The notes beneath the pieces were generated by a model, which made no database searches, was not told the DNA's origin, and was given only the letters and a program-made list of their open reading frames with translations. The position numbers and the translations under genes are program-made. A stretch of DNA of 64,000 bases from assembly GCF_003576375.1 (NCBI RefSeq), contig NZ_QWGE01000002.1, positions 682,001 through 746,000 of the forward strand, in the 5' to 3' direction. Shown here piece after piece: positions 1 to 64,000 of this stretch. Each line of letters starts with the position of its first letter. Positions within the stretch are counted from its first letter, which is position 1. The stretch is from Pontibacter oryzae (lineage in GTDB: Bacteria > Bacteroidota > Bacteroidia > Cytophagales > Hymenobacteraceae).

Positions 1-1395
1 CATAATCGGGCTCTATGGTCCGAACCTGTAAAGCTTCCTATATTTAAGCTAAACGCTGTTAAAGGAGGGCTGAAAGTAGTTGATATTGGAGGCGGCTACC
101 AGACAACCAGCTTTGAGCTGCAGGATAGCGCGGGCAGGCATTATGCACTCCGCTCCTTGGATAAAGACCCTGTGCACGTGGTTAGTAAGTTCTGGCAACA
201 AACCTTTGTAGCCAATATTCTCCGTGACCAAACCTCTGCGGCTAATCCGTTTGGTGCTTTGGTGGTTCCCGCGCTTGCTGAGGCTGTTGGCGTTTACCAT
301 TCTAACCCTGAACTGTACTATATCTCTACTTCCGATAAAAGCTTTGGGCGCTATTCCACTGCTGTACAGGGAAAGGTATTTATGCTCGAAGAGAAGTATG
401 AAAACACCTCTGACATCACTCCTGATTTAAAAGGCGTTCTCGATTTTGAGGACTCCGAGGACATGCTGCAAAAGCGTTTTGCCAGCAACAGCCACCACGT
501 AGACCAACTTGCTTTTGCCCGCGCTCGCTTGCTGGACTTACTGATCGGGGACTGGGACAGGCACAAAGGCCAATGGGAATGGGCAGTTATTAAAAACGGA
601 GCTGACACCTACTACAAACCTATTCCTAAAGACAGAGACCAGGTTTTTCTGAAAATGCAGGATGGAGTGATACCATTTATTGCCACTAATAAGCTGCTAG
701 CGCGCAAATTTCACAGTTTTGATGATGATTTTAGCGATGTGAAAGCTTATATGATTAATGCTGCCTTTGTTGATGCACGCTTCCTAAATGAGCTTAGCCT
801 TTCACAGTGGCAACAAACCGCCCGGCACATGCAGCAGCAACTCACAGATCAGGTTATTAATAAGGCTGTAAGCCAGTTACCAAAGCAGGTATATGCGCTG
901 GTGGGAGAGAAAATTGCCAGCAACCTTAAATCCAGACGCGATCAACTGCCAGATGCGGCTTCTAAAATGTATGAAATTCTGGCCAAACAGGTTGTTGTAC
1001 CAGGTTCTGACGAGGTAGAGCATTTTAGAGTAGACCGGCTTGATGATGAACATGTGGAAGTTATCGTATTAAGGCCTGCTTCATCAGCTTTACCAGCCAA
1101 ACAAATATACCACCGTGTGTTTAACCGAAAGGAAACAGAGTTGATCATCCTAAGAGGCTTAGCTGGAAAAGATAAATTTATCATCACTGGAAATGTGCGG
1201 GAAAGTATACCTGTAAAAGCATACGGCGGCCTCGGCGAAGACAAGATCATAGATTCGTCTGTTGTAAAAGGCTGGAAAAAGTATACGTTGATTTATGATA
1301 CCAGCCGCGGAAACGAAATTATCTTCGGGTCAGAAGCCAAGGATATGACGACGGATGATGTGCGCGTACATGCTTTCGACCGCGAAGGAAACTAA
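1..1395 (+). CDS. Kinase-fold (HipA/FAM20-like) protein, 5' end outside window
   Basis: The frame is open from base 1, so the start lies upstream; 464 residues are visible. A segment near visible residues 175-205 reads LLIGDWDRHKGQWEW followed by PIPKDRDQVF. These resemble the catalytic-loop and metal-binding motifs of HipA/FAM20/CotH-type kinases. From memory, this region is the middle part of large Bacteroidota proteins with an N-terminal calcineurin-like phosphoesterase and a C-terminal surface-antigen beta-barrel. Here the protein stops shortly after the conserved segment GLGEDKIIDSS, so no barrel follows. The N-terminal domain cannot be judged. Whether it phosphorylates anything is inference. 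It converges on the DUF58 gene 55 bases away. Confidence 0.6.
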   Translation, partial: HNRALWSEPVKLPIFKLNAVKGGLKVVDIGGGYQTTSFELQDSAGRHYALRSLDKDPVHVVSKFWQQTFVANILRDQTSAANPFGALVVPALAEAVGVYHSNPELYYISTSDKSFGRYSTAVQGKVFMLEEKYENTSDITPDLKGVLDFEDSEDMLQKRFASNSHHVDQLAFARARLLDLLIGDWDRHKGQWEWAVIKNGADTYYKPIPKDRDQVFLKMQDGVIPFIATNKLLARKFHSFDDDFSDVKAYMINAAFVDARFLNELSLSQWQQTARHMQQQLTDQVINKAVSQLPKQVYALVGEKIASNLKSRRDQLPDAASKMYEILAKQVVVPGSDEVEHFRVDRLDDEHVEVIVLRPASSALPAKQIYHRVFNRKETELIILRGLAGKDKFIITGNVRESIPVKAYGGLGEDKIIDSSVVKGWKKYTLIYDTSRGNEIIFGSEAKDMTTDDVRVHAFDREGN

Positions 1396-1450
1396 TGCAG
1401 TTTATACTTTAGCTCTCGATTCTGTATTATCTTAAAGCCATACGAAAAGC

Positions 1451-2362
1451 TTATCGTACCTTCGAGCGCTTTACTAAGTATGAGTATAGCACTTTATCGA
1501 AAGGTTCATTTATGTCTACGGGCACAAAGTCGATCTTGTATTGCCCACATTTCAGCGCTAGTTCCCGTTTATACTTGGCCACCGCTGATTGGTATTGCTC
1601 CCGTACCTGCGATGGCTGAAGTTTTAGTTCCTGCCCTGTTTCCATATCCACAAAAACGTAAGGCCGGTCGGCAAAATCAAATGCTTCTTCAGTTTTGCTA
1701 TCCATCACATGGAATAGCAGCACCTCATGCTTCTGATGCTTCAGGTGTTGCAAGCCGGCGAAAATATCATCCAGGTCATTGTGCTGCGAAAGCATGTCGC
1801 TGAAGAGGACTACAAGCGATCGTTTGGGAATTTGCTGCGCAATTTGATGCACTACCTCGGCTACCTGCGTGTCCTTGGTCAATGGTTCCTGATCAAGCTG
1901 CTTTTGTAATAAGAGTAGCAGCGTATGAAGGTGCGAGGCGGTAGAGCGAACAGGAGTCTGCTGCTCTATTTTATCGGAGAATGTAACCAGTCCCACCGCA
2001 TCGCGTTGCCGCCGCAACAGGGTGGCCAGGGCCGCAGCGCATAGCACCGAAAAAGCAAGCTTACCTTTGTTCTCCACAGGGTAATGCATTGATGCTGATG
2101 CATCCAGCAAAATGTGGCAGCGTAGGTTAGTTTCCTCCTCAAAGCGCTTTACGAACAGTTTATCGGTGCGGGCGAAAACCTTCCAGTCGATGTGGCGGGT
2201 GCTTTCGCCGCTATTGTAAAGCCGGTGCTCCGAAAATTCAACCGAAAAACCATGGTATGGCGATTGGTGCAGCCCCGTTATAAAGCCTTCCACTAACTGC
2301 TTGGCCAGAAACTCCATGTTCTCGAATTTCTGTACATCGGCAAGGTTCAGGCTTTTGCTCAT
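1451..2362 (-). CDS. DUF58 domain protein (vWA-like)
   Basis: A 303-residue protein of the DUF58 family, a von Willebrand A-like fold often found beside MoxR ATPases. The family signature is visible near residues 45-60 (LYNSGESTRHIDWKVFARTD), followed by a MIDAS-like DASASM at about residues 87-92 in the A domain. There is no membrane segment, so this is the short cytoplasmic form. The ATG lies 2 bases after the stop of the RlpA gene, so the two are probably co-transcribed. No MoxR gene is adjacent. The exact function of these short DUF58 proteins is not established; a role in cell-envelope assembly or as a metal-dependent adaptor is inference from family context. Confidence 0.85.
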   Translation of the reverse strand: MSKSLNLADVQKFENMEFLAKQLVEGFITGLHQSPYHGFSVEFSEHRLYNSGESTRHIDWKVFARTDKLFVKRFEEETNLRCHILLDASASMHYPVENKGKLAFSVLCAAALATLLRRQRDAVGLVTFSDKIEQQTPVRSTASHLHTLLLLLQKQLDQEPLTKDTQVAEVVHQIAQQIPKRSLVVLFSDMLSQHNDLDDIFAGLQHLKHQKHEVLLFHVMDSKTEEAFDFADRPYVFVDMETGQELKLQPSQVREQYQSAVAKYKRELALKCGQYKIDFVPVDINEPFDKVLYSYLVKRSKVR

Positions 2363-2364
2363 GG

Positions 2365-2778
2365 CTACTGCTTAGGGGTTGCTCCTGCTTCTGAAACGGC
2401 TAGAGGCGTATCTGGTTGTAAAATATCCTCGGTTACTTCCGTCAGTTTCACCGCTGCGGTGCCATCACGGACCATGCCCAGTTCTACGGCAGCCGCCCGG
2501 GAAACATCCAGAATATGGTGCCTGCTACGAGCCATGCGGTCGTTGATCTTCACTACCACAGACTTCCCGTTTTTCAGGTTTGTCACAAGTACTTTGGTGT
2601 TGAACGGGAGCGTTGCATGGGCTGCTGTAAGTTGGTTTTTGTCGTAACGCTCGCCACTGGCGGTGCGATGGCCCTGCATGCGGTCGGCGTAGAAGGATGC
2701 TTTTCCGTTAGCCGCGTATTTTGATGATCCGCTAAAGAAAGAAAGGATTAAAATCAATACTACTGAACATATATTCAT
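2365..2778 (-). CDS. RlpA-like double-psi beta-barrel protein
   Basis: A 137-residue secreted protein with a hydrophobic N-terminal signal (residues 1-20) and an RlpA-type double-psi beta-barrel. Visible motifs are GKASFYAD, TASGERYD, AAHATLPFNTKVLVTN and the active-site-like KINDRMAR...HILDVSRAAA. RlpA proteins are septal-ring lytic transglycosylases acting on denuded glycan strands. The SPOR domain of longer homologues is absent, so this may only bind or trim peptidoglycan. It is the first gene of a pair with the DUF58 gene 2 bases downstream. A candidate -7 box (TATATTTG on the minus strand, plus coordinates 2812-2819) lies 34 bases upstream of the ATG. Confidence 0.85.
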   Translation of the reverse strand: MNICSVVLILILSFFSGSSKYAANGKASFYADRMQGHRTASGERYDKNQLTAAHATLPFNTKVLVTNLKNGKSVVVKINDRMARSRHHILDVSRAAAVELGMVRDGTAAVKLTEVTEDILQPDTPLAVSEAGATPKQ

Positions 2779-2910
2779 AGTATTATATAGTTGGTCCGCA
2801 ACAAATATAAGTCTAAATTTTTTATCAGAATTTTAAATTCGAAAATTTTTATATATCAGAAGTATATGTTACTTTTAGGTTCATAAGGTTGAAATTAACG
2901 TCTAAAAGCG

Positions 2911-3240
2911 GTGGAAGAGAACAACGAAAAAGCAGAAATTTATTCCCAACGAGTTAGAGCCGGGAAGCGAACGTATTTCTTTGATGTCAAGTCAACTCGT
3001 TCAAACGACTACTACGTGACCATCACGGAGAGCAAGCGTAAGTTCAAGGATGACAGCTTCTCTTATGAGAAACACAAGATTTTCCTTTACAAAGAAGACT
3101 TCGTTAAGTTTATGGATGCGCTTCAGGGTACTTTAGACCACGTGAAATCCGAATTGTTGACAGAAGAAGCCCTTGCCGCGTTGGAAGCACCGGTTACAGA
3201 AAAGGAAGCCTCTTATGACGAAGAGCTAAAGTGGGAGTAA
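2911..3240 (+). CDS. PUR family DNA/RNA-binding protein (DUF3276)
   Basis: A 109-residue protein of the DUF3276 family, the Bacteroidota and spirochaete relatives of eukaryotic PUR-alpha. The PUR repeat is visible as RAGKRTYFFDVKSTRSNDYY (residues 16-35), followed by an ITESKRKF segment. The C-terminus is acidic. These proteins bind single-stranded nucleic acid and, in Borrelia, act as translational or transcriptional regulators. The start is GTG: an in-frame stop at 2896-2898 lies just upstream and there is no usable ATG before the conserved domain. A terminator follows at 3271-3304. Confidence 0.85.
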   Translation: MEENNEKAEIYSQRVRAGKRTYFFDVKSTRSNDYYVTITESKRKFKDDSFSYEKHKIFLYKEDFVKFMDALQGTLDHVKSELLTEEALAALEAPVTEKEASYDEELKWE

Positions 3241-3270
3241 TTTACTTCCCTTGTTGATAAAAAGTACTTG

Positions 3271-3304
3271 AAGCCTGTAGCCACGCTATAGGCTTTTCTA
3301 TTTT
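3271..3304 (+). terminator. Rho-independent terminator after DUF3276 gene
   Basis: AAGCCTGTAG pairs with CTATAGGCTT across a 5-base loop, with one G-U-type mismatch, and is followed by a T-rich run (ttctatttt). It lies 30 bases after the DUF3276 stop codon. Confidence 0.7.
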
Positions 3305-3380
3305 ATGGCAGGTACGCCAACTGCACTAACCTGCCCCACTATTTCCTGCCTTAAGTGGCGCGAAGCTGCTTAATTTATTG

Positions 3381-3388
3381 TATCTTTG
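3381..3388 (+). promoter_or_regulatory. -7 box (TATCTTTG) of the ychF promoter
   Basis: TATCTTTG fits the Bacteroidota -7 consensus TAnnTTTG and lies 27 bases upstream of the ychF ATG. No clear TTTG box is seen at -33. The start codon is directly preceded by the recurrent octamer AAGTATAA (3408-3415). Confidence 0.5.
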
Positions 3389-3415
3389 CGCCCTGAAATA
3401 AACAACTAAGTATAA

Positions 3416-4513
3416 ATGGGACTACGATGCGGTATTGTGGGCCTGCCAAATGTAGGCAAGTCTACCCTGTTCAACGCTATTTCTAACGCCAAGGCAGAGT
3501 CTGCCAACTATCCTTTCTGTACCATCGAGCCAAACGTGGGCGTGATTACGGTGCCCGATGAGCGCCTGCAGATACTGGAAGAGCTAGTGCACCCGGAGCG
3601 CGTGTTGCCAACGGTAATAGAGTTTGTGGATATTGCCGGCCTGGTTAAAGGTGCCAGCAAAGGCGAAGGGCTTGGCAATAAATTCCTGGCAAACATCCGT
3701 GAGGTGGATGCCATTATCCACGTAGTTCGTTGTTTTGAGGACGAGAATATCGTTCACGTAGACGGCAAGGTAAACCCAATCGCTGATAAAGAAATCATCG
3801 ACACAGAGCTGCAGCTGAAAGACCTGGAATCAATCGACAAGAAGATTCTGAAAGTTGTTCGTTCTGCTAAATCTGGCGATGCAAAGGCAAAAAAAGAACT
3901 GGCCAGCCTAGAAAAGTATAAAGCACACTTGGAGGCCGGCCTCAACGCCCGCAGCCTGGATGTGACTGAAGATGATCTGGAAGCTGTAGAAGACCTTAAG
4001 TTACTCACTGCCAAGCCCGTTATCTATGCTGCTAACGTTGATGAGAACTCTATGATCAACGGCAACCCTTTTTCTGAGACACTACGCGAGCACGTGAAGG
4101 ATGAAAATGCACAGGTTGTGCTCATTTCGGCCTCTATTGAAGCGCAGATCGCAGAATTAACAGACCCAGAAGAGAAAGAAATGTTTCTGTCTGAGTATGG
4201 GCTGAAGGAGTCTGGCTTAAACAAGCTAATTAAAGCCTCTTATGACCTACTTAATCTGATCACATACTTCACTGCTGGTGTGAAAGAAGTACGCGCCTGG
4301 ACGATTGAGAAAGGCTGGAAAGCCCCGCAAGCTGCTGGTGTTATCCATACTGACTTCGAAAAAGGCTTTATCCGGGCTGAGGTTATCAAACTGAAAGATT
4401 ATCAGGAGTATAAAACGGAAGCTAAAATCAAAGAAGCCGGTAAAATGGCTGTTGAAGGCAAAGAGTATGTGGTGCAGGATGGTGATATCATGCACTTCCG
4501 CTTTAACGTCTAA
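3416..4513 (+). CDS. ychF: Redox-regulated ATPase YchF (OLA1 family)
   Basis: A full-length 365-residue Obg-family P-loop NTPase that prefers ATP over GTP and associates with ribosomes and the stress response. The N-terminal G1 motif is [14 protein letters not shown] (residues 8-21), with Switch II as [17 protein letters not shown] (about 66-82). The middle is a coiled-coil insertion. The C-terminal TGS domain begins near [15 protein letters not shown] and includes [13 protein letters not shown] and the conserved ending [10 protein letters not shown]. The NKxD specificity motif is replaced by NVDE, as expected for YchF. Single gene with its own promoter-like -7 box and a strong bidirectional terminator. 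Confidence 0.97.
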
Positions 4514-4528
4514 ATTTACTAACATATA

Positions 4529-4572
4529 AAAACAGAAAAAGGCAGGTTTAGTACCTGCCTTTTTCTGTTTTT
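4529..4572. terminator. Bidirectional terminator between ychF and T9SS plug gene
   Basis: A perfect 19-base inverted repeat (4529-4547 and 4553-4571) has a 5-base loop. Its arms begin with an A-run and end with a T-run, so it can stop transcription from both convergent genes. Confidence 0.9.
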
Positions 4573-4592
4573 ATACATTTACCTTTCCGCAC

Positions 4593-5906
4593 TTATCTCC
4601 TGTTAAAGTAAAACTTGTCGTAGCCAATAATCAAGTCGGCGCGGGAGCCTGGCGGGCGGTAGTAAATTAAGATATCGTAAGTGTTGTTGGTTTCGAAGTG
4701 GCTTCCTTCAAAGTAGCTATCGTCCGGGGCGTTTGCTGCAGCCTTTAAGGTGTAAAAGTAATTATAGTACCCTTGCTTCAGCAGCATACGGCCAGTATAG
4801 GCACTTATTGAAGGATCAAAGGTCATTTTGGATTCGCTGGTCTGGTTCCAGTTAGTTAATTCGCCTTGAATATATACCTCACCGGGTGCTTTTTCAGAGG
4901 CTTTTAATACGAACTGCACCCAGGCATAATCTCCATTCACGTCCCCGTTTCCGTACTGCCTATTTCCGAAAATACGTTTACCATTTACATCCGGGTCTTG
5001 GCTATAGGCTAACCCGGCACGGCTTTTATCAGGTTGCAAGGTAACACCAACTGGGTTTTCCTGTAAGTTTATACTTGCAATGCCAATGCCGTTGAAGTTT
5101 AGGCTCCGCGAGTCAAAAGCACGAAATTCGCTCAGGCCCTTAAACAACTCTTTTGGCTCGAAAAATACATATTCTAAGCGGCGCTGCGCATCATGCACGT
5201 ACGTTGGCCGGGCTATTTGCTTGGCATTATCCCAACGTAAATTCTGGCGAACCACGGCCTTAACCTCAGCTGCCGGATTTATAATTTCGTAATCGGCGTA
5301 GAATACATTAAACTCTACAGGTTGGCGCGTTTCCCTGCCTTGCGGACCTAGGGCAGCGCCTAATTTACTAGCCACCGTCACAAGTTCCTGGTATACTATC
5401 AATCGCTGCGATAGCAACAGGCCGCCTCCCTCTTCTTGCACTACTATCAGATAATTGCCGCTTAGCTTAACGCGAGGCACTTGAAAACGGTAGTGCACAT
5501 AAGGTACACGCGTATTGATAGAGTTCTGGGCATCAGTTATAAAGAACTCATTAAATTCATTTAGAAATTGCGTATCGCTGAGGGTAGACGGCGCCCAGTT
5601 AGCATCACAGTGAATGAGTTTCGCCACTAAGCGTTGGGGTGTTGCATTTAAACGGTCAAACTCAAGTATGATGGGCTCCGATTGACTAATAGGTACGACA
5701 GGCGCCTCCAGCACCTCTTCCTCGAAACCGGTGGCCACATAAGCCTGCACAGACTGTATGCTAGTATCGTACACGTAATCCTGATAGCGCAGGGCTGTTT
5801 GGGTAGCGCTGTTACTTTGCACCTGCTGCTCAATGGGCACACAGGCAACCGCACCAACTGCCAGCATTGCGCTAAGCAGGTAATGTATAGTTTTGACTTT
5901 AAACAT
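4593..5906 (-). CDS. Type IX secretion plug protein (DUF5103)
   Basis: A 437-residue DUF5103 protein. In Flavobacterium this family supplies the Plug that closes the periplasmic side of the SprA translocon of the type IX secretion system. The N-terminal signal has a lipobox-like AVAC (Cys22), so it is probably lipid-anchored or exported to the periplasm. Family features include a beta-sandwich region with LVAKLIHCDANWAPS and the segment YVHYRFQVPRVKLSGNYLI (about residues 145-163), and a C-terminal domain with GELTNWN and an ending that includes YYRPPGSRADLIIGYD. It stands alone, with no sprA nearby. It fits the T9SS sorting-domain protein found at 35.8 kb. Confidence 0.85.
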   Translation of the reverse strand: MFKVKTIHYLLSAMLAVGAVACVPIEQQVQSNSATQTALRYQDYVYDTSIQSVQAYVATGFEEEVLEAPVVPISQSEPIILEFDRLNATPQRLVAKLIHCDANWAPSTLSDTQFLNEFNEFFITDAQNSINTRVPYVHYRFQVPRVKLSGNYLIVVQEEGGGLLLSQRLIVYQELVTVASKLGAALGPQGRETRQPVEFNVFYADYEIINPAAEVKAVVRQNLRWDNAKQIARPTYVHDAQRRLEYVFFEPKELFKGLSEFRAFDSRSLNFNGIGIASINLQENPVGVTLQPDKSRAGLAYSQDPDVNGKRIFGNRQYGNGDVNGDYAWVQFVLKASEKAPGEVYIQGELTNWNQTSESKMTFDPSISAYTGRMLLKQGYYNYFYTLKAAANAPDDSYFEGSHFETNNTYDILIYYRPPGSRADLIIGYDKFYFNRR

Positions 5907-6051
5907 GCATTGGAAATCAGCGCACCGAGTCTGGCTGGCTGAGTTTTGTTAATGGAACGAATATAGCTAAAAAGTGTAAACCTTTAGCCAAAGTTCACAC
6001 TTTACCCATTTTATTCCAGATCAGGTAAAGTATAAGCCCTCTGTGCAGCAC

Positions 6052-6498
6052 CTACGAAAGTAACTCAGTAGACACCTTCATTCCAGCCTGTAACGTTTTC
6101 TGAACGGGACATTTTTCTGAAATTGCTTTTAGGCGTTTAAGCTGCTCTGGCGATAATTCTCCAACCAAGCGCAGCTTCTTGGTAACATGGCTGAGGCGGG
6201 CATCCTGATCTTCGCAATTGCCGCAATCGTCAGCGTGTATGCGTTCATGGCGCAGCTTTACCTCCGCCAACTCCAATGGCCATCCTTTTCGCTGGGCATA
6301 CATATGCAGGGTAATAACCGTGCAGGAGCCTAAAGCACCCAATATATAATCATAAGGATCTGCACCTGCTTTTATACCTTGCGCAATCCCTGATTCATCA
6401 ATCGTCATTACATCGGTGCCTGCCTGTATTTTGGCTACCATAGGCGCTGTGCTTTCAGCGCTCACCGTTACAAATCCCTCTACTTCCGTTAAACTCAT
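6052..6498 (-). CDS. OsmC family peroxiredoxin-like protein
   Basis: A 148-residue OsmC/Ohr-fold protein. The two peroxidatic cysteines are present in ALGSCTVITLHMYA and SEKCPVQKTL. Members reduce organic hydroperoxides with cysteines at the dimer interface. I place the start at ATG 6498 (MSLTEVEG); a longer frame would need a TTG 18 bases upstream and adds only MSRYKN. The short cysteine-rich segment DDCGNCEDQD in the middle is unusual for simple OsmC and suggests the YhfA-like subgroup. It is a single gene with no neighbour of obvious related function. Confidence 0.85.
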   Translation of the reverse strand: MSLTEVEGFVTVSAESTAPMVAKIQAGTDVMTIDESGIAQGIKAGADPYDYILGALGSCTVITLHMYAQRKGWPLELAEVKLRHERIHADDCGNCEDQDARLSHVTKKLRLVGELSPEQLKRLKAISEKCPVQKTLQAGMKVSTELLS

Positions 6499-6620
6499 AT
6501 TTTTATATCTGGACAACAGCTTTTATGCAGTTTTTAGGTATAAGCGTAAGCGGTGCCTAAAAGGTTATACTTTAAAACGAGGCCATGGCCTGGCGGGCAG
6601 TAGCCAGTGAGACCTGGAAT

Positions 6621-7979
6621 CTAAAAAATGAGCACGAAGGCAGTGCCCTTGCCAAGTTCTGACGTAGCCTGAACACTGCCTCTGTGTAACCGCATAATTT
6701 GGCGCGACAGACTCAGCCCGATGCCCGAGCCCTGTTTTTTAGTAGTGTAAAACGGAATAAATATTTTTGACAGTGCTTCCGGAGTCATGCCTGGCCCGTT
6801 ATCTGTTACTTTTATTGTTACCCGGCTGCGCGCATCAAGAGCAGCCTCAAGGGTAATTCGCCCATCATCCTGCTCCGATACAGCTTCCATGGCATTCTTT
6901 ATAAGGTTGATCAGAACCTGCGCAATCATACTTCTGTCGGCTTCTAACAGTAAGTTTTCGCCGGGCGTTTCTATAGATAGAATAATGTGTTGCGCTGCTA
7001 GTTGTTCGCGCAGCAAGGTCTTGGTTTCCTGTAGCAATTCTGCCACATTAAAGCGGCTCAAATGCGGCATGGTAATAGTGGTCAGACTCCGGAACTCGTT
7101 CACGAACTTTATTAGCCCATCAGAGCGCCTGCTGATGGTTTGAAGGCACTGACCAACATCCTGCAGCTCTTCCCGCAAGAGTGTAATTTCCTCCGCGTCT
7201 GTATCGGTATAACTTGATATTTCCTCTGACGCGCTGGCAGAAAGCGAGGCAATAGGCGTCACGGAGTTCATAATCTCATGCGTCAGCACACGGATTAGCT
7301 TGTTCCAAGCCTCCATCTCATTCTCTTCCAGCTCACTCTGTATGTTCTGCAAAGATGCCAGCCGGATCTGCTCACCAAGCAAAGACATCTCCACAACATG
7401 AACCGATAGGTTTGCCTGGTTACTACTACCCACCCTAACCGGCACCAGCGCTCTGCCCCCGCTATGCAGCTCCATCAAACCGAAAACCAGCTGTGGGCTT
7501 AGCGGTTCCAGCTCCTGCACCTGATTGGTTCGCCCCACCTTCAAAAGCTTTTTGGCAGCATGATTCATCAAAAGTATACGCCCGTCTGGTTTAAAACTGA
7601 TGATGCCAATGCCAATGTGATGAACTATCAGCTCAAAGTATTGCAGGTTTGCTTCCTTTTCAGCGCGTATGCTTCGGAACTTGTCCATGACGCCATTCAG
7701 GCTTTCAGCGAGTGCGCGTTGCGTCTTACCCTCGTTGCTCAGATGAAACTGCTCCGTAAAATCATCATACTTTATGGCGTTTAAAAAGCGTAAGAAAAGT
7801 TTATCGGAGCGATGGAGGTAGCGCATTAGCAGCCATACTTGCAAAACAATGGCTAGGCTAAGCCCTATGATGGTACTCCGCAGCGCTATGCCGAACTCAA
7901 GCCTTGCAAGTATAAAAACACTCGCGCAAAGCAGCAGTATGCGGAGCAGAACCTGCAATTTATAATGCTTAAAGCCCAT
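6621..7979 (-). CDS. Membrane sensor histidine kinase of NtrB type
   Basis: A 452-residue kinase with two transmembrane segments (about residues 9-27 and 34-53) and almost no periplasmic loop, so it probably senses the membrane or an internal signal. A linker is followed by a PAS domain (about 110-215). The HisKA box is VLTHEIMNSVTP with phospho-acceptor His234. The ATPase part shows the N box NLIKNAMEAV, DNGPGMTPE, FIPFYTTKKQGSGIGL. The gene overlaps its response regulator by 11 bases, so translational coupling is likely. Its partner is a sigma-54 activator, and both stand divergent to an ABC-type permease with a sigma-54 promoter, the likely target. Confidence 0.95.
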   Translation of the reverse strand: MGFKHYKLQVLLRILLLCASVFILARLEFGIALRSTIIGLSLAIVLQVWLLMRYLHRSDKLFLRFLNAIKYDDFTEQFHLSNEGKTQRALAESLNGVMDKFRSIRAEKEANLQYFELIVHHIGIGIISFKPDGRILLMNHAAKKLLKVGRTNQVQELEPLSPQLVFGLMELHSGGRALVPVRVGSSNQANLSVHVVEMSLLGEQIRLASLQNIQSELEENEMEAWNKLIRVLTHEIMNSVTPIASLSASASEEISSYTDTDAEEITLLREELQDVGQCLQTISRRSDGLIKFVNEFRSLTTITMPHLSRFNVAELLQETKTLLREQLAAQHIILSIETPGENLLLEADRSMIAQVLINLIKNAMEAVSEQDDGRITLEAALDARSRVTIKVTDNGPGMTPEALSKIFIPFYTTKKQGSGIGLSLSRQIMRLHRGSVQATSELGKGTAFVLIF

Positions 7980-9354
7980 ACTTTTCTAACCTTCGGTAAA
8001 GCGCCCCGCGCGATAGGCCAAGCTCTTTTGCCGCCTTGGATATGTTGCCGTCATGCTTTTGTAACGCCTGTTGTACAGCTTCCCTTTCCAGCTCATCCAG
8101 ATCAAGGCTCTGCGGTTTTTCCAGCGTGTTAGCGACAACCAGCTCATCTTTCAAAAAGAAAAAATCTCCAGGCTGCAGTTCCCGATGGTCGCTCATGATA
8201 GATGCACGCTCCAGCGCATGCTGCAGCTCACGCACATTTCCGGGCCAGCTGTATTTCGTCAGCTTAGCTAAAGCATCTTTACTGAGCCGCTTCAGTGGTT
8301 GTTTATACTTGTTGGCATACACCTTCAGAAAATGAGTCGCGAATAGTGGCAAATCCTCCAGTCGGTCACGAAGTGGGGGGAGTTGCAGCTCTACTGTATT
8401 TATCCGATAAAGTAAATCCTGCCGGAACTCACCCTTGGTAACCATTTCTTTCAGGGGCATATTCGTTGCGCAAATCAGCCGTACATTTACAGGGATGGGC
8501 TTGTTCGTACCCACCCTAATGACCTCCCGGCGCTGTAACACAGTGAGTAATTTAGCCTGCATGGCCGGTGAAAGGTTGCCGATTTCATCCAGAAACAATG
8601 TACCGCCATCGGCAGCCTCTATCCTTCCGATCCTGTCTTCGCGGGCATCCGTAAACGCGCCCTTCTTATGGCCGAACAGCTCACTTTCAAAAAGAGACTC
8701 TGTCAAAGCACCCATGTCCACTGTCACAAAGATTTTCTCTGCCCGCAAAGACCGCTCATGTATAGAGCGCGCTATTACTTCCTTGCCGGTGCCATTTTCG
8801 CCGAGCAGCAGAACATCGGCATCAGTCTTTGCCACCTTATTGATAATATTAAAAAGGTGCCGCATGGTTTTGCTTTCACCTTCAATTATACTTTTGTCAG
8901 GGTTGAGCTGTGAGCTTAAGGTGCGGTTGGCTTCACGTAAACGGCTAACCTCTTGGTATGAGTTTCTGAGCTTTGCAGCTGCAGACAAGGTGGCGAGCAG
9001 TTTCTCGTTTTGCCATGGCTTTAACACAAAATCCGTTGCCCCATCCTTTAGGGCTTTTACAGCCATCTCTACATCACCGTATGCCGTAATCATGACCACA
9101 ACTGCCGAAGGATCATAGTCTAAAATTTCCTTTAGCCAATAAAAGCCCTCCTGCCCACTTGTAATATCATGGCTGAAGTTCATATCCAGAAGTACAAGGT
9201 CAAATTCCTCATTGTTCATCAGGTATGGGATTTTCTTGGGGTTCTTCTCCATCACTACCTCACGGGCATACTTACGAAGCAGCATTTTGGCAGAGAAGAG
9301 TATATCTTCGTTATCGTCGATGACCAGGATGCGCCCCAGGTTTGGTTCTTCCAT
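7969..9354 (-). CDS. Sigma-54-dependent response regulator (NtrC family)
   Basis: A 461-residue activator with a receiver domain (phospho-acceptor Asp57 in LVLLDMNFS), an AAA+ domain with Walker A GENGTGKE and Walker B GGTLFLDEIG, and a C-terminal Fis-type helix-turn-helix (GNISKAAKELGLSRGALYRR). The sigma-54 contact loop is GAFTDA rather than GAFTGA, a common variant. The first gene of a two-gene unit with the histidine kinase. The divergent intergenic region contains two tandem TGTCC-N6-GGACA sites and a -24/-12 promoter, which this protein probably uses to drive the permease at 9702. Confidence 0.95.
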   Translation of the reverse strand: MEEPNLGRILVIDDNEDILFSAKMLLRKYAREVVMEKNPKKIPYLMNNEEFDLVLLDMNFSHDITSGQEGFYWLKEILDYDPSAVVVMITAYGDVEMAVKALKDGATDFVLKPWQNEKLLATLSAAAKLRNSYQEVSRLREANRTLSSQLNPDKSIIEGESKTMRHLFNIINKVAKTDADVLLLGENGTGKEVIARSIHERSLRAEKIFVTVDMGALTESLFESELFGHKKGAFTDAREDRIGRIEAADGGTLFLDEIGNLSPAMQAKLLTVLQRREVIRVGTNKPIPVNVRLICATNMPLKEMVTKGEFRQDLLYRINTVELQLPPLRDRLEDLPLFATHFLKVYANKYKQPLKRLSKDALAKLTKYSWPGNVRELQHALERASIMSDHRELQPGDFFFLKDELVVANTLEKPQSLDLDELEREAVQQALQKHDGNISKAAKELGLSRGALYRRLEKYGL

Positions 9355-9454
9355 AGTTTTGGTTCGTAGAAATTCAGGCTACTGTATAGAAATACAATGC
9401 CAAAGCTTGATTTTCTAATTTAATCGAATTCAGGTGATTTTTAAAATAAGCAGC

Positions 9455-9491
9455 TGTCCGGTGCTGGACAAAAAGTGTCCGGGACTGGACA
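9455..9491 (+). promoter_or_regulatory. Tandem enhancer sites for the sigma-54 activator
   Basis: Two 16-base sites of the form TGTCC-N6-GGACA lie at 9455-9470 and 9476-9491. Both have perfect 5-base arms. Their centres are 21 bases apart, two helical turns, so dimers would sit on one face of the DNA. They lie about 85-110 bases upstream of the predicted start, the usual distance for an enhancer. Binding by the adjacent regulator is inferred from position and form. Confidence 0.75.
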
Positions 9492-9543
9492 GGCATATAA
9501 GGGTAAGACACTAACCACTGCTGTTAAACACACTTTTCCTGGT

Positions 9544-9560
9544 TTGGCACATCGCTTGAA
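9544..9560 (+). promoter_or_regulatory. Sigma-54 -24/-12 promoter of the permease
   Basis: TTGGCAC (9544-9550), 5 bases, then TTGA (9556-9559). Spacing from GG to the -12 G is 12 bases, as in the sigma-54 consensus TGGCAC-N5-TTGC. The -12 dinucleotide is GA rather than GC, the only departure. Predicted start near 9571. A hairpin-forming sequence (AAAGTGT 9560-9566 with ACACTTT 9581-9587, inner GCAG/CTGC) overlaps the start site. Confidence 0.65.
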
Positions 9561-9610
9561 AAGTGTAAAGCAGATACTGCACACTTTACTAACCACGAGA
9601 GTATAAAACC

Positions 9611-9697
9611 ATGAAAAAAATCAGCACTACCCAAAGCCAGTACCTGTTAGCACAGGCAACTTCTTCGCCTCTGTGCCTTTACCTTAATCGCCTGTAA
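9611..9697 (+). CDS. 28-residue leader ORF or lipoprotein-signal remnant
   Basis: An ATG after a purine-rich stretch opens a 28-codon frame (MKKISTTQSQYLLAQ...) that ends 4 bases before the permease ATG. In the next frame the same DNA reads LRLCAFTLIACN, which looks like the hydrophobic core and lipobox of a lipoprotein signal. Joining both by one frame change would give a normal lipoprotein N-terminus. It may be the relic of a deleted upstream gene such as a MacA-like adaptor, a translated leader, or chance. Confidence 0.3.
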   Translation: MKKISTTQSQYLLAQATSSPLCLYLNRL

Positions 9698-9701
9698 CGT
9701 T

Positions 9702-12110
9702 ATGCTTAAACTATACTTCCTGACTGCCTTCCGCTCACTGAGGCGCAACAAGAGCTACAGCATCCTCAACATTGCCGGTCTTGCCCTTGGTATTACGTGT
9801 AGCATTCTACTGTTTTTGGTTATAACTCATGAATTAAGCTACGACAGATTCCATAGCAAAGCCGACCGCATTTACCGTGTAAATACGCACATGAATTTTG
9901 GCGATGGTTTAGATAAAAACCCTGGCACAAGGTATCCGTTGCCAGCGTTGCTTCGCGCCAACGGCCTGCTCGGCTTTGAGGCAATTACACACGTTTCAGC
10001 AGAGTCTGATGCTCAGATAACAATAGGCGGGGACATAAGCGGCACCAAAAAGAACTTTCTGGAGACAGGGTCTATTGTTTTTGCAGAGCCTGAGTTCTTC
10101 GATATTTTTGATTTCGATACGGGCGGCTCAGCTGCACGCCAAAGCCTGGCAAAACCGAACACTGTTGTACTAACACAAAGCCTGGCTGATAAATACTTCC
10201 CGGGGGGCTCCGCTGTGGGCAAAGTATTTAAGTATAACAACTTGTTAACCCTGAAAGTAGGAGCCATTATTCCGGACTTTCCCTCTAATACAGACTTTCC
10301 GTTTATTATGCTCATTTCCTACAGTTCGTTTAAGAACTATACGGATCTAGATCTCTCGACTTATAATGTTCTGTCTAGCAACCACCAGTTGTTTGTGGTT
10401 TTGCCAGAAGGTGCATCTGCTGAGGCCAAAGCGGCTGAGCTTTCCGACTTCTACAACAGAAATAAACCGGATGATAAGCTGGTAAAAGAGACCTTCATGC
10501 TGCAACCTCTCAGCAACCTGCATTACAACGTAGACTATGGGAATTTTGGGAACAGAACGATCTCTAAAGAGATGATCTGGTCAATGATGTTTATCGGGTT
10601 CTTTCTGGTGCTAGTGGCGTGCATCAACTTTATAAACCTGGCAACGGCTCAAGCCGTGAAAAGGGCTAAAGAAGTGGGGGTAAGAAAAGTTCTGGGTAGT
10701 AGCAAGAAGCAGCTAATGGTACAACTCATGGCCGAGACGTTCCTGATCACGCTGTTCGCAACGTTTCTGTCCATTATCCTTGTTGAGCTGAGCTTGCCCT
10801 ACTTAAACGATTTGCTCGAACTGCAAATAGAGTTCCTGATTTTGAAAAACCCGGCGCTACTGCTCTTCCTGGTATCGGAAGTGTTGTTTGTAACATTGCT
10901 GGCGGGTTTATATCCAGCAATTATACTTGCACGCTTTGAGCCATTAACAGCGCTTAAAAGCCGAATCACGACACAGCAAGTGGCAGGCTTTTCACTGAGA
11001 CAGGCGTTGGTGGTGCTGCAGTTTACCATTTGCCAGATTTTGATTATCTGCACGATCCTGGTAAACGATCAGATGGAATACTTTAAGAGTAAGGAATTAG
11101 GTTTTGATAAGAATGCCGTGGTTACGGTGCAACTGCCTAACCAGGCTGGCAAGAAAATACAGCCTTTGCGAGATGTCATGCTCCAAAACCCGGCTATCAT
11201 AAATGTAAGTTTTGCCGGGGCGCCTCCCTCCTCTAATATCACCTGGGGCTCTAATTTCAAGTTCGACAACTCCAGTGAAGACGCTACCTTTCAGGCAAAC
11301 ATGAAACATGCCGATGAGAACTACCTGGAACTGTTCGACATCAAGTTGGCAGCAGGCCGTTCGTATACAAACACCGACTCAGCCGCATTTATCATAAACG
11401 AGACCATGCGCCGTAAACTAGGCATCCCTACTGCCGCAGATGCCTTGGGCAGGACGATTACTATTGGCAATAAAAACTTTAAGGCGCCCATAATTGGTGT
11501 TGTAGAGGACTTTCACCAAAATCCGCTTCATTTGCCCATAGACCCTACCATTATGGTGGTCAACCCGAAAGCCTATATGTTCTTGTCTGCCAAAATTGAC
11601 ATGAGCCGCAAACAGGAGGCGCTGCAACACTTAGAGAAAGTATGGCAAATGGCTTACCCAGACGATGTGTTCAGTTATGAGTTTCTGGATGAGACTATCG
11701 CTAACTTTTACCGGGACGAGGCGCGTCAGAACAAGCTTTTCAAGATATTCTCGTTTATCGCTATCTTTATAGGCTGCCTGGGCTTGTATGGTTTAGTTGC
11801 CTTTATGGCCGCGCAACGTACCAAGGAGGTTGGTATCCGGAAGGTACTGGGAGCTTCTGTGTTTAGCATTGCTATCTTATTCTCTAAAGAGTTCATTAAG
11901 CTTGTACTAATAGCCTTTGTACTTGCAACTCCCATTGCTTACTATATTATCTCGAACTGGCTGGAAGACTTTAGTTATCGTGTAACTATTGGCTACTGGC
12001 CTTTCATACTTTCGGGTGTAGCCACTTTGTTGATTGCGCTCTTAACCATGAGTACAAAAGCTATACAGGCTGCACTAACAAATCCGGTACTATCACTTAA
12101 GACTGAGTAA
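9702..12110 (+). CDS. FtsX/MacB-type ABC transporter permease
   Basis: An 802-residue permease with two MacB-periplasmic-core plus FtsX units. Membrane helices are seen at about residues 21-42, 287-310, 338-360, 380-405, 428-450, then near 685, 730 and 770. Each FtsX half carries the typical RAKEVGVRKVLGSS or RTKEVGIRKVLGAS motif just after a membrane segment. This family transmits ATP energy to the periplasm rather than forming a channel, in lipoprotein sorting, antibiotic or peptide export. No ATPase or adaptor gene is adjacent, so partners are elsewhere. Expression is probably under the divergent NtrC-type system. A terminator follows. Confidence 0.93.
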   Translation: MLKLYFLTAFRSLRRNKSYSILNIAGLALGITCSILLFLVITHELSYDRFHSKADRIYRVNTHMNFGDGLDKNPGTRYPLPALLRANGLLGFEAITHVSAESDAQITIGGDISGTKKNFLETGSIVFAEPEFFDIFDFDTGGSAARQSLAKPNTVVLTQSLADKYFPGGSAVGKVFKYNNLLTLKVGAIIPDFPSNTDFPFIMLISYSSFKNYTDLDLSTYNVLSSNHQLFVVLPEGASAEAKAAELSDFYNRNKPDDKLVKETFMLQPLSNLHYNVDYGNFGNRTISKEMIWSMMFIGFFLVLVACINFINLATAQAVKRAKEVGVRKVLGSSKKQLMVQLMAETFLITLFATFLSIILVELSLPYLNDLLELQIEFLILKNPALLLFLVSEVLFVTLLAGLYPAIILARFEPLTALKSRITTQQVAGFSLRQALVVLQFTICQILIICTILVNDQMEYFKSKELGFDKNAVVTVQLPNQAGKKIQPLRDVMLQNPAIINVSFAGAPPSSNITWGSNFKFDNSSEDATFQANMKHADENYLELFDIKLAAGRSYTNTDSAAFIINETMRRKLGIPTAADALGRTITIGNKNFKAPIIGVVEDFHQNPLHLPIDPTIMVVNPKAYMFLSAKIDMSRKQEALQHLEKVWQMAYPDDVFSYEFLDETIANFYRDEARQNKLFKIFSFIAIFIGCLGLYGLVAFMAAQRTKEVGIRKVLGASVFSIAILFSKEFIKLVLIAFVLATPIAYYIISNWLEDFSYRVTIGYWPFILSGVATLLIALLTMSTKAIQAALTNPVLSLKTE

Positions 12111-12126
12111 AGTATGATTCAAGCAC

Positions 12127-12166
12127 AAGAAAGGCCGCCCGCGTTAACACGGGCAGCCTTTCTTAT
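12127..12166. terminator. Terminator between permease and pirin genes
   Basis: A stem of about 18 bases starting AAGAAAGGC on the left and ending GCCTTTCTT on the right has two mismatches and flanking A and T runs. It serves the convergent genes on both sides. Confidence 0.8.
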
Positions 12167-12183
12167 TTAATATCAAGGATTTA

Positions 12184-12903
12184 TCAATAATTAGACTCAG
12201 AGGCAGGAACATCAACCAAGATAAATGTGGCAGCCGCTGCCCCATGCAGCGAAATGGCATCCTGTTCTTCAAGGCGTACCTGGTCATGCTTATCTACTTC
12301 GATGTTATTAATAAGCATGCTGCCATCCAATACATATATTAATGACTTGCGAAGCTTAAACGTCTTGAATTTTATACTCTGCCCCTGCGAAACTTGTCCA
12401 TAGTATACAGTAGAATTAGAGTTGAGGAAAGGAACGTTTTCCAATACTTTTTGGCCAGTAATCAAAGGCACCAGCTTATCCTTTGAGTCTAGAAAGTCCA
12501 GGGTCATGTGCTCATACGATGGCGCTAACCCCTGCTTGTTTGGTGAAAACCACAGCTGAAGAATTTCCGCCGATGCATCGCTATCATTTGTTTCGGAGTG
12601 ACTAATGCCAGTACCTGCTGTAATGCGCTGTACGTCTCCGGCTTGCAAGGCCACCTCGTTCCCGAGGCTATCCTTATGCACTAGCGCTCCATCCAGTACA
12701 ACAGTTATTACCTCCATTTCGGCGTGCGGATGCGTGGGGAAACCGTTATGCGCCTTTATCAAATCGTGGTTGAATACACGCAACGGCCCGAACTGCACAT
12801 TGGCAGGGTCAAAATAATCTGCAAAGGAGAAAAGGTAATGCGATTGCAACCAGTCCCCGATAGTGGCCTTATGCCGTTCATTAGCTGTAATGAGTTTTAT
12901 CAT
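12184..12903 (-). CDS. Pirin family protein (YhhW-like bicupin)
   Basis: A 239-residue bicupin of the pirin family. The N-terminal cupin keeps the likely metal ligands in PTHPHAEMEVI (two His) and GISHSETN (His and Glu). Some relatives are quercetin 2,3-dioxygenases and others are redox sensors, so the substrate cannot be told from sequence. The length matches YhhW. The gene is transcribed alone and shares a terminator with the permease. Confidence 0.9.
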   Translation of the reverse strand: MIKLITANERHKATIGDWLQSHYLFSFADYFDPANVQFGPLRVFNHDLIKAHNGFPTHPHAEMEVITVVLDGALVHKDSLGNEVALQAGDVQRITAGTGISHSETNDSDASAEILQLWFSPNKQGLAPSYEHMTLDFLDSKDKLVPLITGQKVLENVPFLNSNSTVYYGQVSQGQSIKFKTFKLRKSLIYVLDGSMLINNIEVDKHDQVRLEEQDAISLHGAAAATFILVDVPASESNY

Positions 12904-13031
12904 AGTTAAGTCTTACAGAGGTTCGATATGAAACTGAGATGAGACTGATTAGCCTATACTCGTAAGACTTTACGCAGTCAGTAACTTCTTGTTAAGAAAA
13001 GCTACCTTTAGAACAGCTGAGTCACAAAAAA

Positions 13032-13070
13032 AGGCCAGCAGCTTTACCTTTGTAAAAGCTGCTGGCCTAA
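13032..13070 (-). terminator. Terminator after XRE-S24 regulator gene
   Basis: AGGCCAGCAGCTTT (13032-13045) pairs with AAAGCTGCTGGCCT (13055-13068). On the minus strand the stem is followed by a run of eight T, matching termination of the regulator transcript. Confidence 0.85.
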
Positions 13071-13088
13071 AGTAGCCTGTCAGACAAA

Positions 13089-13874
13089 TTAATCTACTTT
13101 CTTGAGCTTTTGCATCTCCTTCTGCAAATCAAGCACGATGCTCGAAAGCTTATCAAGAGAAAGATCCGCGATTGGGAATGTAGAGCTAATGTATGATTTT
13201 GCTTCCCAGATCTCCACTACATCCTGTAGGTGCACCTCATACGGTGAGTACACCGGGTTGTCGGAATGAAGGCGCAAGGTAGAGCTGCCTTCCGTTTTAT
13301 TGAAGATACGCTTGAACACAACGCCTTCTTTCTGGCTTACAACAATGCAAGGGGTACCGTCTTTAACCTGACTCCAGTCCTCCACAAAGCGACCTACGAT
13401 AACAGTGCCTGAAGCGATAGGCAACATAGAATCACCGCTGATTTCAAAGGCACGGAAAGTACCGGAGTTACCTAGCATAGGAAGTTTAAAGCGTGGTAGC
13501 TCTTCTATAAACTCAGCATCTGCATACCCATTAAGGTAACCTGCACTGGCTTTGTAAGGCACCAGCTCAATGTTCTCCCTTTCATCTTGGTCTACAGTGA
13601 TAGCCAACACACGCAGGTTTCCACCTGCTGCCCTGTCAGTCCCGCCAGCATTACCATAAGGTGCCGCATGCTGCAGGTCACGGGTTATCAGGTCGTCTAA
13701 GGACACTTGAAACAGTTTGGCTACATTTACAAGTGTGCTCAGTTTAGGCTCTGCCCTTCCCTCTTCATACGCCCCCACCAATGAGCGTTTAATATCTAGT
13801 TTTTCAGCAAGCTGTGCCTGGGTATAACCGGCATGCTTGCGTAAGTGTCTGATGTTAGATGTAACCAACTGCAT
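13089..13874 (-). CDS. XRE-type repressor with LexA-like S24 peptidase domain
   Basis: A 261-residue regulator. An HTH_3 domain covers about residues 7-62 (YTQAQLAEKLDIKRSLVGAY). The S24/LexA-type autoprotease domain has Ser149 in SGDSM and Lys188 in VVFKRI, 39 residues apart as in LexA. A possible cleavage pair is Ala111-Gly112. The C-terminus adds a predicted coiled coil (SLDKLSSIVLDLQKEMQKL). This architecture suggests a repressor inactivated after DNA damage. A 13-base palindrome upstream of the gene recurs upstream of umuD at 39.3 kb, so autoregulation and control of umuDC are plausible but unproven. No phage genes are nearby. Confidence 0.9.
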   Translation of the reverse strand: MQLVTSNIRHLRKHAGYTQAQLAEKLDIKRSLVGAYEEGRAEPKLSTLVNVAKLFQVSLDDLITRDLQHAAPYGNAGGTDRAAGGNLRVLAITVDQDERENIELVPYKASAGYLNGYADAEFIEELPRFKLPMLGNSGTFRAFEISGDSMLPIASGTVIVGRFVEDWSQVKDGTPCIVVSQKEGVVFKRIFNKTEGSSTLRLHSDNPVYSPYEVHLQDVVEIWEAKSYISSTFPIADLSLDKLSSIVLDLQKEMQKLKKVD

Positions 13875-14413
13875 AATTGCCTGTTTTTAGATCTCAATGC
13901 TACCCGATAAGGTCCTCTTCTGTAAAACTAATACAATTTTAGTTATTATACTAATTTAATTAGCAAATATTTTACAACCACCTAAATGTTATATTGCATT
14001 ATTACATATATAGAATTTAAATTTTAGTATATTTTTCAATATTCTTTATTTAGTACAATATTACACTAGCACAATACCTAATACAAAATTGCTTTTCTGC
14101 TTTTAAACGCACACTTTTATGCCAACAACTTAAAACCAGAAAAGATATATGCAAAACAACTACATCTCCTTAGAATAGAATTCTGAAATCCATAGTGCAA
14201 TTACACCAGAATCTGCATCAAAAAAGCTTTAATTAAGTGCTCAGAATAAAGCTTGCAGCGTGTTTTTGCACATTTTTGTGCCCATTACTCAATAGCTTTT
14301 AATTGAAGCAAATTAAAGTGAACCTTTTAAACAAACGCCCGGTTACGTAGGCTAGATATAAAAGTTGCGCTTTAACCTAAAAAATTTATCCCCCTTATAA
14401 ATTTTATAACCTA
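13875..14413. other. 539-base AT-rich intergenic region with palindromes
   Basis: No coding frame is convincing. Visible elements are AACTAA-N7-TTAGTT (13926-13944), the palindrome CTAATTTAATTAG (13951-13963), a second CTAATACAA copy near 14078, and a small GCAC/GTGC hairpin (14268-14281). The region must hold the divergent promoters of the S24 regulator and the subtilase. Confidence 0.6.
13951..13963. promoter_or_regulatory. Candidate operator (CTAAT-N3-ATTAG) of S24 regulator
   Basis: A perfect 13-base palindrome 77 bases upstream of the regulator start. The same form CTAAW-N3-WTTAG occurs at 39292-39304 upstream of umuD. Assignment as operator is inference. Confidence 0.4.
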
Positions 14414-15772
14414 ATGGCTACGTTACGAGCAGTAAAACAAACAGTGTCTTTTATAGTACTCACAGCAGCGGTCACTTTTACTAGTTGCCAGAAAGAGGAA
14501 CTTATGGAACAGCAGTTCAATGAGCCGCAAGCTATTGCTTCGTCACTGGATGGCCAGACCATTGAGGGGCAATATATCGTAGTTTTTAACAATAACTCAT
14601 CCGCAGATCTGAGTTCTTCTGGGCAAAGCTTCAGTAATAGCAGAATTGCCTTTGCTACTATGCGTACACAGGCGCTTCAGGCAAATGGCATCTCGGCAAA
14701 AGATATTGAAGTTGAATATAACGGTGTAGTTAACGGCTTTGCTGCCCGTTTAACACCCGCACAAGTTGCCGGGCTCCGTAAAAACCCTGATGTTGCTTCA
14801 ATCGAGCAGGACCGTATAGTTACACTCAACCCTGTAGTAACTGAAAATGTAAACACAATAGCCAGCCCTCAAGGTAAAAGCGATACCAATAATGGCAAGA
14901 AGAATACCGGTATCCCGCAGCCAGTTGGCAATGAACCAACTCCACTTAACCCCAATCCAACGCCAGCCACTATACCATCCTTACCATATACTCCAATCAC
15001 CGCACTCCAAGGCGAGACTATTCCCTGGAATATAGAGCGTGTTGGATATGGCGATGGTACTGGCAAAACGGCATGGGTAATTGATTCTGGCATTGATACA
15101 GACCATCCCGATCTAAATATTGATTTGGCACGCAGCACCTCATTCATATATGGCAACGCGTCTATCGAGGATGGCTATGGTCATGGGACTACAGTGGCTG
15201 GTATAATAGGTGCTAAGAACAACGGGACAGGTATGATTGGTGTGGCTTCGAATGCAACTCTGGTGGCACTGCGTGTTTTCGACAACGCCGGTGCTGGCAC
15301 CGTTTCAAGAGCGATCGCTGCTGTTAATCATGTAATCAATAACGCCGCGCCCGGCGATGTAGTTAACATGAGTTTAGGCAGCGGCATTTCATCTACCCTC
15401 GACAACGCTGTTAAAACTGCCGCTGCTAAAGGCATTCTATTTGCAGTAGCTGCAGGCAATAGCTCTGTAGACTGCTCAGGCACCTCTCCTGCACGCGTAA
15501 ACGCAGAGGGGGTTTACACTATATCAGCGATGGACAGCTATAATAAGATGTGGGCGTCTTCTAATTATGGTGCAGGAGTTGACTTTGCTGCACCAGGCGT
15601 GAATGTAACCGCTACAACAATTAAGGGTACAATTGGTGGCGGACACTATGGCACGTCTATGGCAGCCCCACATGTGGCCGGCATCCTTTTGCTTCGAGGT
15701 GAAGTACTGAGCCAGGGCACCATTACCGGTGATAAAGATAATACACCAGACCCAATCGCATCTCTGAATTAA
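14414..15772 (+). CDS. Subtilisin-like S8 peptidase, lipoprotein
   Basis: A 452-residue protease with a lipoprotein signal (lipobox ending at Cys25 in TFTSC), an inhibitor I9 propeptide domain (about residues 50-138), a Pro-rich linker (about 165-195) and a peptidase S8 domain. The catalytic triad is visible: Asp224 in VIDSGIDTDHPD, His257 in GHGTTVAG and Ser415 in GTSMAAPHVAG, with the oxyanion Asn in AAGNSS. It resembles proteinase K-type enzymes. There is no T9SS sorting domain, so it probably stays membrane-anchored, unlike many secreted Bacteroidota subtilases. It is a single gene between the long AT-rich upstream region and a terminator. Confidence 0.95.
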   Translation: MATLRAVKQTVSFIVLTAAVTFTSCQKEELMEQQFNEPQAIASSLDGQTIEGQYIVVFNNNSSADLSSSGQSFSNSRIAFATMRTQALQANGISAKDIEVEYNGVVNGFAARLTPAQVAGLRKNPDVASIEQDRIVTLNPVVTENVNTIASPQGKSDTNNGKKNTGIPQPVGNEPTPLNPNPTPATIPSLPYTPITALQGETIPWNIERVGYGDGTGKTAWVIDSGIDTDHPDLNIDLARSTSFIYGNASIEDGYGHGTTVAGIIGAKNNGTGMIGVASNATLVALRVFDNAGAGTVSRAIAAVNHVINNAAPGDVVNMSLGSGISSTLDNAVKTAAAKGILFAVAAGNSSVDCSGTSPARVNAEGVYTISAMDSYNKMWASSNYGAGVDFAAPGVNVTATTIKGTIGGGHYGTSMAAPHVAGILLLRGEVLSQGTITGDKDNTPDPIASLN

Positions 15773-15795
15773 TAGGTTGAGAAGTATAGTTAGAG

Positions 15796-15837
15796 AAAGA
15801 AATGGCTGCCGGTATTCCTGTCAGCCATTTCTTTTTA
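15796..15837. terminator. Terminator between subtilase and recQ
   Basis: AAAGAAATGGCTG (15796-15808) pairs perfectly with 15822-15834 and is followed by T-rich sequence. It is shared by the convergent genes. Confidence 0.88.
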
Positions 15838-15845
15838 GGTTTGTA

Positions 15846-17978
15846 TTACCAACTATTTTCTTTCTTGTATATAGAGATCGATAGCCTGATCTTATAGTAC
15901 TCATATTTCTCTCCCAAGGCCTCATAAAGATCCTTTAGTTTTGCATCAGCACCCTGCTTGCTGATTTGTTTTGCAATAACGCTGTACTCGCTTTTGCTCA
16001 CATACCGAGATAAATCCACGGCATAGCCCTGCTCATAAAGCGTCGCCAGGTGCGAGAATACGGTTACAGGGTTCAGATTGCGCTCTTTTGCCACAAGCTC
16101 TACACTATAACCCTTCTTTAAGAGCTCAAAGGTGGCTAAATGTGTCGCGCCTTTAATCTTGTTACCCTTATTTTGTTCTTCATTAATAAAATCAATGATC
16201 GCAGTGATGAAGGCATCGCCGTAACGCTCGTATTTTTGTGCCCCCACCCCTGAAATGGCCAGCATCGCGATTTTGTTAGTAGGCCTTTCGGCGGCCATTT
16301 CCTGCAGTGTTGTATCTGTAAAGATCACATAGGGAGGCACGCCATACTCATCGGCCAGACTCTTACGGAGCGTACGAAGTTTTTCGAACAGTGCATCTTT
16401 AATAAGCTCTCTTTTAGGCCGTGATTTAACAGCTGCTTCTTCCTGTTTTACTTCCTCAAATTTAACAAGTTGCACCTTGCGGCCTTCAAAAAGCACTTGC
16501 TTGCTCTGCTCCGTCAGCTTTAAAGTATACCCTTGGTCATAAGCCATCTCAATCAGCCCTTCGTTAAGCATCTGGTGCAGGTAGCGGTTCCAGTCTAGAG
16601 TGCTAACCTCGCGGCCTACGCCATAGGTCTTCACCTTATCAAAACCAGCCTGCAGCACTTGGGCGTTGCGTGCGCCACGCAGCACATCTACAAGCAGACT
16701 CATGTTAGACCGTTCTTGGGTACGCGCAATGGCAGAAAGCGCTTTCTGAGCTATAACGGTACCATCAAAGCGTGTTGGCGGGTTACGGCAAATGTCACAG
16801 TTGCCACAGTCTTTCGTCATCGTTTCTCCGAAATACTGCAGCAATATGCGGCGCCGGCATGCGGCTGCCTCGGCAAACTGCTGCATCCGCTCCAGTTTAA
16901 CCAATTGCAGTTCAGTTTGAGCCTCATTCTGGTTATCCTGCAGCATGGAGCGCATGTTCATCACATCGGCATAGCTGTAAAACAGCAATGCATCCGAACT
17001 TGCGCCATCACGCCCGGCACGGCCAATCTCCTGGTAATAGCCTTCCACGTTCTTGGGCAGGTTATAATGGATCACCCAGCGCACATTAGATTTATCGATG
17101 CCCATACCAAAGGCAATGGTTGCACACACAATGAGTACATCATCATTCAGGAAAGCCTCCTGTGCTTTTGCGCGCTGGTTAGGCGACATGCCCGCATGGT
17201 AAAACGTGGCGTTAAACCCGCTTCTTTTAAGCTTATCCGCCAAAGATTCTGTTGCCTTTCGGCTCAAGCAATAGATAATGCCTGGTTGGTTATGACGCCG
17301 CGCCAGGAAATCGGTGATTTTATTGAATCTGTCGCGGCCCGGCTTTACCATCAGGTTGATGTTTGGCCTGTCGAAGGAGGCAACGTATACTTGCGGGTTG
17401 CGCAGGTATAGCTGTTCTTGAATGTCTTTCTGTGTGAGTTTGTCGGCGGTGGCAGTTAGCGCGATAACCGGTATACTTGGGAACTGCTGCTTCAGGGCTT
17501 TTAGCTGGGTATACTCCGGCCTGAAATCGTGCCCCCATGAGGAAATACAGTGCGCCTCATCCACAGCAAACAATGACACGTTAACGCGCCGCAAGAAAGC
17601 CAAGAAGCCAGACGAAAGGAGCTTCTCAGGAGAAACGTAAAGCAGCTTAAGTTGGCCTTCAAGACACTGGTTCTCGATCTGGTACTGCTGCTCGGCAGTC
17701 TGCGAACTGTTGATGTAGGCAGCCGGAATGCCGTTGGCCAGCAAAGCTTCCACCTGGTCTTTCATCAGGGCTATCAGCGGAGACACTACCACACAAATGC
17801 CAGGCTGCACCACGGCAGGCACTTGATAGCAAACAGATTTACCACCGCCTGTGGGCATCAGCACCACTACATCTTTCCCCTGCAGCACACCTTCAATAAT
17901 CTGCTCCTGCATGGGCCTAAACTGCTCATACCCAAAGTATAATTTTAAGGCTTCCCTCGCCTCCCTGATCGTTGCCAT
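15846..17978 (-). CDS. recQ: ATP-dependent DNA helicase RecQ
   Basis: A 710-residue RecQ helicase that unwinds DNA 3'-5' in recombination and fork repair. Helicase motif I is MPTGGGKSVCYQVPA (about residues 40-54), the DEAH box is VDEAHCISSWGHDFRP, and motif VI is QEIGRAGRDG. The zinc site has CRRRIL...CGNCDIC. A winged-helix RQC domain follows, then an HRDC domain (about 515-595). After it, an extra C-terminal helix-turn-helix segment (LLKKGYSVELVAKERNLNPVTVFSHL) is present, as in long RecQ forms. A -7 box is seen upstream at plus 18032-18039. Confidence 0.97.
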   Translation of the reverse strand: MATIREAREALKLYFGYEQFRPMQEQIIEGVLQGKDVVVLMPTGGGKSVCYQVPAVVQPGICVVVSPLIALMKDQVEALLANGIPAAYINSSQTAEQQYQIENQCLEGQLKLLYVSPEKLLSSGFLAFLRRVNVSLFAVDEAHCISSWGHDFRPEYTQLKALKQQFPSIPVIALTATADKLTQKDIQEQLYLRNPQVYVASFDRPNINLMVKPGRDRFNKITDFLARRHNQPGIIYCLSRKATESLADKLKRSGFNATFYHAGMSPNQRAKAQEAFLNDDVLIVCATIAFGMGIDKSNVRWVIHYNLPKNVEGYYQEIGRAGRDGASSDALLFYSYADVMNMRSMLQDNQNEAQTELQLVKLERMQQFAEAAACRRRILLQYFGETMTKDCGNCDICRNPPTRFDGTVIAQKALSAIARTQERSNMSLLVDVLRGARNAQVLQAGFDKVKTYGVGREVSTLDWNRYLHQMLNEGLIEMAYDQGYTLKLTEQSKQVLFEGRKVQLVKFEEVKQEEAAVKSRPKRELIKDALFEKLRTLRKSLADEYGVPPYVIFTDTTLQEMAAERPTNKIAMLAISGVGAQKYERYGDAFITAIIDFINEEQNKGNKIKGATHLATFELLKKGYSVELVAKERNLNPVTVFSHLATLYEQGYAVDLSRYVSKSEYSVIAKQISKQGADAKLKDLYEALGEKYEYYKIRLSISIYKKENSW

Positions 17979-18031
17979 ACGTAATATCTCCCACTGCGGC
18001 TTTCCCGCACCTGCTTCATCAAACTATTCTT

Positions 18032-18039
18032 CAAAGATA
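18032..18039 (-). promoter_or_regulatory. -7 box (TATCTTTG) of recQ
   Basis: CAAAGATA on the plus strand reads TATCTTTG for recQ, 53 bases before the ATG, and fits TAnnTTTG. A CAAA (TTTG on the minus strand) occurs 14 bases further upstream, closer than the usual spacing. Confidence 0.4.
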
Positions 18040-18159
18040 CCCAATAAGCCTCTCAAATACGAATGCTATACTTTGTATTGCCGGCCAAATAATAACCCTG
18101 ATTAACTGACCTCGTACCTATAGCATATAAAAATTTAGAAACTTAAATACCTATAAGCT

Positions 18160-18495
18160 ATGAAATCTGAGATTACGAATAACCTGGAGCATGTTCTGAT
18201 TAAATGCATGACTGCCTGTGAGACTTGTGCCACTATGTGCCTGCAGGAGGACGATGTAAAGAAAATGGTGCGTTGCATCATGATTGACCGCGACTGCGCG
18301 GATATCTGCCTTCTAACAGCTCAGTTTGTGGCGCGTAACTCTCCGCATGCCAAGCATGTTATGCGCGAGTGCATCGAGATCTGTAGATTATGCGAGGAAG
18401 AATGCCGTAAGCATGACATGGATCATTGCCAGCATTGCGCTGACATCTGTAAAGAATGTGTGGAGGCTTGCGAAAACTGGATGAAATCGAAATAA
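18160..18495 (+). CDS. Four-helix-bundle Cys-rich copper-storage-like protein
   Basis: A 111-residue protein with 16 cysteines, arranged mostly as CxxC or CxxxC pairs on predicted helices (CMTACETCATMC, CIEICRLCEEEC, CQHCADICKECVEAC). This is the DUF326/Csp family, four-helix bundles that store many Cu(I) ions in their core. There is no signal peptide, so it is the cytosolic Csp3-like type. No copper pump or sensor is adjacent. Metal identity is inferred from the family. Confidence 0.88.
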   Translation: MKSEITNNLEHVLIKCMTACETCATMCLQEDDVKKMVRCIMIDRDCADICLLTAQFVARNSPHAKHVMRECIEICRLCEEECRKHDMDHCQHCADICKECVEACENWMKSK

Positions 18496-18513
18496 TTTTT
18501 CATACGTGGATTA

Positions 18514-18562
18514 AACAGAAAGAGGCCGCACTTAATTTATAGTGCGGCCTCTTTCTGTTACT
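18514..18562. terminator. Bidirectional terminator after copper-storage-like gene
   Basis: A perfect 19-base inverted repeat (18514-18532 and 18541-18559) with an 8-base loop. It lies between the convergent Cys-rich and holin-family genes. Confidence 0.9.
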
Positions 18563-18576
18563 TTAAAGGAAGCAGC

Positions 18577-18909
18577 TTAGAAGATCATATCTAGTATGGC
18601 TACGATAATGGATAGTACAAGGCTAAAAAGCAGTGCGGCAAAGAAACCTGAGACATCGAAGCCGGCTACTAAAGCATCGGCCATTAGTATCATTAGCGCG
18701 TTTATAACAAGCAAAAATAGGCCAAGGGTAAGCACGGTAACCGGAATAGTTAAAAAGATAAGTATTGGCCGGACAATGGCATTGAGCACCGCTAAAACCA
18801 ATGCCAGTATGATGGCGGTCAGGAAGCCATCAATGGCGACTCCGGGTAAAATATATGCGGCAAGCATGGCTGCTACGCCCGTTAATAAAATCTTAACAAT
18901 AAATCCCAT
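18577..18909 (-). CDS. Small four-helix membrane protein, phage holin family (DUF360-type)
   Basis: A 110-residue, almost entirely hydrophobic protein with about four membrane helices (near residues 4-20, 28-46, 50-70, 84-106). The segment LNAIVRPILIFLTIPVTVLTLGLFLLVINALMI (given in part; about residues 42-74) is typical of the mycobacterial 4-TMS holin family. Despite the name there are no phage genes nearby, and chromosomal members have no proven holin role. Single gene. Confidence 0.85.
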   Translation of the reverse strand: MGFIVKILLTGVAAMLAAYILPGVAIDGFLTAIILALVLAVLNAIVRPILIFLTIPVTVLTLGLFLLVINALMILMADALVAGFDVSGFFAALLFSLVLSIIVAILDMIF

Positions 18910-19009
18910 AGTTTATAGTTTTAGACAAATATAGTTGAATTGCTTTATTACATTAAGCAGTGTACGGCAGAGGGCTATCAAAGATGGTTGGCTTTTAAAG
19001 AATTGTAAT

Positions 19010-19047
19010 AAAAAACCTCATAGGCAATGTGCCTGTGAGGTTTTTTA
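19010..19047 (-). terminator. Terminator after speB
   Basis: AAAAAACCTCA pairs with TGAGGTTTTTT, with an inner AGGCA/TGCCT stem. It directly adjoins the octamer AAGTATAA (19047-19054) and lies 40 bases after the speB stop on the minus strand. Confidence 0.85.
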
Positions 19048-19086
19048 AGTATAAACTAGCCTTTTTCGGCCATAGATCTCAGCGTG

Positions 19087-20157
19087 TTAAAACTGCGCTT
19101 CGAGTTTTTTCTGGGAAACGGCCATCCAGTTAACCAGTTTCATCAGCACGCGGGCTCCCACATTGCCGTTCCACTCACTATCGCCTGGCGCTACTTCGCA
19201 AAGGTCAAAACCAATGATCTCACGGCCAGACTTCACCAACTGCTTGATCAGGTAATTGGCTTGCTCAAACTCCAAGCCGCCTGGCACCGGGGTTCCAGTA
19301 GCAGGGCAAAGCTTCGGATCAAGCCCGTCAATATCGAAGCTGATGTATACTTTCTGAGGAAGCTGAGCAATGATCTTTTTGCACTCCTTTTTCCAGCTAT
19401 CGCCGGCATACATGTTCTCCTTCAGGGTGGCATCGTAAAAAATGGTTACGCGGCCATTAGACTGCTCAGCCAATTCTGTCTCGGCCTGGCAAAGGTCACG
19501 GATACCAACCTGCACCAGCTTTTTTACCTGCGGCAACTTAAGGGCATTAAACATGATGGAAGCATGCGAATACTCAAAGCCCTCGTAAGCATCTCGTAAG
19601 TCAGCATGCGCGTCAATCTGCAGGATACCATACTCCTCATGCTTTTCGGCAAGGGCATGCATCAGGCCAAGCGGTGTGCTGTGGTCGCCGCCAAGCACGC
19701 CAACCAGTTTGCCTTGCTCCAGGTAGGTCAATGCTTTTTGTTTCAACCACTCCAGCAGTTCTTTGCCTTTGGCAGTTACCTCAGCAGGCAGCTTCTCAAA
19801 CTCAGCCTTGCCAATTTCAGGGCTTCCGGCTTCCAACCAGCTGATGTAAGCCTCCGCTTTGTCACGCAGGGCATTGCTTGTGGCGGCCCATTCCTCAGAG
19901 ATTTCCTCCATGGCTACACCCAGTTTCCAGGCATCTTTTATACCTGGCTCAAACAAATCGAGCTGTGGGGAGGCATCTTTAATGGCCTGAGGCCCCTGCG
20001 CTGTGCCGGCGCTGTACGAAACAGTCACTTCCCAAGGCATCGGGATAACCACCACTTCAGATTCCTCCACGGTAAATGGCAAACCGAAAAGACCACCGCT
20101 TATATCTCCTACCCCGTTGGGATCGAAGTCTTGGATTTTTTGTTCTTTGCTATTCAT
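19087..20157 (-). CDS. speB: Agmatinase/arginase family ureohydrolase
   Basis: A ureohydrolase of about 356 residues with all the manganese-binding motifs: [13 protein letters not shown] and SFDIDGLDP, plus the ending segment EVAPGD. The neighbour makes spermidine from putrescine, so hydrolysis of agmatine to putrescine and urea is the best reading; formimidoylglutamase or arginase activity cannot be excluded. I choose the ATG at 20157 because it overlaps the upstream stop in the compact form ATGAATAG. An alternative start at 20184 would add MTHTQQSQP and overlap by 35 bases. It is the second gene of the polyamine operon. Confidence 0.88.
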
Positions 20158-21481
20158 TGGTTGGCTCTGCTGAGTATGCGTCAATGGCTTCCTGCGACCC
20201 GTTGTTCAGCAACTCCTTCACGAAGTTTGGCAATGCAAAGGCAGCCATGTGAATGTCCTCGTTATAGTATTTCAGGCCTTGCTCTTTCGAGAATCTGGCT
20301 GCTGCCTCACGATCGAATGTAAGCGGCGTTGAGTTGCCTTTAGATGAGTAGGAGAAGCTCCAGGTACCGGTTGGGTAAGTAGGGATGGCTGCCAGATAGC
20401 AATGTACCTTATCCTGCCCGAAGATCTGCTTGTAGGTCTCGTAGATCTCTACAAACACGGCACTGTTAAAGCGCGGCGACTCAGACTGCGTGATCATTAC
20501 GCCATCAGGGGTCAGGCAGCGGTGTACCTGGCTGTAGAACTCAGCCGTGAACAACCCTTCGCCTGGGCCAACCGGATCCGCAGAGTCCACAATGATCAGG
20601 TCGTAACGGCCATCCTCGCACTCGTTAATATATTTAATACCGTCCTCAACCAGCAGGTTCAGACGTGGGTTATCAAAGGCTACCGCAGTTTCCGGCAGGT
20701 GCAGCTTGCAGGCCTCAATCACCAGTTCGTCGATCTCAACCAGCGTTACCTCTTCCAGTTGCTCATGGCGAAGCAACTCGCGTACGGTACCGCCATCGCC
20801 GCCGCCAATTACCAGCGCGCGCTTGGCTTTGGTGTGGCTGAACATTGGCACGTGCGTGATCATCTCGTGGTATACATACTCATCTTTCTGCGTGCACATC
20901 ACCATGCCATCCAGCGTCAGCATGTTGCCGTACGCCAGTGTTTCGAACACCTCCACACGCTGATAAGGCGAGTCTTTTTTATAAAGCTGGTTACCAGAGT
21001 GCTTCAGCGAAAGAGCGATGTTCTCGTCGCGCTCGGTGAACCATACATCACGGGTAATGGTGCCAATCTCTTCCTGTGGCTTAGCCGAAACATCGCGCAG
21101 TGACTCCAGGTTGAAATCGTTACGCTTCAGCAGACTAAGCTGGCCGCGGCGTAATTCCATAGAGGAGCCGTGGCCCGACTGGAAAGCTTCTTTTAAATAG
21201 TTGTAAGATACCCACGGATCAACGGAGTCGCCGCACGTAAAAAGGTCCACGGCTGCGTAACCGTACTCTGGCCAAGTATGAATAGCCAAATGGCTTTCCT
21301 GGATCACCACCACACCGGAAACACCGTATGGCGAGAAATGGTGAAACGTGCTGTTGATAACAGTGGCTCCGGCCGTTTCGGCAGCGGCTACCATGCTGTT
21401 CTCGATATGAACTACGTCGTTCATCAGCTCAGGAGAGCAATCGTAAAACTCAACTAAAATGTGTCTACCTAAAGCGTTCAT
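20150..21481 (-). CDS. SpeD-SpeE fusion: S-adenosylmethionine decarboxylase/spermidine synthase
   Basis: A 443-residue fusion. The N-terminal 120 residues are a bacterial-type AdoMet decarboxylase with the self-cleavage site in [20 protein letters not shown] (Ser after Glu becomes the pyruvoyl group) and the TCGD segment. The rest, from about residue 140, is a polyamine aminopropyltransferase with [28 protein letters not shown] and [13 protein letters not shown]. One chain thus makes decarboxylated AdoMet and uses it to convert putrescine to spermidine. The ATG at 21481 is used here; the frame also has a TTG one codon upstream. It is translationally coupled to speB. Confidence 0.93.
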
Positions 21482-21563
21482 CAATGGGTATAGAAGGTTA
21501 AAAAATTAATAAGAGAGCAAAAAAACAAAATATACCGCTATTATCAAAAGTAAAACAGCAGCA

Positions 21564-21571
21564 CAAAGGTA
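21564..21571 (-). promoter_or_regulatory. Possible -7 box (TACCTTTG) of speDE-speB
   Basis: CAAAGGTA on the plus strand reads TACCTTTG toward speDE, 83 bases before the ATG. A second candidate, TACTTTTG, lies at 21545-21552. No -33 TTTG is clear for either. Confidence 0.3.
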
Positions 21572-21645
21572 TACTGCATTGTGCACCAATGTGTTAAATA
21601 TTTATAGCTTTTGTTACTGAAATCTGCCTATAGGTATGCCCAGGC

Positions 21646-22458
21646 TTAGGAGCGCGGCAGTTCCTGGGCCACAATGCTCTCCACTTTATATGCTTCTTCC
21701 ATGTCCTCAAACACATCGAAAACATTGTTTATAGTGTTAAACTCTTTGAGCAAATTGAACTGTGCAATGTGATAAATCAGGAAAAGCTCTGACTGTGTGA
21801 AGTTTGCCTTAGTTATAAAACTATAATACTCTCCCTGGTCCTGGGCCTCGGTTCTGTACTTCTGAATAAGTTTGAACAGCACGCTCAGGTTTTTGAGGTA
21901 TGGGTTCAGGGAGTTTTGGTAAAATGTGAAGTGGTATGTAAAATAATCCTGAAAGAGATGCAGCAAGTATGGCTGTGTTTTGTCCTGAGGCTCCAGGCTG
22001 CGTACTTTTTGCACAAAAGAAGTCAATACCTTTTCCTGAAAGAAGACAAAGAAATTGGAGCCGCTCCAGGTGCTCTCGTTAATATCATAGGCTGTGAGGC
22101 CGTCTATGATGTCGTTGTGCTTTTGGATGAAGCTGATGTAGAGCGTGGAGAAATTTTGCTGCTGAAATATTTTCTGGGTCTTATGCAGTTCGAAGCGCTG
22201 CAGTTCGAACTCCCGCTTCTGATAAGTTAATGTGGCGAAAAACAAAAACACGCCCGCCAGCGCCCATAAGGAACCGACTATGCCACCGATAAACTCGCCA
22301 AATTGCCCAAGCACGCCTTCGCGGTTAGCGGGGTCAAGGTACAGCTCTTTTATCAGTTCAAACTTAACGGTGCCCCATACCAACACCACAGCTCCCGCTA
22401 TAATCAGAATATAACCGGTAAGCTCATATCGGCTCAGTTTGTGTTTGGGTTCAGGCAT
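21646..22458 (-). CDS. Membrane protein resembling putative phage abortive infection family (putAbiC)
   Basis: A 270-residue protein with two N-terminal membrane helices (about 13-33 and 55-78). The second follows a glycine-rich FGEFIGGIVGSLWAL segment and leads into a charged helix (YQKREFELQRFELHK). The cytoplasmic part has an FSTLYISFIQKHNDIIDG segment and a C-terminal region YLKNLSVLFKLIQKY...FTQSELFLIYHIAQFN. This layout and these motifs recall the putAbiC family, annotated as putative abortive infection proteins. A defence role is not demonstrated for most members. There is no partner gene and no mobile-element context here. Confidence 0.55.
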   Translation of the reverse strand: MPEPKHKLSRYELTGYILIIAGAVVLVWGTVKFELIKELYLDPANREGVLGQFGEFIGGIVGSLWALAGVFLFFATLTYQKREFELQRFELHKTQKIFQQQNFSTLYISFIQKHNDIIDGLTAYDINESTWSGSNFFVFFQEKVLTSFVQKVRSLEPQDKTQPYLLHLFQDYFTYHFTFYQNSLNPYLKNLSVLFKLIQKYRTEAQDQGEYYSFITKANFTQSELFLIYHIAQFNLLKEFNTINNVFDVFEDMEEAYKVESIVAQELPRS

Positions 22459-22555
22459 GGGCTAAGTTGAGCGCTTGGTTATAACGTTATACTTCTGGTG
22501 CTGCAAGCAGGCAGTTTTATTGAATTAGAATATCATACCCGTACTTAGTTTCCGC

Positions 22556-23233
22556 TCAGTCAGTTTCCAGCAGGTTATTTTTACCGAGGTCGAAAGTTCG
22601 GATGATTTCAAGGATTTTAAGAAATGTCTTCGAGTCGAAGAAGAGTAGCAATGGTAACTCTACGCTCTTGGAGTTGTGTGTAAAGCGGGTAATAACGGTA
22701 AAGACCAACGGCTGAAAAAGCGGATGCTGTACCAGTATGTCTTTAAGAGAATCGGCTATATGGCTTTTGGGAGCTTTTGGCGGCGATCCGTAAATATAAG
22801 CTTTAAGTATGTTTGCCAATTGTGTTACCAATGCCCCGGTAATTATATTGCTGATCTCCAGCAGCAAAGACTCCTGCATAACCGAAAGCTCGCCTTCCTG
22901 CACCTCCAGCATACCCAGGCATACTTCGGATAAGCGTACGATGTGCCCATCTGAGAAAAGCATTAGCGTGGCGCCGTTAAAATCGCCCTTGATATCAGAT
23001 TGTATAATGACATGCGTGTCCTCATACTTTGCCACTAGGTTCAGGAGCTCTTTTACTTCAATCAGCTGTATATCCGGCACCTTTAACAATACCTTATCTT
23101 TAGCGATAGCCGCAAATGAATCTGCCGCCCTTGCTAAGCCAATATTTAAGATCTCCTTGATAATATCTCTCTCTAACTCTGTTATGTGAGGTTCAATCAT
23201 CATTTTTGTCGCGTTTAGATTACTCTTTTCCAT
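22556..23233 (-). CDS. cheC: CheC-type chemotaxis phosphatase
   Basis: A 225-residue CheC/CheX/FliY-fold protein. Both phosphatase helices keep the ExxN pair: EILN in IIKEILNIGLARAADSFA and EISN in LLLEISNIITGALVTQLA. It should therefore dephosphorylate CheY-P. The last gene of the che operon; its ATG overlaps the cheA stop by 14 bases. CheC often works with CheD, but no cheD is in this window. Confidence 0.85.
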   Translation of the reverse strand: MEKSNLNATKMMIEPHITELERDIIKEILNIGLARAADSFAAIAKDKVLLKVPDIQLIEVKELLNLVAKYEDTHVIIQSDIKGDFNGATLMLFSDGHIVRLSEVCLGMLEVQEGELSVMQESLLLEISNIITGALVTQLANILKAYIYGSPPKAPKSHIADSLKDILVQHPLFQPLVFTVITRFTHNSKSVELPLLLFFDSKTFLKILEIIRTFDLGKNNLLETD

Positions 23234-24878
23234 CGCCTCGCCCCTGCCTCATGTTTATAAAGTAGCGCGTAATGGCCGGCACATCCAGTACCAAGCATAC
23301 CCTACCAGTACCTAACAGGGTAACGCCACCATAAATATCAATCTGCTGCAGCGGTTTGCTTAGCGGTTTCACCACTATGTCCTGCTGTCTGTACAGTTTA
23401 TCTACAATTAACCCGAGCTTCCTGTTGTTGTAAGATACAATAATAATATTCTGTACCTGTCCGTTCAGCCGTGTTTTGTCACCGAGGTTCATGTTTGCCT
23501 CCGGGGCATTGAGAAGCTCATTAAGGTATACTACCGTAATGGTCTCACCTTTCAGATTAGCGACGATTACATCTCCCACCTCATGTAATTCATCTCTATC
23601 TAAGGCTACCACTTGGTCTGTGTGGATCAAGGGTATAGCGTAATAAATGTTATCAACCTCAAAGAGCAAGGCGCCTTTCACCGCAATGGATGTTGGCAGC
23701 TGAAGTATAAATGTAGTGCCTTTGCCCTTCTCAGAGTCCACTGTAATCCTGCCGCCTATAGAATCGATCGCATTCTTAACAACATCCAATCCTACACCGC
23801 GACCGGAGAACTCCGTTATTTCTTTAGCCGTGGAAAAACCCGGCTCGAATATGAAAGAAAGTACTTCATTGTCAGCCAAATCTTTCGCTACCTCAGCTGC
23901 AACCAGTTGGCGTTCTACGGCTTTCTTCATAACCGTTTTCATGTCAATGCCCCTGCCGTCGTCCTGCAGCGTGATTAACACGTTATCGCGATCGCTTTGT
24001 GCGCTCAGGCGTAGCTCTCCGGCTGCCTTCTTTCCTTTCTTCTCCCGCTCTTCAGGTTTTTCTATGCCATGTGTGATGGCATTTCGTACCAGATGCAGCA
24101 AAGAGTCTGTTATAATCTGCAGGATATTCCGGTCAATCTGGATATCCTGCCCTGATAGTGACAAGTTCACTTCCTTATTCTCGGCTGCTGCAATATCACG
24201 CACAATGCGTGGAAACTTATTAAACAGAGAGCCAATATTTACCAGCCTGGCATCCATCACGCTGTACTGCAAGTCCTCTGTGATGCGGTACAGGTGCGAG
24301 CTTACCGATTTCAAGTCATCGTTTCCTAACTCTCTGCTAATAGAGATGATCCGGTCGCGGTCTATCATCAGCTCTCCTACCAGGTTCATCATGTGGTCCA
24401 GCTTTTTAATCTGGATGTAGACAAGCTCTGAGAGCGACAGGTTTTTAGACGTGTTGTACTTCTGTACTTTCGCCAGTTCAATCGTGCTCTCCGAAAGGTT
24501 CTCTACAATGATGTCTAGGTTGCGCAACAGAATGGGGTCGGGCTCGCTAAACTTGGGGTTATCCACGTTATGGATAAGCTCTCCCAGCATATCGATGCCA
24601 TCGAACAGCACTGTCACAACTTCATCGCTAAAAACTAACTCTTTACTGCGGATAAGGCTAAAGGCAGTTTCCAGCTTATGCGATATATCCGAGATCTGCA
24701 GGTAGCCAATGGCTTTAGAGTTGGCTTTCAGGTTATGGAGCAAACGGAAAATTTCGGCCAGGGTCTGTTCGTCCTCCGGTTGTTTCTCCAGCGTGCTGAT
24801 ATGCCTGTTGAGCGCATCAAAATACTCTAGGGCCTCGGCAATAAATATTTCTTTATACTCCTGTTCTCTCGATTTCAT
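23220..24878 (-). CDS. cheA: Chemotaxis histidine kinase CheA
   Basis: A CheA of about 552 residues with an HPt domain (phospho-acceptor His48 in RLLHNLKANSKAIGY), a dimerisation segment near 155-215, an ATPase domain (HLVRNAITHGIE, DDGRGID, GFSTAKEITEFSGRGVGLDVVK) and a C-terminal CheW-like domain. No P2 CheY-docking domain is evident between HPt and the dimerisation helices, so it is a short CheA. I use ATG 24878 (MKSREQEYKE); a GTG at 24896 would add six residues. It overlaps the end of cheB by 26 bases. Confidence 0.95.
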   Translation of the reverse strand: MKSREQEYKEIFIAEALEYFDALNRHISTLEKQPEDEQTLAEIFRLLHNLKANSKAIGYLQISDISHKLETAFSLIRSKELVFSDEVVTVLFDGIDMLGELIHNVDNPKFSEPDPILLRNLDIIVENLSESTIELAKVQKYNTSKNLSLSELVYIQIKKLDHMMNLVGELMIDRDRIISISRELGNDDLKSVSSHLYRITEDLQYSVMDARLVNIGSLFNKFPRIVRDIAAAENKEVNLSLSGQDIQIDRNILQIITDSLLHLVRNAITHGIEKPEEREKKGKKAAGELRLSAQSDRDNVLITLQDDGRGIDMKTVMKKAVERQLVAAEVAKDLADNEVLSFIFEPGFSTAKEITEFSGRGVGLDVVKNAIDSIGGRITVDSEKGKGTTFILQLPTSIAVKGALLFEVDNIYYAIPLIHTDQVVALDRDELHEVGDVIVANLKGETITVVYLNELLNAPEANMNLGDKTRLNGQVQNIIIVSYNNRKLGLIVDKLYRQQDIVVKPLSKPLQQIDIYGGVTLLGTGRVCLVLDVPAITRYFINMRQGRGDGKE

Positions 24879-25956
24879 AATCCTCGCCAGTTGCACTGAC
24901 CTGTTGTTCTGATACTAGCTTGTTCAGAAACAGTGGTATTTGCTGCAGCGGCAGCACCTTATTTATATAGCCTCGCTGTATGGCTGACCGAGCCATGCCG
25001 AACACGCTCGACGTTTCCTTATCCTGTGCAATCATGAACCCTCCCCGGTTTTTTATGGATAGTGCACCGAGTGTACCGTCTTCCCCTAAGCCCGTAAGTA
25101 TAACCCCTATTATATGCTGCACAGCGCTGTTGGCAACGGAATGCATTAATAGGTCTATAGAAGGTTGATCGTAAAGCTTTGTGACTTCCTCAGTAAAACC
25201 AATCTTAAGGTTTGATGCGTTGCCCATGACGGGCTCCACAATCATATTCCTGTTGCCGGGAGCGACTATTATAGTACCTTGCTTTAACGCCGCCCCCTTA
25301 TAGCCTTCCACTACCTCAAGCAGTGTGAGCTGCTGCAGGCGTTTAACAAATGCTTTCGTAAAACTTTGCGGTAGATGCAGCGCTACAAGTATCACTGCCT
25401 GCAAGTCTGGGCTTAGCTTCTGCAAAATACCTTCAACAGCCTGTGTGCCTCCGGTAGAGCCTCCGATTACAATTACAGTTTTAGGCTTGAGTGGGCAAGC
25501 TGCTTCTAAACGGAACACAAATTCGTGCTGCAATAGCTGAAGCCTATGTTGCGTGGTGTGCTGTGCTGCTGCTTGCATCCCACGGACCTTGCCAAGTATA
25601 CCCGAAGCTATACTTCTATAATTGGCATAAGGCCCTTGCCCAGGCTTACAGAGTATGCTGTATACACCCAGCGCAACCACTTCACGCACAAAATCTAGGT
25701 TAAGCTGCTCTGGCTGTACTAATAGCAAAACAGGTATGGGCATTTCTGCAGCAATGCGCTTGAGTGCCTGCGAACAGTTGTTTCCAGGGAGATCATAATC
25801 CAGCACTAACAAATTTGGCTTACTTACCAAAACTAGCTCTAGCAGCTCGGTAGTGGTACCAGCTAGTCCATTTACATGCAAATCTGACTCTGAGCCGATA
25901 ATATCTTCCAGTATCAGCCGTACATACCTCGACCTGTCTGCAATAATAACTTGCAA
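24853..25956 (-). CDS. cheB: Protein-glutamate methylesterase CheB
   Basis: A 367-residue CheB with a receiver domain (probable phospho-acceptor Asp53 in LVLDYDLPGNN) and a methylesterase domain. The catalytic Ser lies in VIGGSTGGTQAV, the His in ALHLPQSFTKAF and the Asp in LTGLGEDGTLGA. It removes methyl groups from, and can deamidate, receptor glutamates and glutamines. The start codon is TTG at 25956: an in-frame stop is six codons upstream, there is no ATG, and a purine-rich GGAGAGAGGGGG precedes it, which is unusual here. The acidic pocket of the receiver has one Asp (ADRS) where two are common. No cheR is in the operon. Confidence 0.93.
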   Translation of the reverse strand: MQVIIADRSRYVRLILEDIIGSESDLHVNGLAGTTTELLELVLVSKPNLLVLDYDLPGNNCSQALKRIAAEMPIPVLLLVQPEQLNLDFVREVVALGVYSILCKPGQGPYANYRSIASGILGKVRGMQAAAQHTTQHRLQLLQHEFVFRLEAACPLKPKTVIVIGGSTGGTQAVEGILQKLSPDLQAVILVALHLPQSFTKAFVKRLQQLTLLEVVEGYKGAALKQGTIIVAPGNRNMIVEPVMGNASNLKIGFTEEVTKLYDQPSIDLLMHSVANSAVQHIIGVILTGLGEDGTLGALSIKNRGGFMIAQDKETSSVFGMARSAIQRGYINKVLPLQQIPLFLNKLVSEQQVSATGEDYEIERTGV

Positions 25957-26029
25957 TTTCCCCCTCTCTCCTTACACGGATTTACCCAGTTATACCTTTG
26001 CTTAACGCAACCTGAAGCGATAGCTTTGC

Positions 26030-26392
26030 CTACTCTGACAGGACCTTGCTCACAACCTCCAGCACCTTCTCCTCAGAGAATGGCTTCACGATATAAGACT
26101 TGGCGCCATACTCCATAGCTTCGTTTACAATTACCTCCTGCCCTACAGCGCTTACTATAATCACTTTTTGGTCAGGCTGCTCGGCCCGGATGCCTTTGAG
26201 CACATCAAGGCCAGTGTTGTCTGGCAAAATCACGTCGAGCGTAATGAGGTCAGGCTTTGTTTCTTTTGCCAGTTCCAGAGCCGTTTGCCCATTAGGTGCC
26301 TCTCCTACAATTTCGTACCCGGCATCTGAAAGCATGTTTTTCAGCATGGTACGCATATAGAAGGAATCATCTACGATTAGTATTCTTTTCAT
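26030..26392 (-). CDS. cheY: CheY-like response regulator
   Basis: A single receiver domain of 120 residues with Asp8-Asp9, phospho-acceptor Asp53 (LITLDVILPDNTG), the Ser in VSAVG and Lys near 103 (YIVKPFSEEKV). It is the output or sink of the CheA kinase. It lies between cheW and cheB in the operon. With no flagellar genes in the window, its target is unknown. Confidence 0.93.
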   Translation of the reverse strand: MKRILIVDDSFYMRTMLKNMLSDAGYEIVGEAPNGQTALELAKETKPDLITLDVILPDNTGLDVLKGIRAEQPDQKVIIVSAVGQEVIVNEAMEYGAKSYIVKPFSEEKVLEVVSKVLSE

Positions 26393-26417
26393 ACTTTACA
26401 AAGTATAGTTTCTGAGT

Positions 26418-26999
26418 TTATGATTTCGACAGCTGGTTTATTTCGTCCTGCGTCAAGATTTTGTGCATGTCCAGCACAATGATCAAACGGTTATTAATTT
26501 TAGCGAGGCCTTCTATAAAATTCTCGCTTACACTTACATCCTGCAGAAACGAAGGGGCTTTGTCTATTTTAGTAACAGGTAAGTTTAAAGACTGTGGCAC
26601 TTCCTTTACTTCTACACCTATACTATAGTCCTTCGCCTCGATAACCAGAGTGTAACTTTGGTTCGAAATTAAACCATCTATAAGTTCAGCTGGCCTGATT
26701 TGGAACCGCTTCTCCATATCGATGATCGCAATAATATCACCTCGTATATTTGCCACGCCTTTCACGAAATCCGGGGTCCGGGGCATACGTGTAACGCTAG
26801 GTGTAGTCGTTACTTCTTTTACCTGGTCAATTTTAATTGCATACTCTTCCGTACCTAATTTAAATACGATCAGATGCACCATTTCGGCTTCCGGTTGCGC
26901 AACATCTGCCTCTCCCTTCTTAGCTCCTTGAGTTTGGCCTTCTGCTGCCTTAGGCTCTGCCGTTGCACCAGGATTTGTAATTGATTTGTCCCTAGCCAT
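26418..26999 (-). CDS. cheW: Chemotaxis coupling protein CheW
   Basis: A 193-residue CheW with an N-terminal low-complexity extension of about 40 residues before the SH3-like fold. The domain shows LIVFKLGTEEYAIKIDQVKEV, TRMPRTPDFVKGVANIRGDIIAIIDM (in part) and an ending IIVLDMHKIL. It links the soluble receptor to CheA. The gene starts 2 bases after the receptor stop. Confidence 0.93.
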   Translation of the reverse strand: MARDKSITNPGATAEPKAAEGQTQGAKKGEADVAQPEAEMVHLIVFKLGTEEYAIKIDQVKEVTTTPSVTRMPRTPDFVKGVANIRGDIIAIIDMEKRFQIRPAELIDGLISNQSYTLVIEAKDYSIGVEVKEVPQSLNLPVTKIDKAPSFLQDVSVSENFIEGLAKINNRLIIVLDMHKILTQDEINQLSKS

Positions 27000-27001
27000 A
27001 C

Positions 27002-31537
<4,536 letters not shown>

Positions 31538-31680
31538 AGTTTCATTGGTTGGAAAAGGGTGTTTCTAAACCTTACGCCAGGCGGCCCCGCAGTACGCGCT
31601 CGGCTTCAGGACTATCAACAGGTTTAAACAAGGGCAATTTAATCAAAATAGATTCAAGTATAAAATAAGCTTGGCACCAG

Positions 31681-32433
31681 TTAAGGCACTAATGCCAGAT
31701 ACTCTTCAGCCAGTGCGCGATAATCTTTCGCGCCATTTGATGTTGCATCATAATCCAACACGCTTTTGCCAAACGACGGCGCCTCCGCCAGCTTCACGTT
31801 CATACGTATCTGGCTCCGGAAAATTTTCTCCTCCACACTCCCCTGCAGGTATTCCAGAACTTCCTGACTAAGTTTGCGACGCATGTCAAACATCACCACT
31901 ACGATACCTTTTATTTTAAGTTTTGGATTAAAGGCTTTTTGGACTCTTTTCACGGTAGTCATAATCTGATCCAAACCCTGCAGCGTAAGCACCTCCATCT
32001 GTAGGGGTATCAGCACCTCCTGCGCAGCAGTGAGGGCGTTCAGAGTTAGCACCGACAAGGAGGGTGGGCAATCGATCAGCACAAAATCAAAGCCCTTAAC
32101 CTGCGAAAGTATGTTTTTGAGGAATTCCTCGCGGTTTGGCTGTGTTACAAGCGATATCTCGATATCGACCAGGTCGTTGGAGCCGGGCGCTATCCAGAGG
32201 CCATCTTTTTCTACCAGGATATCATTTATAGTTTTTTCACCCTGGAACACATCTGCCATGGTAGCCTTAGCAGTACTTACTGCCAGCGAATAAGACAGGT
32301 TGCTTTGTGGGTCCAGGTCCAGCAGCAGCACTTTTTTGCCCAGCTTACTTAAGGCGCTGCCAAGGTTTATGGTTGTAGTTGTTTTACCAGTGCCGCCCTT
32401 TTGGTTTATTACGGCCACTACATTCGTCTTCAT
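31681..32433 (-). CDS. ParA/Soj family ATPase, likely chemoreceptor-cluster positioning
   Basis: A 250-residue ParA ATPase with the deviant Walker A KGGTGKTTTTINLG (residues 12-25), Walker A' LLLDLDPQSN and Walker B FDFVLIDCPPS. It lacks an N-terminal helix-turn-helix, so it is the small Soj-like type. It is the first gene on the strand of the che operon, 144 bases before the receptor gene, and no parB follows. In Rhodobacter (PpfA) and Vibrio (ParC), ParA homologues within che operons segregate chemoreceptor clusters. Since this receptor is soluble, a PpfA-like role is the best inference. A genuine chromosome-partition ParA remains possible. Confidence 0.88.
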   Translation of the reverse strand: MKTNVVAVINQKGGTGKTTTTINLGSALSKLGKKVLLLDLDPQSNLSYSLAVSTAKATMADVFQGEKTINDILVEKDGLWIAPGSNDLVDIEISLVTQPNREEFLKNILSQVKGFDFVLIDCPPSLSVLTLNALTAAQEVLIPLQMEVLTLQGLDQIMTTVKRVQKAFNPKLKIKGIVVVMFDMRRKLSQEVLEYLQGSVEEKIFRSQIRMNVKLAEAPSFGKSVLDYDATSNGAKDYRALAEEYLALVP

Positions 32434-32534
32434 ACGTTCGTATTAATTAAGCACTGCGGCAGATGAAGGCTCTACCCTGGCTCTAAGCTATGGAAATTAT
32501 ATATAAGCTGAAAATTATACTTGCGCTAGGGCTA

Positions 32535-33032
32535 CTAGTGCGTAGGCTCCAGATTGTGGGTAAGCAGCACGCCCGTGGTGATATGGATATCCTGCCAGCT
32601 CTCAAGGTTAAGCACAATAGCTACTGCCTTGCCTGGGTCTAGGTAACCGAGATGGTGCTGCTGCGTTAATTCACGGGCAAGGCGGGTAATGCCTGGATTG
32701 TGCGCCACCAGAAGCACCTGCTTTACCTCACGGGGTAACTCGCCAAGGCTTTTTATCAGCTGTGTTTCGCGGGCGTTATAGAGGTCAGGGTTGTAAGAGA
32801 TTTTTGCCTCGTCGAAGTATAAACGGCTGGCAATTATACGGGCTGTAGCGTTGGCGCGCACGGCAGGGCTGGCCAACAACGCGTCCAGCTTCAAAAATTT
32901 TTCGCGCATCCATTTACCAGTGCTGCGGGCTTGTTGCTGGCCTGCTGGCGTCAGTTCCCGCTCAAAGTCGGGTTGCAGCGCATAAGGGTCATGGGTCTCG
33001 GCGTGGCGGCAGAGGAGTACAATTCTTTGCAT
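32535..33032 (-). CDS. SixA-like phosphohistidine phosphatase
   Basis: A 165-residue histidine phosphatase. The catalytic motif is CRHAET (His9) with the second His in VAHNPGITRLA. It resembles SixA, which removes phosphate from HPt domains. Regulation of the nearby CheA HPt is conceivable but the gene stands apart by 101 bases. Other substrates in this broad superfamily cannot be excluded. Confidence 0.88.
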   Translation of the reverse strand: MQRIVLLCRHAETHDPYALQPDFERELTPAGQQQARSTGKWMREKFLKLDALLASPAVRANATARIIASRLYFDEAKISYNPDLYNARETQLIKSLGELPREVKQVLLVAHNPGITRLARELTQQHHLGYLDPGKAVAIVLNLESWQDIHITTGVLLTHNLEPTH

Positions 33033-33195
33033 AAAGTCTTAAACTGACCGTATAGTTATAGGACTAATCTGCCGGGTAACGACAGTATTTTTATATGGTA
33101 TTAAACCTATGTTATACGGATGGGGTTGTAATTGTTGAAAAAAAAATTTGAACTTTGGGCAAATTTTGGCCTGATTCGCCTTGTAAATATAAAGG

Positions 33196-35625
33196 ATGAT
33201 AAAAAACTTAGTCATAGTAGAGTCGCCTGCAAAGGCAAAAACTATTGAGGGATATTTAGGGAAAGACTTTGTTGTGAAGTCTAGCTTCGGCCATGTGCGC
33301 GACTTGCCTAAAGACAATAACGCCATTGACATTGCGCATGGCTTTAAGCCAACGTATGTGGTGTCGAGCGATAAGCGCGAAGTGGTTTCGCAGCTGCGCA
33401 AGCTTGCCAAAGAGGCTGAGGTTGTGTGGCTTGCATCGGATGATGACCGCGAGGGAGAAGCCATTTCGTGGCACCTGACAGAGGCCCTGAACCTGAACGA
33501 CTCCAAGACACGCCGCATTGTTTTCCGGGAAATCACCAAAAACGCCATACTTAACGCCATCAATTCCCCACGGGGCATTGATATGGATTTGGTAAATGCA
33601 CAGCAGGCACGCCGTATTCTGGACCGCCTGGTGGGTTTTGAATTATCTCCAGTGCTCTGGAAAAAAATTAAAACCGGGCTTTCGGCTGGCCGCGTGCAGT
33701 CTGTGGCTGTGCGTTTGGTAGTGGAGCGCGAGCGCGAGATCGAGCGTTTCAAGGCTGAGGCATCATTCCGGATCACGGCTTCTTTTGATGTGCAGGGCCG
33801 TACCCTGGAAGCGGAATTGCCACAAAAGTTTAAAACTGAAGAAGAGGCACATGCGTTTCTGCAGCAGTGCGTTGGAGCAGATTATAAAATCGAGAACCTG
33901 GAGAAAAAACCGCTGAAACGCAGCCCGGCGCCTCCATTTACAACCTCTACCCTGCAGCAGGAAGCTAGCCGTAAGCTATACTTCTCGGTGGCCCAGACCA
34001 TGACCATCGCGCAGCGCTTGTACGAATCTGGTAAGATCTCCTACATGCGTACCGACTCCTTGAACCTTTCGGATGAGGCTGTGCAGGGCGCCACACGCGA
34101 GATTCAACGCTCATTTGGGGAGAACTTCGTGAAAACACGCCGCTTCAAAACAAAGTCAGCCTCTGCACAGGAAGCGCACGAGGCCATTCGGCCTACTGAT
34201 TTCTCGCAGATGGTGGCCAGCTCCGACCGCAACGAGCAGCGCCTTTACGAACTGATCTGGAAACGGGCGATTGCCTCGCAGATGGCCGACGCTGAAATAG
34301 AGAAGACAACCGTTACGATCGGTATCTCCACCCAACCAGACCAGAAACTACAGGCAACCGGCGAGGTCATAAAATTTGAAGGCTTCCTGAAAGTGTACAT
34401 CGAGTCTAAGGACGATGATGAGGCCGACGAAGATGTAAAAGGCATGTTGCCGCCATTAACCATTGGCCAAGCCATAGACCTGCGCCAGATGCTGGCCACG
34501 CAGCGTTATAGCCGCCCTGCCGCCCGTTATACAGAAGCCAGCCTTGTAAAGAAACTGGAAGAAATGGGTATCGGTCGTCCGTCTACCTATGCGCCTACCA
34601 TCTCTACCATCCAAAAGCGAGGTTACGTGGAGAAAGATACCCGCGAAGGGAAAGAACGCAACTACCAAGTGCTTACCCTGAAAGGCAGTGATATTACTAC
34701 CCAAACTAAAACCGAGATTACAGGTGCCGAGAAAGCAAAGCTTTTCCCGACAGATACGGCCATGGTAGTGAATGACTTCTTAGTAGAGCATTTCCCTAAC
34801 GTGATCGATTACTCGTTTACTGCCCGTGTAGAGGCTGAGTTTGACGAGATCGCCCACGGCCAGAAAGAATGGGAAAACATGCTAGACCAGTTCTATAAGA
34901 AATTCCATGAGCGCATCGAGTCCAGCGAAAGTATATCCAGGGCTGATGTGTCGGGTGCGCGCGAACTGGGCACAGACCCGGTTACCGGCAAAACCATACT
35001 TGCCAAGCTTGGCCGCTACGGCCCTTACGTGCAGCTGGGCGAGGAAAACGAGGAAACCGGCGAAAAGCCAGTGTATGCTAGCCTTCGCAAAGGCCAGTTT
35101 ATAGAAAGCCTTGCGCTGGAAGATGCCCTGGAGCTGTTTAAGCTGCCACGCATTGTGGGCACCTTCGAGGACAAGGACATGACTGCCGCCATCGGCAGGT
35201 TTGGCCCATACATCCGCCACGACAGCAAGTTCTTCTCGCTGCCTAAAACACTGGACCCAATGAAGGTGACGGCAGAGGAAGCTATTGAGTTGATACAGGC
35301 CAAACGCAAAGCCGATGCTGAGAAGCTGATCAAAACATTCCCAGAAAACCCGGACATCCAGGTGCTGAACGGGCGCTATGGCCCATACATTGTGGCTGGC
35401 AAAAAGAACGTGAAGATTCCGAAAGACAAGGAGCCAAGCGAGCTGACGCTGGAAGAATGCATTGCCCTGGCTGATGCCACACCGGAGAAGAAAGGCCGCG
35501 GTGGTTTCAAGAAAAAGGCAGATGCCGACAAGCCTGCCGCCGAAAAGAAAAAAACGACAAAGGCAAAGGCTAGTACCACTAAAAAGGCGGCGGCTAAAAA
35601 ACCGGCAGCCAAAAAGAAAGCCTAA
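33196..35625 (+). CDS. topA: DNA topoisomerase I
   Basis: An 809-residue type IA topoisomerase that relaxes negative supercoils. The TOPRIM domain has VIVESPAKAKTIEGYLG near the N-terminus and ASDDDREGEAISWHL. The active-site Tyr lies in KISYMRTDSLNLS (about residue 280). The C-terminus has repeated topoisomerase C domains with GRYGPYVQLG, GRFGPYIRH and GRYGPYIVAGK instead of zinc fingers. It ends in a Lys/Ala-rich tail of about 45 residues that should bind DNA or RNA. The ATG is preceded by AAAGG. A terminator follows. Confidence 0.97.
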   Translation: MIKNLVIVESPAKAKTIEGYLGKDFVVKSSFGHVRDLPKDNNAIDIAHGFKPTYVVSSDKREVVSQLRKLAKEAEVVWLASDDDREGEAISWHLTEALNLNDSKTRRIVFREITKNAILNAINSPRGIDMDLVNAQQARRILDRLVGFELSPVLWKKIKTGLSAGRVQSVAVRLVVEREREIERFKAEASFRITASFDVQGRTLEAELPQKFKTEEEAHAFLQQCVGADYKIENLEKKPLKRSPAPPFTTSTLQQEASRKLYFSVAQTMTIAQRLYESGKISYMRTDSLNLSDEAVQGATREIQRSFGENFVKTRRFKTKSASAQEAHEAIRPTDFSQMVASSDRNEQRLYELIWKRAIASQMADAEIEKTTVTIGISTQPDQKLQATGEVIKFEGFLKVYIESKDDDEADEDVKGMLPPLTIGQAIDLRQMLATQRYSRPAARYTEASLVKKLEEMGIGRPSTYAPTISTIQKRGYVEKDTREGKERNYQVLTLKGSDITTQTKTEITGAEKAKLFPTDTAMVVNDFLVEHFPNVIDYSFTARVEAEFDEIAHGQKEWENMLDQFYKKFHERIESSESISRADVSGARELGTDPVTGKTILAKLGRYGPYVQLGEENEETGEKPVYASLRKGQFIESLALEDALELFKLPRIVGTFEDKDMTAAIGRFGPYIRHDSKFFSLPKTLDPMKVTAEEAIELIQAKRKADAEKLIKTFPENPDIQVLNGRYGPYIVAGKKNVKIPKDKEPSELTLEECIALADATPEKKGRGGFKKKADADKPAAEKKKTTKAKASTTKKAAAKKPAAKKKA

Positions 35626-35645
35626 CCCCAACGGTTACACTTCTA

Positions 35646-35679
35646 AAAAGTCCGCTCTCTGGCCAGGGAGCGGACTTTT
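35646..35679 (+). terminator. Terminator after topA
   Basis: AAAAGTCCGCTC pairs with GAGCGGACTTTT around a C/G-rich loop and leads into TTTTGCTTTTT. It lies 20 bases after the topA stop codon. Confidence 0.88.
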
Positions 35680-35812
35680 GCTTTTTATACTTTTCTGGTT
35701 TTATAGCTCTCGCATTTGACACTTTTAATCCTATATTTTCTTACTTACCCACTATACCAGCTTTCAGATTTTTTATCCAATTTAGTGGCCTGATATTTAA
35801 CATGTACCTTCT

Positions 35813-37381
35813 ATGAAGCAAACGTTACACAAGTGCATCTTGCTGCTCTTCGCCTTTATTCTATCCGCTTTAAACCTGCTCGCGCAAACTTGCCAGGTAA
35901 CAGCCACAGCGGCTCATACTAGCTTATGCGCAGGCGGCACCACAGCAATTACCGCAACGGCCTCTTTTGCAGCCACAGATTGGAAATGGTATAAAGAAGG
36001 CGAAGCAACGGTGCTAGGTACCTCGGCCAGCCTACAGGTAAGCGCTGCCGGCAAGTATAAAGTGGTAGTAACGGGCTCGGATTGCAGTGCTGTTACCTCC
36101 AATACCGTTGACATTGTGGAAGCCACTATTCCTGCAATGAGCGTTGTTAGCGGCCCCACTAGTTTCTGTGCGGCAGGCCAGGAAGTTGCCTATAGTATAA
36201 ACCTTGTAAGCGAGGCCAATAGCTATACTTGGTCTGTGCCGGCAGGTTGGGTTATTCTTTCTGGGCAGGGTACTGCCAGCATACTTGTGCGCGTGGGCAG
36301 TACTGGAAGCGTTTCCGTTGCTGCAGCAAACCAGTGTGGCCCCGGGGCTACTGCGGTTTTAGAGGTAAATGTGCAGCAGCCGATTGCTGCCCCGGCAGTG
36401 CTTGGCAACAAGGTTTGCGCCGGCGAGTCTGCTTTTTTACAGATAAGCAACCCGCAGCAGCACCTGACTTATACCTGGTACAGCAGCAATACCAGCAGCA
36501 CCCCGCTTGCCACAGGCGCTACCTTTAACACCCCTCCCCTGCTAGGCGCCACTACTTATTATGTGGCAGCCACTAACACGACTTCTGGCTGCGCCAGTGC
36601 ACGCACAGCTTTCACCGCTGATGTTACGCCTGCCATTTCAAACAACTTCATCGCGGAAAACCAGAGCCTATGCCTGGGGCAGCTGCCTGCCCCTTTAACC
36701 AGCGGACTTCCTACAGGGGGAGAAGGCATCTATAACTATCAATGGCAGACAAGCACCGATGGCCTGCAGTTTATGCCTGTGCCAGGCGCTAATACAATTA
36801 TTTTCAACCCTGGTCCGCTTCAGCAAACCACGTGGTTTAGAAGAGTGGTAACGTCTGGCAGTTGCCAGAGCGTAAGCAATAGCGTAAAGGTAACGGTGTA
36901 TCCGGTGCCTGCTCGGCCAACAATCACTTTCAGTGACTCCACCCTCACTGCAAGTATAACCGAGGCAAGCTACGAATGGCTAAAGGATGGCCTGGCACTA
37001 CACGCCACTACGCAGCGCATTACGGTAAAAGAATCCGGGTATTACCAAGTGCGTGTAAAAAATACTGCGGGCTGCGCCTCTGCGGTTTCCGATTCGCTGT
37101 ACGTAGAACTGCAACCTGTTTCAGATGACCAGAACGCGCCCGTAAGCTTCTACCCCAACCCGTCGCTGGACAGCAAGATAACCCTTACCGTGAAACAGCC
37201 GCTGCACAACGTGCAACTGTCGGTGCTTAACACCTCGGGCACTGCTATGTATAGCATCAAGCTGCCGAAATGGAAAGACGCGCTGGAGGTAAACCTGGAG
37301 CACCTGCCGCAGGGCTTATACTTTGTCTACATCATTTCTGATGAACTGCGCTCGACGCAACGCCTCATGCTCCGGCACTAA
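35813..37381 (+). CDS. Secreted Ig/PKD-like protein with T9SS type A sorting domain
   Basis: A 522-residue secreted protein with a Sec signal (residues 1-25, ending LLAQ). Several Ig- or PKD-like repeats follow with spaced cysteines, such as CAGGTTAITATA, TYTWYSSN and SYTWSVPAGW. The C-terminal 80 residues are a type A sorting domain: FYPNPSLDSKITLTV, then LSVLNTSGTAMYSIKLP and LPQGLYFVYI. Export would be by the type IX system, of which the plug protein is encoded at 4.6 kb. Possible adhesin or surface protein; no enzyme domain is seen. Confidence 0.92.
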   Translation: MKQTLHKCILLLFAFILSALNLLAQTCQVTATAAHTSLCAGGTTAITATASFAATDWKWYKEGEATVLGTSASLQVSAAGKYKVVVTGSDCSAVTSNTVDIVEATIPAMSVVSGPTSFCAAGQEVAYSINLVSEANSYTWSVPAGWVILSGQGTASILVRVGSTGSVSVAAANQCGPGATAVLEVNVQQPIAAPAVLGNKVCAGESAFLQISNPQQHLTYTWYSSNTSSTPLATGATFNTPPLLGATTYYVAATNTTSGCASARTAFTADVTPAISNNFIAENQSLCLGQLPAPLTSGLPTGGEGIYNYQWQTSTDGLQFMPVPGANTIIFNPGPLQQTTWFRRVVTSGSCQSVSNSVKVTVYPVPARPTITFSDSTLTASITEASYEWLKDGLALHATTQRITVKESGYYQVRVKNTAGCASAVSDSLYVELQPVSDDQNAPVSFYPNPSLDSKITLTVKQPLHNVQLSVLNTSGTAMYSIKLPKWKDALEVNLEHLPQGLYFVYIISDELRSTQRLMLRH

Positions 37382-37396
37382 GTATAACCTTATACT
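37381..37396. repeat. Inverted pair of the AGTATAA word
   Basis: AGTATAA (37381-37387) and TTATACT (37390-37396) face each other across two bases at the stop codon of the T9SS gene. Confidence 0.7.
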
Positions 37397-37403
37397 CAAA
37401 CGC

Positions 37404-37446
37404 ATCCCCAGCCACCGCACAAGTTGCCGGCAGCTGGGGATTTTTC
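37404..37446. terminator. Terminator between T9SS cargo gene and umuC
   Basis: ATCCCCAGC (37404-37412) pairs with GCTGGGGAT (37433-37441), with an inner CCG/CGG pair, and is followed by five T. Confidence 0.75.
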
Positions 37447-37513
37447 ATACTTATACTTTTGCTGATACTCGCTAAAAACCTGCTATACTTCCCGTTCTTG
37501 CTCATGCAAAAGC

Positions 37514-38797
37514 TTAGCGGGTTACCCGAAGCAGGCCATCCATGGAGGTAGTATAGCAGGCCGATGTGTGTTCCTCGCGCAGCATCCAGACGGCATCTTT
37601 TTCTCCCTGTACTGCATACTTTACCGTATGGTGCCCGAAGCGCTGCCGCAGTGCATCCAGGGTGTGCATTAGTTGGTTTTCTTTGGCCGGATTTACGCGC
37701 TCAAACAAATCCAGCTGCACCTCGGCAACCGGCACCAGGTCGTTAAGTATGATGCCGACCTTTACGTAGCGCTTGCCGGGCCGGTACATTTGCCGGAGCA
37801 GATGCAAGGCGTGGCGCAGCAGGTCTAGCTCGTTGTGCGTAGCGCGTGGCAAGGGCATGCTGCGGCTGTTATAGTATGCTGGCTCCGTGGTTGAGAAGCG
37901 GTTGGTCATCAGGAACACGGTGAGGCTGGCCGCGCAGCTGTTTTGCCGGCGCAGTTTAGTGGCGCAACGCACGGTGTGTGTCGAGAGGGCTTCTTCTATA
38001 TCTTTCAACTCTGATAAAGGCTTGCCGAAAGAGCGCGAGGTGCAGATATTTTTCTTGGTGGGCGGCTCCAGTTCCAACTCCTGGCAGGGCTTACCGCGCA
38101 GCTCCAGCAAGGTGCGCAGGCCGGTGACGGCCATGTTCTTTTTAACCCAGCCCTCCGGCAGCTGGCGCATGTCCCAGGCGGTATGCACATCCAGTTCCTG
38201 TAGCCTTTTGGCATGCTGCCGTCCAATGCCCCATACATCGCCAATGCCTGTTTTCCGGAGTGCCTGCTCCGTTTCCGCTTCGTGCTGCAACACCAGCACA
38301 CCCTCCGAGCCCGGCCATTTTTTTGCCAGCTTGTTCGCTACTTTTGCCAACGTTTTGGTGCAGGCCACGCCCACCGATACGGGTATCCCTGTCCATTGCC
38401 GAACGGTTTTCCGTATCTGCACGCCGTATGCCTCCACTTCGTCCTCGCGCAGGTGGCTCAGGTCCAGGAAGCACTCGTCTATAGAGTAGATCTCCAAGTT
38501 GGGGGTGAACTGCGCCAGGGTGTTGGCCACGCGCCGCGACATGTCGCCGTAGAGTTCGTAGTTAGAGCTGAACACTTCCACGCCTTCCTTCCGCACCAGG
38601 TCTTTTACCTGAAAGTATGGCGTACCCATTTTAATGCCCAGCGCCTTGGCCTCATCAGACCGGGCAATTACGCAGCCATCGTTATTGCTGAGCACTACCA
38701 CGGGCCTGCCATTCAGCTCGGGCCGGAACACGCGCTCACACGACACATAAAAGCTGTTGCAGTCTACCAGGGCAAATCGTGTGGTTTTCATCGGCAT
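37514..38797 (-). CDS. umuC: UmuC, Y-family DNA polymerase V subunit
   Basis: A 427-residue error-prone polymerase for bypass of DNA lesions. Catalytic acidic residues lie in [16 protein letters not shown] (Asp12) and in [12 protein letters not shown]. The little-finger domain and the C-terminal DUF4113-like segment ([13 protein letters not shown]) complete the usual UmuC length. It follows umuD without a gap. Expression is expected after DNA damage; a palindrome upstream of umuD may be the operator. Confidence 0.96.
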
Positions 38798-39247
38798 TTA
38801 TACTTTCTTCACAACACCCACTACCACACCCCAAATCAGGCCCATGTCCGGGTCGTTTACTTTTATACTTTCATACTTTGGGTTTTCGGGCTCCAGGTAG
38901 GCACCGTCCGGTTTCAGCATCAGGCGCTTGATGGTAAACTCGCCAGCCACAAAGGCCAGCACAATGCGGCCGCTGCTCGCCTTCACGGAGCGGTCTATCA
39001 CCACCAAGTCGCCGGGCTCTATGTGCGCGCCAATCATGGAGTCGCCTTCTACGCGGGCCAGAAATGTGGAGGTTGGGTTTTGGGTGAGGTATGCGTTGAG
39101 GTCTATCGGGTCGGCGTGGTAATCTGTTGCCGGGCTCGGGAAGCCCGCACGTACCGCCGAGGCAAATAATAACAGCCGTTGTTCCGAAGCATGCTGCAGT
39201 TGCACCACATCCGGGTAAGGCTTCATAAGTATAACTTTTGCTTCCAT
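38798..39247 (-). CDS. umuD: UmuD, self-cleaving polymerase V subunit
   Basis: A 149-residue S24 peptidase. The cleavage pair is Ala34-Gly35 in VRAGFPSPA, and the catalytic Ser70 (EGDSM) and Lys107 (FTIKRL) are 37 residues apart. After damage it trims itself to UmuD' and activates UmuC, encoded directly downstream with no intervening bases. Confidence 0.95.
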   Translation of the reverse strand: MEAKVILMKPYPDVVQLQHASEQRLLLFASAVRAGFPSPATDYHADPIDLNAYLTQNPTSTFLARVEGDSMIGAHIEPGDLVVIDRSVKASSGRIVLAFVAGEFTIKRLMLKPDGAYLEPENPKYESIKVNDPDMGLIWGVVVGVVKKV

Positions 39248-39501
39248 GCTGCTAGTTTACGAATAATATTAGCAAAAGCTATATTTAAATACTAAATATT
39301 TTAGCAATTAAAAACTTATTGTCAGTCTTGTATCAACTATAATTCTTATGGGCAATAAAATTAAGAGCGTTCGCACATTTTTAACCTGCTCTATTACAAA
39401 ACCTTATACCTTTTCATGAATAAGTTTACAATCAAAGGTTACACACTAACCGATATATTTATATATTAGCAGGTCTAAATTTTTAAAAAAATACATTTTC
39501 T
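39248..39501. other. AT-rich divergent regulatory region of umuDC and a lipoprotein gene
   Basis: A gene-free 254-base stretch. It holds TAGC-AAAA-GCTA (39270-39281) and CTAAA-TAT-TTTAG (39292-39304), both inverted repeats close to the umuD start. The rest is AT-rich with no coding frame. Confidence 0.6.
39292..39304. promoter_or_regulatory. Candidate damage-response operator upstream of umuD
   Basis: CTAAA-N3-TTTAG lies 45 bases before the umuD ATG and has the same CTAAW-N3-WTTAG form as the palindrome at 13951 before the S24 regulator. Confidence 0.4.
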
Positions 39502-39915
39502 ATGAACAAACTTAGATTCTTACCTCTGCTACTGCTTTGCTTTTTCGTCATCACGCTTACAAGCTGCGATAAGGATGAAAAAGATGACGTGTCTCCTAAT
39601 ATGTCGCTTATTACCGCAGGCACTTGGACGGGAAGTGCTATTTATATAGACGGTGAGAACATAACCAATGAGTTTGAGGAAGAAACGGGCTTAGATTTTG
39701 GCAGGTATACTTCCAAGTTTGAAAGAGATGGGACTTATACTGACACTTATGACGGAAGAGTTGTAGTGGAAGGCACTTGGGAATATGGCAATAACGAAAG
39801 GATAGTTATTTTTGAAAAAGGCACTACCAATAAATATGAGGTGGTAATATCAAAGCTTGATGAAGATGAATTCTTTTACCAGCAGTCAGGGATAGAGTAT
39901 AGGTTTAAGAGATAA
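39502..39915 (+). CDS. Lipocalin-like lipoprotein
   Basis: A 137-residue lipoprotein with a signal ending in the lipobox TLTSC (Cys23) and an acidic linker (DKDEKDD). The mature part shows GTWTGSAIY, FERDGTYTDTYDG, VVEGTWEYGNNERIVIF and a final YRFKR strand, the pattern of Bacteroidota lipocalin-like domains. No ligand can be inferred. It has its own terminator and stands divergent to umuDC. Confidence 0.8.
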   Translation: MNKLRFLPLLLLCFFVITLTSCDKDEKDDVSPNMSLITAGTWTGSAIYIDGENITNEFEEETGLDFGRYTSKFERDGTYTDTYDGRVVVEGTWEYGNNERIVIFEKGTTNKYEVVISKLDEDEFFYQQSGIEYRFKR

Positions 39916-39942
39916 ACCATCTTGAAGTGCACAACCCCAGAA

Positions 39943-39980
39943 AACAGAAAAGGCTCCTTTGCAGGAGCCTTTTCTGTTAT
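39943..39980. terminator. Bidirectional terminator between lipoprotein and mutS2
   Basis: A perfect 16-base inverted repeat, AACAGAAAAGGCTCCT with its complement, has a 4-base loop. It serves both convergent genes. Confidence 0.9.
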
Positions 39981-39991
39981 AGTATAAATAC

Positions 39992-42388
39992 TTACTTCAG
40001 CACGGCTAACGTAGCGCCATCGCCGCCGCGCTCTTCGGCTTCGTTGCCTACGCTGGCTACCTCGCGCACCGAGTACAGGTAATCGCGGACTACCTGCCGC
40101 AGCACGCCGTTTCCGCGGCCATGTATGATCTTGATCTCCGGGATGCCCAGCATCAGCGCCTCATCGGTAAAGTTCATCACCTTGGTTAGCGCGTCTTCGG
40201 CATACTCTCCCCGAATATCCAGTGTGCTCGTGAAATCAGACATGCGCTGGGTCATGTTCATGCCACGGCTAAAGCCGCCAGCATTCTCCATCTTAGACTT
40301 CTTCGGCTTCTGCGACACCTGGCCCTCAATGCGCTCCAGGTTATCTACCTTCACGATGGTTTTCAGGCCTCCGAAAAGTACTTCTGCCGTTTTGCCTTTT
40401 ATACTTACCACCTGCCCTACGGAGTCCTGTCCAATCAGCGCCACATTATCGCCGGGCTTTACGCTTCCGTTGGCGATGCGCTTGTGGGCAGGGCGCGGCT
40501 CGTCTTTGCGCACTTCCTGGGCAAAGGTTTCCAGGTCGCGGCGGGCCTCTTTGGTTTTCTCTTTCTCGGCCTGGCTCTGCTTGATCTGTTGGATGGTAGC
40601 TTCAATTTTCTGATTCGCATCCTTCAAGAGCAGCTTGGCTTTACCCTTGGCTTCGCGCATCACGTCCTGCTTGCTTTCCTCCAGGAAGTTGCGCAGGTCG
40701 CCATACTCCTTCACAGATTTGGTAAGCTTTTGTTCCAGTTTGCTGGCTTCGCGCACCTTCTTTTCCAGCTCCTGCTTTTCGGTTTCCAGCTCTTCCAGCA
40801 GGCGGTCGTAGCGGATCTTGTCCTTACCTACCAGCTTGCTGGCCCTGTCGATGATGTGCTTGGGCAAACCGATTTTCTGGGCAATCTCGATGGCGAACGA
40901 TGAGCCCGGCTTACCAATCTCCAACTGGTACAGCGGCTGCAAATGCTTGTGGTCGTAACGCATGGCACCGTTCACGATGCCCGGTGTGCGCTCGGCATAG
41001 TTTTTCAGGTTGGTATAGTGCGTGGTAATCACACCGTACACGCTGCTCTCGTTCAGGTTTTGCAGCACGGCCTCAGCTATGGCGCCACCCAGCACCGGCT
41101 CAGTACCTGTACCAAACTCATCTATCAGTACCAGGCTGCGCTTGTCGGCCACCGTCACAAACTTTTTCATGTTAGTCAGGTGCGAGCTATAGGTACTCAG
41201 GTCGTTCTCGATGGACTGCTCATCCCCGATATCAATAAAGATATCATGGAAAACACCCGCCTCCGAGTTATCTGCCGCCGGAATTAAAAGGCCGCATTGC
41301 AGCATGTACTGCACCAGCCCCACTGTTTTCAGGCTCACGGATTTACCACCGGCGTTTGGCCCCGAGATAAGGAGCAGGCGCTGATCGCGGTTAAGCTCCA
41401 GATCCATCGGCACTACGGGCTTGCCTGCCTGCTTGTGCGCCAAGTATAAAAGCGGGTGAAATGCCTGCTTCCAGTTAATCAGCGGATACTTGTGCAGCGT
41501 GGGCTTGGTAGACTCCACGCGGCGCGCAAACACAGCCTTTGCCCGGATAAAATCGAGCAGGCCGAGGTACTGGTACGCCTTGCGCAGTTCTGGTATGTGA
41601 TGGCGCAGGGTATTGGTAAGCCCAACCAAAATCCGGATCAGCTCGCGGTGATAGGCGTTCTCCAGGTCCTTGATGTCGTTGTTGAGTTCAAAGATAGACT
41701 CCGGCTCGATATAAACCGTCTGCCCCGTGTTCGACTCATCGTGGATCAAACCTTTGATGCGGCGCTTATGCTCCGCGATAACAGGTATAACCAGGCGGCC
41801 ACCGCGTATGGTTGGCTCTACGTCAGAAGGTGTCCAGCCCTCATTTTTGGCGTGCCTGAGGATAGAGGAAATGGTTTTACGAAGGGCTGCCTGCTGCGCG
41901 ATCAGGTCGCGTTTGAGGCGCTGCAACTCCGGGGTGGCATCGTCGCGCACGGCGCCAGTATCGTCCACTACCTTATCCAGGGCGGCCAGCAGCGAGCGCT
42001 CCACGGCCACGTTGGCACCCAGTGCCTTCAGGGCCTCATACTTGCCTTCCTCAGATTCCGAGATAAAGCGCAGCGAGTCGCGGATGGTGCGCAACGACAT
42101 CTTGATCTCGAAGAACTGCACCACATCCAGGAAAGTACCTTCCAGGGCGGCCCGGTCCAGGTAAGCGGTAGGGTCGTAGTAGTGCTGCAGCGGAATTTCG
42201 GCATCCGACTCCAGCAGTTGTTTAAATTCTTCGGTTTGCTGCAACAGCCTTTCCAGCAGGTCGTGGCGGTTCAGGAATTGCATGCGGCTTACAAAGTGGC
42301 GGCCCAACGGGCTCAGGCAAAGCTCTGAGAGCATCTCGCGCACTTGTGCAAAGCCAATTTTTATTTCAAAGTTTTCTGGGTAGATCAA
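39992..42388 (-). CDS. mutS2: Endonuclease MutS2
   Basis: A 798-residue MutS2 with core and clamp domains, an ABC-type ATPase (Walker A ISGPNAGGKSVSLKTVG, Walker B VLIDEFGTGTEP) and a long coiled coil (about residues 515-625). It ends in a KOW-like segment and a C-terminal Smr nuclease domain (LDIRGEYAEDAL, IIHGRGNGVLRQ). Family roles include suppression of recombination and rescue of collided ribosomes. The start is TTG: an in-frame stop sits one codon before it and no ATG precedes the conserved IYPENFE N-terminus. Confidence 0.95.
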   Translation of the reverse strand: MIYPENFEIKIGFAQVREMLSELCLSPLGRHFVSRMQFLNRHDLLERLLQQTEEFKQLLESDAEIPLQHYYDPTAYLDRAALEGTFLDVVQFFEIKMSLRTIRDSLRFISESEEGKYEALKALGANVAVERSLLAALDKVVDDTGAVRDDATPELQRLKRDLIAQQAALRKTISSILRHAKNEGWTPSDVEPTIRGGRLVIPVIAEHKRRIKGLIHDESNTGQTVYIEPESIFELNNDIKDLENAYHRELIRILVGLTNTLRHHIPELRKAYQYLGLLDFIRAKAVFARRVESTKPTLHKYPLINWKQAFHPLLYLAHKQAGKPVVPMDLELNRDQRLLLISGPNAGGKSVSLKTVGLVQYMLQCGLLIPAADNSEAGVFHDIFIDIGDEQSIENDLSTYSSHLTNMKKFVTVADKRSLVLIDEFGTGTEPVLGGAIAEAVLQNLNESSVYGVITTHYTNLKNYAERTPGIVNGAMRYDHKHLQPLYQLEIGKPGSSFAIEIAQKIGLPKHIIDRASKLVGKDKIRYDRLLEELETEKQELEKKVREASKLEQKLTKSVKEYGDLRNFLEESKQDVMREAKGKAKLLLKDANQKIEATIQQIKQSQAEKEKTKEARRDLETFAQEVRKDEPRPAHKRIANGSVKPGDNVALIGQDSVGQVVSIKGKTAEVLFGGLKTIVKVDNLERIEGQVSQKPKKSKMENAGGFSRGMNMTQRMSDFTSTLDIRGEYAEDALTKVMNFTDEALMLGIPEIKIIHGRGNGVLRQVVRDYLYSVREVASVGNEAEERGGDGATLAVLK

Positions 42389-42409
42389 TTGTTATCTTTT
42401 AATTTACTG

Positions 42410-42417
42410 CAAAATTA
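42410..42417 (-). promoter_or_regulatory. -7 box (TAATTTTG) of mutS2
   Basis: CAAAATTA on the plus strand reads TAATTTTG toward mutS2, 22 bases before the start codon, and fits TAnnTTTG. Confidence 0.4.
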
Positions 42418-42552
42418 GCAATATCTATAACAAGTATACAGGCCTGTTTTGTTCGCTTAAAAACACATAAGATTCAACACGCAGGCCAACATAGAATTGG
42501 CGCATTTTCGCCACCTTGCTAATATTCTAACTTTTAAACCTTCTAACTTAAT

Positions 42553-43002
42553 ATGGTTCTCGATAAACTCAGTAATGCCACGCGTTATACGTGCATGCAC
42601 CCATTATTTGTCCAGGCCTTTGCTTATTTGCAGGAAACGGATTTAGCAAGCGTTGCCACAGGCGTGCACGAAATAGAAGGTAAAAGGCTCTTCGCGATTA
42701 TTTCTGAAGACAAGGGCATAGCCAAGGAAAATGCCAAACTGGAAGTGCACCGCAAGTACATCGACATACAGTACGTAATTTCGGGCACCGACCACATGGG
42801 CTGGAAAGACCTGGCGCAGTGCAGCCAACCCAACGACCCTTACACCGAGGAGCGCGACGCAGCTTTTTTTCCGGATAAAACGCAGAACTGGTTCGATGTA
42901 CCGGCAGGCTCTTTCACCATCTTCTACCCCGACGATGCCCACGCCGCCATGATAACCGGCGAGGTGGTGCGCAAAGTGGTGCTCAAGATTGCGGTAAGCT
43001 AG
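42553..43002 (+). CDS. YhcH/YjgK/YiaL family protein (DUF386)
   Basis: A 149-residue cupin-like protein of the YhcH family. Visible motifs are KLEVHRKYIDIQYVISGTDHMGW and FFPDKTQNWFDV, then FTIFYPDDAHAAM, with conserved metal-ligand-like Glu and His. Relatives occur in sialic acid and other sugar catabolism operons (anomerase-like). No sugar genes are adjacent, so the substrate is unknown. Confidence 0.88.
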   Translation: MVLDKLSNATRYTCMHPLFVQAFAYLQETDLASVATGVHEIEGKRLFAIISEDKGIAKENAKLEVHRKYIDIQYVISGTDHMGWKDLAQCSQPNDPYTEERDAAFFPDKTQNWFDVPAGSFTIFYPDDAHAAMITGEVVRKVVLKIAVS

Positions 43003-43161
43003 CATACACCGGGCTTTCTGCCCTGCCTGAAAGTATACCTGTAAAAGCTGGAAAATTTATTTTGAGGCCAAAGTATGCGGCTGCGGCACGTGCGGGCCAG
43101 ATTTGAAGATCAACGTGTAAACGTCAGTTATAGAGCAGGCTTATACCTGCCTACGTGCTTC

Positions 43162-43191
43162 TTTGCAAGCTCCATGGTTTTACTAACTTTG
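43162..43191 (+). promoter_or_regulatory. Bacteroidota-type promoter of the SRPBCC gene
   Basis: TTTG (43162-43165) and TAACTTTG (43184-43191) are separated by 18 bases, a good match to the -33/-7 pattern. The predicted start near 43198 falls after the upstream in-frame ATG at 43075, which supports the gene start at 43219. Confidence 0.6.
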
Positions 43192-43218
43192 GCTCTAGAA
43201 AAATCAACTAAAAGCCAA

Positions 43219-43758
43219 ATGAAAGTTTTAAAGACCACCCTTATCGTTGTAGCCATACTTGTGGCTGTGCCCTTGCTTGTGGCCCTTTTCGTGGACCAGG
43301 ATTACGCCGTGGAGCGCGAAATCGTGATCAACAAGCCGAAGCAAGAAGTGTTTAACTATGTGAAGCTCCTGAGGAATCAGGATAACTACAGCACCTGGGC
43401 AACCCGTGACCCGAACATGAAAAAGACTTACTCTGGCACCGATGGCACCGTAGGTTTTGTATCAGCCTGGGAGAGCGATAACGAGGAAGTAGGTAAGGGC
43501 GAGCAGGAGATCAAGAACATTGTAGACGGCGACAGAATTGATTTTGAGCTTCGCTTTTATGAGCCTTTCGAAGCTACCGAGCCGGCTTATATGGTTACTG
43601 AGCAGGTTTCTGACAGCGAAACAAAGGTAAAATGGGGCTTTAACGGCCATATGGATTACCCAATGAACCTGATGCTCGCCTTTATGGATATGGAAGAAGC
43701 AATTGGCAACGACCTACAGACCGGCCTGGACAACCTGAAAATCCAGCTCGAGAAATAA
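43219..43758 (+). CDS. Membrane-anchored SRPBCC (START-like) protein
   Basis: A 179-residue protein with one N-terminal membrane helix (about residues 4-24) and a polyketide cyclase/START-like fold: VEREIVINKPKQEVFNYVK, then NQDNYSTWATRDPNM and a C-terminal helix with DMEEAIGNDLQTGLDNLK. Such domains bind hydrophobic ligands. The frame could be extended to 43075, but the leading 48 residues are not family-like and a promoter lies between. Ligand unknown. Confidence 0.88.
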   Translation: MKVLKTTLIVVAILVAVPLLVALFVDQDYAVEREIVINKPKQEVFNYVKLLRNQDNYSTWATRDPNMKKTYSGTDGTVGFVSAWESDNEEVGKGEQEIKNIVDGDRIDFELRFYEPFEATEPAYMVTEQVSDSETKVKWGFNGHMDYPMNLMLAFMDMEEAIGNDLQTGLDNLKIQLEK

Positions 43759-43959
43759 CCATCCCTGGAAGCGCACCGCGCTTGTTGCAAGTATAAAATC
43801 ATGGCAAAAAGTAATGGCCCGCGCTGTTACTTTTTGCTTTTTATGCCCGATTCCACTGCTTGTAAAGCGAAAGTATAAAGTGCTGGCTACCTGTGTGCCT
43901 GCAAATGCCTATTGTTCCGTAACTTCGTGTTTACTAGTCCAAGTTATATTTCACTCCCA

Positions 43960-44991
43960 ATGTGTAAACTTATTGCACTATTTGCAGCGCTTGTATTGGC
44001 TGCACTCCAGGCTTTCGCCCAAACCAACGAGCCCAGCGACCCAAGGCCAATCGGGGGCGTTAGCAAAGCGGTGCTACCTTTTTACAAGATCGATTTTTCG
44101 CCAGCACAGCGGGAGCTGTTGCAAGGCCAGTCGGTTGAGTTGCTTTTTCTGGTGAATACTACAGGCACAGCTACTCTTGAGGACATCAAAGGTACAAGCG
44201 ACAGCGCCATCCGCGACAGCCTGCGACAGGCCGCAGCAACTATGCCTGAGTTTTACCCGAGCATGGCAGGCAACAAAAAGGTGGAGGCTCTTTACTTCCT
44301 GCAGTTTGAGTTGCCTACCTATACGCAGGCCCGCTTAGTGCAACCCTCGCTGCACCCGCTGTTTTTCATACAGCACGCTTACGAAGACTATGAGTATATC
44401 CATAAGTCGGGGAAGCGCCTGGATATACTAATGGGTGCCGCTGCAAACGCATTTGCAGGCAAACCAGCAGAATACTTGTCGCCGGGAGGCGGCATAAAGA
44501 TGGATATTATGTACACGGGCGCAAAGGGATACGGCGGCGGCATGGTAATGAGCATTTATGGAAATCAGCTTAAAAAGCCATACCACATCAACAGCGCCAG
44601 AGAGCAGACCAGCGCCCCGCCAACCTTCCTGCTGGGCGTAGGCATAAACAAAATACTTAAGCAACAAGAAAGAAACGAGCTACAGTCACAGCTAGAGCTA
44701 ACCTATGCCGGCCAGAACATTGTGCCAAAAGAAGACACGCACGACGAAGACTGGGTGCAACTCCAAGGCTTTAGCCCCGGCCTCGTGCTGCATTACCTCA
44801 TCAAGCTCGGCAAAGACAAAACCTCTTTTTACTACACACAGCCCGCCATTGTAAACCACAGCCTTAACCTGCACAGCGCTGTGCGGCCTTTGTTTCTTAA
44901 CCTGAAAGAGGCAAGTGGCGTGATGCTAGAGTTGGGCGTATCGTATAGGTTCACCACCCACCTGGTAGATGAGTACCGGTTGAAACAGTAA
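43960..44991 (+). CDS. Secreted protein with TonB-C-like domain and possible beta-barrel
   Basis: A 343-residue protein with a Sec signal (residues 1-20, ending AFAQ) starting at ATG 43960; a TTG 48 bases upstream opens the frame but is unlikely. Residues about 45-115 resemble the C-terminal domain of energy transducer TonB: VELLFLVNTTGTATLEDIKGTSDSAIRDSL. The rest has alternating strands and aromatic ends (GVSYRFTTHL), suggesting an outer-membrane beta-barrel. I do not recognise a named family. It ends 15 bases before the MATE gene and may share its transcript. Confidence 0.65.
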   Translation: MCKLIALFAALVLAALQAFAQTNEPSDPRPIGGVSKAVLPFYKIDFSPAQRELLQGQSVELLFLVNTTGTATLEDIKGTSDSAIRDSLRQAAATMPEFYPSMAGNKKVEALYFLQFELPTYTQARLVQPSLHPLFFIQHAYEDYEYIHKSGKRLDILMGAAANAFAGKPAEYLSPGGGIKMDIMYTGAKGYGGGMVMSIYGNQLKKPYHINSAREQTSAPPTFLLGVGINKILKQQERNELQSQLELTYAGQNIVPKEDTHDEDWVQLQGFSPGLVLHYLIKLGKDKTSFYYTQPAIVNHSLNLHSAVRPLFLNLKEASGVMLELGVSYRFTTHLVDEYRLKQ

Positions 44992-45006
44992 AGCACAGCA
45001 GCACAC

Positions 45007-46401
45007 ATGGCAAAAAATCAGTCTTTCCTGCAGCTTGTATCGGCGGCCATCAGAGGCAAAGAGCAGGATTATACTACGCTGGGCATTAAGCAGAGCATCG
45101 TGCTGCTGGCCATCCCGATGATTCTGGAGATGCTGATGGAATCATTGTTTGCCATCGTGGATATTTTCTTTGTGGGCAAGCTGGGCTCCAACGCACTGGC
45201 CACTGTTGGCCTAACAGAATCGGTGCTGATGATCGTTTATGCGGTAGGCATGGGTATTAGCATTGCAGCCACGGCCATGGTGTCGCGGCGCGTGGGCGAG
45301 AAGAATTACACCGAGGCCGGCAGCATTACATTTCAGCTGATGGTAACTGGCTTGCTGCTGGCCCTGCTTATGGGCGGCGTTGCGACTTATTTCGCCTCTG
45401 ATTTGCTCACTCTGATGGGCGCCACGCCAGAGGTTGTGCGCACGGGCGTTACCTACACACAGGTTATTTTTGCCGGCAACGCTGCCATACTTATGCTTTT
45501 CCTGGTAAATGGTGCTTTTCGTGGAGCCGGGCAGCCGCACCTAGCTATGCGCGCACTCTGGATTGCCAACGGCACCAACATCATTCTGGACCCGCTCCTA
45601 ATCTTTGGCTTGGGTAATTTTGAAGGTCTTGGATTGGCAGGTGCCGCCTGGGCCACCACCATTGGCAGGAGCCTGGGTGTAGTTTATCAACTGTACCATT
45701 TGTTCAATGGCAAGCACCTGCTGAAAATAGCGCGCGAAAACCTGGTGCTTAGCGTTGGGGTGATGTGGCATATTCTTCGGCTGTCGGCGGGTGGCGTGGG
45801 CCAATACCTCATCGACTCGGCCAGCTGGATATTTTTGACCCGCCTGATTGCCGAGTTTGGCAGCAACACACTGGCAGGTTACACCATTGCGTTTCGCGTA
45901 ATCATCTTTACCCTGTTGCCTGCCTGGGGACTATCCTCGGCGGCTGCCACGCTGGTGGGGCAAAACCTGGGCGCCAAAAAAGCGAAACGCGCGGAGCTGG
46001 CCGTATGGCTCACGGCACGCTACAACATGATCTTTATGGCCGTGGCTACGCTGAGCTTTATACTGTTTGGCAGGTATGTTTCCGATTTCTTCTCGAACGA
46101 TGCCGAGGTCATACACATCGCCACGCAGGCCTTACAGATCATCACGCTGGGGTATATTTTCTTTGGGTTGGGCATGGTGATGGTGCAGGCCTTTAACGGC
46201 GCCGGCGATACGCGCACGCCGGCCTTCATTAACATCGGTGTGCTGTGGCTGCTCGAGATCCCGCTGGCATACTTTCTGGCAATGTACTTTGGCCTGGGAG
46301 CTACCGGTGTTTTCATTGCCATTGCTTTTTGCCACTCGTTTCATGCCCTTGTTACAGGCTGGCTATTTAAGCAAGGTACCTGGAAGCGCGTGAAAGTATA
46401 A
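45007..46401 (+). CDS. MATE family efflux transporter
   Basis: A 464-residue transporter with about 12 membrane helices in two similar halves (ILEMLMESLFAIVDIFFVGKLG and, in the second half, LLPAWGLSSAAATLVGQNLGA). MATE proteins export cationic drugs or metabolites using Na+ or H+ gradients. Substrate is not inferable. The last codons GTG AAA GTA TAA contain a copy of the AAGTATAA word. Confidence 0.93.
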   Translation: MAKNQSFLQLVSAAIRGKEQDYTTLGIKQSIVLLAIPMILEMLMESLFAIVDIFFVGKLGSNALATVGLTESVLMIVYAVGMGISIAATAMVSRRVGEKNYTEAGSITFQLMVTGLLLALLMGGVATYFASDLLTLMGATPEVVRTGVTYTQVIFAGNAAILMLFLVNGAFRGAGQPHLAMRALWIANGTNIILDPLLIFGLGNFEGLGLAGAAWATTIGRSLGVVYQLYHLFNGKHLLKIARENLVLSVGVMWHILRLSAGGVGQYLIDSASWIFLTRLIAEFGSNTLAGYTIAFRVIIFTLLPAWGLSSAAATLVGQNLGAKKAKRAELAVWLTARYNMIFMAVATLSFILFGRYVSDFFSNDAEVIHIATQALQIITLGYIFFGLGMVMVQAFNGAGDTRTPAFINIGVLWLLEIPLAYFLAMYFGLGATGVFIAIAFCHSFHALVTGWLFKQGTWKRVKV

Positions 46402-46435
46402 ACCGGCCAAAGCTACCCTGGCACGCAATTCTTGC

Positions 46436-46460
46436 TTATACTTGCTCCTGCAAAGTATAA
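46436..46460. repeat. Inverted pair of the AAGTATAA octamer
   Basis: TTATACTT (46436-46443) faces AAGTATAA (46453-46460) between the MATE and GNAT genes, with GC-rich bases forming a small stem (TTGC/GCAA) between. Confidence 0.65.
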
Positions 46461-46475
46461 AGGCACATTATCCTG

Positions 46476-46925
46476 ATGATCAAACTACGCAGAACAAGCT
46501 CTGATGACCCTGACTTCCGGCCGCTGGTAGCCTTGCTCGACCAGGACCTGCGCATCCGTGACGGCGAAGACCACGCGTTCTACGCGCAATACAACAAGCT
46601 CGACAAGATAAAGCATGTGGTGGTAGCCTACCGTGAAGGCGAACCCGTTGGCTGTGGCGCCATCAAGGCGTACGACGACATGACCGCCGAGGTAAAACGC
46701 ATGTTTGTACTGGAGCAGCAGCGCGGACAGGGCATTGCCTCTTTGGTGCTTGCCGAGTTAGAGCAGTGGGCCGCAGCGCTCGGTTATACTTCGTGCATCC
46801 TGGAGACCGGCACCAAGCAACCGGAGGCCATTGCGCTGTACCGTAAGTGCGGCTACACCGTAATTCCGAACTATGGCCAGTATGCCGGCGTTGAGAACAG
46901 CGTGTGCATGCAGAAAAAAGTATGA
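46476..46925 (+). CDS. GNAT family N-acetyltransferase
   Basis: A 149-residue acetyltransferase. The acetyl-CoA loop is EQQRGQGIASLVLAEL (V/I-x-x-x-x-RGxGIA/G pattern) and the C-terminal strand includes ILETGTKQPEAIALYRKCGYTVI. The acceptor is unknown. It has its own start 74 bases after the MATE gene and precedes the HipA-like kinase by 59 bases. Confidence 0.92.
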   Translation: MIKLRRTSSDDPDFRPLVALLDQDLRIRDGEDHAFYAQYNKLDKIKHVVVAYREGEPVGCGAIKAYDDMTAEVKRMFVLEQQRGQGIASLVLAELEQWAAALGYTSCILETGTKQPEAIALYRKCGYTVIPNYGQYAGVENSVCMQKKV

Positions 46926-46984
46926 AACCATTGGCTGCAAAAGGTGTTTCAAAGGCATCTTCCAAAGTATAAATCAACCAAAAC

Positions 46985-47785
46985 ATGACCTATAACCCAC
47001 CCGAGCTCAGAACCGTGGACGTAACGCGTTACGTTACGCCGCTGCGCGAAGGCGGCTCGCTGCCTGCCCTGGTAGAGGCCGACGACGAGTTCCTGTACGT
47101 GCTTAAGTTCCGGGGTGCCGGCCAGGGTATAAAAGCCCTGATTGCCGAACTGATTTCCGGGGAGCTGGCGCGTGTGCTTGGCTTCAGAGTACCGGAGCTG
47201 GTATTTGCCACCCTGGATGAGGCTTTTGGCCGCACCGAGCCCGACGAGGAAATACAGGACTTGCTGCGCGCCAGCGAAGGCTTGAACCTGGCGCTGCATT
47301 ACCTCTCCGGGGCCATAACGTTCGATGCCCTGGTAACCACCGTGGATGCAACGCTCGCCTCGCAGGTAGTATGGCTCGATTGCCTGATAACCAACGTGGA
47401 CCGCACGCCGCGCAATACCAACATGCTGATGTGGCACAAAGAGCTTTGGCTGATAGACCACGGCGCATCCTTATACTTTCACCATGCCGGCTACAACTGG
47501 GAAGAGCAGGCCAAGCGCCCTTTTGCGCAGGCAAAAGACCACGTGCTGCTGCCCCAGGCTACCGAACTGGAAAGCGTGGATGCAGCCTTTAAAGCCATAC
47601 TTACACCGGAGCGCATCCGCGCCATCGTTTCCCTGATTCCTGATGCCTGGCTGGCCTCACCCGACACGCCTTTTGAGTCGGTGAGCGAGCACCGGGCCGT
47701 TTATTCCAACTTCCTGGAAAGCCGGGTTGCCCATTCAGATATTTTCATTAAAGCCGCACAACATGCCAGACAAGCACTTATTTGA
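46985..47785 (+). CDS. HipA family kinase-like protein
   Basis: A 266-residue protein of the HipA-like kinase family without the N-terminal HipA domain. The ATP site is suggested by YVLKFRGAGQGIKALIAE (Lys near 40). The catalytic loop is WLDCLITNVDRTPRNTNML with the Asp-x-x-x-x-Asn pattern, and the metal-binding Asp is in LIDHGASLYFH. No HipB-type antitoxin is adjacent. Instead a DUF3037 gene overlaps its 3' end by 23 bases, so the pair is translationally coupled. A kinase function is strongly suggested; the target is unknown. Confidence 0.85.
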   Translation: MTYNPPELRTVDVTRYVTPLREGGSLPALVEADDEFLYVLKFRGAGQGIKALIAELISGELARVLGFRVPELVFATLDEAFGRTEPDEEIQDLLRASEGLNLALHYLSGAITFDALVTTVDATLASQVVWLDCLITNVDRTPRNTNMLMWHKELWLIDHGASLYFHHAGYNWEEQAKRPFAQAKDHVLLPQATELESVDAAFKAILTPERIRAIVSLIPDAWLASPDTPFESVSEHRAVYSNFLESRVAHSDIFIKAAQHARQALI

Positions 47786-48149
47786 GTACGCCGTCATTCG
47801 CGTGGTGCCTTGTGTGGAGCGCGAAGAGTTTATGAACGTGGGCGTTATTCTGTACTGCCAGCCACAAGGATTTCTGCAAACAAAGTATAAACTTAACCCG
47901 GAGCGCCTGCGCGCCTTCTCCGATAAGCTGGATCTGGATGAACTGCAGGAGCGCCTGCATGCCTTTGAGCGCATCTGCGCCGGCCGCAAGGAAGGTGGCA
48001 CCATTGGGGCTCTGCCCATAGCCTCGCGGTTCCGTTGGCTCACGGCAACGCGCAGCACGGTGGTGCAAACCTCAGCCGTGCACCCCGGCCTCTGCCTCGC
48101 CACTGCCCAGGAAACGCTGGATAAACTGTTCGACCAGCTCGTATCATGA
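47763..48149 (+). CDS. DUF3037 protein paired with HipA-like kinase
   Basis: A 128-residue protein starting at ATG 47763 within the end of the kinase gene. The DUF3037 signature is YAVIRVVPCVEREEFMNVGVILYC followed by an Arg-rich helix (LQERLHAFERICAG) and FRWLTATRSTVVQTS. The family has no known function and I recall it often lying next to HipA-like kinases. A regulator, antitoxin or substrate of the kinase is possible. An in-frame ATG at 47727 would add 12 residues but overlaps the kinase more. Confidence 0.85.
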   Translation: MPDKHLFEYAVIRVVPCVEREEFMNVGVILYCQPQGFLQTKYKLNPERLRAFSDKLDLDELQERLHAFERICAGRKEGGTIGALPIASRFRWLTATRSTVVQTSAVHPGLCLATAQETLDKLFDQLVS

Positions 48150-48172
48150 GCATCCTATAACATACCGGAAGT

Positions 48173-48577
48173 ATGGAATTAAAAGATCAGATTGCTGCTT
48201 TTCTAAAAAAAGAATTCCCACAAACCAAAGTTAGCGTGGAGCAGGTCGGCGAACAGTCGGCTACGGTACGCCACACGATTGGCCCTGAGGAACTTCGCCC
48301 GGGCGGCACCGTGTCTGGCCCCGTGATGATGGCAGTAGCCGATGTGGCGCTGTATGTGGCCATACTAGGCGAGATCGGTTTGGAGGCGCTGACGGTTACC
48401 ACCAGCCTCAACTTTAACTTCCTGCGCAAACCTTCCGCTTCTCAGGATATTATCGGAGTTTGTAAGCTTCTGAAACTCGGGAAAAGGCTGGCCGTGGGCG
48501 AAGTAAGCATCTACTCAGATGGCGAGCCCGCTCCTGTGGCGCACGCTGTTGGCACCTATTCTATACCTCCCAGATAG
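48173..48577 (+). CDS. PaaI family hotdog thioesterase
   Basis: A 134-residue hotdog-fold protein. The segment LRPGGTVSGPVMMAVADVALYVA matches the family helix with its catalytic Asp (ADVA), followed by TTSLNFNFLRKP. It probably hydrolyses acyl-CoA or aryl-CoA esters. It follows DUF3037 by 23 bases and could be in the same transcript. Ends at a large hairpin terminator. Confidence 0.9.
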   Translation: MELKDQIAAFLKKEFPQTKVSVEQVGEQSATVRHTIGPEELRPGGTVSGPVMMAVADVALYVAILGEIGLEALTVTTSLNFNFLRKPSASQDIIGVCKLLKLGKRLAVGEVSIYSDGEPAPVAHAVGTYSIPPR

Positions 48578-48582
48578 CTTTA

Positions 48583-48635
48583 AAGTATAAAAAAAGCGCC
48601 TGCAGTCTCATGCTGCAGGCGCTTTTTTTATACTT
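48583..48635. terminator. Long terminator whose arms start with AAGTATAA
   Basis: A perfect 23-base inverted repeat (48583-48605 and 48613-48635) with a 7-base loop. The outer eight bases of each arm are the AAGTATAA/TTATACTT word. Seven A and seven T frame a GCGCCTGCAG core. It serves the convergent thioesterase and proA genes. Confidence 0.92.
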
Positions 48636-48651
48636 GCGGAGTTGATTATAC

Positions 48652-49899
48652 TTAAGCTCTTACCTGGCCCTTTCCTTTCACAACCCACTTATAGCTTGTC
48701 AGTTCATCCAGGCCCATCGGACCGCGGGCGTGCAGCTTCTGCGTACTGATGCCAATTTCGGCACCCAGGCCAAATTGCGCCCCATCGGTAAAGGCGGTAG
48801 ATGTGTTGGCATACACGGCGGCGGCGTCCACGGCTTTCAGGAAGTGGTCCACATGCTCCTCGTTATCCGAGATAATGGCCTCGCTGTGCTGCGACGTATA
48901 GGCATTGATATGCTCAATCGCCTCTTCCAAATCCTCTACCGTTTTAACCGACATCTTCAGCGACAGGAACTCCGTCCCGAAATGCTCTGTGGTGGCATGG
49001 TGCAGCTTATCGGCAGGGTACGTTTCCTTTAAGGCCTCGTAAGCCGGGGCATCGGCAAAAATCTCCACGCCTTTCGCGGCCAGCCCGGCTCCTATCTCAG
49101 GTAAATCGCTCAGCCGCTTTTTATTGATTACCAGGCAATCCAGGGCATTACACACGCTCACGCGGCGGGTTTTAGCGTTTACTACAATGTCTTTGCCGCT
49201 GGCCAGGTCCGCGAACTCATCAAAATAAGTATGCACAATACCAGCGCCGGTTTCGATCACGGGTACTTTGGAGTTTTCACGCACATAGTTTATCAAACCT
49301 TGGCTACCGCGCGGAATGATAATATCCACATAGTCCACGGCATGCAGCATTTCATGGGTTGCCTCGCGGTCTGGCGGTAACAGCTGCACAATGTTTTTAT
49401 CTACGTCGTGCTGCTCCAGCACCTCGTGTATCAGCTTTGCAATGGCCGCGTTAGAATCTTTTGCATCGCTGCCGCCTTTCAGCAGCAACGCATTGCCAGA
49501 GCGCAGGCACAGGCTAAATACATCGAAGGTTACATTTGGCCTGGCCTCATAAATGATACCGATCACGCCCAAAGGTACCGACACTTTTTTCAGCTCCAGG
49601 CCATTATCCAGGCTGCGCTCCGAGAGCACTTTGCCCAGCGGCGAAGGCAGGCTTGCCACATTTCTGATATCAGCCGCAATCGCCTCAATGCGTTCTTTTG
49701 TCAACTTCAGGCGGTCATACTTCGGGTCGTTGGCATCCATGCGGGCCAGGTCCTGCTTGTTGGCGGCAAGTATGGTTTCGGTTGCTGCCAAGGCCTTATC
49801 GGCCAGGGTTTCCAGCACCTGCTTTATTTTATCTTCTGATACTAAGTTTAGTTTTCTGCTCGCTTGTTTTACGTTTTTAAAAACTTCTTGCAAAGCCAT
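48652..49899 (-). CDS. proA: Glutamate-5-semialdehyde dehydrogenase ProA
   Basis: A 415-residue enzyme for the second step of proline synthesis, reducing glutamyl-5-phosphate with NADPH. The catalytic Cys lies in [15 protein letters not shown], and other family segments are [20 protein letters not shown] and [18 protein letters not shown]. It follows proB by 4 bases. With proC 145 bases further upstream of proB the three genes complete the proline pathway. Confidence 0.97.
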
Positions 49900-49903
49900 A
49901 GTT

Positions 49904-50995
49904 TTATAGGTTATGATATTTATATAAGTACAAATAATTATAATGCACGATCGGCTTTTGGTTATTTAGGCCAATGCGCTCAGCGGCTTTTTTAGAGCCA
50001 TATTCTGCTTTCCCGAGGCCCAGCTTTTCGCCGTTTTCATCCGTAATCCGAATGATGTCGCCTTTCGAAAAATCACCTGTAATGGCTACCACACCCACGG
50101 GCAGCAAACTAGCGGCTTCGTCGGCATGAAGAGCCACGCGTGCGCCTTGGTTTACAATCACCTCGCCCTTGGTATAGTTGCCGCTGTGCGCTACCCACTT
50201 TTTAGGATTAGGCTTGGAGGAGTGCGGTTCAAAGTATGTTGACTTGAGCTGCCCTTTGTAAAAGTCCAGCAAAACATCGTCGCGGTTACCATTGGCAATG
50301 AATACATGTATGCCCAGGTAAGCGGCTTTCTTAGCCATTTTCATTTTGCTGCCCATACCCCCACGCCCGAAACTGGATTTGGAGGAGGCAATGTAGCGGC
50401 TCACACCTGAAGTGCGCTGGCCAACGTGCTCTATCAGCTGAGCATCGGGATCATTGGGGTGGCCCTTATAGATACCGTCCACATTGGTGAGCAGGATCAG
50501 GGTGTCTGCATCAATCATGGCGGCAGTCATACTTGCCAGCTCATCATTATCGGTAAACATCAGCTCAGTTACTGCTACGGCATCGTTCTCGTTTATAATC
50601 GGGATGATGTTATGGTTAAGCAGCCCAAGCAGGCAGTCTTTAATGTTTAGGTAATGGCGCCGCGACAGAAAGTCCTGCGGCGTTACCACGATCTGGGCTA
50701 TTTGGTGCCCTTCTGCCTGAAACAGCTCTTTGTAGGACTGCACAATGTCTATCTGCCCGACAGAGGCAAGAATCTGTTTCCTGACAACAGAGTCTGTTTT
50801 CTCTTCTATTTTGATGTTGTTTCTTGCAAAGGCTACTGCCCCCGACGAAACCAGCACGACTTGCAAGCCTTTTTCTTTCAGGTGGGCAATCTGTTTTACA
50901 AGCGAAGCCATGCGTTGCCTGTCCGGCGAGCCATCTGCTTGGGTAAGCACGTTGGAGCCTATTTTTACGACAACTAGCTGTGGCTGATAATCCAT
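49904..50995 (-). CDS. proB: Glutamate 5-kinase ProB
   Basis: A 363-residue kinase for the first step of proline synthesis. The N-terminal amino-acid-kinase domain shows [27 protein letters not shown] and [15 protein letters not shown]-terminal PUA domain begins near residue 270 (GEVIVNQGA). The ATG at 50995 ([14 protein letters not shown]) fits the family start; a TTG 54 bases upstream also opens the frame but is unlikely. Proline feedback is expected through the kinase domain. Confidence 0.95.
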
Positions 50996-51099
50996 ATTGT
51001 TTTTGATTTGTTTCACAATTCTAGGTGGCTGGCTAAACTTTAGAGCCAAGCCATATAGTTAACAAGTGTTTTAATGCGGGTAGCGCTTCTTAACAGAGG

Positions 51100-51172
51100 C
51101 ACAAAAAGAAATGCTGTTCTGCAGCAGTGTAAGCCGGGGCGTTAGCGCACCGAACCTGCTACAGAACAGCAT
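51100..51172 (-). terminator. Terminator after proC
   Basis: A 17-base inverted repeat with one mismatch (51111-51127 and 51156-51172) encloses a 28-base loop. On the minus strand it is followed by TTTCTTTTTG. It lies 18 bases after the proC stop, so proC may be transcribed apart from proBA. Confidence 0.7.
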
Positions 51173-51190
51173 ACTGTTTATCTTTGGATA

Positions 51191-52015
51191 CTACGCCGAC
51201 TCTCTCTCCCGTTGCTCTTTTAGGTCCAGTATTCGTCTGTGCGAACCCACCAAACCTTTAATTACGGCAGAGCTTAAGCCCTGGTGCTCCATCTCGTTAA
51301 GGCCAGTTATGGTGCAGCCCTCAGGCGTGGTAACCTTATCAATCTCCTGCTCTGGGTGCGATTTATTGATTGTTAACAACGTAGAAGCGCCTTTGCTTAC
51401 TTGGACCGCGATTTTCTGCGCGTCTTCGGCATCAAGGCCCAGCTGTATACCACCCTGGGTTACGGCGCGTATAAAGCGCATATTAAACGCAATGCCGCTC
51501 GAGCAAAGCACCGTGGCTCCGGCCATTAGCTCTTCCTCAATCACCAAAGCTTCGCCGAGGCAGTTGAAGATCTCGATCACCTCTTTCTCCACAGAGGCAG
51601 CCTTCTTATTAAAGGCAAGGCAGGTCATGGATTGATGAACGGCGATGGCAGTGTTTGGCATGCTGCGCACAATTGGGAAATCGCCGACAATGTTGGCTAT
51701 GTTTTCTATAGTGATACCTGCAATAACGCTAAGCAATACATGCTTCTCCGGGTCAAGGATTGGCTTAATTTCCTTAAGCACATTTTCTAGATGCGCTGGC
51801 TGTACGCAAAGCATAATGTAGCGGCAGTTTTTAACGGCATACGTATTGTCGGTAGTTACCTGCAGGCCTTTGTCTTTTAGTTGCTGTAACGACTTCGTGT
51901 TTCTCCTGGTGACAAAGATGTTTTCCGGCTCATACTGACCATTGCTAAGAAGTCCTTCCGCGATTGATTTTCCGAGGTTTCCGGCTCCCAGGATAGCTAC
52001 GTTATCTGTGTGCAT
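51191..52015 (-). CDS. proC: Pyrroline-5-carboxylate reductase ProC
   Basis: A 274-residue enzyme for the last step of proline synthesis. The Rossmann motif is VAILGAGNLGKSIAEGL (residues 6-22). The C-terminal domain shows VRSMPNTAIAVHQSMT, EELMAGATVLCSSGIAF and TTPEGCTITGLNEMEHQG. It lies upstream of proB on the same strand, separated by a terminator-like hairpin. Confidence 0.96.
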   Translation of the reverse strand: MHTDNVAILGAGNLGKSIAEGLLSNGQYEPENIFVTRRNTKSLQQLKDKGLQVTTDNTYAVKNCRYIMLCVQPAHLENVLKEIKPILDPEKHVLLSVIAGITIENIANIVGDFPIVRSMPNTAIAVHQSMTCLAFNKKAASVEKEVIEIFNCLGEALVIEEELMAGATVLCSSGIAFNMRFIRAVTQGGIQLGLDAEDAQKIAVQVSKGASTLLTINKSHPEQEIDKVTTPEGCTITGLNEMEHQGLSSAVIKGLVGSHRRILDLKEQRERESA

Positions 52016-52387
52016 TCTATCGATATCTAGTTTATTTATTCAGAGTGATCTGAGTTAAAAGATTTTGTTTACAGACACAAAAGTACAAAAACCGATCCGG
52101 TATTAAAAATCACAACAAATTGATGCATACTATTTAAAGCCAATATTTAGGGGTTATCCAAAGGGTTTACATTGCCGTCATAATCCTATTATTTATACTT
52201 CATAAGGTCAATATCGCACGTAAAGTGCAATCAATAAGCCATGCAGGTTTCTGCCCTGAAATGCCTGTTAAAAAATCTTTAAATTTGTTGTGACAAGTAT
52301 GAATTTCAGGGCCAATTATCGCTTACAGGCAGCCCAGGCTATCTGCTATAATATATCTGTTTAAACCCCTGCCGGCAAGCGGCTAGC
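52016..52387. other. Gene-free region with nested inverted repeats upstream of proC
   Basis: No coding frame is convincing in these 372 bases. Inverted repeats are GCCCTGAAAT (52253-52262) with ATTTCAGGGC (52303-52312), CACAACAAATT (52111-52121) with AATTTGTTGTG (52282-52292), and a small GCAG/CTGC hairpin near 52244-52255. A -7-like TACTTTTG on the minus strand (52078-52085) may serve proC. Confidence 0.5.
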
Positions 52388-53167
52388 TTAAAACTTCTCC
52401 TCCACACCCAGCCCGAAGAGCGCATAATCATACTTCACGGGGTCTGTGGGGTCGAAGGCGCTGAGGTGAGCAGTAAGTTCTGCCGCGGTTTGCCAGTCCA
52501 TACTTGGGCGCGTAATCAGGCCAAGCCGCCGGGCTACCCGCTCCACATGCACATCGCAGGGGCAAATAAGGTCGGCCATGGGCATGGCGTTCCATATCCC
52601 GAAGTCCACGCCACCATCATCTTTGCGCACCATCCAGCGCAGGTACATGTTCAGGCGCTTGCACGCCGATTTGCGGGCGGGCGTGGCAATGTGCTTGCGC
52701 GTGCGCTGCGGCGCATCCTCCAGGCTAAAAACCAGGTTATGAAAATGCTCCAGCCGCTCTTTTTGCGTGGCTAACGTATGCCCCTCCCCTACAAAGGCCG
52801 TTTCCAACGACTCGTACTTACTGTAATATTCCCTGAAAAAGTGGATCAGATACAGCAGGTCGGTGTCGTTGAAGGTGCGGTGCTTGAAGCCCAGAAAGCG
52901 CGGCAGGTCTTTTTCCTGGTGCTGAAGTATAAATTCGTGCGGGGCGTTGTCCATTAGGTCCATCAGTTTCAGGCAGTTGTTTATAATGGTCTTGCGCTGG
53001 CCCCAGGCAAGTATAGCCGCAAAAAACCCGCTTATCTCAATGTCTTGTTTCTTTTGGAAGCGGTGCGGAATGGAAACCGGGTCGTTTGGGATGAAGTTTG
53101 GTTGGTTATACTTTAGGACTCTATCGTCTAGCAAAGCTTTTACAGCCGCAAAATCAGGGTGTATCAT
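52388..53167 (-). CDS. TIGR02757 family protein (DUF2400)
   Basis: A 259-residue protein of the TIGR02757 family, related in fold to helix-hairpin-helix DNA glycosylases. Visible family segments are DPVSIPHRF, GFFAAILAWGQRKTI, then CKRLNMYLRWMVRKDDGGVDFGIW (given in part; about residues 168-190), and a CPCDVHVERVARRLGL-like ending. Its activity is unknown. It is a single gene, divergent from efp. Confidence 0.9.
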   Translation of the reverse strand: MIHPDFAAVKALLDDRVLKYNQPNFIPNDPVSIPHRFQKKQDIEISGFFAAILAWGQRKTIINNCLKLMDLMDNAPHEFILQHQEKDLPRFLGFKHRTFNDTDLLYLIHFFREYYSKYESLETAFVGEGHTLATQKERLEHFHNLVFSLEDAPQRTRKHIATPARKSACKRLNMYLRWMVRKDDGGVDFGIWNAMPMADLICPCDVHVERVARRLGLITRPSMDWQTAAELTAHLSAFDPTDPVKYDYALFGLGVEEKF

Positions 53168-53292
53168 GTATCAACTATACTTTTTAACAGGAAACCGGGA
53201 TATTTTTTTTGCAAAATAACAGAGCTCAGATACTTGCGCCGCCATATCTGCAGGTTTGTGCCGGGTTTTAAAGAAATTTTCATCAGATTAAC

Positions 53293-53300
53293 TAACTTTG
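53293..53300 (+). promoter_or_regulatory. -7 box (TAACTTTG) of efp-accBC
   Basis: TAACTTTG is the same word as in the SRPBCC promoter, and lies 67 bases before the efp ATG. No TTTG at the expected -33 distance is seen. Confidence 0.45.
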
Positions 53301-53367
53301 TTTTGCAAGACAGCAAAAACAAGCATAGTTTTACCTCCTTATTAAGGATACAAATAAGTTAACTTAT

Positions 53368-53931
53368 ATGGCAACCACAGCTGATATTAAAAATGGTGTT
53401 GTAATTGAGTATAACAACGACCTTTACGTGGTAATTGATTTCCAGCACGTAAAGCCGGGCAAAGGCCCAGCGTTTGTTAGAACCAAACTGAAAAACGTGA
53501 GAAGCGGCAAAGTGCTGGATAACACGTTCTCGGCAGGACACAAAATCACGACTGCACGCGTTGAGCAGCGCCCTCACCAGTTTATCTTTAAGGATGACCT
53601 AGGCTACCACTTCATGGACCTGAACACGTTTGAGCAGGTTGCACTGGACGAAGCCATGGTGCCGTTTGCGGACTTGATGAAGGAAGGACAGGAAGTAACC
53701 ATACTTTTCCATGCCGAAACAGAATCCCCACTGACGTGCGATATTCCTCCGTTTGTGGAGTTGACCATAACTTACACTGAGCCAGGTTTGAAAGGAGATA
53801 CAGCTACAAACGCCTCCAAACCTGCCATCGTTGAAACAGGCGCTACCATTCAGGTGCCGCTATTTATTGGCCAGGACGAAAAAATTAAAGTAGATACTCG
53901 TACGTACTCATACGCAGAAAGAGTTAAATAA
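53368..53931 (+). CDS. efp: Elongation factor P
   Basis: A 187-residue EF-P with KOW-like domain I, and OB domains II and III. The tip of the domain I loop is VKPGKGPAFVRTK, with Lys in the position that is modified in many bacteria. The signature segment EGQEVTILFHAE and the ending TRTYSYAERVK are typical. It relieves ribosome stalling at polyproline. It is followed by accB after 3 bases, an arrangement that I recall in other Bacteroidota. Confidence 0.97.
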   Translation: MATTADIKNGVVIEYNNDLYVVIDFQHVKPGKGPAFVRTKLKNVRSGKVLDNTFSAGHKITTARVEQRPHQFIFKDDLGYHFMDLNTFEQVALDEAMVPFADLMKEGQEVTILFHAETESPLTCDIPPFVELTITYTEPGLKGDTATNASKPAIVETGATIQVPLFIGQDEKIKVDTRTYSYAERVK

Positions 53932-53934
53932 CAC

Positions 53935-54432
53935 ATGAAAGCGAAAGAAATCCAGGACCTCATCGACTTTATCGCCAAATCTGGCCTGAATAAAGTTAAC
54001 ATCGAAACAGAAGAGTTTAAGATCTCGGTTAAGCGCGATCCAGACCAGAAGGTAACCTACGTGAAAGGTGCTGAGCCAAGCGCTCATGCCGCTCCGTCGG
54101 CTCCTGCCCCACAGCCTGCAGCCTCTGCAGCTCCGGCAGCGGCCCCTGCTCCGGCTGCAGCGCCAGCCCCGGCCGCATCTGACGACAGCAAGTATATTGC
54201 TATCAAAGCGCCTATGATCGGAACGTTTTACCGTGCATCAAGCCCGGAAACGCCAATGTTTGTAAACGTTGGCGACGAGGTAAAAAAAGGACAGGTGATC
54301 TGTATCATCGAAGCCATGAAGCTGTTTAACGAGATCGAGTCAGAGGTATCAGGCAAAATCGTAAAAGTGCTGGTTGATAACGCTTCACCAGTTGAGTACG
54401 ATCAGCCGCTGTTCCTGGTAGATCCGTCTTAA
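53935..54432 (+). CDS. accB: Biotin carboxyl carrier protein AccB
   Basis: A 165-residue carrier with an N-terminal helix, an Ala/Pro-rich linker (about residues 48-84) and a biotinyl domain. The biotin-accepting Lys lies in [11 protein letters not shown], about 35 residues before the C-terminus. It carries CO2 between AccC and the carboxyltransferase in fatty acid synthesis. It begins 3 bases after efp. Confidence 0.97.
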
Positions 54433-54529
54433 TTAGAAATTACAAATTAAAAATTAGTGGTGGAGGGAGCTGCAAGCACGCATCCCTCCTACTTTCTATT
54501 TCTAATTTCTGATTCCTAATTTCTAATTT
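54430..54529. repeat. Facing heptad-repeat element between accB and accC
   Basis: The left arm (54430-54457) consists of ATTAGAA-type heptads and the right arm (54492-54529) of TTTCTAA-type heptads. Inside lies GGAGGGA/TCCCTCC around a 14-base loop. The whole can fold as one imperfect hairpin of about 100 bases. A related element is at 63380-63520. Confidence 0.75.
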
Positions 54530-54536
54530 GAATAGT

Positions 54537-55883
54537 ATGTTTAAAAAGATACTCATCGCCAACCGTGGCGAGATTGCACTGCGCATTATCCGTACGTGCA
54601 AAGAAATGGGCGTTAAAACAGTAGCCGTTTACTCTACCGCCGATAAGGAAAGCCTACACGTGCGCTTTGCTGATGAGGCTGTTTGTATTGGCCCTGCTCC
54701 CAGCGCACAATCCTACCTGAACATCCCGAACATTATAGCCGCCGCCGAGATCACTAACGCCGACGCTATCCACCCGGGTTACGGCTTCTTGTCTGAGAAC
54801 GCTGAGTTCTCAAGAATCTGCGCCGAAAACGGTATTAAGTTTATCGGTGCCTCTCCGGAGATGATCAACCAGATGGGCGACAAGGCTTCTGCTAAGGCAA
54901 CCATGAAAAAAGCTGGCGTGCCAACCATACCTGGTTCCGAAGGCCTGCTGAGCTCTGTAGAGGAAGGCCTGAAAATAGCTGACAAAATTAAGTATCCGGT
55001 TATACTTAAGGCAACTGCCGGTGGTGGTGGCCGTGGTATGCGTATCGTGAAAGACCCTTCTGAGTTTGAGAAGGCCTGGAACGATGCCCGTACCGAGTCC
55101 AAGGCTGCTTTTGGTAACGATGGCCTGTATCTGGAGAAATTCGTGGTAGAGCCGCGCCATATCGAGATTCAGCTGATCGGAGACCAACACGGACAGGTAG
55201 CGCACCTTTCGGAGCGCGACTGCTCTATCCAGCGCCGCCACCAGAAGCTTGTTGAGGAAACGCCATCCCCGTTCATCACCGACGAGCTGCGTGAGAACAT
55301 GGGCCAGGCTGCCATTGCAGGTGCCAAGGCTATCAACTACGAAGGTGTGGGTACCATCGAGTTCCTGGTAGATGCTAACCGCGATTTCTACTTCATGGAG
55401 ATGAACACCCGTATCCAGGTAGAGCACCCGATTACGGAAGAGGTAATTGACTACGACCTGATCAAAGAGCAGATTAAGGTAGCCGCCGGACATAAGATCA
55501 CCGGTAAGAACTACTACCCTAAAATGCATGCCATCGAGTGTCGTATCAATGCTGAAGACCCTAAGAACAACTTCCGCCCTAGCCCAGGCAAAATCACGAC
55601 GCTGCACACCCCAGGTGGCCACGGCGTGCGCGTAGACTCGCATGTATACTCTGGCTATGTTATCCCGCCGAACTACGACTCTATGATCGCGAAGCTGATC
55701 GTGAGTGCGCAGACACGCGAGGAGGCATTAGTAAAGATGAAGCGTGCCCTGAGCGAATTTGTGATAGAAGGCATTAAAACCACAGTGCCTTTCCATCTGA
55801 AGCTAATGGATGACCCAGGCTTTAAAGAAGGTAACTTCACAACAAAGTACCTGGAAGATTTTGACTTTGGCTCAATTGAGTAA
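54537..55883 (+). CDS. accC: Biotin carboxylase AccC
   Basis: A 448-residue ATP-grasp biotin carboxylase. Motifs include [17 protein letters not shown] at the N-terminus, the glycine-rich [13 protein letters not shown] loop, [16 protein letters not shown] and [14 protein letters not shown] with the catalytic Glu and Arg. The start is ATG 54537 ([12 protein letters not shown]); a TTG nine bases upstream also opens the frame. It is separated from accB by a heptad-repeat hairpin that could modulate the ratio of the two subunits. Confidence 0.96.
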
Positions 55884-55899
55884 CAGGTAGCATAAAACG

Positions 55900-55934
55900 A
55901 AAAACCCCGGCCAGCAATGACCGGGGTTTTCTGT
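55900..55934. terminator. Terminator between accC and M56 gene
   Basis: AAAACCCCGG (55901-55910) pairs perfectly with CCGGGGTTTT (55921-55930) with a 10-base loop. It serves both convergent genes. Confidence 0.9.
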
Positions 55935-55977
55935 TTTAGGGGACAGCCAGCTATAGGCTATCAAATCAGGAAAAGTC

Positions 55978-57416
55978 TTATTTATCTGACTTTTGTTTTG
56001 TTTTGATAACTACCACGCCACTTTCACCGTCTTTTCCATACTCCGCAGTAGCCTTTTCTCCCTTCAGCACATTTACAGACGCTATCGTGTTAGGGTCCAG
56101 TGACTGCATTACTTTCGTACTGACCTTGTTTCCGTCTAAAATATAGATAGGTTCTTTAGCCTCTAGTAGCTTGGCGCTATCACTCTGGGATTTGGCGGAT
56201 GAATCATCTTTCCCTTTTATCATAGAAACCTTCAGGGAGTTTCCTTTTTCATACACCGCATCAAGCTTTGTTTTTAGCGCGCGCACTGCTTCCGAGTCTT
56301 TGCCAGCTTTGGTGGTGATCAACGTAATGCGCTTAACATTTTCGTCACCAATGAGATGGCTGGCATTTGCTGCGCCCAGCATATCTATCTTTTCGATCTC
56401 AGAAGGGTCAATCTGTTCAGCTTGTGCCTCATCAGCACGGATTCCGTCAATAAAAAAGATATTCCCACTCTTGTCCGTGCCATGCAAGCCGGCTTTTGTC
56501 GTATCATGGGGAGATGTAAGTAGGCCCTGGCTTACACTCTGCGCCGCCACTTCTGCTTTTGAAGTTGTTGTTAATAAAGCCACTAGCATAATGGCCGGCG
56601 GTAATAATAAGTACTTAAACTTGTGTACCGGGTTGGTCTTCTGTTTGTTCATCATCATAATTCTATCTTTTATAGGGTTAAGGTTAAAGCGGCTGGTTAA
56701 GTTAGAGCTCCCTGGTGCTGCTTGCCCAAGATGCACTAAACTATACTGATAGCTTTTAGCATCTAGGCCCTGCGCCAGTACCTGTTCGTCAGCCAGGTAC
56801 TCCAGGTTCTGGCGTATCTCGTGCTGCATTAGCCAGGCGAGTGGGTTAAACCAAAATGCGATGCGAAAAAGCTGGCCAAGTAAAATATCAAGCGTATGCC
56901 ATTGGGAGCAATGCACCTGCTCGTGTAACAGCAAAGCCTTGAGTTGCTGCTCCGAATGCGCTGAACTTTGTATATAAATGGCACGCCAAAAAGAATATGG
57001 ATTGATAGGTTCAGCCATTTCGCGATAGGCAACACCCTCATGTTTGGCAGGCGCAGACTGGCGGTGCAGTTGCCACAACGAGAAAACCTGAAGTATAAAA
57101 CGGCCTGCCATAACCAGCGCCCCTGCTGCGTACAGGCGCAGCATCCAGAACCAAACATCAACGCCTTGCTCCGGCGCATGCACGGCATTTAAGTTACCGG
57201 GCCATACCAGCAAAGCACCGGTGGCCAATTGCGTTGGCTCTGCAATAATATGCGAAACCTCAAGTAGCGGAAAGCCGATGTAAACAACAGCCCTGCCAGA
57301 AGAAAGAACCGATTATAAGTATAAAAAGTCAGGCCGCGAAGCAAGAGCCGGTAAGTAACATAGACCAATACCAGCGCCACAATTGCCTTTAGAAGATAAA
57401 GTATAAATGGAGGCAT
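55978..57416 (-). pseudogene. BlaR1-like M56 metallopeptidase, frameshifted
   Basis: The gene starts at ATG 57416 (MPPFILYLLKAIVALVLVYV) with typical M56 helices and NRFFLLAGLLFTSAF. At about 57268-57274 the frame changes: the first frame then loses family similarity, while a second frame continues with PLLEVSHIIAEP and the rest of the protease to 55978. One base appears to be missing in the short run GGAAAG. The protease motif HEQVH is intact (LLLHEQVHCSQWHTLDILL), as is a third membrane helix near 205-225 of the second part. The C-terminus carries two segments like TonB-receptor plug domains. It may be a real mutation, programmed shift or assembly error. It lies 1 base after blaI. Confidence 0.75.
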
Positions 57417-57417
57417 A

Positions 57418-57783
57418 TCAGTTAGCTTTTCCTTTCTCAATCATTTCGATGATCTCCTTGAGTTCCTCTGCACTTATCTTCTGCTCTTTCGCAAAAAACG
57501 AGACAAGCTCCTTGTAAGAGTTTCGGAAATAACTACCGATAAAGCTGTTCATAAACTCCTTGCGATAATCTTCTGCGTTAATTAGCGGAGTATATAAGTA
57601 TGAATTGCCTAGCTTCTCTCCGCTTACATAGCCCTTGCGCTCCAGGTTTTTAACTGTTGATGCTAGAGTAGTATAAGGTGGCTTGGGGTCAGAAAGGTGC
57701 TCCCGGACATCTTTTGTAAAGCCTCTGCCAAGCAGCCAAAGCACTTGCATCGCTTCTTCTTCAGGTTGTGTTAGTTTCTCCAT
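57418..57783 (-). CDS. BlaI/MecI family repressor
   Basis: A 121-residue winged-helix repressor: LTQPEEEAMQVLWLLGRGFTKDV, then YTTLASTVKNLERKGYVSGEKLGNSY (in part) and a dimerisation tail rich in Glu and Lys. In this family an M56 membrane peptidase cleaves or inactivates BlaI on a cell-wall or other signal. The M56 partner follows directly but is frameshifted, so signal relief may be lost. Two perfect operators lie just upstream. Confidence 0.92.
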   Translation of the reverse strand: MEKLTQPEEEAMQVLWLLGRGFTKDVREHLSDPKPPYTTLASTVKNLERKGYVSGEKLGNSYLYTPLINAEDYRKEFMNSFIGSYFRNSYKELVSFFAKEQKISAEELKEIIEMIEKGKAN

Positions 57784-57787
57784 TTTA

Positions 57788-57821
57788 TACGAACTTTTCG
57801 TAATTATACGAAATATTCGTA
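57788..57821. promoter_or_regulatory. Tandem BlaI operators TACGAA-N3-TTCGTA
   Basis: Two 15-base palindromes, 57788-57802 and 57807-57821, both have perfect 6-base arms. Centres are 19 bases apart. They begin 5 bases before the blaI start codon (minus strand), the right place for an autorepressor. The identity of the binding protein is inferred from position. Confidence 0.8.
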
Positions 57822-57850
57822 GAAAATTTATTTATTTAGAACTGGATTTA

Positions 57851-57883
57851 AAAAAAAGCCGCCATCGGAATGATGTCGGCTTT
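57851..57883 (-). terminator. Terminator after STAS-like gene
   Basis: AAAGCCGCCATC pairs with GATGTCGGCTTT with one mismatch and a 5-base loop. On the minus strand it is followed by eight T. It lies 32 bases after the 57915 stop. Confidence 0.8.
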
Positions 57884-57914
57884 GAATATCAATTAATTAT
57901 AACTAGAAACCTAT

Positions 57915-58322
57915 CTAAGCATCGAGCCAGGCCTGGGCTTCATCTATAGCTGTGAAACTCTTTACATCAAATTTTGTAACGCCGGAGGCCTCAGCTCTTG
58001 TCACCACAGACTCAAGTGCGATGCGGGTAAAGAGTGTGTCAGGTAACACCCTGGCTAGTTTCTTTAATTGCGTTTGCGAGAGTAGTTCATAAAATTTAGC
58101 AGACATCCATTCTTTTGCTTCCGCAGAAAGTGAGGATAGCACAGTTGCGTCAGCCACCCCCTTTTCGACCTTCGTATCCCGAAGGACTTCGAATAGCTTC
58201 GTTCCGCCCTCTATCATCTCTTCTGTACTAACAGGACGTAGCCATTTAGATTTTAGAAGGTTTTGGCATTCATCTACCTCAATGCGGTAAAATGAGGAGT
58301 CATATTTAACTTCAAAAGGCAT
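57915..58322 (-). CDS. SpoIIAA/STAS-like hypothetical protein
   Basis: A 135-residue soluble protein resembling the SpoIIAA-like (STAS/SEC14-related) family found in Bacteroidota. It has a leading pair of strands (FYRIEVDECQNLLKSKWLRP), then a helix and the VADATVLSSLSAEAKEWM segment, and a C-terminal FTAIDEAQAWL helix typical of such domains. No function is known. It is a single gene with its own terminator. Confidence 0.6.
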   Translation of the reverse strand: MPFEVKYDSSFYRIEVDECQNLLKSKWLRPVSTEEMIEGGTKLFEVLRDTKVEKGVADATVLSSLSAEAKEWMSAKFYELLSQTQLKKLARVLPDTLFTRIALESVVTRAEASGVTKFDVKSFTAIDEAQAWLDA

Positions 58323-58395
58323 AGGCTGAGTGACAATAGTAATTGATTGGACAAATAAAGGCTAAAATATGGAGTAGTACAGCAGATATGAATTG

Positions 58396-58977
58396 TTATA
58401 CTTTATTATTGGCTTCTTCTGTTGCTATTAGCTGCTCAAGCTCATCATACCAGTCCTGGCCATACTTAAGTATCAACGGGTCTTTCAAAAACTGATATAC
58501 ACGCACTCCCAAATCCTGGCCGAAACTGCAGGCGGAGCTGCATATACTCCAACGGTCATAGTTAAGGGCCTCAAAACCATCATACTTGGTAATCCTGATC
58601 GGGTATAGATAACATGAGATCGGTTTTTTCCAGCTGATTTTACCGTCATAGTATGCTTGCTCAATGGCACACTTCAGCATGTTGTTTTCATCGTAGATCG
58701 CATAGGCGCACTCTCTGTTATTGATCGTCGGAGTTGAGTAATCTCCTTCCCAGTCTTTAATGTAATGCCCTTGCTCCTCCACGGCTTTTTTACCGGTTTC
58801 GGACATGTATGGCTTGATGTACTCATAGTTATCCTCTAAAATGGCAAGCTCCTCTTCCTCTAGCGGTGCGCCCAGGTCACCTTCCACGCAACAAGCGCCC
58901 TTGCACTTTTCGAGGTTACAAACAAAGAACTGGTCGCGCACATCGTCGCTTATTACGGTATTCTGAAGAACTATCAT
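58396..58977 (-). CDS. DUF3109 Cys-rich protein
   Basis: A 193-residue protein of the DUF3109 family. Eight cysteines are conserved in the segments [45 protein letters not shown] and [10 protein letters not shown]. The arrangement is like the YkgJ-type zinc or iron-sulfur clusters. Function unknown. A TATCTTTG -7 box is on the minus strand at 59055-59062. Confidence 0.88.
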
Positions 58978-59054
58978 CTTGAGTAAAAATAGAAATAACT
59001 TTAGCGCAGGCGCAACATTAGCATAATGGCTCCGGCCTAAACTTTAACCAAAGA

Positions 59055-59062
59055 CAAAGATA
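59055..59062 (-). promoter_or_regulatory. -7 box (TATCTTTG) of DUF3109 gene
   Basis: CAAAGATA on the plus strand, 77 bases before the gene start, gives TATCTTTG toward the gene. No -33 box is evident. Confidence 0.35.
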
Positions 59063-59121
59063 TGTATTAAATAGTTTAAAATAGAAGCCCCAAGCCCCCC
59101 TGACATATACCCTCTTTCCTA

Positions 59122-59151
59122 TAAAAAAAAGAGGCACCTTTTAGATGCCTC
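59122..59151 (-). terminator. Terminator after Sel1-ankyrin gene
   Basis: GAGGCA (59131-59136) pairs with TGCCTC (59146-59151). On the minus strand it is followed by eight T. It lies 24 bases after the 59175 stop. Confidence 0.75.
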
Positions 59152-59174
59152 CCCCCATACTTCGGACTAAACTA

Positions 59175-60815
59175 TTAATCTTGCTTGCGAGGTGAGCCAG
59201 AAGCTAAAAGTATGTTTTGCACGTTTTCGTGCTTTGTAAAATCTATGGCAGCTTTGCCGGCATTGTCTGTTAATTTGGAATCGGCACCGGCCTGCAGCAA
59301 CGCAAGAATAATTTCGAAGTTAGAATCGATCTCACAGGCCAGCATCAGCGGGGTTTTCCCTTCGTTGTTCTGTAAGTTTGGGTTTGCGCCGGATTGCAGT
59401 AGCTTCTCCAGCTCCATAATGCCTACGTGTTGCCCTATTGTAGCCTGAAGCGCCTGAGCGAGTACAGTATTACCTGCTTTGTCTTTGATGTTAGGGTTGG
59501 CGCCATTTTTAAGGAGCAGTTCAATTAGCTGCACCTGCTCCAGCTCATACAGCTCGGTTCGCACCCGGCTGCTGCTTACCACATAGTGCAAGGCAGTTTG
59601 TCCATTTATATCCTGCGCATTTACGTCGGCACCCGCCTTTAAAAGCAATTCGGTAGTTTTAACCCTCACTTCTGGCTCATAAACTACGCCATAGTCTTCC
59701 AGAAGCATGGGCACATACAGGGCATGCATCAGCGGCGTGCGGGCATACAGGTTGGCGTCATACTCATTGGGTACTTCATGCGTGTTTACATCGCCACCAG
59801 CGGCTATAGCTCTTTTCAGCATGTCAGGATCACGGTTCACGGATGCCAGCACCACCTTTTGGTTCGGCGACTCGTTAATGTAACGCAGCTGCTCATATGC
59901 ATTCACGCTACCCTTGGCAACAGCTTTGCGGTAGAGTTTACGCGCTTCGTTAATCTTCACTTCTCCTAGCGTGCCTTCCTCATAAAGCAATGCCAACGTA
60001 TACATGGCTTCGCGCTCGCCGGCATCAACTCCTTTTTGCAACCAGTAAACCGCCTTCTCCTTGTCCTTCCCCACACCCTGGCCATTTAAGTACAGGTTAG
60101 CAAGCGAAGTATAGGCAATCACGTCATTGGCTTCGGCGGCCCGGCGGAGGTAATTATAGGCAAGCGAAAAGTCCTGCAGTTCCCCGAAACCGGTATAATA
60201 CATACTTCCAAGTATTCTGTTGCAGAAGGCATCCCCATCTACCGCACGTTCCCGGATAACGATGGCAGCCGTGCGCATGTGCTGCATAAAGCGGTGCACA
60301 TCGTCTTTAGTCTGTAGTGTCATCAGTTCGGCCATGCCCAGGTGGCCCAGCACACTGCCACTATCCAAGGCCAGTTGGTAAAAATACCGGGCTGAATCGC
60401 GGTTAGCAGAAAAATATTTTTCGGCATTCTGGATCTGCTGCAGCGTATCAACCACCACATTATCATACTTTAATTCGCGGTACTGGCGCATACGGCCCAT
60501 AAAATAATAAGCGTCCGCATCGCCATTGGCAAGGGCCGCTTTAAACTTCTGCTGGGCTTTCTGGTAGTTCAGGGAGCTATAATAATGCATGGCCTCATCC
60601 ATCTGCGGGGTTCGCCACACACGTCTAAAGACAGGCGCATTGCTTGCCGCAGCCTTTGCAGGTGTGCTAGCTTTGGCTTTTCTGCTTGTTGCAGGCGTTT
60701 TTTTTGACGTTACAGCTTTGGCTGGCTTTGCCGGCGTTTTTTTAGCAGGCGTGCTTTGTGCCAAACCTACATGGCTGATACCGCCCAAAAGGAGTAACAG
60801 CAGATATTTCTTCAT
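59175..60815 (-). CDS. Secreted Sel1-repeat and ankyrin-repeat protein
   Basis: A 546-residue exported protein starting at ATG 60815 with a signal peptide (MKKYLLLLLLGGISHVGLAQ). A Lys/Ala/Pro-rich segment of about 50 residues follows. Then come Sel1-like repeats (about residues 130-330), visible in YFMGRMRQYRE, AYNYLRRAAEANDVIAYTSL and KAVYWLQKGVDAGEREAMY. Four to five ankyrin repeats fill the rest (ADVNAQDINGQTALHYVV, ANPNIKDKAGNTVLAQAL, ANPNLQNNEGKTPLMLAC). Both repeat types bind proteins; the partner is unknown. A longer frame from 60848 adds only MYTIHLPSVPT. Confidence 0.88.
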   Translation of the reverse strand: MKKYLLLLLLGGISHVGLAQSTPAKKTPAKPAKAVTSKKTPATSRKAKASTPAKAAASNAPVFRRVWRTPQMDEAMHYYSSLNYQKAQQKFKAALANGDADAYYFMGRMRQYRELKYDNVVVDTLQQIQNAEKYFSANRDSARYFYQLALDSGSVLGHLGMAELMTLQTKDDVHRFMQHMRTAAIVIRERAVDGDAFCNRILGSMYYTGFGELQDFSLAYNYLRRAAEANDVIAYTSLANLYLNGQGVGKDKEKAVYWLQKGVDAGEREAMYTLALLYEEGTLGEVKINEARKLYRKAVAKGSVNAYEQLRYINESPNQKVVLASVNRDPDMLKRAIAAGGDVNTHEVPNEYDANLYARTPLMHALYVPMLLEDYGVVYEPEVRVKTTELLLKAGADVNAQDINGQTALHYVVSSSRVRTELYELEQVQLIELLLKNGANPNIKDKAGNTVLAQALQATIGQHVGIMELEKLLQSGANPNLQNNEGKTPLMLACEIDSNFEIILALLQAGADSKLTDNAGKAAIDFTKHENVQNILLASGSPRKQD

Positions 60816-61126
60816 GGTTGGCACACTAGGTAAGTGGATAGTATACATCAGGGTAAGTAAGATAATACTTTTGTTAAGGGTACAAAGTAACGCACTAATG
60901 CCTAACCAGGCAAAAATGCTACCAAAACGGCTCAGTAACGCATACTGGCGGCAAAAGTTATACTTGCCCCCAGAACTAAACGCTTTGAACGGAAAAGGTG
61001 TTCATGTTGGGGAGGTGTTCTACAGGTTCAGAGATAAAGGATTCCGGAACTAAACGCACCTCTGGTTCTGAAAAAGGAATTGTATTCGTAAATTGCATAG
61101 ATTTTTAAGCACGCGGAAGAGAAGAA
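60816..61126. other. 311-base divergent intergenic region upstream of uvrD-like helicase
   Basis: No clear gene. A 51-codon frame at 60898-61053 has no recognisable features. The region must hold promoters of the ankyrin gene and the helicase gene; I see no strong -33/-7 pair. Confidence 0.5.
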
Positions 61127-63376
61127 ATGGATTATATAAGCTTACTGAACGAGTCGCAGCGCGCGGCGGTACTACACACCAACGGACCAGCTATGATTAT
61201 TGCAGGTGCAGGCTCTGGTAAAACCAGAGTGCTGACCTATCGCATTGCCCAGCTCATCAGTCAGGGTGTGGACCCGTTTAACATCCTGGCCCTTACCTTT
61301 ACCAACAAGGCTGCCAAGGAAATGCGCCACCGGATTGAGAAAGTTATCGGCAACGAGGCCAAGAATATCTGGATGGGTACGTTTCACTCGGTATTCTCGC
61401 GCATACTTCGTGCTGAGGCCGAGAAAATAGGCTACCCTAAAAGCTTTACCATTTACGATACCGATGACTCCAAAACGCTCATTCGCAACATTGTGAAGGA
61501 GATGAACCTAGATGATAAGCTGTATAAGCCTAACGTAGTGCTGGGCCGCATATCTTCAGCAAAAAACAAGCTGATTTCTGTGAAGCAATACCTCAACGAT
61601 GCCACCATACAGGCAGACGATGAGGCGGCCATGCGCCCAAAAATCGGCAAGATCTACGAGATGTACCAAAACCGCTGCTTCCGGGCCGGAGCCATGGACT
61701 TCGACGATTTGCTCTTTAACACCAACGTGCTGTTCAAGGATCACCCCGATGCACTGAACAAGTACCAGAACATCTTTAAGTTTGTGATGGTGGATGAGTA
61801 CCAGGATACGAACTACTCGCAGTACCTGATCACGCGCAAGCTTTCTGCCCAGAACGAGAACATTGTGGTGGTTGGCGATGATGCCCAGTCAATTTATGCT
61901 TTCCGGGGTGCGGACATTCAGAACATCCTAAACTTTGAGCGCGATTACCCTGACCTGAAAGTATTTAAGCTGGAGCAGAACTACCGCTCAACCAAAAACA
62001 TTGTACACGCCGCAAACTCTGTTATAAAGCATAACCAGGCGCAGCTGCGCAAAGAGGTTTTTACGGATAACGAACAGGGCCCGCTGATTGAGGTTATCAA
62101 GGCCAACTCTGATAACGAAGAAGGCAAACTCGTGGCCACCACTATTTTCGAGGAGAAAATGAGCAACCACCTCTCCTACGACGATTTTGCCATACTTTAC
62201 CGCACCAATGCGCAGTCCAGGGCGATGGAGGAAGCCTTGCGCCGCATGAATATCAAGTATAAGATCATTGGTGGCTTGTCGTTCTACCAGCGCAAAGAAA
62301 TTAAGGACTTGATTGCCTACCTGCGCCTGACCGTAAACCCGAACGATGAGCAGGCACTGCGCCGTGTCATAAATTACCCGAAGCGCGGCATCGGCGAAAC
62401 CACCGAGCAAAAAATATTCGTGACGGCCAACGAAACCAACCACTCGGTTTGGGAAGTAGTACAGAATGCCTCGCAGTTTCTGGGCAGCCGCGTAGGCACC
62501 ACCATCGAGAATTTCTCGATCATGATAAAGGATTTCGCGCGCATTGCCGAGCACTCTGATGCCTTTGAAGTTGCCAAGCACATTGCAAAGCAATCTAAAA
62601 TAGTGGATGAATTGCATCAGGATAAAACCGTGGAGGGCCTGGCACGTTACGAAAACATACAGGAGCTCCTGAACGGTATAAAGGAGTATGTAGATGACCC
62701 GGAGAAGGAGGACAAGAGTCTGGATGCCTTCCTTCAGGACATCGCCCTTATTACAGATGCAGACACCAAGGCCGACGATGACGGTGAGTTTGTAACCCTA
62801 ATGACGATCCACTCGGCTAAAGGCCTTGAGTTTAAGAATGTATTTATTGTTGGTATGGAGGAAAACCTCTTCCCGAGCCAGATGATGCTGAACTCGCGCG
62901 CTGATTTAGAGGAGGAACGCCGTCTATTTTATGTGGCCATTACCCGCGCCGAGAAAAAGCTATACTTAACCTACGCAACCAGCCGTTACCAATGGGGTAA
63001 CCTACGGGCCTGCGAGAAAAGCCGCTTCTTGGATGAGATTGATCCGAAGTTCATCAACTTTAAGTATGGCGAGAGCCACTCTTCCGGAGGCAACGTGTTC
63101 GACCGTGTACTGCAGCGCAAAAGTAGCATCAGCAACCTGGTAACACCGCCACCACGCAAGCAGGCAGCCAGCAACTACACGGCACCAGCAGATTTTACAC
63201 CAAGCGACACCTCTACCCTGGCAGCCGGCATGAAGGTGGAGCACCCTAAATTTGGTTTCGGAACCGTAACCAAAATGGATACGCAAGGCAACAGCACCAA
63301 AGCCATCATCAACTTTGATGAAGTCGGTGAAAAAACCTTATTGCTCAGTTTTGCCAAGCTGCGCATACACAACTAA
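61127..63376 (+). CDS. UvrD/PcrA-type ATP-dependent DNA helicase
   Basis: A 749-residue superfamily 1A helicase. Motif I is AGAGSGKTRVLTYRIA (near residue 27), motif II VMVDEYQDTNYSQY, motif III VVGDDAQSIYAFRGA, motif IV VFKLEQNYRST and motif VI EERRLFYVAITRAEKKLYL. The C-terminal 60 residues (MKVEHPKFGFGTVTKMD) form the Tudor-like domain seen in PcrA, which binds RNA polymerase or DNA. It probably acts in excision repair and in clearing stalled complexes. Single gene followed by a heptad-repeat element. Confidence 0.95.
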   Translation: MDYISLLNESQRAAVLHTNGPAMIIAGAGSGKTRVLTYRIAQLISQGVDPFNILALTFTNKAAKEMRHRIEKVIGNEAKNIWMGTFHSVFSRILRAEAEKIGYPKSFTIYDTDDSKTLIRNIVKEMNLDDKLYKPNVVLGRISSAKNKLISVKQYLNDATIQADDEAAMRPKIGKIYEMYQNRCFRAGAMDFDDLLFNTNVLFKDHPDALNKYQNIFKFVMVDEYQDTNYSQYLITRKLSAQNENIVVVGDDAQSIYAFRGADIQNILNFERDYPDLKVFKLEQNYRSTKNIVHAANSVIKHNQAQLRKEVFTDNEQGPLIEVIKANSDNEEGKLVATTIFEEKMSNHLSYDDFAILYRTNAQSRAMEEALRRMNIKYKIIGGLSFYQRKEIKDLIAYLRLTVNPNDEQALRRVINYPKRGIGETTEQKIFVTANETNHSVWEVVQNASQFLGSRVGTTIENFSIMIKDFARIAEHSDAFEVAKHIAKQSKIVDELHQDKTVEGLARYENIQELLNGIKEYVDDPEKEDKSLDAFLQDIALITDADTKADDDGEFVTLMTIHSAKGLEFKNVFIVGMEENLFPSQMMLNSRADLEEERRLFYVAITRAEKKLYLTYATSRYQWGNLRACEKSRFLDEIDPKFINFKYGESHSSGGNVFDRVLQRKSSISNLVTPPPRKQAASNYTAPADFTPSDTSTLAAGMKVEHPKFGFGTVTKMDTQGNSTKAIINFDEVGEKTLLLSFAKLRIHN

Positions 63377-63379
63377 CTT

Positions 63380-63520
63380 TAATTAAAAATTAGAAATCAG
63401 AACATATCAAACCCAAGTTGAAGTATAACAAACATGTATTTGTCTTCTATTTTGAAAGTAATTAGACGATATACTTCAGACAAACGTAATTTTTAATTAC
63501 TAATTTTTAATTTTGAATTC
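63380..63520. repeat. Facing heptad-repeat element after the helicase gene
   Basis: The left arm (63380-63402) has ATTAAAA/ATTAGAA/ATCAGAA heptads and the right arm (63487-63520) TTTTTAA/TTACTAA-type heptads. The 84-base core has its own inverted repeat GAAGTATA (63420-63427) with TATACTTC (63470-63477), including a copy of the AAGTATAA word. Related to the element at 54430-54529. Confidence 0.75.
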
Positions 63521-63534
63521 ACTCAACAGATACA

Positions 63535-64000
63535 ATGGAAGCTAGTACCTCTTTTAAACAAGACTTATTGCTGCGGGAGTATGGCCGTAATGTGCAGGAC
63601 CTTGTAAACTACATAACCAAAGTAGAAGACCGTGACGAACGCACACGCCTTTCGCATCTCTTAATAAACCTGATGTCGAAATTAAACCCACAGCTGCGCG
63701 ACACGCAGGATTTTCAGCAGAAACTGTGGAATCACTTGTTTGTAATGTCTGGCTCCAGTCTGGATGTTGACGCTCCTTACAAGCTCAGCGCCATGGAGTA
63801 CCTGAACGACAAGCCACAGACCATGGATTACCCTCTGGATACACCAAACTTCAAGCACTACGGCAAAAACGTAGAGCTATTGGTGCAGCGGGCTACCGAG
63901 TTGGAGGATGAAAAAGAGCGTGAAGCTGCCATTGTATCCATCGGCAAACTGATGAAGACGCTTTATAGGTCTTACAACAAGGAAAATATAACGGATGATG
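63535..64000 (+). CDS. DUF4290 protein, 3' end outside window
   Basis: The first 155 codons are visible from ATG 63535 to the window edge with no stop. The sequence (LLLREYGRNVQDLVNYITKV at residues 11-30, DERTRLSHLLINLM, LNPQLRD, DFQQKLWNHLFVMS) matches the DUF4290 family, a conserved Bacteroidota protein of unknown function. In many genomes it precedes murA, which would lie beyond the edge; that is recollection, not seen here. Confidence 0.85.
   Translation, partial: MEASTSFKQDLLLREYGRNVQDLVNYITKVEDRDERTRLSHLLINLMSKLNPQLRDTQDFQQKLWNHLFVMSGSSLDVDAPYKLSAMEYLNDKPQTMDYPLDTPNFKHYGKNVELLVQRATELEDEKEREAAIVSIGKLMKTLYRSYNKENITDD

Follow-up and report, generated by a model that had tools for sequence, protein, structure and literature searches.

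The locus and its genes

The stretch of DNA analysed here (the window, 64,000 nucleotides) comes from Pontibacter oryzae, of the order Cytophagales in the Bacteroidota. It carries a two-component system and a divergently oriented permease gene, separated by a gap of 347 bp (9355–9701). The genes and the features predicted between them are as follows.

6621–7979, minus strand: sensor histidine kinase, 452 aa, with HATPase_c (Pfam PF02518, E 8e-26)
7969–9354, minus strand: NtrC-type response regulator, 461 aa, with receiver (PF00072), sigma-54 AAA+ (PF00158, E 8e-68) and Fis-type HTH (PF02954) domains
9388–9402, minus strand: second -24-type box, facing the regulator, TGGCAT-TGTAT-TTCT; +1 predicted near 9376, with the regulator ATG 22 bp further on
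9455–9470, no strand: predicted regulator site 1, an exact TGTCC-N6-GGACA palindrome, TGTCCGGTGCTGGACA
9476–9491, no strand: predicted regulator site 2, an exact TGTCC-N6-GGACA palindrome, TGTCCGGGACTGGACA
9543–9559, plus strand: predicted sigma-54 promoter facing the permease, TTTGGCAC-ATCGC-TTGA; predicted +1 at 9571
9560–9587, no strand: imperfect inverted repeat ("hairpin"), AAAGTGT (9560–9566) and ACACTTT (9581–9587); shuffle p about 0.02
9702–12110, plus strand: duplicated FtsX/MacB_PCD permease, 802 aa, with Pfam PF12704 and PF02687 in two stretches each

An earlier note on this DNA had described an NtrC-type system facing an FtsX/MacB permease across a 347-base divergent region, and both the gap length and, by Pfam, the domains bear this out. 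The kinase and regulator genes overlap by 11 bp. According to hydropathy and Pfam, the kinase has two N-terminal TM helices with a short loop between them, followed by cytosolic domains ending in HATPase_c; there is no periplasmic sensor domain, and the orthologs read have the same topology (hydropathy only). The regulator has the Pfam domain set of an NtrC-type sigma-54 activator (receiver, PF00158 AAA+ and Fis-type HTH) and, as its sigma-54 contact loop, the variant GAFTDA, which is also found in 81 of 81 matches counted among relatives and has been listed as functional, or compatible with activation (PMC4641369). Its domains and loop support its prediction as a sigma-54 activator of the NtrC type. 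Two genes downstream of the kinase, 4593–5906 (minus strand) encodes a Type 9 secretion system plug-domain protein (PF17116).

The permease has about eight TM helices, predicted from hydropathy and arranged as two halves or repeats. It matches MacB weakly in a profile search and is without an ATPase domain in Pfam (ADOP-like type), and no ABC ATPase gene adjoins it at the P. oryzae locus. An envelope or efflux role would fit this protein type. The named species with the regulator at 78–84% identity are Pontibacter, and in all named Pontibacter loci the gene divergent from the regulator is of the duplicated permease type, preceded in some by an ABC ATPase.

The paired sites

Sites 1 and 2, which the earlier note had reported as two TGTCC-N6-GGACA sites 21 bases apart, are exact at 9455 and 9476, their starts separated by about two helical turns. 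They are the sole exact matches to this palindrome in the 4,227,908-base genome, for which base composition predicts about 3.8 single exact sites and about 4e-5 exact pairs (spacing 17–28). Their centres lie at about -108 and -87 from the predicted +1 of the permease-side promoter and their 21-bp spacing is conserved, which is the arrangement of an enhancer (at least two activator sites, roughly 80–150 bp upstream of +1, helically phased).

The motif had also been put forward as a means of finding the rest of a regulon, an expectation that the genome scan did not support. No second 21-bp pair was found in the genome when one position per half-site was freed and two mismatches were allowed, single sites with at most one mismatch are mostly unpaired, and no other MacB_PCD permease of the genome has the pair together with a -24/-12 box within the stretch scanned upstream of it. 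With one paired target found in P. oryzae and no further pair, the switch looks local; the search was made by patterns, to which strongly degenerate sites are invisible, so weak further targets are possible.

Two one-mismatch candidates were rejected as targets. The site at C3:354400 is unpaired. The cluster at C3:176858/176884 (L077:6859–6900) coincides in part with a GACAGGTCGCGACCTGTC palindrome that precedes a short transposase-like gene of the RAYT type, and its surroundings show no NtrC system. The reversed control pattern ACAGG-N6-CCTGT gave 21 matches in the P. oryzae genome and up to 104 in relatives, and palindromic elements of the GACAGGTCGCGACCTGTC type probably explain these high control counts.

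Conservation across Pontibacter

A regulator ortholog (at least 78% identity) is present in 36 of 50 Pontibacter genomes. The 21-bp pair, with at most two mismatches, occurs in exactly those 36 and is absent from the other 14; it adjoins the regulator in 35 of the 36, and in G168 the pair at this threshold sits elsewhere, away from the regulator. This full agreement in presence and absence argues, at the level of sequence, for the assignment of the regulator to these sites that the earlier note had made. A base-by-base reading of 30 orthologous loci shows half-sites that hardly change around variable N6 centres, and the pair, its 21-bp spacing and the -24/-12 box are conserved while the intervening bases drift.

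Pairs with the 21-bp spacing and one or two mismatches were also seen away from the regulator at G178:C1:1410591, G192:C3:410042 and G168:C1:2540535; these three are possible second targets. Two Pontibacter genomes, G157 and G172, have 43 and 69 exact single sites, far above most, and one pair each. The excess may reflect a repeat family particular to these genomes.

The predicted permease-side promoter and start region

The -24/-12 pattern has 10 matches in the window against 7.25 expected (at most one mismatch), and taken alone is no better than chance; the permease-side box gains its credibility from being conserved in 30 of 30 loci. The promoter proposed earlier, TTTGGCAC-N5-TTGA, is present at 9543–9559, and across these Pontibacter loci its TGGCA, T and -12 G are invariant. 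The base that follows the -12 G is G in 18, C in eight, A in three and T in one; the -12 element reads TTGA in P. oryzae and TTGG in most relatives, the textbook form being TTGC. The distance from box to pair is 53 bp in 23 loci, 52 bp in six and 51 bp in one. With -24 assigned to the second G in TGGCAC, the predicted +1 falls at 9571, where the earlier note had also expected the start.

The hairpin that had been placed at the start site was rejected. The inverted repeat itself is there, but it is unconserved and straddles the predicted start, its left arm lying upstream of +1 and hence outside the predicted RNA. Stems at the start region of the 30 loci occur no more often than in shuffled sequence, and the repeat at 9560–9587 is probably incidental. 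A 28-codon ORF (9611–9697, plus strand; MKKISTTQSQYLLAQATSSPLCLYLNRL*) takes up most of the predicted permease leader, stopping four bases short of the ATG. The leader around it is seemingly shorter in many relatives, and the ORF could be a leader peptide or due to chance.

The regulator-side box

The module does face the permease, as had been proposed, but its reading as one-directional missed a second conserved TGGCA box that faces the regulator. This box reads TGGCA(C/T) followed by A-T-rich sequence, with TGGCA invariant in all 30 Pontibacter loci, and the two boxes are placed near-symmetrically on both sides of the site pair. Its distance to the pair is 50–53 bp in 28 of the 30 loci and 174 or 176 bp in two. 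Inserts of about 120 bp separate pair and box in L057 and L066, and the box is retained beyond them in both, which fits an enhancer that works from afar.

The -12 side of this box is degenerate. When the 30 Pontibacter loci were read for GG-N10-GC, GG was found in every one and the -12 GC in none; positions 13–14 are TA, TT, CT, TC or CG, never GC. Several relatives outside Pontibacter retain GG-N10-G or GG-N10-GC here (e.g. TGGCATTATTTCAGC). The regulator-side box may be a weakened autoregulatory promoter, and its use of sigma-54 is uncertain because the -12 G is absent from all 30 Pontibacter loci.

Related systems in the genome and in other taxa

The P. oryzae genome has one rpoN and seven clear sigma-54 activators, three of them with GAFTDA, and all three GAFTDA activators adjoin ABC genes of the FtsX/MacB type. 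The paralogous system C6 lies beside MFP, ATPase and permease genes and has two degenerate sites, paired at 22 bp and conserved in Pontibacter; C5, beside genes for an MFP, TolC, an ATPase and two permeases, has a TGTTC-N6-GAACA site and TGGCAT-N5-TTGG. Both systems combine TGT(T/C/A)C-type sites with predicted TGGCAT-N5-TTGG promoters. Other genera of this family have single TGTCC-N6-GGACA sites near TGGCAY-N5-TTGG boxes, with MFP or ATPase efflux genes downstream.

A different family in the order (L184–L192) has 21-bp TGTCC-N6-GGACA pairs before a gene for a 112-aa PadR protein, which is followed by a MacB_PCD permease, and no clear -24/-12 box was found at these pairs. The PadR-linked loci have the same operator and probably a different binding protein. 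Since the pair can stand beside a PadR gene, the motif alone is no proof of an NtrC regulator, and caution is due when it is used as a search motif among relatives.

Proposed mechanism and alternative explanations

From the observed gene content, sites, spacing, boxes, conservation and co-occurrence with the regulator, we consider it very probable that 9376–9571 works as a two-way sigma-54 control module between divergent genes, serving the permease and the regulator-kinase pair as a local switch. The kinase (6621–7979) would phosphorylate the NtrC-type regulator (7969–9354), two dimers of which would sit on the same face of the DNA, on 9455–9470 and 9476–9491. Their oligomerised AAA+ domains would then loop over and remodel the sigma-54 RNA polymerase held at the permease-side promoter, and expression of the duplicated FtsX/MacB-type permease would be turned on. 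The weaker, -12-degenerate box at 9388–9402 is probably served by these sites as well, which would give autoregulation of the regulator-kinase pair.

It is on this last step that the most serious alternative turns, namely that the pair drives the permease only, the regulator-side box being dead as a sigma-54 promoter and the regulator being expressed from a housekeeping promoter. The loss of the -12 G, with GC never found at positions 13–14 in Pontibacter, is what such a dead promoter would look like. However, its TGGCA is invariant in 30 of 30 loci and is kept at 50–53 bp or beyond inserts, and several non-Pontibacter relatives retain the fuller element; we regard control of the permease alone as somewhat unlikely.

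Two further explanations concern the palindromes themselves. They could be bound by another protein, for instance a PadR-type repressor, with the NtrC regulator acting elsewhere, and the nearly identical 21-bp pairs that a different family in the order has before PadR and MacB_PCD permease genes give this idea its substance. Yet no PadR gene adjoins the P. oryzae locus, pair and regulator co-occur fully across the genus, and similar sites are found at two paralogous NtrC systems, which makes a different binding protein very improbable. That the palindromes and the -24/-12 match arose by chance has in its favour that the latter, by itself, is within chance in the window; this explanation is refuted by the conservation of the pair in 36 Pontibacter genomes, quite apart from the tiny number of exact pairs expected per genome, and its probability is negligible.

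Comparison with known systems

The closest parallel in layout is zraP/zraSR of enterobacteria, in which an NtrC-type two-component system is divergent from its main target and both directions are sigma-54 dependent (PMC8249747, PMC4987338). ZraR, which has little more than one target and a link to envelope stress, binds in the shared spacer, its site being listed as not known (PMC8249747, PMC4987338). The Pontibacter module shares with it a two-component system divergent from the target, predicted sites in the shared spacer, divergent sigma-54 promoters (predicted in Pontibacter) and few targets. It differs in that its target is a permease, where that of ZraSR is the periplasmic chaperone ZraP, in that its kinase has no periplasmic sensor domain, and in that its regulator scores 348 bits against a ZraR family cut-off of 760, which places it outside that family. 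The sites resemble those of GlrR/QseF, an NtrC-type response regulator working with sigma-54 through palindromic TGTC...GACA enhancer sites (TGTC-N10-GACA; PMC8745638, PMC4987338). The Pontibacter site, TGTCC-N6-GGACA or TGTC-N8-GACA, is two bases shorter inside, and the regulator scores 284 bits against a GlrR cut-off of 763.

On the transporter side, the permease aligns with ADOP (TIGR03434) end to end, at about 800 aa and with no ATPase domain in either, but its score of 283 is below the cut-off of 622 bits and so falls short of family membership. In BceRS-BceAB of Firmicutes, a kinase without a dedicated sensing domain reads the activity of the transporter (PMC10314905). The two-TM Pontibacter kinase, judged from hydropathy only, likewise has no extracytoplasmic domain and is encoded beside an FtsX-type permease. 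In contrast to Bce, the regulator is of the NtrC/sigma-54 type, the permease is duplicated with MacB_PCD domains, and a dedicated ABC ATPase is absent from the P. oryzae locus and present in some relatives. A speculative extension, which we think unlikely, is a Bce-like sigma-54 module, in which the kinase senses permease activity and the regulator raises permease and kinase through the two-way enhancer, the operator pair perhaps having been taken up by PadR in the sister family.

A 2025 survey that scored promoters genome-wide predicts that FtsX-like permeases (COG0577) of Bacteroidia are under sigma-54 control (PMC12316311). Promoter type, target class and phylum, as given in the parts of the survey consulted, are all shared with the Pontibacter module, whereas those parts assign no activator or enhancer motif. 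In open-licence papers we found no named Bacteroidota regulator of this type. This kind of switch is already known; that literature yielded neither the specific regulator and operator nor the two-way layout. The module is a well-conserved, ordinary member of a known bacterial switch type. To the permease class predicted from the 2025 promoter scans it adds a specific, genus-wide assignment of activator, sites and promoter, as predicted from genome comparison, and it offers a clean genus-wide motif together with a two-way promoter of which one side is apparently decaying.
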